This document shows positions 1 to 38,443 of a DNA stretch of 38,443 nucleotides, in pieces. Source of the DNA: an uncultured Pseudomonadales bacterium. GTDB lineage: Bacteria; Pseudomonadota; Gammaproteobacteria; Pseudomonadales; Pseudohongiellaceae. Below the pieces are notes generated by a model. The model worked only from the letters and a program-made list of their open reading frames with translations, searched no databases and was not told where the DNA came from. Numbering within the stretch: the first letter of the stretch is position 1; the number at the start of each line of letters is the position of its first letter. The translations under genes were made by a program, and so were the position numbers. The DNA lies in assembly GCA_905478195.1 (NCBI GenBank), contig CAJQHM010000074.1:1-38443 (forward strand), in the 5' to 3' direction.

Positions 1-678
1 GCCACTGGCAGCTTCATTATTTTAGATAGGCTCAGCAATGTAACTGTTGGAGCCGGCATGATCGACTGCGTGCAACAGCCAAGAAGAACACGCAGCGAAT
101 CCAGCAATATAATCGTTACCAAGGAAGAACGGGCCGCTCGTTACGGCCAGAAACCCGCTACAATTATGTTCGTCGGCGTCTCAGGATCCGGCAAGTCTAC
201 TCTAGCCCATGGCCTGGAGAGACGACTATTTGATCGCGGGCGCGTAAGTACCGTATTGGACGGTAAGACTATGCGGCTGGGCATAAGCAAAGACCTGGCT
301 CACGACGCCGAGGGCCGCGCCGAAAATTTAAGACGCAGCGCCCACATCGCCAGATTCCTGAATGATTCTGGTGTGATCTGCTGCGCCTCCTTTGTAGCGC
401 CCAATGCCGATTCCAGAGAACATGCTATTAGGGTAATCGGCAAAGACAACTGCTATATCATTTATCTCAATCCACCCATGGAAGTGTGTATTCAGCGAGA
501 CCCAAGTGGCTTGTATGCTGCCGCAGAAGGAACAGAATCCTCAAACATTCCCGGCCTATCGTTTCCCTATAGTGTACCCGAGGTCGTGCACCTCGAGCTG
601 GACACGGCGGCCTTGTCTGCGAATGAATGTCTGGAGAAGGTTCTACTATTAATGCGCGAGAAGGAGATTATCCAGTAG
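1..678 (+). CDS. cysNC: Sulfate adenylyltransferase subunit 1 / APS kinase fusion (CysNC), 3' part only
   Basis: The reading frame is open from base 1, so the gene starts outside the window; 225 residues are visible. The first ~25 residues (TGSFIILDRLSNVTVGAGMI) look like the C-terminal end of CysN, the GTPase subunit of ATP sulfurylase. The rest is an APS kinase domain, which phosphorylates adenosine 5'-phosphosulfate to PAPS in assimilatory sulfate activation. It has a P-loop GVSGSGKST (about visible residues 59-67), a short LDGKTMR segment corresponding to the APS kinase DGD region, the ENLRR helix, and a late RDPSGLYAAA motif typical of CysC. The ATG at 58 is internal to the fused frame and should not be taken as the start. 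A cysN-cysC fusion is usual in Pseudomonas and relatives, where the gene also lies near algW-hisD-murA, as here. Confidence 0.93.
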   Translation, partial: ATGSFIILDRLSNVTVGAGMIDCVQQPRRTRSESSNIIVTKEERAARYGQKPATIMFVGVSGSGKSTLAHGLERRLFDRGRVSTVLDGKTMRLGISKDLAHDAEGRAENLRRSAHIARFLNDSGVICCASFVAPNADSREHAIRVIGKDNCYIIYLNPPMEVCIQRDPSGLYAAAEGTESSNIPGLSFPYSVPEVVHLELDTAALSANECLEKVLLLMREKEIIQ

Positions 679-691
679 CGCAGCTACCCGT

Positions 692-1453
692 TTAGACTGG
701 GTTATCGATGTCGATAAACTGGTGCTCCAGCCCAAACTTTTCTGCTAGATAGCTGCCAATGGCCTGAACTCCATAGCGCTCGGTGGCATGATGCCCGGCT
801 GAGAAAAAATGGATGCCAGACTCCCTTGCAATATGCACTGTGGGCTCGGACACTTCTCCTGTGATGTAGGCATCGACACCGGCGGCAACGGCGAGCTCGA
901 TATAATTTTGCGCAGCGCCAGTACACCAGGCGATTGATTTGATACTTTTCGACTTCCCTTTTACTGCCAGAGGCTGCCTACCGAGTTTTTGCTCAATCAG
1001 GGCCTGAAGCGAATCGAAATCGGCGTCTTGGGCCAAGGTTCCGGTGAGCCCGATAGGATGATTGTTCTGCTTTCCTAGCTCCCCCTCTATCTCGATTCCC
1101 AAGCGCTGCGCCAACTGCACGTTATTGCCAAATTCTCGATGCACATCAAGGGGTAAATGATAGGCGAGGAGGCTGATATCGAATTTTAGCAAGGCCTCGA
1201 TGCGCGACTTCTTTATTCCCGATATTGACTGATCTTCTCCACGCCAGAAATAACCATGATGAACCAATAAGGCATCGGCTTTCACTGCGGCAGCCGCATC
1301 GATCAATTCCTGACAGGCAGTAACCCCCGTCACTAGCTTAGATATTTGTTCCCGCCCCTGAACCTGCAACCCATTGGGGCAATAGTCATTAAACTGCTCG
1401 GGTCGCAGCACTTGTTTTAATTCGGCTTCAAGCTCTTTCAGGCTAACTGGCAT
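692..1453 (-). CDS. Nif3-like dinuclear metal center protein (YbgI family)
   Basis: The 253-residue product belongs to the NIF3/YbgI family, which forms hexameric toroids with a two-metal site; the cellular function is not settled (annotations as GTP cyclohydrolase 1 type 2 are homology-based). Visible family motifs are NGLQVQG near the N-terminus, the metal-ligand segments LLVHHGYFW and AYHLPLDVH, and the C-terminal TGEVSEP and FFSAGHHATERYG stretches that complete the metal site. The frame can be extended to a TTG at 1471, but the ATG at 1453 is preferred because AAGGTGG lies about six bases upstream and the protein then begins MPVSLKELE, as in the family. It faces the cysNC end and is divergent from the AlgW/DegS-type protease, an association also seen in Pseudomonas. 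Confidence 0.88.
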   Translation of the reverse strand: MPVSLKELEAELKQVLRPEQFNDYCPNGLQVQGREQISKLVTGVTACQELIDAAAAVKADALLVHHGYFWRGEDQSISGIKKSRIEALLKFDISLLAYHLPLDVHREFGNNVQLAQRLGIEIEGELGKQNNHPIGLTGTLAQDADFDSLQALIEQKLGRQPLAVKGKSKSIKSIAWCTGAAQNYIELAVAAGVDAYITGEVSEPTVHIARESGIHFFSAGHHATERYGVQAIGSYLAEKFGLEHQFIDIDNPV

Positions 1454-1571
1454 TGGAATCCACCTTGGCAACGCTGTATATTGGGTTCGCCCGATAATAA
1501 TAACATAGTGTTATCTCAATCAGATGAGGTGGCACATCTGGCAAGGCAGTAGCTATACAGGCAAAGACGTC

Positions 1572-2696
1572 ATGAGCGGCATAAGCAGACTACTCAAATA
1601 TATAAGCTGGCCCGTAGCCTGCGGCATTCTGTTGGGTCTCGTTGTTCTGCAGTACCAACAACTACAACAACTTGGCACTCAGACTCTCCCCGTCGCGACT
1701 TCCACTCCCACGACTAGTGCGCCTTTATCATTTTCTGAAGCGATCGCGCTCGCCGCACCCGCTGTCGTTGCCATCAATGCGACCAACGTGAATGTTGAAT
1801 CTATCGAGCGCACCTCCGAAGATCGCCTAAACCTATATCTCGGTGAGCGAGCGAGTCTCGGTTCTGGCGTTATTGTCAGCGACAATGGCTTCATATTAAC
1901 CAACCTACATGTGGTCGACACACTATTCGACGCATTCGATGCTGAGGTTACGCTCAACGATGGCCGTAAAATTTCCGCAACGGTTGTTGCATGGGACGAA
2001 GCGAGCGACCTGGCAGTCTTACATATCAACATGGACAACCTGACCCCTATTCAGATTGGCGACGACAAATCATTAAGCGTTGGTGACATTGTATTTGCCA
2101 TTGGCTATCCAAGAAATATTGGGCAATCCGTGTCTCAGGGAATTATTAGCGCACTAACCAAGAAATCCGAGAGCAACCCCGGCATTATTCAGACCGACGC
2201 CGCTATTAATCCAGGCAATTCCGGCGGCGCCCTTATTAACTCTCGAGGACAACTAGTAGGTATCAATTCCTCTATATTTTCAGAATCGGGTAACTTCGAA
2301 GGCATCGGCTTCGCCACACCGGCAAGTGACGCCATTGAAGCCTTTCATGAGATGGCAGAGCAGGCTATCGACGCAAACGCGGGATATCTAGGCGTGATTA
2401 CCGGCGAGGCATTGAACGCGCAATCCAGCCAGCTATTCTTCGGTGTCGATCATATTCGGGGCATGTTAGTCGAGAGCGTTGACGAGGGTGGCGCCGCAGA
2501 GAGAGCCGGCATTCAGCCCGGGGATGTTATCACCATGGTAGAAGATACATCCGTCATCGACGGGCAGAATATAATGATGGAGGTGCGTAACAAGAAACCG
2601 GGTGACTCGATAAATATACAGATCTATCGTGACGGGGATAATTTCGTACTGCCTACAACACTAGGGTTTGGACAGGCTATCATCATAGAGCCTTAG
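1572..2696 (+). CDS. algW: Membrane-anchored periplasmic serine protease, AlgW/DegS type
   Basis: This HtrA-family protease has one N-terminal membrane anchor, a trypsin-like domain and a single C-terminal PDZ domain (374 residues from this start). In Pseudomonas and E. coli the equivalent AlgW/DegS cleaves the anti-sigma factor MucA/RseA in envelope stress. The anchor is about residues 12-27 (WPVACGILLGLVVL). The catalytic triad is visible: His113 in TNLHVVDT, Asp146 in SDLAVLHI, Ser217 in GNSGGAL. The PDZ domain covers roughly residues 270-365 and includes AGIQPGDVI. An in-frame ATG at 1524 would add 16 residues; 1572 is chosen because the protein then starts with the short basic stretch followed directly by the anchor, as in AlgW. 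Neither start has a strong Shine-Dalgarno. The single PDZ and the anchor argue against DegP/DegQ. It is convergent with hisD. Confidence 0.9.
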   Translation: MSGISRLLKYISWPVACGILLGLVVLQYQQLQQLGTQTLPVATSTPTTSAPLSFSEAIALAAPAVVAINATNVNVESIERTSEDRLNLYLGERASLGSGVIVSDNGFILTNLHVVDTLFDAFDAEVTLNDGRKISATVVAWDEASDLAVLHINMDNLTPIQIGDDKSLSVGDIVFAIGYPRNIGQSVSQGIISALTKKSESNPGIIQTDAAINPGNSGGALINSRGQLVGINSSIFSESGNFEGIGFATPASDAIEAFHEMAEQAIDANAGYLGVITGEALNAQSSQLFFGVDHIRGMLVESVDEGGAAERAGIQPGDVITMVEDTSVIDGQNIMMEVRNKKPGDSINIQIYRDGDNFVLPTTLGFGQAIIIEP

Positions 2697-2732
2697 TAAA
2701 ACAGGCTACTCTGGCCTGGTTTTCCAACTTCT

Positions 2733-4052
2733 CTAGTCGACACTCTTCAATCGAAATTCAGCAGAAAGCGCATGCGCCTCCAGATGTTCGTCACGAGCTA
2801 TAACCGATGCCGTTTTTGCCAAAGCACTGGCACCGGATTCTGAACAGTTGATAATTGAACTGCGCTTCTGAAAATCATACACGCCTAAAGCAGAGAAAAA
2901 CTTTGCAGACCCTGAGGTGGGCAATACATGGCTGGGGCCCGCACAATAGTCTCCCAAGGCTTCCGCGCTGTAACGACCCATGAAAATTGCGCCCGCATTC
3001 TCTATCGAGTCCAGCAAGGCTTGCGGCTCATCTATCGAAATCTCTAGATGCTCTGGAGCAATAATATTACTCACATTTGCCGCCTCCTGCAGATCTCCTA
3101 CAAGAATAAAAATGCCGCGGTTTCGTAGCGATTCCGAGATGATGTCACGCCTGGACATATCTGGCAGCAGGCGATCTATGCTGCTCTTCACCTCATCAAG
3201 AAAGGCAGCGTCATCGGATATCAGAATCGACTGCGCCTGCTCGTCATGTTCTGCCTGAGAGAACAAATCCATAGCAATCCAATCAGGGTTCGACTTGCCA
3301 TCGCATATGATCGTGAGCTCGGAAGGCCCGGCTATCATGTCGATACCGACCTCGCCGAAGACTAGCTTCTTTGCCACCGTCACATAAATATTACCCGGAC
3401 CAGCTATCTTATCGACCTTGCCGATCGATGCCGTGCCATAGGCTAGTGCCGCCACAGCCTGAGCGCCACCGATGGTGTAAAGCTTGGTAACCCCAGCAAG
3501 CGCAGCAGCAGCAAACACCAGTTTTCCCGCCTCTGAATAAGCGGTCGGAACTGTTGCGATTATCTCTTTAACACCTGCGACCTGTGCAGGAATCGCCAAC
3601 ATGAGCATCGATGATGGGTAGTTAGCCTTGCCACCTGGCACATACACACCGACGCGACGCAAGGGGCTTATTTTCTGACCATAGACCGATCCATCTGTCT
3701 CGGTATAAGTCCAGGAATCTTGCTTCTGCTTCTCGTGATAGCTTCTTATTCGGTCAGCGGCGTGTGTTAGCGCTTCTCGCTGTTCCTTCGAAATACTCTG
3801 CAGTGCGTGCTGCATCTGCTCTTGCGAAACCGACAGCTCGTCGATGGAGTTTGCCGCAAAACCATCGAATCTCTTGGTATACTCCACAACCGCGGAATCA
3901 CCCCTGCTTCTTACTTCCTGCAGAATATCACTAACGGTATGAGTAACTTCTTCGGCGACAATCATTTCGCGCTGCAATAGAGTAGCGAGGCGATCTTCGA
4001 AGTCGCTGTCGGAGGCGTTGAGTCGATTAATGTCTATGACTGTACTGGACAT
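2733..4052 (-). CDS. hisD: Histidinol dehydrogenase
   Basis: HisD carries out the last two steps of histidine synthesis, oxidising L-histidinol to L-histidine with NAD+ and Zn2+. The 439-residue product has normal family length. Visible motifs are the nucleotide-binding GPGNIYVT, the GPSELTI stretch, the Zn/catalytic segment SQAEHDEQAQ, the catalytic APEHLEI, the Zn aspartate in LGDYCAGPSHVLPT, and the terminal EAHALSAEFR carrying the last Zn histidine. The frame can be extended to a TTG at 4073 inside the end of hisG, but the ATG at 4052 starts seven bases after the hisG stop and gives the usual N-terminus. It is downstream of murA and hisG in one leftward cluster. hisC, which follows hisD in Pseudomonas before algW, is absent here. 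Confidence 0.96.
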   Translation of the reverse strand: MSSTVIDINRLNASDSDFEDRLATLLQREMIVAEEVTHTVSDILQEVRSRGDSAVVEYTKRFDGFAANSIDELSVSQEQMQHALQSISKEQREALTHAADRIRSYHEKQKQDSWTYTETDGSVYGQKISPLRRVGVYVPGGKANYPSSMLMLAIPAQVAGVKEIIATVPTAYSEAGKLVFAAAALAGVTKLYTIGGAQAVAALAYGTASIGKVDKIAGPGNIYVTVAKKLVFGEVGIDMIAGPSELTIICDGKSNPDWIAMDLFSQAEHDEQAQSILISDDAAFLDEVKSSIDRLLPDMSRRDIISESLRNRGIFILVGDLQEAANVSNIIAPEHLEISIDEPQALLDSIENAGAIFMGRYSAEALGDYCAGPSHVLPTSGSAKFFSALGVYDFQKRSSIINCSESGASALAKTASVIARDEHLEAHALSAEFRLKSVD

Positions 4053-4059
4053 GCAAGCG

Positions 4060-4698
4060 CTACTTCTTGTCAACTGCGTCGCGCAGTTGAGCCAATATTT
4101 CTCGTATCAAGGCATTCTTGATTTTCATAGAGGCCTTATTAACAATTATTCGCGAGCTAATTTCTGCAATGAAATCACGCGGCTCTAGGCCATTCGCCTT
4201 GAGGGTTTTCCCGGTATCGACGATATCCACTATGGCATCGGCGAGCCCCATCATGGGAGCCAGTTCTAACGCACCGTTTAACTTTATGAGCTCAATCTGC
4301 TGACCCTGCTGCGCAAAATACTTCTTGGCAATATTGGTAAACTTAGTCGCAACCTTGAGCCTGCCCTCAACCGGTTTAGCGTTCACGGGCTCTGCGGTCA
4401 TCATCTGACAGGCGGCTATCTTCAAGTCCAGTGGTTCATAGAATCCCTCATCACCGTATTCGAGCAACAGGTCTTTGCCGACAACACCCATATCAGCGGT
4501 GCCAAACTCGACATAGGTGGGAACATCAGTCCCCCGAATCACCATCAGCTTTACATTCTCTCGATTGGTATCAAAAATTAGTTTACGGCTCTTGCTAATA
4601 TCTTCCGCAGGCACGATTCCAGCCTGCGCAAACAAGGGCAGCACTTCTTCCAAGATACGCCCCTTGGTGAGGGCTATGACTAACTGATTGGAGTTCAT
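4060..4698 (-). CDS. hisG: ATP phosphoribosyltransferase, short form (catalytic subunit)
   Basis: HisG condenses ATP with PRPP in the first committed step of histidine synthesis. At 212 residues this is the short form (HisGS), which lacks the C-terminal histidine-binding domain and in known cases works as a hetero-octamer with HisZ; hisZ is not in this window. Motifs seen are [13 protein letters not shown] at the N-terminus, [18 protein letters not shown], and the PRPP-binding loop [18 protein letters not shown]. The frame is open upstream to 4797 and overlaps murA, but the ATG at 4698 gives the conserved N-terminus ([13 protein letters not shown]). The gene lies 41 bases after murA and seven bases before hisD, so co-transcription is likely. 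Feedback control by histidine would be expected through HisZ, by analogy. Confidence 0.95.
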
Positions 4699-4739
4699 TA
4701 AAAGATAATCTCGCAAGACTGAATGAAAGTTTGCTTTTC

Positions 4740-6267
<1,528 letters not shown>

Positions 6268-6281
6268 TCTACTACTCCGTT

Positions 6282-6884
6282 CTATTTCCAGTTATCCAAT
6301 ACAGCGTCGATGTCGTTGTCATTCTGCCCCATTAAGGCAGAAAACTGAGTGAAATACTGCCGACCCAGATTGATGCCAGCCAGGCTCAGGTTCTTAAGCT
6401 TCCACTCATCATTTTCATTGAGGAACATCTGATACTGCAGACGCAGATTAGAGTCACCACCACGCAACTCCATGCTTACCACGGTATCACCACGGGGATC
6501 AGCGTCAGCATTGCTTGCCGGAAGGAAGACCAGTTCCTGCCCTTCATAGGCAACCAGCGAAGCGCCGTAAAAACGGGTTAATGTACTCCTTAAAATATCA
6601 GCGAAACGTTGCTTCTGAGCATCACTAGCTGAGGCCGCAAAACGGTTCATTACCACCTCTGCCACAGCAGTAAAATCTACAATTGAAGAAAGCGCTCCCT
6701 CGACAGCGGCGAAGTAAGCATCGCGATCCGAAAGAAACAGAGTTCGAGACGCTTGGACTGTATCTAGAAGCGATTCCACTCCAGTTTTGGCAGTCTCGAC
6801 AGCCGTGTATTGCTGGGCGTAACTGAGCGCTGGCAGCATTCCCACAAAGACTAGGGAGATTATGTATTTATTCAATGATTTCAT
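6282..6884 (-). CDS. mlaC: Periplasmic phospholipid-binding protein MlaC
   Basis: MlaC shuttles phospholipids between the outer-membrane MlaA complex and the inner-membrane MlaFEDB ABC transporter to keep outer-membrane lipid asymmetry. The 200-residue product begins with a signal peptide (MKSLNKYIISLVFVGM, cleavage probably after ALSYA) and has the family pattern VDFTAVAEVVMNRF, RFADILRSTLTRFYG and a C-terminal WKLKNLSLAGINLGRQY. The ATG at 6884 is chosen because AAGGA lies seven bases upstream; the frame is open to 6959 but the extension is not signal-peptide-like. Unlike E. coli and Pseudomonas, mlaF, mlaE and mlaD are not upstream: the next gene is the divergent yrbG. mlaC appears to head its own transcript with ibaG and murA. 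Confidence 0.9.
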   Translation of the reverse strand: MKSLNKYIISLVFVGMLPALSYAQQYTAVETAKTGVESLLDTVQASRTLFLSDRDAYFAAVEGALSSIVDFTAVAEVVMNRFAASASDAQKQRFADILRSTLTRFYGASLVAYEGQELVFLPASNADADPRGDTVVSMELRGGDSNLRLQYQMFLNENDEWKLKNLSLAGINLGRQYFTQFSALMGQNDNDIDAVLDNWK

Positions 6885-7018
6885 TTGCTTATCCTTCATC
6901 ATTATTCGAAGCTGAGTCCTTAAAACCACTAAGCGGGTGCCTGTTGTCCTAAAATACACAAAAAGGGCTGAATATTGACTGAACTTTCTCAGAGAACCTT
7001 GCTAGAGCAGTTGCGCAG

Positions 7019-7047
7019 TTTACATCAAATAGACAGTTCAATAAATT
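7019..7047 (+). promoter_or_regulatory. Possible sigma-70 promoter for yrbG
   Basis: In the 234-base divergent gap between mlaC and yrbG there is TTTACA (7019-7024), a 17-base spacer and TAAATT (7042-7047). This is 5/6 and 4/6 to consensus, about 70 bases before the yrbG ATG. It is a by-eye match only. A leftward promoter for mlaC must also lie in this gap but I cannot place it with confidence. Confidence 0.35.
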
Positions 7048-7118
7048 ATTACTTGCAAAGCTCCCCAAAGAATCTTCTAATTGGGCGCTTTACCTAGGCA
7101 TCTAAGAATACTTCGTAT

Positions 7119-8072
7119 ATGTTCCTCGACCCGATCATTATCGTTCTCGGATTTGTTGGCTTAGTCTGGGGAGCGGACAAGTTTGTATTTGGCGCGTCAG
7201 TACTGGCGCGAAATTTAGGGGTCTCGCCCCTGATGATCGGTCTTACTATCGTCGCATTCGGTACCTCAGCTCCAGAGATTTTTTCTTCAGCAGTTTCTGC
7301 ACTAAACGATAAACCAGAACTCGCAGTCGGCAATGCCCTAGGCTCAAATCTTTTTAATGTCGGCGTGGCACTCGGTGTCGCTGCATTGATCAGCCCACTT
7401 AAGCCTCCAGAGTCGCTAGTCAAGAAAGAAATTCCCGCACTACTGCTCGTTACATTTGTTACCGGGGCCTTGTTCTTGGACCTTTTTCTAGGCGTCTTCG
7501 ATGCCGTAGTTTTAATCACAATTACCGTGTATTTTGCCTACAGACTCTTTCGCAAGAAAGTTAAAACAGGGGTAATGCCCGAGCTCGCCGATGAAGACCT
7601 AAGCGAAATAAGCAGTCTACAAGCTAGCGCCTATTTAGTGCTGGGTCTCGCCCTTCTGGTCTTGAGTGCCGAGGCACTCGTAGCGGCGGCAACATCGATC
7701 GCCGGGTCTCTGGGTGTATCCACCGCTATTATCGGACTAACTGTAGTAGCTCTCGGCACCAGCCTGCCTGAACTGGCCGCATCAGTAACTTGCGCACTCA
7801 AAGGACATCACGATCTGGCGATTGGAAACATAGTTGGATCGAACATTCTAAATTTACTCGCAGTGCTTCCATTCCCCGGCTTATTTGCACCGGGAGTTAT
7901 CGAACCCGCACTCCTCTATAGAGACTATATTGGCGTATTAACCCTCACTCTCTTGCTCGCCTACTTTTGCTATCAAGGGGTCAAGAAGGGCAAGATGATC
8001 AGCCGCCTCAATGGTGCCGTATTCATATCCATCTACCTTGGATGGTTTGGCGTAATGCTATACCAGATTTAA
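7119..8072 (+). CDS. yrbG: Inner-membrane calcium/sodium antiporter, CaCA family (YrbG-like)
   Basis: A 317-residue polytopic membrane protein of the Ca2+:cation antiporter family. The two inverted alpha-repeats that form the ion site are clear: GLTIVAFGTSAPE followed by GNALGSNLFN (residues about 41-80) and GLTVVALGTSLPEL followed by GNIVGSNILN (about 206-246). A cytoplasmic loop rich in charged residues (about 144-166, RKKVKTGVMPELADED) separates the halves. It is the first gene of the rightward run to lptB, as in E. coli where yrbG precedes kdsD. The natural substrate of YrbG is not firmly established. Confidence 0.92.
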   Translation: MFLDPIIIVLGFVGLVWGADKFVFGASVLARNLGVSPLMIGLTIVAFGTSAPEIFSSAVSALNDKPELAVGNALGSNLFNVGVALGVAALISPLKPPESLVKKEIPALLLVTFVTGALFLDLFLGVFDAVVLITITVYFAYRLFRKKVKTGVMPELADEDLSEISSLQASAYLVLGLALLVLSAEALVAAATSIAGSLGVSTAIIGLTVVALGTSLPELAASVTCALKGHHDLAIGNIVGSNILNLLAVLPFPGLFAPGVIEPALLYRDYIGVLTLTLLLAYFCYQGVKKGKMISRLNGAVFISIYLGWFGVMLYQI

Positions 8073-8128
8073 CAGACCTACGCCCCGAAGTAGTCTGACG
8101 CCCTCTGGTAAGGTATGATCTGTGAATT

Positions 8129-9103
8129 ATGAATACCCATTCGTCCCTCATATCAAGCGCACTTCGAACTATCGAGATCGAGAATCGAGCTGTCGCCGAA
8201 TTACTCAATCGAGTTGACGCTGACTTTGTAAACGCCTGCGAAATCATCCTGGCAAGCAAGGGTCGAGTCGTCGTAATTGGCATGGGAAAATCAGGCCATA
8301 TTGGTAAGAAAATTGCCGCGACTCTGGCCAGCACAGGCACCACCGCGATGTATGTCCACCCCGCTGAAGCAAGTCATGGCGATATCGGCATGATAGCCGC
8401 AGACGACGTAGTCCTCGCCATCTCTAATTCTGGGACGACCTCGGAAATATTATCTCTGCTACCGGTATTAAAACGTAAAGGCGTTCCTCTAATCAGCTTA
8501 ACCGGTGACAAGCAGTCGGAATTAGCCATGGCTGCATCGGCAAACCTCGACGCAAGGGTAGACGAGGAAGCCTGCCCCCTCGGATTAGCCCCCACATCGA
8601 GCACCACTGCCGCTCTCGTACTTGGCGATGCCCTGGCTATGGCATTATTGGAAGCGAGGGGGTTCACACGCGATGATTTCGCCATCTCCCATCCTGGCGG
8701 CAATCTCGGCAGGCGCCTCTTGGTCAAAGTAAAGGACGTTATGCATTGCGGAGATGCTATTCCGAAGGTCATGACCGGCACCACGCTGCCCGAAGCACTC
8801 TTAGAGATGAGCAGCAAAGGCTTCGGCTTAACTACTATCATAGGTAAAAGCGGAGAACTACTCGGCGTATTCTCAGACGGCGATCTGAGGCGCACAATAG
8901 ATTCCGGCAAGAATATTCGAGAGACACTTATAGACGAGGTCATGTCGCCCACCTTCAAGCATATAGACTCCAATGCGCTCGCTGCCGAGGCAGCCAGAAT
9001 CATGCAGGAATCAAACGTTTATGTTCTTATCGTTAAGGGCGAAACAGCATCCGTTGAGGGCATGCTGAAGATGCATGACCTGCTTCAATCAAATGTAGTC
9101 TAA
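8129..9103 (+). CDS. kdsD: Arabinose-5-phosphate isomerase
   Basis: KdsD converts ribulose 5-phosphate to arabinose 5-phosphate, the first step of Kdo synthesis for LPS. The 324-residue protein has an N-terminal SIS sugar isomerase domain (about 40-180) with VVIGMGKSGHIGKKIAAT and AISNSGTTSEIL, and the conserved SHGDIG. Two C-terminal CBS domains follow (about 205-320; the segment VFSDGDLRRTI is typical of KdsD). The HPGG in AISHPGGNLGRRLL is also characteristic. It lies 56 bases after yrbG and 13 bases before kdsC. Confidence 0.95.
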   Translation: MNTHSSLISSALRTIEIENRAVAELLNRVDADFVNACEIILASKGRVVVIGMGKSGHIGKKIAATLASTGTTAMYVHPAEASHGDIGMIAADDVVLAISNSGTTSEILSLLPVLKRKGVPLISLTGDKQSELAMAASANLDARVDEEACPLGLAPTSSTTAALVLGDALAMALLEARGFTRDDFAISHPGGNLGRRLLVKVKDVMHCGDAIPKVMTGTTLPEALLEMSSKGFGLTTIIGKSGELLGVFSDGDLRRTIDSGKNIRETLIDEVMSPTFKHIDSNALAAEAARIMQESNVYVLIVKGETASVEGMLKMHDLLQSNVV

Positions 9104-9116
9104 CCCAGAGGCATAC

Positions 9117-9656
9117 ATGCTTTTTAGCACCACCGAAGAACAGGCAATCGATGCGGCGAGTAAGATCAAATTACTACTGCTTGATGTAGATGGCATTCTC
9201 AGCGATGGCAGGCTCTATTTTTCGAATTCCGGCGAGGAGATTAAGGCGTTTCATAGCCTGGACGGACACGGGATTAAAATGCTCATGAGCACTGGGGTGG
9301 CAGTAGGAATAATCACTGGCAGAACGTCTGCTCTCGTTTCTAAAAGAGCCGCAGACCTAGGCGTAGGCATTCTTTATCAAGGCCGCGAAGATAAAATTGA
9401 TGTCTTGCAGGAAGTCAGCAAGGATCAAGACATTCCCCTCAATGCCATCTGCTATGCCGGCGATGACTTGCCAGACCTACCGGTACTTAGAGCCGTAGGA
9501 CTCAGCTTCTCGGTACCGGGAGCACACTACGCGGTAAAAAACGCTGTACATGTCGTGACCGCACGTCATGGCGGAGAAGGTGCCGTTAGAGAAATCACTG
9601 ATTTTATTCTAGCAGCACAAGGCAATCTCCAGCCTTTCCTGGGCCCGCCTACTTAG
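9117..9656 (+). CDS. kdsC: 3-deoxy-D-manno-octulosonate 8-phosphate phosphatase
   Basis: KdsC dephosphorylates Kdo-8-phosphate to free Kdo. The 179-residue protein is a small C0-type HAD phosphatase: motif I LLLDVDGILSDG (nucleophile Asp23, acid/base Asp25), motif II GIITGRTS, and motif III CYAGDDLPDLP. The tetrameric C0 family has no cap domain, which fits the length. The order kdsD-kdsC-lptC-lptA-lptB is conserved from E. coli to Pseudomonas. The ATG at 9117 has only a modest purine stretch upstream (CAGAGG). Confidence 0.95.
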   Translation: MLFSTTEEQAIDAASKIKLLLLDVDGILSDGRLYFSNSGEEIKAFHSLDGHGIKMLMSTGVAVGIITGRTSALVSKRAADLGVGILYQGREDKIDVLQEVSKDQDIPLNAICYAGDDLPDLPVLRAVGLSFSVPGAHYAVKNAVHVVTARHGGEGAVREITDFILAAQGNLQPFLGPPT

Positions 9657-9762
9657 ATAGCAACCAGCAGGTAGCGATAGCTGTTCCATTATTTGGACCA
9701 CGAAGCAATAGATTCATGATAGGCTTCAAATACTTACCACCCTTTTCAAGCGCCAGCACATT

Positions 9763-10350
9763 ATGCAACGAACAGGTCTGCTCATTGTCCCAGGAATAAT
9801 TGCTGTCGCACTATTCCTCGGCTTAAATACCTTTAACTCGCCTGGCAATAATCCCAACAACCCCTCCACCGCAGCGAATTTAGACTTCAATGCCTACTCC
9901 GAAGGCATTAATACGATTCTTTACGATGTGGACGGTAGAATTAATTACACCCTGCAGGCGCAGCGACAGGTTCACTACAATGACGACACCAGTGAGTTAC
10001 AGAAACCGTTTATTCGACTATTTCAGGATGGAGATTCCCGCTGGAATATCGTTGCCGATTCCGGCAAAATTTCTTCATTTGAAACCGCATCAAATACCAG
10101 AGTAGATAGAATAGAACTCATAGGAGATGTACAAGTCTATAACCTTGACGATTTCGGGAATAGAACATTGATATCAACTGAATTTTTAACCCTGGACCCA
10201 GAATCAGAAATTCTAGAGACCGACCTCTCGGTATCTGTTGTAACAAAGGCGTTAGAGCAATCGTCTATAGGAATGCTAGCTAATCTGAAGACTGATGAAA
10301 TTACTTTCTTGCGTGAAATCAAGGGCCGATATGAACAAGAGACACAGTAA
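9763..10350 (+). CDS. lptC: LPS export system protein LptC
   Basis: LptC is the bitopic inner-membrane protein that receives LPS from LptBFG and passes it to LptA. The product has 195 residues with an N-terminal transmembrane segment (about 5-20, GLLIVPGIIAVALFLGL) and a periplasmic beta-jellyroll region; the segment YDVDGRINYTLQAQRQVHY is typical of the family. There is a 106-base gap after kdsC and no strong Shine-Dalgarno. The 3' end overlaps lptA by 20 bases. Confidence 0.9.
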   Translation: MQRTGLLIVPGIIAVALFLGLNTFNSPGNNPNNPSTAANLDFNAYSEGINTILYDVDGRINYTLQAQRQVHYNDDTSELQKPFIRLFQDGDSRWNIVADSGKISSFETASNTRVDRIELIGDVQVYNLDDFGNRTLISTEFLTLDPESEILETDLSVSVVTKALEQSSIGMLANLKTDEITFLREIKGRYEQETQ

Positions 10351-10861
10351 AAGTTTCGCGCCGATTATGATGAGCGGACTCATCGCTATCGGCTGCTTAA
10401 CTTCAGGCAACTCTATAGCTTTGGAGTCCGACAAAGAGCAGGAACTGATTTTCAGCGCTGACGGCGGCTCACATATGAGTATTGCGAATGGGATTCGCGT
10501 TCTCGAAATGTCAGATAACGTAAAGATAATTCAGGGGTCGATGGAAATTCGCGGCGATGCGGCAACTATCGAGTCCAGTGTTAGCAATAACGAAGTTAGC
10601 AAGATTACGGTAATTGGAAATCCTGTTTATTATGAACAACAACTTGATTCAAGCGACGCGCCTGTAAAAGGCTCCAGCAATACCATCACTTTTTACACAG
10701 ACGAAACCGATGGCTATTCGATTATTGAACTTGTTGGAGAGGCAGTTATTGAATCGCCCAGTTCCAACCTAAAGTGCAGCGCTATCATCTATATCGCTGA
10801 TTTGGATTTAATCCGCGAAGCACCGGGCCCATGCACCGGCGTATTTAGCTCAACGAATTAA
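10331..10861 (+). CDS. lptA: Periplasmic LPS-bridge protein LptA
   Basis: LptA polymerises into the periplasmic bridge that conducts LPS to the outer membrane. The product is 176 residues with a signal peptide ([20 protein letters not shown], cleavage probably near NSIA). The OstA/LptA core shows in [20 protein letters not shown]. An upstream in-frame ATG at 10295 exists, but the one at 10331 is preceded by AAGGG and starts the signal peptide properly. It overlaps the end of lptC, suggesting translational coupling, and is followed seven bases later by lptB. Confidence 0.9.
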
Positions 10862-10868
10862 ATCGAAA

Positions 10869-11588
10869 ATGCTAGAAGCTCACAACCTTGCCAAGAGTTA
10901 TAAAAAAAGAGAGGTCGTACGCGACGTCTCAATTTCAGTTCAACAGGGTGAAATAGTAGGATTGTTGGGCCCTAATGGTGCCGGCAAAACCACCTGCTTC
11001 TATATGATAGTCGGGCTCGTCGCCGCTAACAAAGGCAAGGTTCTGCTAGGAAATGATGACATCACCGAAGCGCCCGTGCATCAGCGAGCAAGCCATGGCC
11101 TCGCCTATCTGCCCCAGGATTCTTCCATCTTTCGCACGCTCAGTGTTGAAGACAATATCCTGGCTATTCTAGAGACCCGCAACGACCTTAGCGGTGCCGA
11201 GAGACAAAGAAAGCTGGAGTCGCTTCTAGACGAATTTAATATACAACATATTCGACATAACAAAGGCATGAGCCTGTCGGGGGGTGAACGAAGACGAACA
11301 GAAATCGCACGAACACTTGCCACCGATCCAAAATTTATACTGTTAGATGAACCCTTCGCCGGTGTAGATCCGATTTCCGTTAGCGATATCAAACAAATTA
11401 TTCAACACTTGAAGCAGCGCAATATTGGCATTCTTCTCACCGATCACAATGTTCGAGAGACTCTGGATATTTGTGAAAAGGCTTACATCGTTAGTGAGGG
11501 ACAAGTTATTGCCGAGGGCAATGCCGAAGCAATTCTCTCAAATGAAAAAGTGAGAAAAGTATATCTAGGCGAACAGTTCAAGATATAG
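10869..11588 (+). CDS. lptB: LPS export ABC transporter ATP-binding protein LptB
   Basis: LptB is the cytoplasmic ATPase of LptB2FG, powering LPS extraction from the inner membrane. The 239 residues contain Walker [12 protein letters not shown]-loop LPQDSSIFR, signature LSGGERRR, Walker [14 protein letters not shown] and the H-loop [14 protein letters not shown]. The DHNVRETL sequence is particularly characteristic of LptB. lptF and lptG are, as usual, not part of this cluster. Confidence 0.97.
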
Positions 11589-11697
11589 ATTACTTGGGGA
11601 GAAAGACCTCAAACCAGACTACGCAGCCTCCTCGAATTCCTACCCTAGTCGCCACAAAATTCTTGCCAAAAAGGCTATGCAATACAGGCATGAATCT

Positions 11698-11706
11698 TGC
11701 TATAAT
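11698..11706 (+). promoter_or_regulatory. Extended -10 promoter upstream of rpoN
   Basis: The 201-base gap between lptB and rpoN contains TGCTATAAT (11698-11706), a perfect extended -10 element, with only a weak -35 candidate about 17 bases before it (TGCAAT). Start of transcription would be near 11713, leaving a leader of about 77 bases. It suggests rpoN-ptsN-rapZ-ptsO can be transcribed apart from the lpt genes. Confidence 0.5.
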
Positions 11707-11789
11707 CGCGCAATCTACTGTGAATCACATGGTTCCAACATACTTATAATACTAATAATTTTCCAACTCGGTCATAAGATGTATTATTC

Positions 11790-13283
11790 ATGAAATTATC
11801 GCTTCAGCTCAAGCTAGGTCAGCAACTGACCATGACTCCTCAGCTGCAGCAAGCTATACGACTTCTGCAACTCTCAACCCTAGACCTTCAGCAAGAAATT
11901 CATCAGGCTCTAGAGTCCAACCCAATGTTGGAATTGATCGAGAATAGCGACGACGACGACAACCCCACCACTACCGACCTTAACGAACCTTCAGCGACCG
12001 ATACCAGCACCTCAACAAGAGACAATACCGAGCTGAATAGCGCCGATACCGACTGGCAGAACGAGATCCCCAATGATCTTGGCGTAGACACCCATTGGGA
12101 TGATATCTATCCCGGAACCTCATCCCAGTCGAATTCCTTCGATGGTGATTCATCAGACTTCGAATCACGCACCAGCGCCGAAGGCACTCTACAAGACCAT
12201 CTTCTGTGGCAGCTCAATCTGACTCATATATCCGAGAAAGATAATTCGATCGCACTCGCAATTATCGATGCTATCGATAGCAACGGCATGTTGACTGTGG
12301 ATTTGGATTCTATTCATAGTGGTTTCGACGAAGAGTCGGAAGTAGAACTGGATGAGATAGTCGCGGTTCTTCATCGCGTCCAACAATTTGACCCTATAGG
12401 AGTGGGCCATAGAGACCTGGCAGAGTGCCTTATGCTGCAACTCGCTCAGATCGAAAGCCCTGAACTGGAAAAAGCCGTACGCAACGCAAAGTTAGTAATC
12501 AGCGAACATATAGATCTACTCGGAAATCGAGATTATGCCCAGCTGATGCGACGCACAAAATTTAAGGAAGGTGAGCTTAGCGAAGCGATTACCATCATCG
12601 AAAGCTTAAACCCCAGACCAGGCGCCAGTATCTGTCCGCCGTCAACAAGTTACGTAGTACCCGATGTAATCGTGAGCAAAGACAGCTCATCAGGAAAGTG
12701 GAAGGTTGAACTAAATCCCGAGACGGCGCCAAAAATTCGAATCAATAGCGGCTATGCAGCACTCGTAAAACGTGCCGATACCAGCGACGATAACAATTAC
12801 TTGCGCGATAACTTGCAAGAGGCGAAATGGTTTATCAAGAGCCTGCAGAGCCGAAATGAGACTCTAATGAAAGTCTCCACACGAATTGTAGAGCATCAGA
12901 AAGGCTTTCTCGAGTATGGCGAAGAAGCAATGAAGCCGCTCGTGCTGCACGACATAGCCGAAGCCGTCAGCATGCATGAATCTACGATTTCCCGAGTCAC
13001 CACACAGAAATACATGCACACACCCAGAGGCATCTTCGAGCTCAAGTACTTTTTCTCAAGCCACGTATCCACCAAGGGCGGCGGAGAATGTTCGTCCACG
13101 GCGATTCGAGCTATCATTCGCAAGTTAGTCGCAGCAGAGAACACAAATAAGCCATTAAGCGACAGCAAGATTACCAATCTACTGGAAGAGAAAGGCATTA
13201 ATGTGGCTAGACGCACCATAGCAAAATACAGAGAATCACTCTCCATCCCTCCCTCCAATGAACGAAAGCGATTGGCGGGTTAG
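11790..13283 (+). CDS. rpoN: RNA polymerase sigma-54 factor
   Basis: RpoN directs polymerase to -24/-12 promoters and requires NtrC-type activators. The 497-residue product has the Gln/Leu-rich region I ([20 protein letters not shown]), an acidic linker (about 50-110, with DDDD), the core-binding and HTH regions, and the RpoN box [10 protein letters not shown] near the C-terminus (about 474-483). All regions look intact. The same window encodes an NtrC-type activator (CbrB-like) and a -24/-12 promoter at 38267-38280 that this sigma factor would serve. In E. coli and Pseudomonas hpf follows rpoN; here ptsN follows after 66 bases. Confidence 0.97.
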
Positions 13284-13349
13284 AAATAGGTCTCAGATTA
13301 AATTTCAAAACCAAGTCATTAACCACACGGAATCAGAGAAAGCACAGCA

Positions 13350-13799
13350 ATGCAATTGGAAGACATACTCAGCCCCGAACGCTGCCACTGCAGAATAGAC
13401 GGTATTAGCAAGAAGAGAATTTTAAGCAAGATAAGCGAAATCGTCTCAGAAAACATCGATTCATTGGAAGCGCCCGACGTATTCGAAGCCTTAATGGCTC
13501 GCGAACAACTCGGAACCACAGGGCTAGGGAATGGAATTGCTATTCCCCACTGCCGCCTCGCTCCCTGTGAAAATATTATAGGCGCCTTGATCACTCTTAA
13601 GCAGCCCATAGATTTCGACTCGCTGGATGGCAAACCGGTGGACATACTGTTTGTCCTGCTAGTTCCCCATGAGGAACACGACGAACACGTTAGAACCCTA
13701 GCTGAGCTAGCCGCCTTGTTCAATGACGAGGATTTTTGCTACACGATTCGACATACACTCGATAGCGAAGACTTATACAACATCGCCATCACCTACTAA
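13350..13799 (+). CDS. ptsN: Nitrogen PTS EIIA component (EIIANtr)
   Basis: PtsN is the terminal phosphoacceptor of the nitrogen phosphotransferase system and regulates K+ transport and other processes by protein contacts. The 149-residue protein has the EIIA fold with phosphorylatable His67 in GNGIAIPHCRL and the conserved FVLLVPHEEHDEHV region. Upstream partners PtsP (EINtr) are not here; NPr is two genes downstream. It lies directly between rpoN and rapZ, with hpf missing from the usual position. Confidence 0.94.
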   Translation: MQLEDILSPERCHCRIDGISKKRILSKISEIVSENIDSLEAPDVFEALMAREQLGTTGLGNGIAIPHCRLAPCENIIGALITLKQPIDFDSLDGKPVDILFVLLVPHEEHDEHVRTLAELAALFNDEDFCYTIRHTLDSEDLYNIAITY

Positions 13800-13819
13800 G
13801 CCAAACCGGGTTGAGCGCA

Positions 13820-14674
13820 ATGAAGCTAACTATTATCAGTGGTAGATCGGGCTCTGGAAAAAGTACCGTACTTCATGTTCTGGAGGATCGCGGCTACTAT
13901 TGTATCGACAACCTGCCAGCGAGCTTACTGCCGGCGCTTGCTGATCGCATAAGTGAAGAAGATTCCAACCTTCCCAATATCGCAGTTAGTATCGATGCCC
14001 GCAATATTTCCGCTGACCTGCAGCAAGCCCCTGCTATTATCGGCGAATTACAGACTAGAGCACTGCCTACCGAGATACTATTTCTCGACGCTAACAGTCA
14101 GACACTACTAAAACGATTCAGCGAGAGTCGCCGAAAACACCCATTGACCACCGAGACCATCGATCTACGTGAAGCTATCGATATCGAATCAGAACTACTC
14201 GAATCGATTTCAATGATGGCCAATCTGGTAATCGATACTAGCAATATGTCGCTTCACCAGCTACGAGACCTGGTAAAAACCAGACTCGTGGAGCGAAGTG
14301 AAACCAGCATGGCTCTTCTCTTCCAATCCTTCGGCTTTAAAAACGGAGTGCCGGTAGATGCGGATCTGGTGTATGACGTGCGCTGCCTACCCAATCCATA
14401 CTGGGACACAGCCCTTCGATCACTAACAGGACAGCACAGCGAAGTAGTGCAATTTCTAGACTCTCAAGATGAAGTTCAGGGTATGTATAATGATATAAAA
14501 GACTATCTTGAGAAATGGCTACCAAGATACGAAAGCAATAACCGCAGCTATATTACAGTTGCGGTAGGCTGCACTGGCGGCCAGCACCGCTCCGTATACA
14601 TTGGCGAGAAACTGGGCAAGTTTTTCACACCTAAAATCAATAATGTACAGATACGCCATCGCGATCTCGGTTAG
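13820..14674 (+). CDS. rapZ: RNase adapter / nucleotide-binding protein RapZ
   Basis: RapZ (YvcJ family) in E. coli binds GlmZ/GlmY small RNAs and presents GlmZ to RNase E, controlling glucosamine-6-phosphate synthase. From the ATG at 13820 the protein has 284 residues, the E. coli length; a TTG at 13811 would add three. Walker A is GRSGSGKST (residues 8-16), followed by the family motif YYCIDNLPASLLP. The C-terminal RNA-binding domain is recognised by FGFKNGVPVDADLVYDVR and GCTGGQHRSVYIGEKL, with the terminal IRHRDL. No glmY/glmZ-like RNA is visible here. Confidence 0.94.
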   Translation: MKLTIISGRSGSGKSTVLHVLEDRGYYCIDNLPASLLPALADRISEEDSNLPNIAVSIDARNISADLQQAPAIIGELQTRALPTEILFLDANSQTLLKRFSESRRKHPLTTETIDLREAIDIESELLESISMMANLVIDTSNMSLHQLRDLVKTRLVERSETSMALLFQSFGFKNGVPVDADLVYDVRCLPNPYWDTALRSLTGQHSEVVQFLDSQDEVQGMYNDIKDYLEKWLPRYESNNRSYITVAVGCTGGQHRSVYIGEKLGKFFTPKINNVQIRHRDLG

Positions 14675-14733
14675 AATCTCAAACGACAGCGCCAGTTAGA
14701 GATACAGCCATTTAAACTCAATCAGAACAACGT

Positions 14734-15000
14734 ATGTTAAAAGCGACTACTACAATCATTAATAAGGCTGGGCTTCATGCCCGCGCGGCAGCCAAGTTGG
14801 TCGAACTAACCGGCGGACTCGAGAGCGCAATTCAGATAGGGCATGACAAGATGGTCGACGGCAAGAGCATCCTCTCACTGATGATGCTTGCCGCCGTCCA
14901 AGGCACCGAGATTTCTATCGAAGTCGATGGCGCCGACGAGGAACGAGCTATGTCTGCAGTTCTCAAACTCATCGAGAACAGATTCGACGAAGCCGAATAA
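14734..15000 (+). CDS. ptsO: Phosphocarrier protein NPr of the nitrogen PTS
   Basis: An 88-residue HPr-family protein. His15 in NKAGLHARAAAKL is the phosphorylation site and GKSILSLMMLAA is the second conserved segment. It passes phosphate from PtsP to PtsN (13350-13799). Its position at the end of rpoN-ptsN-rapZ identifies it as NPr rather than carbohydrate HPr. Downstream, a short inverted repeat GGTTTT-GGT-AAAACC at 15006-15020 lacks a T tract and is not called a terminator. Confidence 0.93.
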   Translation: MLKATTTIINKAGLHARAAAKLVELTGGLESAIQIGHDKMVDGKSILSLMMLAAVQGTEISIEVDGADEERAMSAVLKLIENRFDEAE

Positions 15001-15215
15001 CTAGCCGGTTTTGGTAAAACCTTCTGCCTACAGGGCACAGAAAAGCCTAGCCCGGGTAATTCTGCTAAACTTGTTTGAGTTCTCTTGGCTCGCTTTTGAC
15101 TGTAGAATTGCGCAAACTCGCGCCGGCACTAGCCTAGCAAGCCAATAAAACTCGCCTACTAACCAAATGCACACAGGCAGCCAGCCTCATACTGAGCATA
15201 GGGCCAAGCACTACA

Positions 15216-16574
15216 ATGTCTCAATCCAAAGAACTTCAATCTCAAGAAACACTCGCACTTGAACTCAATCAAGCGCTGGACAGTGGTTCGCTGTATGAGG
15301 TTCGGCAACTACTAAAATCACTGCCTAGCGCAGGCATAGCTCACCTTCTCGAATCCTCTCCACCAAAGACTCGTAATGTCCTCTGGCAGCTAATCGACAA
15401 GGACGCAGAGGGCGAGGTTCTGCAAGACCTTAATGAAGATCTGCAATACGAAATTCTTAGTGAACTAGACGCCCAGCAGGTTGTAGAGCTGACCGAGGGC
15501 CTCGAAACTGATGATCTGGCCGACATTCTTCAGCAGCTACCAGATCAGGTGGCCTTCGAAGTACTTCGGGCTATGGATGAGCAAGACCGGCAACGCGTGG
15601 AGTCAATCCTATCCTTCGATGAGGACACCGCCGGCGGCTTGATGAATACGGACACCATCACCGTGCGCCCGACTCACACTCTGGAACTCGTGCTGCGTTA
15701 TCTGAGGCGCCATGAGAGCATTCCAGAAATGACGGACAATATTCTCGTCGTAAACCGTGCAGACAAGTTTTTGGGCATACTGCCACTACGACAGATTCTG
15801 GTCTCTGACCCGAATATGACTGTTAGAGATATAATGCGCGAAGACATCGACGCGATTCCAGTTGGCATGGAAGCGACCCAAGTTGCACAGCTATTCAAAC
15901 AGCACGACTGGGTGTCAGCACCCGTTGTAGATTCTGACGGCAAACTCGTAGGCCGCATCACCATCGACGATGTGGTTGATGTGATCGAGGACAACGCTGA
16001 ACACTCGTTGATGAGCATGGCCGGCCTCGACGAAGAGGACGACAGCTTCGCCCCCATCCTGAAAACGGCAAGACGACGGGCTCTATGGCTAGGCGTAAAT
16101 CTAATGACGGCGGTATTCGCGTCAGGTGTAATCTACCTGTTTCAGGACACGTTGGATCAGGTTGTCTATCTAGCGGTGCTCATGCCCATCGTTGCCAACA
16201 TGGGTGGCGTAGCAGGCACACAGACCCTCACCCTGGTAATTCGAAGCCTGGCCTTGGGACATATCAGTGCCTCCAATAGCCGCTGGCTATTGATCAGAGA
16301 GCTGGGCGTGGCAGGATTGAACGGTGTCGCCTGGGCAATTGTTATCGCGACAATCACCTTCGCATGGTACGGTGATTTCCCACTAAGCCTGGTGATTGGA
16401 GCGGCGATGCTGATTAATCTGGTTGTCGCCGCCCTCGCCGGCGCCTATTTGCCCTTATTCCTCAACCGCATCAAGATCGACCCCGCGCTTGCCGGTTCGG
16501 TCGCGCTAACCACCGTCACCGACTCTATTGGCTTCTTCGTCTTTCTCGGACTGGCCCAGTTGTTCTACCTATGA
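15216..16574 (+). CDS. mgtE: Magnesium transporter MgtE
   Basis: MgtE is a dimeric Mg2+ channel gated by its cytoplasmic domains. The 452-residue protein has the expected order: superhelical N domain (about 15-135, with AQQVVELTEGLETDDLADIL), two CBS domains (about 140-260; SFDEDTAGGLMNTD marks the boundary), a connecting helix and five membrane helices (about 285-450). The conserved PIVANMGGVAGTQTLTL and the terminal DSIGFFVFLGLA are present; the aspartate in TDSIGFF is the pore Mg2+ site. The 215-base upstream gap shows no recognisable Mg2+ riboswitch. The stop overlaps darP by four bases (ATGA). Confidence 0.96.
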   Translation: MSQSKELQSQETLALELNQALDSGSLYEVRQLLKSLPSAGIAHLLESSPPKTRNVLWQLIDKDAEGEVLQDLNEDLQYEILSELDAQQVVELTEGLETDDLADILQQLPDQVAFEVLRAMDEQDRQRVESILSFDEDTAGGLMNTDTITVRPTHTLELVLRYLRRHESIPEMTDNILVVNRADKFLGILPLRQILVSDPNMTVRDIMREDIDAIPVGMEATQVAQLFKQHDWVSAPVVDSDGKLVGRITIDDVVDVIEDNAEHSLMSMAGLDEEDDSFAPILKTARRRALWLGVNLMTAVFASGVIYLFQDTLDQVVYLAVLMPIVANMGGVAGTQTLTLVIRSLALGHISASNSRWLLIRELGVAGLNGVAWAIVIATITFAWYGDFPLSLVIGAAMLINLVVAALAGAYLPLFLNRIKIDPALAGSVALTTVTDSIGFFVFLGLAQLFYL

Positions 16575-17089
16575 GCACCATGGACTTCAAACCAGAATCA
16601 GATACCGAGCCAGAACTGCCTAGCAAGACGCGACTCAAGCAGGAGGCGATCGAGTTGCAGCAACTTGGGAAGCATCTCACCACCCTCGGCTCTGCAGTCT
16701 TGAGGAAATTACCGGTTACCGAGATTCTTATATCTGCCATCGAAGAATTTAATCGACTACCCAACAGTCATGGCGCACAACGACGCCAACTTCAATTCAT
16801 AGGTCGATTAATGCGCGATCTCGACTATGCCGCAGTGATGAAAGCCATTAACGATCTGGAAACGGGTCATCTGCGCAAACAAAAGAAGCCATCTGTCGCA
16901 AAAGTACTATGTGAGCGCATATTAGAATCCGGCGACTCGGAAATAAACGCGATACTGGCGCAATACCCTCAGCTAGAAAGACAAACGATGCGCCAGTTCT
17001 ATCGCGAGTACCAACGCAGTGACGAGGCCGGGCGTGGTAAGTTCGAGAGTAAATTGCGAAACTACCTGCAACAACAAATCAATGGCTAA
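16571..17089 (+). CDS. darP: Ribosome-associated assembly protein DarP (YjgA, DUF615)
   Basis: YjgA/DarP binds late 50S assembly intermediates in E. coli. The 172-residue product shows the DUF615 pattern: SKTRLKQEAIELQQLGKHL, the IRRLP-like RKLPVTEILISAIEEFNRL, and HGAQRRQLQFIGRLMRDLD, followed by a charged C-terminus. The start codon overlaps the mgtE stop in ATGA, so translation is probably coupled. In Pseudomonas this gene is elsewhere, near the tldD/pmbA genes. Confidence 0.9.
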   Translation: MSTMDFKPESDTEPELPSKTRLKQEAIELQQLGKHLTTLGSAVLRKLPVTEILISAIEEFNRLPNSHGAQRRQLQFIGRLMRDLDYAAVMKAINDLETGHLRKQKKPSVAKVLCERILESGDSEINAILAQYPQLERQTMRQFYREYQRSDEAGRGKFESKLRNYLQQQING

Positions 17090-17226
17090 CAGCCCCCCAG
17101 ATTAGCCCATGCAAGCCCCTTGTTAGCGAGCTATAGGCGCTCCTATACGGTACCCTCATTAGGTGATAAACTCGTTGCAAATTAGTAGGCTACGCCGCTA
17201 AATCCAGCGCTTCGATTCCTACTCAC

Positions 17227-17244
17227 AACAATAATAAGAAGAGG
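17227..17244 (+). promoter_or_regulatory. A-R-N triplet run overlapping the symporter ribosome-binding site (putative Hfq/Crc site)
   Basis: The bases AACAATAATAAGAAGAGG are six consecutive A-R-N triplets (AAC AAT AAT AAG AAG AGG) and contain three overlapping perfect AANAANAA motifs (17227-17234, 17230-17237, 17233-17240). The last triplet is part of the Shine-Dalgarno for the ATG at 17251. In Pseudomonas, Hfq with Crc binds such A-rich motifs at the start of mRNAs for uptake and catabolic genes to block translation. That it acts so here is inference, supported by the CrcZ-like element at the right end of the window. Confidence 0.6.
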
Positions 17245-17250
17245 ATGCCC

Positions 17251-17547
17251 ATGTCTGACTCCAGCGCCAATTCCTACTGGAAGGCAAATATTCGATTAGT
17301 TCTTTCACTTCTCTTTGTATGGTTCTTCATATCTTTCGGTTGTGGAATTCTTTTCGTCGACGCCCTCGACACGATTCGCTTTGGTGGATTCAAACTCGGC
17401 TTCTGGATCGCCCAGCAAGGGTCGATCTTCGTCTTCGTGGCGCTGATCATTATTTACATTCGAGCGATGGACAAGCTAGACGACAAATACAACCTTGACT
17501 CCTCCAGCGAGAAAGACTCGGCAGCATCGCAGGAGAGTTCAAAATGA
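17251..17547 (+). CDS. Small subunit of sodium/substrate symporter (DUF4212)
   Basis: The 98-residue product has two membrane helices (about 12-34 with VLSLLFVWFFISFGCGILFV, and about 50-72 with GSIFVFVALIIIYIRAMD) and a charged Ser-rich tail. It matches the DUF4212 proteins that are always found directly upstream of an SSS-family permease and annotated as its small subunit. Two in-frame ATGs exist: 17245 and 17251. The second is preferred because GAGG lies six bases upstream of it, whereas it abuts the first. The stop overlaps the permease start (ATGA at 17544), so the two are probably translated together. An inverted repeat TATAGG-CGCT-CCTATA lies upstream at 17132-17147. Confidence 0.88.
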   Translation: MSDSSANSYWKANIRLVLSLLFVWFFISFGCGILFVDALDTIRFGGFKLGFWIAQQGSIFVFVALIIIYIRAMDKLDDKYNLDSSSEKDSAASQESSK

Positions 17548-19232
17548 GCGTACAAATTTGGACCTATCTTTTTGTCGCCCTTTCCTTCAGCCTTTACATC
17601 GGTATCGCGATCTGGTCTCGCGCCGGGTCAACTAAGGAATTCTATGTCGCCGGAGGCGGTGTACCACCATTGGCGAACGGTATGGCAACGGCTGCAGACT
17701 GGATGTCCGCCGCTTCATTTATCTCCATGGCTGGTCTCATCTCTTTTCTGGGCCGCGACGGAACCTTCTATCTTATGGGCTGGACCGGCGGCTACGTGCT
17801 GCTCGCCCTTCTGCTTGCACCCTATCTAAGAAAATTTGGAAAGTTTACGGTGCCGGACTTTATCGGTGACCGCTACTACTCTCAAACTGCCAGACTAATA
17901 GCCGTGTTCTGCGCGATCTCTGTCTCCTTCGTCTATGTATGCGGTCAGATGCAGGGCGCAGGCATCGTATTCTCTCGATTCCTCGAAGTGGATTTTACCA
18001 CCGGCGTGCTCATCGGTATGGCGATCGTTTTCTTCTATGCCGTGCTAGGTGGTATGAAAGGCATTACCTACACACAGGTAGCACAATACTGCGTGCTTAT
18101 CTTCGCCTTCATGGTACCGGCGATATTCATCTCAATTATGATGACCGATCAACCCATTCCACAGATCGGGTTCGGCTCTGAATTGACAGAGGCTTATGGC
18201 GGTGGCTATCTGCTGGACAGGTTGGATGGACTTAGCGAGCAGCTAGGCTTCGCGACCTACACCGAGGGTCAGCGCAGCACTCAAGACGTGTTTTTTATTA
18301 CCGCGGCACTGATGTTTGGTACTGCCGGACTGCCCCACGTCATTATTCGCTTCTTCACCGTTCCCAATGTTAGAGACGCGCGTAAGTCCGCAGGTTATGC
18401 CCTGGTGTTTATCGCTATTCTCTATACGACTGCTCCCGCTGTTGCAGCCTTCGCTCGCACTAACCTCATCAATACGGTCAGCAACGCAGAATACGAAATG
18501 GTTCCGGAATGGTTCAGCAAATGGGAGAACACCGGACTGATCACCTTCGACGACAAGAACAACGACGGCATCATTCAATATGTGGGCGATCCAGCGACTA
18601 ATGAATTAAATGTAAATAGAGACATCATGGTGTTGGCTAATCCCGAGATTGCGGAATTGCCTAACTGGGTGGTGGCCCTTGTGGTTGCAGGAGCCCTCGC
18701 CGCTGCGCTGTCCACGGCTGCCGGTCTGCTGTTGGTCATCTCGACCTCGGTAGCTCATGACATGATGAAACGGACATTCATGCCAAATATATCGGAGAAG
18801 CAGGAGCTCGCCTACGCGCGAATTTCGATCTTCGTCGCGGTGCTGATATCGGGTTACTACGGGATCAATGCGCCTGCCTATGTGGCACAGGTGGTCGCCT
18901 TTGCATTCGGATTAGCCGCTGCGTCTTTCTTTCCGGCCATAGTACTCGGTATTTTTCAGAAGCGTATGAACAAAGAAGGCGCCATTGCCGGAATGATCGT
19001 CGGCTTTACATTCACTGCGGCCTATATTATCTACTTCAAGATTATCAACCCGGCGGCTGACACTGCAGACAACTGGTTGTTTGGAATTTCACCGGAGGGA
19101 ATTGGTTCTCTTGGCACAGTGGCGAACCTGCTTGTAGCTCTGGCTGTAGCAAAATTCACACCGGAACCCCCAGCTGAGGTGCAAGAGATCGTCGAGAATA
19201 TTCGCCTACCAGGCGAGGCCATCCCTCGCTAA
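17544..19232 (+). CDS. Sodium:solute symporter (SSS family, acetate-permease-like large subunit)
   Basis: A 562-residue permease of the SSS/SLC5 family, of the type paired with DUF4212 subunits and distantly similar to acetate permease ActP. Visible family features are the N-terminal SxxEFYVAGGG region (STKEFYVAGGGVPP), TAADWMSAASFISMAG, the GLPHVIIRFFTVPN signature and AALSTAAGLLLVISTSVAHD. About thirteen membrane helices are expected. A periplasmic insertion around residues 318-360 holds DDKNNDGIIQYVGDP, a D-x-N-x-D-G acidic stretch that could bind calcium. The transported substrate cannot be told from sequence; a short carboxylate is a reasonable guess by family. Confidence 0.9.
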   Translation: MSVQIWTYLFVALSFSLYIGIAIWSRAGSTKEFYVAGGGVPPLANGMATAADWMSAASFISMAGLISFLGRDGTFYLMGWTGGYVLLALLLAPYLRKFGKFTVPDFIGDRYYSQTARLIAVFCAISVSFVYVCGQMQGAGIVFSRFLEVDFTTGVLIGMAIVFFYAVLGGMKGITYTQVAQYCVLIFAFMVPAIFISIMMTDQPIPQIGFGSELTEAYGGGYLLDRLDGLSEQLGFATYTEGQRSTQDVFFITAALMFGTAGLPHVIIRFFTVPNVRDARKSAGYALVFIAILYTTAPAVAAFARTNLINTVSNAEYEMVPEWFSKWENTGLITFDDKNNDGIIQYVGDPATNELNVNRDIMVLANPEIAELPNWVVALVVAGALAAALSTAAGLLLVISTSVAHDMMKRTFMPNISEKQELAYARISIFVAVLISGYYGINAPAYVAQVVAFAFGLAAASFFPAIVLGIFQKRMNKEGAIAGMIVGFTFTAAYIIYFKIINPAADTADNWLFGISPEGIGSLGTVANLLVALAVAKFTPEPPAEVQEIVENIRLPGEAIPR

Positions 19233-19242
19233 CAAGCCTTTC

Positions 19243-19271
19243 GAGATACCCCAGTGCGCTGCGGGTATCTC
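19243..19271. terminator. Inverted repeat between convergent symporter genes
   Basis: GAGATACCC (19243-19251) and GGGTATCTC (19263-19271) form a perfect nine-base-pair stem with an 11-base loop. It lies 10 bases after the SSS permease stop and 22 bases before the stop of the convergent AGCS gene. It lacks a clear T tract, so it may be a weak or Rho-assisted terminator serving either strand. Confidence 0.5.
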
Positions 19272-19292
19272 CTCTCTAATAAGGACTAAGCT

Positions 19293-20966
19293 CTAGGTCT
19301 TGTGCTTACCGTGTTCTGTCTCTTCCCAGTACTTAGTGACAGTTTGCTTCATTTCTTTATGCATAAGCAAGATGCCGATCAGGTTTGGGACCGTCATTAA
19401 GACGATGGTAATTAGCGCGACGTTCCACACGATAGTTGTATCGGCCAAGGCTGCATAGAAGAAGCCCAACACGTATACAACTCGATAGGGCAGTACCGAT
19501 TTGGGCCCCAATAGATAGGTCATGGCCCTATCGCCATAGTAAGACCAGGCGATAGCCGTCGAGAAGGCAAACAGCATTAGCCCTATAGACACAATATATT
19601 TGCCAAAATCTCCAAACAAGCCTTGGGTGAAAGCCATTGTCGTCAAGGGTACCGAGTGCAGCAGGGACTTGCCGCTCACCTCGACATCACCATCATCCAA
19701 TCTCCCCCCAGAAACGATGAGTTGGCCAGTTATCGGTTGCCCATCTCTGCTGAAGACAACGTCCTCGGCAAATGATCTAGCGCTTATCAAAGTAAAGTCG
19801 CCATTGTTGTCTGCAGCGCGACCATTCAGAACGGAGAATTCACCCGAGAAACTCCTCGCATCAGATTGATCACCATTGAGGTAGGCGAACAGCTGGGTAA
19901 CATCTTCTGCATTCGATTCTTCATAAGATCCAGCAACGAAGCTCATGTCAGCGCGCTGAAACTCGTTCTCAAACTTCTCCATCCAGACACCGGAAGAGAG
20001 GATTACGAGACCCGTAATCGTACAGATAACGATAGTGTCGATAAAGGGCTCAAGAATAGACACCATACCCTCGTCGGCGGGCTCGTCGGTTCTGGCAGCG
20101 GCGTGGGCAATTGGCGCTGAGCCCTGACCCGCCTCATTCGAATACAGACCTCGATTTACACCTCTATCGAAAGCATAGGCAAACGAAGCTCCGAGAAACC
20201 CGCCCACAGCCGCCGATCCGGTAAAGGCGTCGGAGAAGATAGAGATAAAAGAGGGGCCAATATTGGCAACATTAGGAATTATCACTGCGAACGCGCCAAT
20301 CAGATAGATAATAGCCATGGTGGGCACTATGGTCGCGGCAACCTTTGCTATACGAGTGATGCCACCAATGATCACTAGGGCTAGCAAAACCGATAGCACG
20401 CTGGCGGTAATTATTGGCTCAATCTCGAAAGTGCTCTTCAAACCGGCAGCAATACTGTTAATTTGTGGAAGATTTCCTGTACCGAATGAACTCAGTACCG
20501 TAGCAATGGCAAACAAGATCGCCAACCACTTCGCGTTAAGGCCCTTCTCCATGTAGTACATGGGACCACCCGCCATCGTGCCATCTGCGGTCTTCTCTCG
20601 GTACTTATGTGAAAGCGTTACCTCAACAAACTTGCTGGTCATTCCAAAGAACGCCGTCATCCACATCCAGAATAACGCAGCAGGGCCACCGAGGTGCAAG
20701 GCCAGGGCCACACCGCCAATATTGCCGGTTCCGACTGTTCCTGAGAGCGCCGTTGCCAGAGCCTGAAAATGTGACGTGTCTCCAGCAGCGCCATCCTTAT
20801 CGAACTTGCCAGTGGTGATACCGATGGCATGTTTGAAGTAGCGTATCTGGGGAAAGCCAAGATAAAGAGTAAAGAAAACACCGGTAGAGAGAAGCAATGC
20901 CGGAAACCACATCGCGCTGCCAAGGTAACCGTCTATGAAAATTAAAAAATCATTAACCGCGTCCAA
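19293..20966 (-). CDS. Alanine/glycine:cation symporter (AGCS family) with large internal insertion
   Basis: The 557-residue protein is an AGCS/SLC family Na+ (or H+):alanine/glycine symporter. Typical motifs are [20 protein letters not shown] (about 71-90), [13 protein letters not shown] (131-143), [20 protein letters not shown] (269-288) and [18 protein letters not shown] (465-482). Between the helix ending SSGVWMEKF (about 323-332) and the next helix ([12 protein letters not shown], 441-452) there is an extra stretch of about 110 residues, acidic and without membrane helices, which makes the protein longer than the usual 440-490. The start is a TTG at 20966: a TAG precedes it in frame, GGGG lies seven bases upstream, and the first internal ATG (Met19) would remove part of the first helix. 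Confidence 0.9.
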
Positions 20967-21025
20967 TGTAATACCCCACTAATTATCTGTTTGCCGAATC
21001 TCGTAGCTAATGTGCAATTCGCATA

Positions 21026-21844
21026 TTAATCGTCACTGATAGATATAGTTGGGCCATCGTTGCTGCTTGATACAACCAATAACTGCTGCTCAACCCTGCC
21101 CGCTAATTCCATATACGCTTTCGTGGCGACATGATCTGAATTCGATGCTACCACAGGATTGCCCGCATCAGTCGTTTCTCGAATGGTTAAATCTAACGGA
21201 AGACGACCTATAACTTCCACCCCATATTCGGCCGATAGCCTGTCTCCACCGCCGCTGCCAAAGATTGCCTCTTCGTGCCCACAATTCGAGCAGGTATGCA
21301 TGCTCATATTCTCAACGACACCCAATATGGGCACATCAACCTTCTTAAACATCTCGATACCCTTGCGGGCATCCAACAAGGCCACATCCTGGGGCGTAGT
21401 TACAATCACCGCACCACTTACCTTCACAGACTGCGCCAGAGACAACTGAATATCTCCAGTACCCGGCGGCATGTCGACAATTAAATAATCTAGCTCAGAC
21501 CAGGCCGTGTCATTCAGCATCTGATTAAAGGCAGAGATTATCATCGGAGCGCGCCACACCATGGCGGTCTTCTGATCGACCAAGAACCCCATAGAATTGC
21601 ACTCGATGCCATGTGCCTTAAGTGGCAGCATAAACTTGTTGTCGTGGATCTTTGGCCGGGTGCCCTCGGGAACTCCCATCATTAATGGCAGACTGGGCCC
21701 ATAGATATCCGCATCTAAAATACCCACGCTGCGCCCTAGCTTGGATAGCGCAAGTGCAAGATTTACTGCGGTGGTAGATTTCCCTACTCCGCCCTTCCCG
21801 GAAGCCACACAAATAATGTGGTTAATCTTTTCAATACTTCTCAA
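21026..21844 (-). CDS. Iron-sulfur cluster carrier P-loop ATPase, Mrp/ApbC family
   Basis: A MinD/Mrp-family ATPase involved in Fe-S cluster carriage. It has the deviant Walker A CVASGKGGVGKSTTAVNLA, switch ILDADIYGPSLP, DYLIVDMPPGTGD, and the CxxC cluster site HTCSNCGHE. The start is uncertain. The frame is open to 22003, but all upstream starts are TTG codons without a Shine-Dalgarno; the TTG at 21844 has AAGGGAAGG just upstream and gives a 272-residue protein beginning MRSIEKINHIICVAS, like short Mrp proteins. Either way the N-terminal MIP18/DUF59-like domain of E. coli ApbC is absent. On the leader strand an AGGAGG (near 21898) precedes an eight-codon ORF, which could be a small upstream peptide or chance. 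Confidence 0.85.
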   Translation of the reverse strand: MRSIEKINHIICVASGKGGVGKSTTAVNLALALSKLGRSVGILDADIYGPSLPLMMGVPEGTRPKIHDNKFMLPLKAHGIECNSMGFLVDQKTAMVWRAPMIISAFNQMLNDTAWSELDYLIVDMPPGTGDIQLSLAQSVKVSGAVIVTTPQDVALLDARKGIEMFKKVDVPILGVVENMSMHTCSNCGHEEAIFGSGGGDRLSAEYGVEVIGRLPLDLTIRETTDAGNPVVASNSDHVATKAYMELAGRVEQQLLVVSSSNDGPTISISDD

Positions 21845-22142
21845 TTTACCTTCCCTTACTGCCTTGTAACCCAATTGAGCATTATGCTGACTATCCTCCT
21901 GAGTCGCGAACTCACAACTCGCCGGAGAATCAATGCTGCGGAACGAGCACTGATTATCTTTGATTAGCTTCAAAAAATCCAAGACAAGACAGAGAAAGAC
22001 CAAGGAACACAGACCTTAGAGTTCACGCTAACGCGGTCATTTAGGATTAGGAGGAATAATCTCGTCCAAATACGAGCCAAGAGACACAAACAATGCAAAT
22101 TGAGAATGACAGGCAAGCTGCTTCACCGCTAGAATCCAGACT

Positions 22143-22685
22143 ATGCAAAATACATTAAGGGTATCCTCTGTTTTCGCCTTGTTGGGCTGTATGTCGCTCC
22201 CGTTCTATTCGAGTGCCGAGCAACAAGAAGAGACCGAGGTCAAGTTCGCGTTCTACTCCTCAGCCTGGGGCGAAAACACCGACGACGGTCTACGTCTCGT
22301 CGCATTCAATCAAACACCGACCCCGATTAGACTTAATAGCATCGAACTTCATAGTGGTGACGAGCAGGCCGAAACCATTGTCATAGATATCGCGCTGGAG
22401 ATCCCCTCTGGCGGCTATGCCGACAAGGAATTCGGCTACATCGATTTGCTCTCGGGAGATGAATGTATCGACCGCACAATGCAGGAAAACTGGAAGCTTG
22501 TAGAGATCTCTAACTACACCCTGAACCCTTCGGTAAGAAACCTTATAATAGAGAATACAGATTCATTTCGTATCTACCAGTGTGTTCAGACTATTTCTAC
22601 TTCGTGGACAGACCTAAGCAGCAATCAACTGTATGAGTATGAGGAATGGGTCTTATTTCACTTTGAAACCCGAAGAGACTTATAA
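22143..22685 (+). CDS. Secreted protein of unknown function
   Basis: I do not recognise this 180-residue protein. It starts with a signal peptide (MQNTLRVSSVFALLGCMSL, cleavage probably after SSA near residue 25). The mature part is acidic and appears beta-rich, with two cysteines (in GDECID and IYQCVQ) that could pair. The segments LRLVAFNQTPTPIRLNSIEL and IPSGGYADKEFGYIDLL suggest an immunoglobulin-like or periplasmic beta-sandwich fold, but this is a guess. A bidirectional terminator follows. Spacing from mrp (divergent) suggests its own promoter in the intervening gap, which I could not place. Confidence 0.7.
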   Translation: MQNTLRVSSVFALLGCMSLPFYSSAEQQEETEVKFAFYSSAWGENTDDGLRLVAFNQTPTPIRLNSIELHSGDEQAETIVIDIALEIPSGGYADKEFGYIDLLSGDECIDRTMQENWKLVEISNYTLNPSVRNLIIENTDSFRIYQCVQTISTSWTDLSSNQLYEYEEWVLFHFETRRDL

Positions 22686-22711
22686 CAGCTACAGTCAAAA
22701 TTTCAGACAAT

Positions 22712-22742
22712 AAAAAAGGGGGTCAGATGACCCCCTTTTTTT
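22712..22742. terminator. Bidirectional intrinsic terminator
   Basis: A run of A precedes GGGGGTC-AGAT-GACCCCC, which is followed by eight T. The stem is 7-8 base pairs, all strong, with T tracts on both strands. It sits between the convergent 22143 gene and hppA and would stop transcripts from either side. Confidence 0.93.
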
Positions 22743-22761
22743 AACTAATTTCTAGGTTCTG

Positions 22762-24885
22762 CTATAGCAAGATGCCGCCATACTGAACGAAGAAAGGCGC
22801 GAATACCAAACTAAGAATCGCTGAAAGCTTGATAAGAATGTTCAGTGAAGGACCTGAAGTATCTTTCATCGGATCGCCAACAGTATCACCAACAACAGCC
22901 GCAGTGTGCTCGTCTGAGCCCTTACCACCATGATTGCCTGCTTCGATATACTTCTTGGCATTATCCCAAGCACCACCGCTATTGGAAGAAGCGATGGCGA
23001 GTACGCCGCCGGTAACTAGTGAACCAATGAGCATGGCCGCTACGGCTTCGACACCGAACAGGAATCCCACAACAAGAGGCGAGCCCATGATCAATACGCC
23101 TGGCGCGATCATTTCTTTCAGCGCGGCCTGAGTAGAGATAGCCACACACTTCGCATAATCAGGCGTGCCCGTACCTTCCATAATGCCTGGAATGGTTTTG
23201 AACTGATGACGCACTTCTTCGATCATCGCAAATGCCGCCGCACCAACTGACTTCATAGTCATGGCAGAGAACAAGAAAGGCAGAACCGCACCAACAAACA
23301 GGAAAGTGAAAACCAGAGGCTCTAATAAGCTCATGGAAATAGGCTCGCCCATCAATTTCTCAGCGGTAGTAATGAAGGCCGCAAACAATGCAAGTGACGT
23401 CAGTATCGCAGCACCAATCGCAAAACCCTTACCGATAGCCGCAGTCGTATTGCCCGCAGAATCAAGAATGTCAGTTCTACGTCTTACTTCTGACTCCAAG
23501 CCGACCATCTCGGCGATACCACCGGCATTGTCAGCAACTGGGCCATAGGCATCGATAGTCAAGGTTAGTACGAGGCTTCCCAGCATACCTAGAGAGGCAA
23601 TCGCGATGCCGTACATGCCGGCAAGCTCCCAGGATATGAAGATGCTTATCGCAATGGCGATGTAAGGAAGAACCGTACTCTTATAGCCGAGTGCTAGGCC
23701 ATAGATGATGTTTGTAGCAACACCAGTTTCGCAAGACTTCGCGACTTCCTGCACTGGAGAAAATTTCTCAGATGTGTAGTAGCCAGTTAGCAAGCCAACC
23801 GCCAGACCTGAAATCAAGCCTGCCAGGAAGCAGAAATAAACACCGACGTTGGTATAGTCAGCACCACCTAGGTTAAATTGATCTGGAATCAGAGCAAGAG
23901 TAAAGAAGTACATAACCACGGCCATAATGGCACTGGAGATGATCAACAACTTCATCAATGCTGGCGCGACGTCTTCTTCAGTCTTAACACCAACCAAGAG
24001 TTTAGTGATTAGGGCTATAGGAATACCTACGGCACTGATCAATATTGGGAATAACAAGGCGTCTGGATTACCGGCAAATACCACAGCACTAATAACCATC
24101 GCGGCACAGGTACTTTCCGCACAGGAGCCGAAAAGGTCGGCACCCATTCCTGCCACATCACCTACGTTGTCACCAACGTTGTCAGCGATTACCGCAGGGT
24201 TACGCGGATCATCCTCAGGAATGCCCTGCTCAACTTTACCTACAAGATCAGCGCCAACGTCGGCAGCCTTAGTAAAGATACCGCCGCCAACTCGCGCAAA
24301 CAGTGCAATAGTTGAACCACCTAAACCAAATCCAGCGATAACTTCCATAAGGATGTGGTTATTCTCTTCGCCCAGATCTGCCAGCAAGAACTTCATCACT
24401 ACGTAGATAATAACCAGGCCTAGAGTTGCCAGACCAACGAGGGCAAAGCCCATCACGGCACCAGAGTTAATGGCGACGTCATAGGCTGCAGAGATATCTT
24501 TCTTTGCAGAAACCGTAGTTCGGGCATTACCCTGAGTGGCAACCATCATGCCTATATAGCCTGAGGCTATAGAGATGGCACCACCGAATAGAAAGGCGAT
24601 AGCCGTATAGATTCCCTCATGGATGTTCGGGGTATGTGTATCGTTAATCAGAACAGCGATAATAGCCGCAAAGACCACCATGAAGATGGAGAGGACTTTG
24701 TATTCCTGCTTTAGGAACGCCATGGCCCCATCTGCAATAGCGCCGTGGATGAAGGTAAGCTTCTTCGACTGCTCTTCTTCCAGCCCCAGATCGAGGGGTA
24801 CACTTATAACCTTCTTCATATAGAAGAAGGCAATTCCCAAGCCTAGCAGCGACAGGACTGTAGTTACCGTAATTGTTATGCCCAT
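22762..24885 (-). CDS. hppA: Membrane-bound ion-translocating pyrophosphatase
   Basis: This 707-residue protein of about 16 membrane helices hydrolyses pyrophosphate and pumps H+ (or Na+) out of the cytoplasm. The catalytic Mg/PPi segments are intact: [36 protein letters not shown] and [18 protein letters not shown]. The segment [16 protein letters not shown] has Ala at the position where K+-independent enzymes carry Lys, so it should be K+-dependent. After GADLF, where many Na+ pumps have Glu (DLFES), this protein has Gly and the acidic residue appears four positions later (DLFGSCAES), which points to proton specificity by family comparison. It has its own leader of about 200 bases upstream; I see no clear promoter there. 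Confidence 0.95.
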
Positions 24886-25089
24886 CTAAATTCTACCCCT
24901 CAAAAATGGAATGTTTATTTTAAAGGCGCGCACTTTACCATAATGGACGCCGCAAAAAAAGGCGATAAAGACGCTGTGAAACCAGTATTTCAGTGCATAT
25001 CGGAGTATTTGTAAGGAAGCTGTAAACACCCCTGTGTACAGACATCGCTGCAGACTCTAAGTAGCGGCTATAAAGAGGTTGGCTGCGGC

Positions 25090-25251
25090 TTATTTCTTGG
25101 ATTTACGGCGTTTCTTATTCTTAGTCGGGGTCTTTTCGGTTTCACCTCGAGATAGCCGGAAAGCCTGACGCATGGCATCAAGCTTGGCTTCCTTGCGCTT
25201 ATGCAGCTGGCTCTCCTTGCCAGCTTGAAAATCGACGATCTTATCAACCAT
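25090..25251 (-). CDS. Small lysine-rich basic protein, unknown function
   Basis: A 53-codon ORF encodes MVDKIVDFQAGKESQLHKRK at the start and ends in KNKKRRKSKK. It lies 25 bases after the coiled-coil lipoprotein stop, on the same strand. The middle part is predicted helical (LDAMRQAFRLSR). The Shine-Dalgarno is weak. The even codon pattern, strongly basic tail and position make it a likely real gene, perhaps binding nucleic acid or ribosome, but I do not recognise the family and assign no function. Confidence 0.6.
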   Translation of the reverse strand: MVDKIVDFQAGKESQLHKRKEAKLDAMRQAFRLSRGETEKTPTKNKKRRKSKK

Positions 25252-25276
25252 AGTGGGATACAGCTTATCTCATCAA

Positions 25277-25930
25277 TTATTGTGAGTTGGACTGGCGCAG
25301 CAATTCGTCCTTTCGAGACTCTAATTCGGCTATCAGGTCCTTAGCTAGGGGCTCCAGGGTATTTCCAGCCTCATCGGTATTCTCGTATTTATTCTGCTCG
25401 TCTTCCAGAACAACCAAGAGCTCTTCGGCGACCTCCACAGCCTGCGCCAGACTAGCAGTTCTCGATTCCTCATCGACCACATCGGTCTGAATTGAGGCGA
25501 TCTGCTGCTCCAGAGCGGCTATACGGTCTAGCTTTTCCTGCCTCTGCGCTTCAACCGCGGCAATTGCAGCCAGCCGCTCGCGCTCGCGCTGTTCCTCCGC
25601 CTCTGCGACCTGACGCTCCGCTTCGGCGCGTGCTCGCGCCTCGGCTAGCTGGCGATCTCTTTGCGCCTGCACTCTGGCCCGCTCCGCCTCTGCCTGTTCT
25701 CGCTGCCGTTGCAGCTGCGCTGCTCGCGCTCGCTCCTGCTCCACCGCTACCTGCGCTGCCTCTTGCTCCATGGCTATGCGCTCGGCTTCGACAGCCGCTA
25801 ATTCCGCCTCTCTTGCGCCCTGCGATGCGCAGGAAGCGAGAGTGAGCATCGCCACAGTGACGAGAATCGCGCGCGATTTCGATGCTATTGGGAAGAGACG
25901 AAATTCGCTTAGTTCCAACCGATACTTCAT
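25277..25930 (-). CDS. Putative lipoprotein with long Ala/Glu/Arg coiled coil
   Basis: The 217-residue product has a type II signal peptide with lipobox LASC (Cys34; MLTLASCASQG), after a rather long N-region. From about residue 38 to 200 it is almost entirely Ala, Glu, Gln and Arg in a helical repeat pattern (many AEAER and QREQAEAERAR segments), so a long coiled coil in the periplasm is expected. The start ATG at 25930 has AAGGAG six bases upstream. Low sequence complexity means database matches will be compositional; function unknown. The outer membrane is the likely site, since Ala rather than Asp follows the lipid cysteine. Confidence 0.75.
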   Translation of the reverse strand: MKYRLELSEFRLFPIASKSRAILVTVAMLTLASCASQGAREAELAAVEAERIAMEQEAAQVAVEQERARAAQLQRQREQAEAERARVQAQRDRQLAEARARAEAERQVAEAEEQRERERLAAIAAVEAQRQEKLDRIAALEQQIASIQTDVVDEESRTASLAQAVEVAEELLVVLEDEQNKYENTDEAGNTLEPLAKDLIAELESRKDELLRQSNSQ

Positions 25931-26173
25931 GACAATCTCCTTCTGGCTGAGCGCCTCACTTTATTGGCACTCCCGTCTATCAAGGGATACTAACGCCAAG
26001 CCCTTGATTAATAAATTATTTTCTATATAAATCGTAGAATCTGTCGACTTTGTCATACTTTATAGCGATAAACACGCTGTTTGTCAGTAAAATCAAGACT
26101 TAGGCCACTTATCGGCAGGATCTCAATACATTTCATCTCAGCAGCTTAATCCGGCGAGCAATAAGAATTCACA

Positions 26174-27529
26174 ATGACCAGCCAAGTATCACTGGACTCG
26201 AGAGCCTCAGAACGCCCGAAGCTCCTCATACTCATGCTACGCCCACTGGTAGCGCTTCTATTGAGCGCCCCTGTCATAGTCCTGCTACTTTCTATAGAGA
26301 CGACTTCCAGACCGGTTAGCGATCAGCAATTTAGCCCGCAGGAGCTTTCCAGAATAGAAAGCCTCCTACTGGAGAGCACACCACAAACCCCTGGTAATGC
26401 GAGCATGCAGCAGCTGCAGTTCGATGCCGACGAGCTCAATCTATTGCTGCGCTATGCCGTCAACGTAATGAACCTCTCCTCACAGTGGGCGGCGACTACA
26501 CAACTGAACGAAAGTGCCATGGGCATGCAGCTGAGTCTGCGGCTGAGCCAAGGGCCCCTGCCCCTTTTCCTGAATGTCGAAGCCAACCTGCTTGAGCAGG
26601 ACAAGCAGCTCAAACTACAGGCATTGAAAATCGGAAGAATCCGAATACCGGATAGATTTTTACAATTTACCCTGCAACGCTTTCAGGCGAACCTGGCTGC
26701 TGGCAATCTCGCCTACACGGATTTCATCGAACTAATAAACAATGTAAAGAGCGTTAACCTGAGCCAAGACCATATGACCGTCGCCTTGCAATGGGACCCT
26801 AAGCTTATCGGGCGCATAGGCAATCATGCTCAGCAACTGTTTATCTCGGAGCAAGATCAACAGAGAATAATTGACTATTATCAGATCATCACCAATATCG
26901 CTGCGGCCGTGCCAATTGATATTCGAGCCGTTTCGATCAATGCATTTCTCGTTCCTCTTTTCGCAGCGGCAAGAGAAAAGTCACTAGGGGGCAGCGATCC
27001 AATAGCCGAAAACCGAACCGCGTTCCAGACACTCGCCATCTATCTGAACAAGGAATCAATAGGCCAGCTCATCGGTGATGAAACCGCAAGAGATATCCCG
27101 CCAGCGCCCTTTATCGAGGTCCGATTGCAGAGGCGCCAGGATCTCGCGCAGCATCTTGTTTCTATCGCCGCAATTACGGCTTCCGCCGGTGCTGACCTGG
27201 CGCAGATGTTGTCCACCACTAAGGAAGCCTACGATGCCCGTTATCGTTCCGGCTTCAGCTTCTCAGACCTCACGGCAAACAGTGTCGGCCTCGCTATGGC
27301 CCAACTCTCTACCCGTGACGAGAGAACCGCCAGGGCCATGCAAGAACGCCTCGCTAATCTAGGCAGTGAATCAGACTATATGCCGGAGGTTGGCAACAAT
27401 CGAGACGGCCTGTCTGAAAGCGCCTTCAATGCGATGTATACAGATAGCAGCAGCCCCGAGTACCAGCGGCGCATGGCAGAAATTCAGACCCTGATCAATA
27501 GCAAGCCTCTATTTGCCGGCCTGTTATAG
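26174..27529 (+). CDS. Membrane-anchored protein of unknown function
   Basis: I do not recognise this 451-residue protein. It has a short cytoplasmic N-terminus and one membrane helix (about 17-41, LLILMLRPLVALLLSAPVIV), then a large soluble part presumably in the periplasm. Residues 60-200 look like a lipid-binding-type beta region (MQQLQFDADELNLLLRYAVN; alternating hydrophobics in MGMQLSLRLSQGPLPLFLNV). The C-terminal half is helical and carries ATRDERTARAMQERLANLG-like charged segments. A single AANAANAA motif (26160-26167) overlaps its ribosome-binding region, but one such match is expected by chance. The 49-base gap to the DksA-like gene suggests co-transcription. Confidence 0.75.
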   Translation: MTSQVSLDSRASERPKLLILMLRPLVALLLSAPVIVLLLSIETTSRPVSDQQFSPQELSRIESLLLESTPQTPGNASMQQLQFDADELNLLLRYAVNVMNLSSQWAATTQLNESAMGMQLSLRLSQGPLPLFLNVEANLLEQDKQLKLQALKIGRIRIPDRFLQFTLQRFQANLAAGNLAYTDFIELINNVKSVNLSQDHMTVALQWDPKLIGRIGNHAQQLFISEQDQQRIIDYYQIITNIAAAVPIDIRAVSINAFLVPLFAAAREKSLGGSDPIAENRTAFQTLAIYLNKESIGQLIGDETARDIPPAPFIEVRLQRRQDLAQHLVSIAAITASAGADLAQMLSTTKEAYDARYRSGFSFSDLTANSVGLAMAQLSTRDERTARAMQERLANLGSESDYMPEVGNNRDGLSESAFNAMYTDSSSPEYQRRMAEIQTLINSKPLFAGLL

Positions 27530-27577
27530 CAAGCGCGTAATAGAACCATTCTGAAAACTCCAAAGGCGACACACATC

Positions 27578-27937
27578 GTGGTAGGTTTTACGGACAGACA
27601 ATTGCAGGAAATACAGACCCTGTTGTTAGAGAAGAAGGCGCAGCTAGAACAGCAATTGCAGGATGCTGAGTCTGCGACCGGCGTGGTTACATTAGACCAA
27701 ACTACAGTGGGAAGAGTATCTCGCATAGATGCGATGCAGCAGCAAAGTATGGCAGTATCGACTCGAGGGAAGGCAGAGGCAAGCCTGAGAAAGGTCATAG
27801 GCGCGCTAAGAAAAATCGATGCGAAGGACTATGGTTACTGCAGCAACTGTGACAAGCCCATCGAGTTCAAGCGTCTCGAAGTGCAACCCCAGGCGAGCTA
27901 TTGCCTGATCTGCCAAGATAAACTAGATCAAGCCTAA
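27578..27937 (+). CDS. TraR/DksA family zinc-finger protein (short DksA-like)
   Basis: The 119-residue protein starts with GTG. It has a coiled-coil N-terminal half (QLQEIQTLLLEKKAQLEQQL), the conserved TVGRVSRIDAMQQQSM stretch, and a C4 zinc finger with CSNC and CLIC pairs (YGYCSNCDKPIEF ... SYCLICQDK). It lacks the DxxDxA tip motif that full-length DksA uses to modify RNA polymerase, so a role in the stringent response is not assured. A second, canonical dksA is at 31950. Confidence 0.85.
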   Translation: MVGFTDRQLQEIQTLLLEKKAQLEQQLQDAESATGVVTLDQTTVGRVSRIDAMQQQSMAVSTRGKAEASLRKVIGALRKIDAKDYGYCSNCDKPIEFKRLEVQPQASYCLICQDKLDQA

Positions 27938-28045
27938 ACCAGACGCTATCATAGATCCAACAAGGTCTCACAGCTTCCAATATAGACAGTGCTAGTGTAT
28001 AAAACCGCCTGCATTTCCTCCCTTGAACCAATCTGAGCCGATGTC

Positions 28046-29275
28046 ATGACGAAAAAAGGCTTCAACACTACAAACCTCCACTGCGACCGCAGAGACAAGC
28101 CGGAACATGGCGTACTGCACAAAGCCATTCATCCGTCCGTGGCCTATGGCTACGAGGACGCTAGGGAGTTGGCCGACGTATTTCAGGGAAAGCGCGCGGG
28201 TTACAACTACGGACGCCAGCTAAACCCGACCGTAACTGCACTGCAAAACAGAATAACCGCCATGGAAGACGGCATAGCGACCGCCGCCTTCGCCACAGGC
28301 ATGGCCGCCATCGCATCAACCATGCTCTCGCTGCTGCGCCAGGGGGATCACATCATCTCCAGCGCGTATCTGTTCGGAAACACCAACAGCCTGTTTGGCA
28401 CGCTTCGAAACCTGGGTATAGAAGTCAGCTTCGTCGACGCAACCGACGTGCATGAGGTAAAGGCGGCGATCAAGGAAAATACACGCCTGATCTTCGTCGA
28501 AACCATAGCGAATCCGGTCACGCAGATAGCAGATCTGACCGGAATTGGCGCACTGTGTAAAAGTGAAAACCTGATTTATTGCGTCGACAATACGATGACC
28601 TCCCCGCACCTTTTTTCACCCAAGTCGGTCGATGCTAGTTTCAGCGTCAATTCCCTGACCAAATATATAGGCGGCCATGGCAATGCCCTCGGTGGCGCCA
28701 TCACAGATACCGGTCTCTACGATTGGTCGAATTTCGCCAATATTTTTGATGATTACAAGAATCAAGATGTAAAGCTCTGGGGCATTACGCAGGTAAAGAA
28801 GAAAGGCCTGCGCGACATAGGCGCCTCTCTGGGGCCCGAAGCCGCTCACCACTTAGCCGTAGGCTCGGAAACGCTAAGCCTGCGCATGGACAAGGCCTGC
28901 AGCAACGCACAGGCAATTGCAGAGTTTTGCGCTGCGCACCCCAAGGTCAATCAGGTCTACTATCCCGGCCTGCCCACACATCCACAACACTCTCGGGCCA
29001 AGGAATTATTCAGCGGGTTTGGCGGGATCATGAGTATCGACCTCATCGAGGGCGTAGATTGCTTCGATGTACTAAACGCACTGGACAACGTAGTTTCATC
29101 AAGCAACTTAGGTGACACGCGCACACTCGCCATTCCAGTTGCCCATACCATTTATTATGAGATGGGTGCGCAGCGCCGCGCCTCTATGGGCATCGCTGAT
29201 TCCATGATTCGCTTCTCGATTGGCATCGAAGAAATCGACGATCTACTCGCCGACTTCGAAAAAGCACTCGCCTGA
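28046..29275 (+). CDS. Cys/Met-metabolism PLP-dependent enzyme (cystathionine gamma-synthase family)
   Basis: A 409-residue fold-type I PLP enzyme of the trans-sulfuration group. The PLP lysine is Lys206 in VNSLTKYIGGHGNALGG; YNYGRQLNPTVTALQ carries the Tyr/Arg phosphate contacts from the neighbouring subunit; VDNTMTSPH has the PLP-ring aspartate; SLGDTRTLAIP-like segment SNLGDTRTLAIPVAHTIYY is at the substrate carboxylate site. It could act as O-succinyl/O-acetylhomoserine sulfhydrylase, cystathionine gamma-synthase or a gamma-lyase; sequence alone does not decide. The following Rieske gene starts 23 bases downstream. Confidence 0.9.
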   Translation: MTKKGFNTTNLHCDRRDKPEHGVLHKAIHPSVAYGYEDARELADVFQGKRAGYNYGRQLNPTVTALQNRITAMEDGIATAAFATGMAAIASTMLSLLRQGDHIISSAYLFGNTNSLFGTLRNLGIEVSFVDATDVHEVKAAIKENTRLIFVETIANPVTQIADLTGIGALCKSENLIYCVDNTMTSPHLFSPKSVDASFSVNSLTKYIGGHGNALGGAITDTGLYDWSNFANIFDDYKNQDVKLWGITQVKKKGLRDIGASLGPEAAHHLAVGSETLSLRMDKACSNAQAIAEFCAAHPKVNQVYYPGLPTHPQHSRAKELFSGFGGIMSIDLIEGVDCFDVLNALDNVVSSSNLGDTRTLAIPVAHTIYYEMGAQRRASMGIADSMIRFSIGIEEIDDLLADFEKALA

Positions 29276-29297
29276 GTTTACGGAGAACACGGTAATT

Positions 29298-29645
29298 ATG
29301 ATCAGTCTTATTGCGATAGATGAAATCGAGGAAGGGACATCAAAGGGAATCGAAGTTAACAACCTCTACATGTTCGCCGTGAAGAAAGACGATCAGATAT
29401 TTCTGTATTGGAATCGTTGCCCGCATCTTGGCACGCCACTTGAGTGGGAAGAAGACAAGTTTTTGGACCCCGACGGAGCGCTGATTATTTGCTCCACACA
29501 CGGCGCGCTCTTTCAGATAGATGGTGGTCAATGTCTTGCCGGGCCTTGCAAGGGCAAACACCTGCAAGCGATACCGTTTATTGCCGACAATGGCATGGTC
29601 ATGGTTGAAGAATCTGCCCTGCGCGTGTCGACGCCGCTGCGCTAG
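29298..29645 (+). CDS. Rieske [2Fe-2S] ferredoxin-like protein
   Basis: The 115-residue protein is a stand-alone Rieske domain. The cluster ligands are CPH (RCPHLGTPLEW) and CSTH (IICSTHGALFQID), separated by 16-17 residues, with a later GPCKGKHL loop that usually forms the proline loop/disulfide area. Such small Rieske proteins donate electrons to oxygenases or act as ferredoxins; no oxygenase is nearby. An upstream extension of the frame to 29220 overlaps the preceding gene; the ATG at 29298 is chosen as it begins the conserved fold. Confidence 0.88.
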   Translation: MISLIAIDEIEEGTSKGIEVNNLYMFAVKKDDQIFLYWNRCPHLGTPLEWEEDKFLDPDGALIICSTHGALFQIDGGQCLAGPCKGKHLQAIPFIADNGMVMVEESALRVSTPLR

Positions 29646-29649
29646 ACTC

Positions 29650-30375
29650 CTACTCTAGGAGCACCGGCAAGCTTTCATGCAGTTCTATTGTAGAGTCTTG
29701 CAAATCGAATTCGGCTGCATAGGCGAGAATCTCCACCCCCTTGGCCACAACCTCTCTGAGCAGACGGCCGTATTCGGGGTCAATATCATCGGCCGGGGCG
29801 ATGCGCTGTATGCCGCTGTGTTGCACACAGAACAGAAGAACCGCTCGATGACCCTGTTCATGCATCGCCAGTAACTCTTGCAGGTGCTTCTGTCCGCGCG
29901 TGGTAACCGCATCTGGGAACGTGCCCAGGCCGTCACCGAGACCCAGGCTCACATTCTTCACCTCGACAAAACAGAGCGCATTGGCATCGCCAGTGGAACC
30001 TTCCAGAAGAAAGTCGATACGGCTCTTCTGCTCACCGTAGGGCACTTCACTGCGAATCGTCTCGTAGCCGACCAGTTCTGCTATTCGATCTTTTGCAATA
30101 GCCTCATGAACGAGCTTGTTTGCCAGCCCGGTATTGATTCCAACGATGTGCTCGCCATCCACCTCTACCAACTCCCAGGTGCAGGCGTATTTCCTCTTTG
30201 GATTTTCGGAATCGGAGTACCAGACCCTACTGCCAGGCTCCTGACAATTCTTCATAGAACCCGTGTTAGGGCAGTGTATAGTAATCAGCTCGCCGTTTTC
30301 TTTTCTTATATCTGCAAGAAATCGCTTGTAGCGTTTGACTAGAGTGCCTGCCTGTAACTTCTTATCTAACTTCAT
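29650..30375 (-). CDS. sfsA: SfsA, sugar fermentation stimulation protein
   Basis: The 241-residue protein matches SfsA, named as a multicopy activator of maltose genes in E. coli and shown to bind DNA; its fold includes a PD-(D/E)xK nuclease-like core, visible as [10 protein letters not shown] ... [10 protein letters not shown]. Other family marks are [19 protein letters not shown] and [17 protein letters not shown]. The ATG at 30375 is preferred over a TTG one codon upstream. sfsA lies beside dksA in E. coli; here an aminotransferase gene sits between them. It is convergent with the Rieske gene, four bases apart. Confidence 0.95.
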
Positions 30376-30430
30376 CAATTGTCCGTCCGCAGTGGAAAAA
30401 CATTGCTCGCCGGCTCGAGAGGAGTAGCAC

Positions 30431-31603
30431 TCACTTCAACAACGCCTTGCTGAGTCTTTCCACGCCCAGCACCAAACTGTCCATATCCGTGGTGAAGGCA
30501 ATTCGCACATGGCGTTTGCTCTCGAAGTCCCCGAAGTCAGTGCCCGGAGTTAGGGCTACGCCATGTTCCTCTAGCAGATCGCGGCAGAATTCTTCACAGT
30601 CATCTGAGAACCTGGAAATATCGGCGTAAATATAGAACGCTCCCTGAATATTCTCTGATAGAGAGAAACCAATGTCTTTAAGCGCCGCTGTCAAGTAATC
30701 CCTACGCTGTCGAAATGCATGCCGTCGCTCCTCGAAGATAGTCTTCGCCTCGGGAGTGAAGGCAGCAAGCGCCGCATTCTGCGCAATGGAAGAAGCCGAT
30801 ATATACAAGTTTTGTGCAAGTATCGTTGCCATCTCGATATAGTCATCGGGCACGACGATCCAGCCCAGCCGCCAGCCTGTCATACCAAAATATTTAGAGA
30901 AGCTATTTACTACAAAGGCAGACTGATCCAATTCCAACACACTTGGCAGGTCGTCTACATAATGTAGGCCGTGGTAAATCTCATCTACCAACAGATGCTT
31001 TTGCTTCGATGCCGCCCAGTCACAGGCAGCCTTGAGATCCTCTCGCTCCAAAATAGTGCCCGTGGGATTGCTAGGAGATGCCAACCATAGACCGCTGGTA
31101 TTGTTCTCGCAGTATTGATCCAATTGCGCCACGCTAGGCTGAAAATTCTGCTCTATACCTACCGGAATCAATTGCGGTTGAGCAGACATCATGTGGATAA
31201 AATTGCGTACACAGGGATACGCTGGATCGCTTATTAATACGCCATCGCCCGCTCGAACCAGCAGATTAGCCAACAGACTCAGGCCGCCGCTGGCACCGGG
31301 AGTAATAAGAATTCGCTCGGGGCTAACCTCGACACCATAGTTCTGCTCATAGTAGCCAGCCAGACTTTCCCGCAAAGGAGCGAGCCCCGTGGCAGCCGTG
31401 TATTGCGTTAATCCCGCATCGAGAGCCTTCTTACCGGCGTCTATAATAGGCTGCGCGGAAGAGTAATCCGGCTCCCCGACTTCCATGTGCACAATTCGCC
31501 GCCCCTGTGCTTCCAGCTCCTGGGCTCTGGCCATGACCGTCATGACACGAAAAGGGTTCACCTTAGAGAGTGGATCTGGACCCCGGTTTGGCAGACTGGA
31601 CAT
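30431..31603 (-). CDS. Class I/II pyridoxal-phosphate aminotransferase
   Basis: The 390-residue enzyme is of fold-type I. The PLP lysine lies in [17 protein letters not shown], with the phosphate contacts around it; [11 protein letters not shown] and [13 protein letters not shown] (Asn of SNPTG) are classic for the aspartate/alanine aminotransferase group, and VRIAFTTDM holds the substrate-carboxylate arginine. The ATG at 31603 has AGGA nine bases upstream; an open extension to 31642 is unlikely to be used. In Pseudomonas an aminotransferase gene also sits just before dksA. Substrate unknown; it might cover the missing hisC function, but nothing in the sequence shows this. Confidence 0.9.
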
Positions 31604-31949
31604 GATGAGATTCCTGGCAGGACTTCGAATGGCTGGAGCCAATCATTATAGTGGATGAAATTTATCGACAGCTAGGTATTAATAAGGCCCAAGCCCAACT
31701 ATGCCCACTTTTTAACAAACTTCTAATTTTGATAGCATCCCCATTGAGAATCTGGTAGCTTACCCAGCTTTCTGAAAATTGCACTTTTTCAAACTACAAA
31801 AAAGCGCAATGATCCACTAACCAACTCCGTCTGGGATTTGCCAAAAGAGTTCGTTTAATCAATAAATAATCTTGGTTCACGCGGCTAGCTTGCCTAAAAA
31901 CTTGCGCAATTAACGTGTTGAACAAAGATATACAGAGGCATTAGCGATA
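31604..31949. other. Divergent intergenic region upstream of dksA
   Basis: This 346-base gap between the aminotransferase and dksA must hold divergent promoters. I see no gene or RNA motif. TTGGTT-N17-TAAAAA at about 31873-31901 is a poor rightward promoter candidate. An 8-base inverted pair TAGTGGAT (31649-31656) and ATCCACTA (31812-31819) is too far apart to interpret. Confidence 0.4.
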
Positions 31950-32393
31950 ATGGCTAACACTCAAAACTTAGAAGCCCAACCGGTTCTAAAAAACTTCGTT
32001 CCGTACAAGCCGAAGAAGAACGAAGTGTACATGAACGAAAAGCAGCGCGAGCACTTCAAAACTATCTTGCTAGATTGGCGTAACCAGCTAATGCAGGAAG
32101 TCGATCGGACTGTGCATCATATGCAAGACGATGCCGCCAACTACCCTGATCCTGCAGATCGCGCCACCCAGGAAGAAGAGTTCAGCCTGGAGTTGCGTAC
32201 TCGTGATAGAGAACGCAAGCTTATCAAGAAGATAGACAGCACCATCGAACTCATCGCTCAAGATGACTATGGCTACTGCGAATCTTGCGGCATCGAAATA
32301 GGTATTCGCCGACTCGAAGCAAGACCCACGGCGAACAAGTGTATCGACTGCAAGACTCTTGATGAAATCAAAGAGAAGCAGCTAGGCAGTTAG
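31950..32393 (+). CDS. dksA: RNA polymerase-binding transcription factor DksA
   Basis: DksA inserts its coiled coil in the RNA polymerase secondary channel and, with ppGpp, alters rRNA and amino-acid promoter activity. The 147-residue protein has the N-terminal segment [15 protein letters not shown], the coiled coil with tip [12 protein letters not shown] (the DxxDxA acidic tip), and a C4 zinc finger ([10 protein letters not shown] ... ANKCIDCK). Its order with gluQ and the following cbr genes is the Pseudomonas order. Confidence 0.97.
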
Positions 32394-32402
32394 AGATATT
32401 CA

Positions 32403-32436
32403 TAAGCCGCATGCGCTAAATTGCGCTTGCGGCTTA
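32403..32436 (+). terminator. Long hairpin after dksA
   Basis: TAAGCCGCATGCGC and GCGCTTGCGGCTTA pair over 14 positions with a single mismatch and a six-base loop (TAAATT). No T tract follows, so it may be a 3'-end stabilising hairpin or Rho-assisted terminator rather than a classic intrinsic terminator. It begins nine bases after the dksA stop. Confidence 0.6.
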
Positions 32437-32530
32437 GCCTGCCCGCACCACCTCCAAAGCAGCAAAGCCTTCTTGCCTCATCAATTGAGAGAGAATTACG
32501 GGCCCATTCCGTACTAAACTGCTACTCAAT

Positions 32531-33448
32531 ATGCAAAACCCAACAGACACCCAGAACCCGTCGAAGTTAGCTTCAGGCTATATAGGCCGCTTTGCTCCGT
32601 CGCCAACCGGCCCCCTGCATTTCGGCTCACTGGTTGCCGCCCTTGCCAGCTTTCTGGATGCCCGCGCCAACAATGGCAAGTGGCTCATGCGACTAGAAGA
32701 CCTGGATCCACCCAGAGAACCACAGGGTAGCGCCCAGTTGATTCTGCAACAGTTGCTGGATCTCGGGCTAAGCTGGGATGGCGAAGTGCTTTATCAGAGT
32801 TCACGCCTGGATGCCTACGAAGAAGTCTTGCAACAGCTACAGGACAAAAGGCTTGCCTACCCCTGCAACTGTACTCGTCCCCAGATTAAAGCCATGGGCA
32901 ATGTCTACGATGGCTCCTGTAGGACTAGAATCTCAGCACCGGCAAAACCCTATGCACTGCGCGTAAAGATCGAGGCCATAGAATTAGGCTTTGACGATGC
33001 CATACAGGGGTGCTTCGTCCAACAACTCGCAACCCAGCTCGGCGATTTCGTGGTCCGTCGCAAGGACGAACTCTTCGCCTACCAATTGGCGGTAGTGGTC
33101 GATGATGAATTTCAGAATGTTTCACACGTTGTACGCGGATGGGACCTGCTCGACTCAACACCGAGGCAGATCTATCTTCAGCAGCTCCTCAACTACAGAC
33201 CCATGCATTATGCGCATATCCCGATTGTGGTTGACGAGCTGGGGCAGAAACTGAGCAAGCAGGCTTTCGCGAGTTCTATTAGAACCGACAAGGCAACAGA
33301 GCTAATTTTTCAGGGGCTAAAATTTCTCGGCCAATCGCCTGTTGACGAGATTAAAAAAGAGAGCCCGGAGTCACAATTGCAATGGGCCATAGAGAACTGG
33401 GACATACAGCGCGTCCCAAAAGTAGCGAAGCTGCCATTTATACTATGA
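32531..33448 (+). CDS. gluQ: Glutamyl-Q tRNA(Asp) synthetase
   Basis: GluQ (YadB) attaches glutamate to the queuosine base of tRNA-Asp rather than to the tRNA end. At 305 residues it is the truncated GluRS paralogue lacking the anticodon-binding domain. The class I signatures are present: IGRFAPSPTGPLHFGSLVAA (HIGH-type) and QKLSKQ (KMSKS-type). Cysteines in YPCNCTRPQ and YDGSCR form the zinc site. It follows dksA as in E. coli and Pseudomonas. Confidence 0.94.
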   Translation: MQNPTDTQNPSKLASGYIGRFAPSPTGPLHFGSLVAALASFLDARANNGKWLMRLEDLDPPREPQGSAQLILQQLLDLGLSWDGEVLYQSSRLDAYEEVLQQLQDKRLAYPCNCTRPQIKAMGNVYDGSCRTRISAPAKPYALRVKIEAIELGFDDAIQGCFVQQLATQLGDFVVRRKDELFAYQLAVVVDDEFQNVSHVVRGWDLLDSTPRQIYLQQLLNYRPMHYAHIPIVVDELGQKLSKQAFASSIRTDKATELIFQGLKFLGQSPVDEIKKESPESQLQWAIENWDIQRVPKVAKLPFIL

Positions 33449-33539
33449 GTAGATTCCAGCCCATCACCCGCTTAGCCATAGACTTGCTCAGACGCTCCTT
33501 ATACTATCCTGCAGGTGTCATAGCGGAGAAGGAATCCTA

Positions 33540-33716
33540 GTGTATATACCCCGATCGATCTTAGTCCTTCTATTGATCGTATACCTGCTCTTCCTATTGA
33601 GCGCCGACTGGATCAATCAGGACAGCGGTGCCTGGTACCGTCCATTCATGGTTGGATTCCTGGTAGTCCTGATCGCTAGCTGGTCCCATCGGGAACAGGA
33701 TTCCGATGAATTTTGA
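33540..33716 (+). CDS. cbrX: Small membrane protein overlapping cbrA (CbrX-like)
   Basis: A 58-codon ORF starts with GTG, with AAGGA six bases upstream, and stops 11 bases inside cbrA, so translation is probably coupled. The product has two hydrophobic helices: SILVLLLIVYLLFLLSADW (about 6-24) and a second from RPFMVGFLVVLIASW to residue 49, with a charged tail (SHREQDSDEF). In Pseudomonas a small ORF called cbrX occupies the same place and is co-translated with cbrA. Assignment rests on position, size and topology rather than on a sequence match I can quote. Confidence 0.75.
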   Translation: MYIPRSILVLLLIVYLLFLLSADWINQDSGAWYRPFMVGFLVVLIASWSHREQDSDEF

Positions 33717-36627
33717 AATAAGCACTATTATTGCCTTGGGCAGTGGCTATCTTGCGCTTCTGTTCGGTATCGCCTTCGTAACAGAGCGCGGCTGGATTCC
33801 GATCAAGATCGTGCGCCACCCTATCGTCTATGTACTCTCCCTAGGAGTCTTCGCTAGTGTTTGGGCCTATTACACCTCGGTAGGCAACGCCCAGCGCGAT
33901 GGCTACGGCTATCTCGCCAGCTTCATCGGCATCTCGCTGGCATTCCTATTCTCACCCCTATTACTACGTCCATTATTAGCACTCACTCGCACCTATCAAC
34001 TAAGCTCCCTGGCCGATCTCATGGCGTTCCGTTATCGCACTCCCTGGGCGGGCACCTTAACCACACTGGTCATACTGATCGCAGTTACACCGCTTATTGC
34101 ACTGCAAATAAGAGCGGTATCCGATACTGCCTACCTATTGTCTCCAGAGTCTGCACAAGGCCTGCTAGCAATTGGATTCTGTGTGGTAATTACACTGTTC
34201 TCTATACTCTTCGGCACTTCCAGAAAGGCAGGACGCACACAATACGACGGCCTGGTCATGGCGATCGCCTTCGAATCCCTGGTGAAGCTGATTGCGTTTC
34301 TGGCGGTGGGTGTCTTCGCGATATACGGCGCCTTCGGCAGCCTCGATGAGCTCGATCTTTGGTTGCAAGATCAACCAGAACTGCTGGCCAGCCTGAAGAA
34401 CACAGACTACTTCTCCTCCTTCCATGTCATGGCACTGCTTTTCTTCACGGCAGCTATCGCGATGCCACACATGTTCTACGTAACCTTCAATGAGAACAAC
34501 GGACAGAGAGCGCTGTCTTTTGCAAGCTGGGGCTTACCCTTATATTTTCTCCTACTCAGCCTGCCGGTTCTGCCCATACTCTGGGCTGGATTGCAGTCTG
34601 GCAGCAACGTACAGGTAGAATACTTTCCTGTAGTGATCGGCGCGGCTTACGATATGCCGCTAATCAGCATGCTCGCCTATCTGGGTGGGCTCTCGGCCGC
34701 GAGCGGCCTGATTATCGTGATTACTCTAGCGCTTTCCAATATGTGCCTAAACCATCTGATACTGCCCATCTATCAGCCGAAAGCAAACGAAGACATCTAT
34801 CGCTGGCTACTATGGAAGCGCCGCCTTCTTATAACTGCAATCATATGGATGGGCTTCTTCTTTCACTATCTTCCAAGCCAACAAATAAGCATCGAGGTAA
34901 TCGGCATTGTCGCGTTCACTGCCTGTCTGCAGTTTATGCCAGGCATCGTCGCTATTCTCTATTGGCCAGAAGCCAACAAGAAAGGTTTCCTCTGGGGGCT
35001 TGCTACCGGCGTACTCACCTGGTTTCTATTCCTCATGTTGCCACTGCTCTCCGACTCTGGCCCACTCGCCCTGACCTCTATTAACTGGCGTGAGATAACG
35101 GCGCTCTCCCTCATCGGCAACTGTATTATATTTGTTACCGTCTCCATACTTAGCACTAGCAGCGACGAAGAAAGAAGCTCTGCAGATATCTGCACCCTCA
35201 ACACCATCAAGCGACGCAAACGCAGCGGCCTCGTTGCAAAATCAACCGATGACTTTATCAAGAGCCTAAGCAAACCCTTGGGAGAGAAAACGGCTGCGCG
35301 TGAAGTCGGACGTGCGCTCAAAGATCTAGACATCGGAGAAAAGGATCGCCGACCCTACGCCATGCAACAGCTCCGAGGGCGGCTGGAAGCGAACCTTTCT
35401 GGCCTGCTAGGCCCTTCTATTGCGAGAGAGATTATCGACTGCTACCTGCCCTACAGCATTGTCTCGCAACACGGCAGCTCCGATCTAAACGTTATCGAGA
35501 GTCGAATCGAAGCCTACCGCAGCAATCTATCAGGCATGGCAGCCGACCTCGATAACCTGCGGCGCTACCATCGCCAGATTCTATTAGACCTACCCTTAGG
35601 CGTGTGCTCTCTGAGTAGCGACAATGAGATCATTATGTGGAATCGCGCCATGGAACAGTTCACTAATTTAAACTATACCGATGTCGTCGGGTCTCAGGTA
35701 ATCGATCTTTCGGAGCCCTGGCTAAGCCTTATTACAAACTTCATCGATGACGACGTCATCCACTCCTATAAGTATGCCTTCGAACTAGACGGCCAGAAAA
35801 AAACTGTTAATCTGCATAAGGCACTCATCGAAAAAACCATGGATCCCGACTCGTCTCATGAAGGCGTAATTATTCTGCTGGAAGACATTACCGAAACCGA
35901 AATACTTGAGGCCGGGCTAACTCACAGCGAAAGACTCGCCTCTATCGGCAGACTAGCCGCCGGAGTAGCGCATGAGATCGGCAACCCAATTACCGGCATC
36001 GCCTGCCTCGCGCAAACGATTCGCGACGAATATGAAGACGAAGAATTACTTAATCTCGCCTCGCAAGTGATAGAGCAGACCGACCGCACATCGACGATAC
36101 TGCAGTCACTGGTCAACTTCGCCCATGCTGGCACGAATAAGACTCAATACGAGCGCGAGATAGTAAGCATTAGCGAATGCATGGCACAGGCACAGACCCT
36201 GGTTTCGCTGGATCGCAAGAGCAAGGAGCTGAACTTGCGCATCGAGTGTGATCCTGAAGCAAGAGTTCTCGGCGACTCACAGCGCCTATTGCAGGTATTG
36301 ATCAACCTAATCAACAACGCCCGTGATGCAAGCCAATCAAATGGCGAAGTCCTCTTGCGGACACAAGTAAAAGGCGAGATAGTCGAAATCGCCGTAATCG
36401 ACCAGGGAATAGGCATACCCCAGGCGATCAAAGATCGTGTCTTCGATCCATTTTTCACTACCAAAGAGGCGGGAGAAGGCACTGGACTGGGGCTTTCACT
36501 CGTTTTCAGCATAGTTGAAGACTTAGGGGGTGATATTGATATAATCAGCCCCGCAAAGGAAGGTGCAGGCGGTACACGGGTATTGCTGCGATTTACTTGC
36601 TACCATGGTGAACCTGCCGACAAGTGA
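33706..36627 (+). CDS. cbrA: Sensor histidine kinase with SLC5 transporter-like domain, CbrA type
   Basis: This 973-residue protein matches CbrA: residues 1 to about 490 form an SSS/SLC5 solute-symporter-like domain of about 13 helices; next comes a linker with a STAC-like region (about 520-590), a PAS domain (about 625-725), then the kinase. The phosphoacceptor is His756 in AAGVAHEIGNPITG; N-box NLINNARDAS (about 867-876); DQGIGIP; and GEGTGLGLSLVFS. In Pseudomonas CbrA/CbrB controls carbon-nitrogen balance, histidine use, and the Crc/CrcZ catabolite-repression system; the transporter part takes up histidine in P. fluorescens. The start ATG lies inside the end of the small upstream ORF. cbrB follows after 49 bases. 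Confidence 0.93.
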   Translation: MNFEISTIIALGSGYLALLFGIAFVTERGWIPIKIVRHPIVYVLSLGVFASVWAYYTSVGNAQRDGYGYLASFIGISLAFLFSPLLLRPLLALTRTYQLSSLADLMAFRYRTPWAGTLTTLVILIAVTPLIALQIRAVSDTAYLLSPESAQGLLAIGFCVVITLFSILFGTSRKAGRTQYDGLVMAIAFESLVKLIAFLAVGVFAIYGAFGSLDELDLWLQDQPELLASLKNTDYFSSFHVMALLFFTAAIAMPHMFYVTFNENNGQRALSFASWGLPLYFLLLSLPVLPILWAGLQSGSNVQVEYFPVVIGAAYDMPLISMLAYLGGLSAASGLIIVITLALSNMCLNHLILPIYQPKANEDIYRWLLWKRRLLITAIIWMGFFFHYLPSQQISIEVIGIVAFTACLQFMPGIVAILYWPEANKKGFLWGLATGVLTWFLFLMLPLLSDSGPLALTSINWREITALSLIGNCIIFVTVSILSTSSDEERSSADICTLNTIKRRKRSGLVAKSTDDFIKSLSKPLGEKTAAREVGRALKDLDIGEKDRRPYAMQQLRGRLEANLSGLLGPSIAREIIDCYLPYSIVSQHGSSDLNVIESRIEAYRSNLSGMAADLDNLRRYHRQILLDLPLGVCSLSSDNEIIMWNRAMEQFTNLNYTDVVGSQVIDLSEPWLSLITNFIDDDVIHSYKYAFELDGQKKTVNLHKALIEKTMDPDSSHEGVIILLEDITETEILEAGLTHSERLASIGRLAAGVAHEIGNPITGIACLAQTIRDEYEDEELLNLASQVIEQTDRTSTILQSLVNFAHAGTNKTQYEREIVSISECMAQAQTLVSLDRKSKELNLRIECDPEARVLGDSQRLLQVLINLINNARDASQSNGEVLLRTQVKGEIVEIAVIDQGIGIPQAIKDRVFDPFFTTKEAGEGTGLGLSLVFSIVEDLGGDIDIISPAKEGAGGTRVLLRFTCYHGEPADK

Positions 36628-36676
36628 TGCCTGCGGCAATTAACATACAAATAATTTACAAAATATAAGTAGTCAA

Positions 36677-38056
36677 ATGACAGCAATGAATCAAGTTCTA
36701 GTAGTAGAAGATGAAGTGGTAATTCGAACTGCGCTGAAGCGATTACTGGAACGCTACGAATACAAAGTAAGCGAAGCCGGAACCGTCAAAGAGTCACTAG
36801 ACAATTTTGACATGGACGACTTCGACGTAATTATCAGCGATTTGCGATTACCCGGCGCGCCAGGCACCGACCTAATCAAGGCGACCACGACCCCTGTTCT
36901 AATAATGACCAGCTACTCCAGTATTCGCTCCGCCATCGATTCGATGAAACTGGGCGCTGTCGATTACATTGCCAAACCTTTCGAACACAAGGAACTGATA
37001 GAGTCCGTTGCCAAAATAATTCGCGAACAGGCTAAAGCACCACGCCAGGAGAGAATAGGTTCTGAAGAATTCGAACCACCGGTTCATGGAATGATTGGTA
37101 GCTGTTCACAGATGATGGAATTGTTTAGACGCATCCGAAAAGTAGCGCAGACTAACTCAACCGTTCTTATTAACGGCGAATCGGGCACCGGCAAGGAATT
37201 AGTAGCAAGGGCGCTTCACAACTTGAGTAATCGCAACGCCCAGGAAATGATCTCCGTCAATTGTGCAGCGATTCCGGAAAACTTAATTGAATCAGAACTG
37301 TTCGGTCACGAGAAAGGTGCGTTCACCGGCGCAACCGCAACCAGAACCGGCTTAGTCGAGGCAGCAAATGGAAGCACCCTCTTCCTCGATGAAATTGGCG
37401 AACTTCCCCTAGAGGCACAGGCAAGACTATTAAGGGTGTTACAGGAGAGCGAAATTCGCAAGGTCGGCTCGGTGCAGTCGAAAAAAGTAGATGTACGCCT
37501 AGTCGTAGCAACCCATCGCGACCTGAAGCAACTGGTAGTAGATGGCCACTTCCGCGAGGATCTCTACTACCGCATCAATGTAATGACCCTGTTGTTACCG
37601 CCACTAAGAGAGCGCGGCGATGATATTCTCGAACTAGCAGAAGCCATCCTGCAGCGCACCTGTAAACGACTTAAGACGAAGATACTAAGCCTGAGCGACG
37701 GCGCCAAACGCGCCATAGCCAAATATCCCTGGCCTGGAAATGTCCGTGAGCTTGAAAACGCGATAGAGCGTGCCGTTGTGCTGGCCGAAGAAAAGGTAAT
37801 CGGTGAAGAGCTGCTAGCGATTGGTGACGAAGAAAAGCGAATAGTCGGGCAAGAAGCAGAATTACAGAATCAGCAAGCGAGCGCCGAACCCATTGAAGAG
37901 CTTTCTCTGGAAGATTACTTTCAGCGATTCGTGCTCGAACATCAAGAAATTATGAATGAAACCCAGCTCGCGAAGAAATTGGGAATAAGCCGCAAATGTC
38001 TGTGGGAACGTCGCCAGCGTTTTGGCATACCACGCAAAAAAAAGCAGGAAGCTTAG
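36677..38056 (+). CDS. cbrB: NtrC-family sigma-54-dependent response regulator, CbrB type
   Basis: The 459-residue protein has a receiver domain with phosphoacceptor Asp55 (VIISDLRLPG), an AAA+ domain with Walker A GESGTGKE (167-174), the sigma-54-contacting loop GAFTGA (214-219) and Walker B TLFLDEIGEL, and a C-terminal Fis-type helix-turn-helix (about 427-455, ETQLAKKLGISRKCLWERR). All residues needed for phosphorylation, ATP hydrolysis and sigma-54 contact are present, so it should be an active enhancer-binding activator for RpoN (11790-13283). Its leader (36628-36676) is A/T-rich and has no clear Shine-Dalgarno. By position and domains it is CbrB, and a predicted target promoter lies just downstream. 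Confidence 0.94.
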   Translation: MTAMNQVLVVEDEVVIRTALKRLLERYEYKVSEAGTVKESLDNFDMDDFDVIISDLRLPGAPGTDLIKATTTPVLIMTSYSSIRSAIDSMKLGAVDYIAKPFEHKELIESVAKIIREQAKAPRQERIGSEEFEPPVHGMIGSCSQMMELFRRIRKVAQTNSTVLINGESGTGKELVARALHNLSNRNAQEMISVNCAAIPENLIESELFGHEKGAFTGATATRTGLVEAANGSTLFLDEIGELPLEAQARLLRVLQESEIRKVGSVQSKKVDVRLVVATHRDLKQLVVDGHFREDLYYRINVMTLLLPPLRERGDDILELAEAILQRTCKRLKTKILSLSDGAKRAIAKYPWPGNVRELENAIERAVVLAEEKVIGEELLAIGDEEKRIVGQEAELQNQQASAEPIEELSLEDYFQRFVLEHQEIMNETQLAKKLGISRKCLWERRQRFGIPRKKKQEA

Positions 38057-38146
38057 CCCAATCACTCCCAAGCCGCAGCAGGCACATGACGCATTACTGC
38101 AGCTCCAAAACCAAGGCCTTTGACGGGTGATATGACGAAGGTTATT

Positions 38147-38192
38147 TGTTACCGCTACCCTACTACCCAAATATTAGGGAAAATCAGTAACA
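38147..38192 (+). promoter_or_regulatory. Putative CbrB upstream activator site (TGTTAC / GTAACA inverted pair)
   Basis: TGTTAC (38147-38152) and its exact inverted partner GTAACA (38187-38192) lie 34 bases apart, centred about 120 bases before the predicted start of the RNA below. From memory, CbrB sites in P. putida are described as TGTTAC-N14-GTAACA; the spacing here is 20 bases (two helical turns) longer, so both halves would stay on the same face of the DNA. Distance from the promoter is right for an enhancer. Confidence 0.55.
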
Positions 38193-38265
38193 GAAGTGGG
38201 TTTGCAGGAATGGAATACTACATCTTCAAACACTAACCACATGATATATATGCCTATTATCCACT

Positions 38266-38280
38266 TGGCACAGTAAATGC
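38266..38280 (+). promoter_or_regulatory. Sigma-54 (-24/-12) promoter
   Basis: TTGGCACAGTAAATGC at 38265-38280 matches the sigma-54 consensus: TTGGCAC for -24, and ATGCA (38277-38281) for -12, with exactly ten bases between the GG (38267-38268) and GC (38279-38280). Start of transcription is expected near 38292. It lies 209 bases after the cbrB stop, matching the place of the crcZ promoter in Pseudomonas. Confidence 0.8.
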
Positions 38281-38291
38281 AGATATACCGT

Positions 38292-38443
38292 CATAATAAT
38301 AACAATAAATAATAATAATAATTCTCAATAAAAACAAAAATAGCATTACTGAGTTATAAAACTAAGGTTAGTGCAATAAATAATAATAAGGTCGGGTTGT
38401 AGTTAATTTGGCATTTGCCATCGAGCTTCATGTTCACCACCTA
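38292..38443 (+). ncRNA. crcZ: CrcZ-like Hfq/Crc decoy small RNA, 5' part (cut by window end)
   Basis: From the predicted sigma-54 start the sequence has no ORF of note but is full of A-rich triplets. Block 1 (38293-38323) is nearly pure A-A-N triplets (AAT AAT AAC AAT AAA, then five AAT). Block 2 (38327-38340) holds AATAAAAA and AACAAAAA. Block 3 (38375-38389) holds two overlapping AATAATAA motifs. AANAANAA is the motif bound by Hfq/Crc in Pseudomonas, and CrcZ (about 400 nt) carries several copies to titrate the repressor. A small hairpin GGCA-TT-TGCC lies at 38410-38419. No terminator is seen before the window ends. Identity is inferred from position, promoter and motifs. Confidence 0.7.

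Follow-up and report, generated by a model that had tools for sequence, protein, structure and literature searches.

A putative CrcZ-type Hfq decoy RNA gene downstream of cbrB in an uncultured Pseudomonadales bacterium and its distribution across the order

The window, meaning the whole 38,443 nt stretch of DNA that was analysed, ends at the end of contig C74 in a genome that is 95.67% complete and divided into 141 contigs. Its last genes are dksA, gluQRS, cbrA and cbrB (Table 1), and cbrB is followed by 387 bp before the window stops inside the RNA gene described here. Contig C52 of the same genome, read on the minus strand, begins with 127 bases identical to the end of the window and past this overlap includes one more AAnAAnAA motif, a hairpin and then pcnB, giving the gene order dksA-gluQRS-cbrA-cbrB-RNA-pcnB with pcnB on the overlapping contig. 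The earlier note on this DNA had expected further A-rich motifs, a terminator and pcnB with folK in the bases that follow the window. One such motif, pcnB and a terminator-like hairpin with a weak T tract were located there, while the gene that follows pcnB seems to encode a nucleoside kinase, not folK.

The small cbrX-like ORF between gluQRS and cbrA was 34% identical to a 58 aa hypothetical protein encoded between the same two genes in Amphritea japonica, and WYRPF and a C-terminal DEF are common to both. The product of cbrA aligned over almost its whole length, with 42% identity, to the protein encoded at the same place in the gene order of Amphritea japonica. The SLC5 domain is the defining domain of Pseudomonas CbrA, and the N-terminal part of CbrA was not recognised by Pfam in either the window protein or that of Amphritea. 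In full-length matches to the CbrB of Pseudomonas and Stutzerimonas loci, the identity of the window CbrB was about 61-65%. The 25 best NCBIfam models listed included none specific to CbrA or CbrB, and cbrA and cbrB matched general kinase and NtrC/AtoC models below cut-off. The cbrX/cbrA overlap, 11 nt in the window, is given as 17 nt in Pseudomonas in the available text of a review (PMC8871633).

Table 1 Positions of the genes and predicted features in the window and on the overlapping contig C52 (locus L004)
Feature	Position	Strand	Details
rpoN (sigma-54)	11790-13283	+	TIGR02395, 493.8 bits, match 11817-13268
Putative Hfq target site	17227-17244	+	six ARN triplets, AACAATAATAAGAAGAGG, over ribosome site of symporter genes
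Sodium/solute symporter, small and large subunits	17245-19232	+	small 17245-17547, large 17544-19232; TIGR03647, TIGR03648 over cut-off
dksA	31950-32393		
gluQRS	32531-33448		
cbrX-like small ORF	33540-33716	+	58 codons, GTG start; overlaps cbrA
cbrA, sensor kinase	33706-36627	+	PAS, HisKA, HATPase detected
cbrB, sigma-54 activator/response regulator	36677-38056	+	last gene of window
Putative CbrB forward half-site TGTTAC (F1)	38147-38152	+	118 nt upstream of -24 element
Putative CbrB reverse half-site GTAACA (R2)	38187-38192	+	78 nt upstream of -24 element
-24/-12 (sigma-54) promoter	38265-38281	+	TTGGCACAGTAAATGCA; from sequence, aligned in 17 same-genus loci
5' part of putative CrcZ-type small RNA	38292-38443	+	start predicted; continues on L004 (contig C52) from 16384 down to 16305-16285
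A-rich block 1	38295-38321	+	six overlapping AAnAAnAA (starts 38295-38314); nearly invariant in genus
A-rich block 2	38327-38340	+	three AAnAAnAA (starts 38327-38333)
Conserved hairpin between A-rich blocks	38343-38374	+	GCATTAC...GTTAGTGC
A-rich block 3	38379-38389	+	two AAnAAnAA (starts 38379 and 38382)
Terminator-like hairpin	L004 16305-16285		GGGGGGTG-GTATT-CACCCCCC, 5-nt loop; predicted 3' end of unit
pcnB	L004 (contig C52) 16009-14639		456 codons

The -24/-12 element that had been reported after cbrB has the exact spacing claimed for it, with GG and GC 10 nt apart, and no other site in the 38.4 kb window matches TTGGCAC-N6-TGCA exactly. Nine sites matched with one or two mismatches, and the total of 10 compares with a shuffle mean of 10.96. 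A promoter followed by an AAN cluster was obtained in 1 of 5,000 shuffles of 800 bp. The half-sites TGTTAC and GTAACA of CbrB were defined in P. putida according to the available part of PMC6296734, and a putative copy of each lies upstream of the promoter. TGTTAC was located at -116 to -120 in all 18 same-genus loci with the promoter, the window's own included, and GTAACA at -76 to -80 was exact in 17 of the 18 (L020 has GTAACG), counts that leave aside loci lacking a promoter as well as L023, whose promoter escaped recognition. GTAAC near -79 was also present in many other families, and the additional GTAAC copy at about -100 (R1) that is common in other families is absent upstream of the window promoter. 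The half-sites were outside the argument of the earlier note and constitute an independent test.

The predicted RNA extends for about 252 nt, from a start near 38292 to the terminator-like hairpin, and no long reading frame was found in it. AAN triplets begin 30 nt from the start of the -24 element and, as described before, a run near the transcript start is followed by two further clusters. Eleven AAnAAnAA motifs are located in the 387 bp after cbrB, while dinucleotide shuffles had a mean of 0.83 and none of 5,000 reached eleven. A search for relatives returned 36 of 38 genomes, the window genome included, with a CbrB match at 1e-120. In an alignment of 17 loci of the genus, the promoter, A-rich block 1 (AATAACAATAAATAATAAnAATAA), the GCATTAC hairpin and the later A-rich blocks were conserved while the sequence upstream was more divergent. 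Absence of conservation in relatives had been put forward in the earlier note as grounds for rejection, and both the -24/-12 element and the A-rich blocks are conserved in the genus.

Folded alone, the RNA had a z of -2.68, a stability that three of 200 shuffles matched, and the predicted structure leaves the first A-rich blocks unpaired. In an alignment of 16 sequences, 14 of the 30 predicted pairs were changed on both sides, including six of the ten pairs of the terminator stem, although kinship among the aligned sequences inflates covariation tests of this sort. None of 500 letter shuffles reached 14 (mean 7.8) and slid partners gave 3-9, while the number of further pair types was no higher than in shuffles (30 against 32.0). 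The GCATTAC hairpin receives no support from covariation because its pairs hardly vary.

No Rfam family matched the window at the gathering threshold. Against the Rfam CrcZ model (RF01675) the RNA scored 12.5 bits (E 1.5) with a cut-off of 95 bits, a chance-level result that agrees with the earlier suggestion that similarity searches may miss it. The permissive Rfam matches, a weak full-length CrcZ alignment among them, were likewise at chance level. The CrcZ model was at or above cut-off in 14 of 293 genomes of the order, eleven with family code f21 and three with f2, and we infer from these scores that f21 is the Pseudomonas family. Scores were graded, from more than 300 bits in the best f21 copies through 101-111 (f2), 66-73 (f35) and 33-55 (f20) to 35-41 in f1/g15, the family of the window, and several of these matches lie directly after cbrB by coordinates. 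Nothing was returned at E 1 in the genus of the window in a run with strict filters. Weak matches below cut-off were also obtained in three of 14 control genomes, so that lone weak CrcZ scores prove little. A covariance model built from the genus reached, with strict filters, 10 of the 293 genomes of the order (eight of the window's family and two of f16) and thus fails to carry across families; applied to 52 chosen loci, it produced 52 matches that ranged from weak to strong, with E values of up to 1. The rule of a promoter plus AAN motifs, unlike this model, carries across families.

The distribution of this layout was examined in 121 regions downstream of cbrB, consisting of the window's own, 28 loci from the search for relatives (L027 was dropped as its cbrB is cut by a contig end) and 92 hand-picked loci from the best listed CbrB matches (239 of the 293 order genomes at 1e-115), three of whose places came from the search for relatives. 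Families in which CbrB matched less well (f13, f15, f18, f27, f40, f43 and f44, for example) lie outside the sample. A region passed if its first 800 nt included a GG-N10-GC element that agreed with 9 or more of 13 consensus letters and, at +26 to +70, two or more AAnAAnAA. Passes were recorded for 105 of the 121 hand-picked regions, 102 of which also had GTAAC at the CbrB position, and at least one region passed in 31 of the 33 family codes sampled. None of the 121 reverse complements passed, and neither did any but three of 2,420 shuffles (20 rounds of 121). A PcnB search placed pcnB on the same strand within about 1.5 kb downstream in 100 of the 121 regions. The wider distribution that the earlier note proposed is borne out for most of the sampled families of the order.

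Sixteen regions failed, including all six of f8, the only one of f10, L025, L026 and L028, and a group of six (L023, L029, L030, L105, L106 and L164) in which some failures are due to a contig end or to the strictness of the test. L025, L026 and L028 belong to three genomes of the window's own genus (G018, G020 and G021) in which pcnB is located directly 3' of cbrB with no such RNA there, and their CbrB had an identity of only 65-71%. In three f8 loci (L181, L182 and L183) the unit of promoter, AAN motifs and hairpin is not beside cbrB and still precedes pcnB.

Named genomes were scanned on GTDB contigs with the pattern TGTTAC-N34..38-GTAAC-N70..78-YTGGCAY-N6-TGC, which gave 81 matches in the 80 listed of at least 117 stretches. 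Among the matches listed, 77 of the 81 had AAnAAnAA starting at +27 to +47 and 65 had cbrB within 1.5 kb upstream. The four listed matches without AAN were one Pseudomonas locus at a stretch end and three MAGs (Chromatiales, Burkholderiaceae and Planctomycetaceae); the MAG matches, with neither AAN nor cbrB nearby, are probably due to chance. Listed matches outside the Pseudomonas family included Gilvimarinus, Cellvibrio, Dasania, Marinagarivorans, Marinobacter halodurans, Microbulbifer, Nitrincola, Aestuariicella and Marinimicrobium. A tandem pair of promoter-plus-AAN units after cbrB in Dasania sp. GY-MA-18 (L191:512-989) suggests that the RNA gene was duplicated locally. The gene order in Amphritea japonica is dksA-gluQRS-small ORF-cbrA-cbrB-570 bp-pcnB-folK, and TTGGCACAGACCCTGCT with A-rich blocks was read by eye in the gap between cbrB and pcnB. 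The Amphritea japonica region dksA-cbrAB-gap-pcnB-folK-panBC is located on a replicon of 94 kb that its record lists as a plasmid (L037, NZ_AP025762.1).

Outside the order, 229 genomes were drawn from the class, of which 25 matched the CbrB alignment at 1e-140 and 22 remained after removal of members of the order (the window genome, G044 and G059). A strong cbrA-like match was located upstream at 19 of these 22 CbrB-like loci, and at none of the 22 was pcnB found within 1.5 kb, nor a promoter leading into an AAN cluster. CbrAB-like pairs are therefore wider than the order while the AAN RNA is confined to the order in this sample. Four of the 22 loci (L319, L321, L323 and L325) featured a -24/-12-like element after cbrB with GTAAC at -55 to -79 and no AAN cluster, and these are perhaps CbrB-type promoters driving something else.

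The genome encodes an Hfq of 90 aa (TIGR02383, 97.6 bits) with Tyr25, a residue required for CrcZ binding in P. aeruginosa, and rpoN is located in the window. Of the 68 genomes of the order that were searched, 67 encode one or more proteins of the Crc/ExoA class, and a single one was found in the window genome (L068:1492-2256, on contig C10 of G000). The best solved relatives of this protein were the exodeoxyribonuclease PDB 2jc5 at 298 bits and then Crc 4jg3 at 257 bits, and it retains the catalytic QET, DWN and SDH. Catalytic residues were readable in 21 proteins from 30 loci; they were intact in ten (the window genome's own, eight from its family and one of f26) and changed in eleven, the Pseudomonas type included. 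In the complex of P. aeruginosa, RNA or Crc is bound by R140, E142, E193, R196, R229 and R230 as far as described in the available part of PMC6422490, and the corresponding residues of the window protein, read by eye, are K, E, V, E, A and K. Its basic patch is RKNKRE where the full form is RRKRRE, and four relatives in the genus have the full RRKRRE patch yet are nuclease-like. The earlier wording 'Hfq/Crc' calls for caution, since the only Crc-type protein found keeps the nuclease residues.

A run of ARN triplets over the ribosome site of the symporter genes is likely an Hfq target. Repression of amiE by P. aeruginosa Hfq via such an ARN stretch is reported in the available text of PMC4063720. 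AAnAAnAA was present at the start of the small symporter subunit in 17 of 22 family loci and missing in five, and as controls it was found at none of 22 large-subunit starts of the same loci, none of 17 cbrB starts and none of 14 pcnB starts. One of four loci of other families, which are outside the 22-locus count, had the motif at the symporter start. Within the window, 3 of 29 listed gene starts had AAnAAnAA within 32 nt. The other two of these starts are 1524 (region 1496-1524, before a DegS-like protease) and 26174 (region 26160-26174, before a 451 aa protein without a family match).

The gene order, the sigma-54 promoter with its CbrB half-sites, the conservation of the A-rich blocks and the covariation of several stems, that of the terminator-like hairpin among them, agree with the occurrence of Hfq and RpoN in the genome on one reading, in which the locus is very probably a small RNA gene, the positional counterpart of Pseudomonas crcZ, encoding a CrcZ-type decoy for Hfq. 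The suggestion that the window ends with the 5' half of a CrcZ equivalent is supported by the same sequence features. From them we infer transcription, control by CbrB, Hfq binding and target release. CsrB/RsmY-type RNAs likewise titrate an RNA-binding protein by repeated short motifs; these are GGA hairpin motifs for CsrA/RsmA under GacA control and not AAN repeats for Hfq. Like CrcZ of Pseudomonas, the window RNA follows cbrB and precedes pcnB, has a sigma-54 promoter preceded by CbrB half-sites at closely similar distances, and carries AAN blocks that begin some 30 nt from the start of the -24 element, with intervening hairpins and a terminator-like hairpin. It differs in being about 250 nt long, where CrcZ of PAO1 is 407 nt (PMC4063720, available text), in having fewer A-rich stretches and in being missed by the Rfam model; the Crc-type protein of the window genome, unlike that of Pseudomonas, is not degenerate. 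CrcY and CrcX of Pseudomonas are of the same RNA and promoter class and are extra copies elsewhere in the genome, whereas a covariance-model search with strict filters found one locus only in the window genome.

A different use of the same promoter would be a transcript that serves mainly as the pcnB leader; CbrB would then raise poly(A) polymerase when carbon is limiting, and the A-rich blocks would control pcnB in cis. The frequent position of pcnB downstream on the same strand, the three f8 genomes that keep the unit before pcnB and away from cbrB, and the weak T tract of the window genome are consistent with such a leader. We consider it unlikely, as the covarying hairpin closes the unit about 275 nt before pcnB, T tracts are longer in the relatives L010, L011 and L024, and among the matches listed there are Pseudomonas and Stutzerimonas units with neither cbrB nor pcnB found nearby. 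Pseudomonas crcZ is, moreover, a separate RNA.

The near letter-for-letter conservation in the genus of the 5' A-rich block together with GCATTACTGAGTT, which is beyond the needs of a decoy, could point instead to a small RNA that acts by base pairing with the help of Hfq, for which the A-rich blocks would be docking sites of the usual kind. Across families, however, the genus model finds little while the AAN repeats persist, and no other long unpaired conserved stretch was evident in the fold, making this reading quite improbable. An accidental A-rich intergenic stretch or an assembly artefact might be suspected as the window ends inside the RNA and the contigs were joined by a 127-base overlap. 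The promoter, half-sites and three A-rich blocks are nevertheless all within the window itself, the succession of cbrB, gap and pcnB is unbroken in many relatives and shuffles fail to reproduce the layout, so that the likelihood of chance or artefact is close to negligible.

As a decoy for Hfq, the RNA would act as follows. Under carbon limitation CbrA would activate CbrB, which would bind TGTTAC/GTAACA and, with RpoN, start the RNA at about 38292. The RNA would present unpaired AAN blocks between hairpins, filling the distal face of Hfq, and Hfq would be drawn off ARN runs on the ribosome sites of transport and catabolic mRNAs such as that of the symporter at 17245. The mRNAs freed of Hfq would then be translated. 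We would also propose, tentatively and at somewhat less than even chances, that the circuit from CbrAB to an Hfq decoy is ancestral to Pseudomonadales and arose before Crc became a dedicated co-repressor. In the family of the window the decoy RNA and the targets marked by ARN runs would then depend on Hfq alone or together with a forerunner of Crc that is still a nuclease, and Crc would have lost the nuclease residues later in other lineages of the order, that of Pseudomonas included.

CbrAB has been called unique to or exclusive of pseudomonads in a 2022 review and a 2018 paper (PMC8871633 and PMC6296734, available parts). The earlier remark that CrcZ is known only from Pseudomonas and Azotobacter is matched by the accessible text of PMC8871633, which describes the cbrA-cbrB-crcZ arrangement in these two genera only. 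Transcripts of cbrAB were reported in a marine community in the available part of PMC5073097. No open-literature paper on CrcZ in Cellvibrio or Marinobacter or on a 'CrcZ-like' RNA was found, and no report of CrcZ outside the Pseudomonas family was found among the papers listed in broader searches, including the accessible portions of PMC5073097, PMC5955585 and PMC9049629; subscription papers were mostly outside this scope and priority is not claimable.

The window element is one of many such elements in the order, and its chief interest is their distribution and the state of Crc. A simple search rule of CbrB half-sites, a -24/-12 element and AAN at about +30 detects such putative RNAs where Rfam fails. 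The occurrence of cbrB, the RNA and mostly pcnB together in nearly all of the sampled family codes, marine and polysaccharide-degrading genera included, opens the question of how Crc went from nuclease to co-repressor and suggests that the choice among carbon sources through titration of Hfq may be common to a large and ecologically important group.
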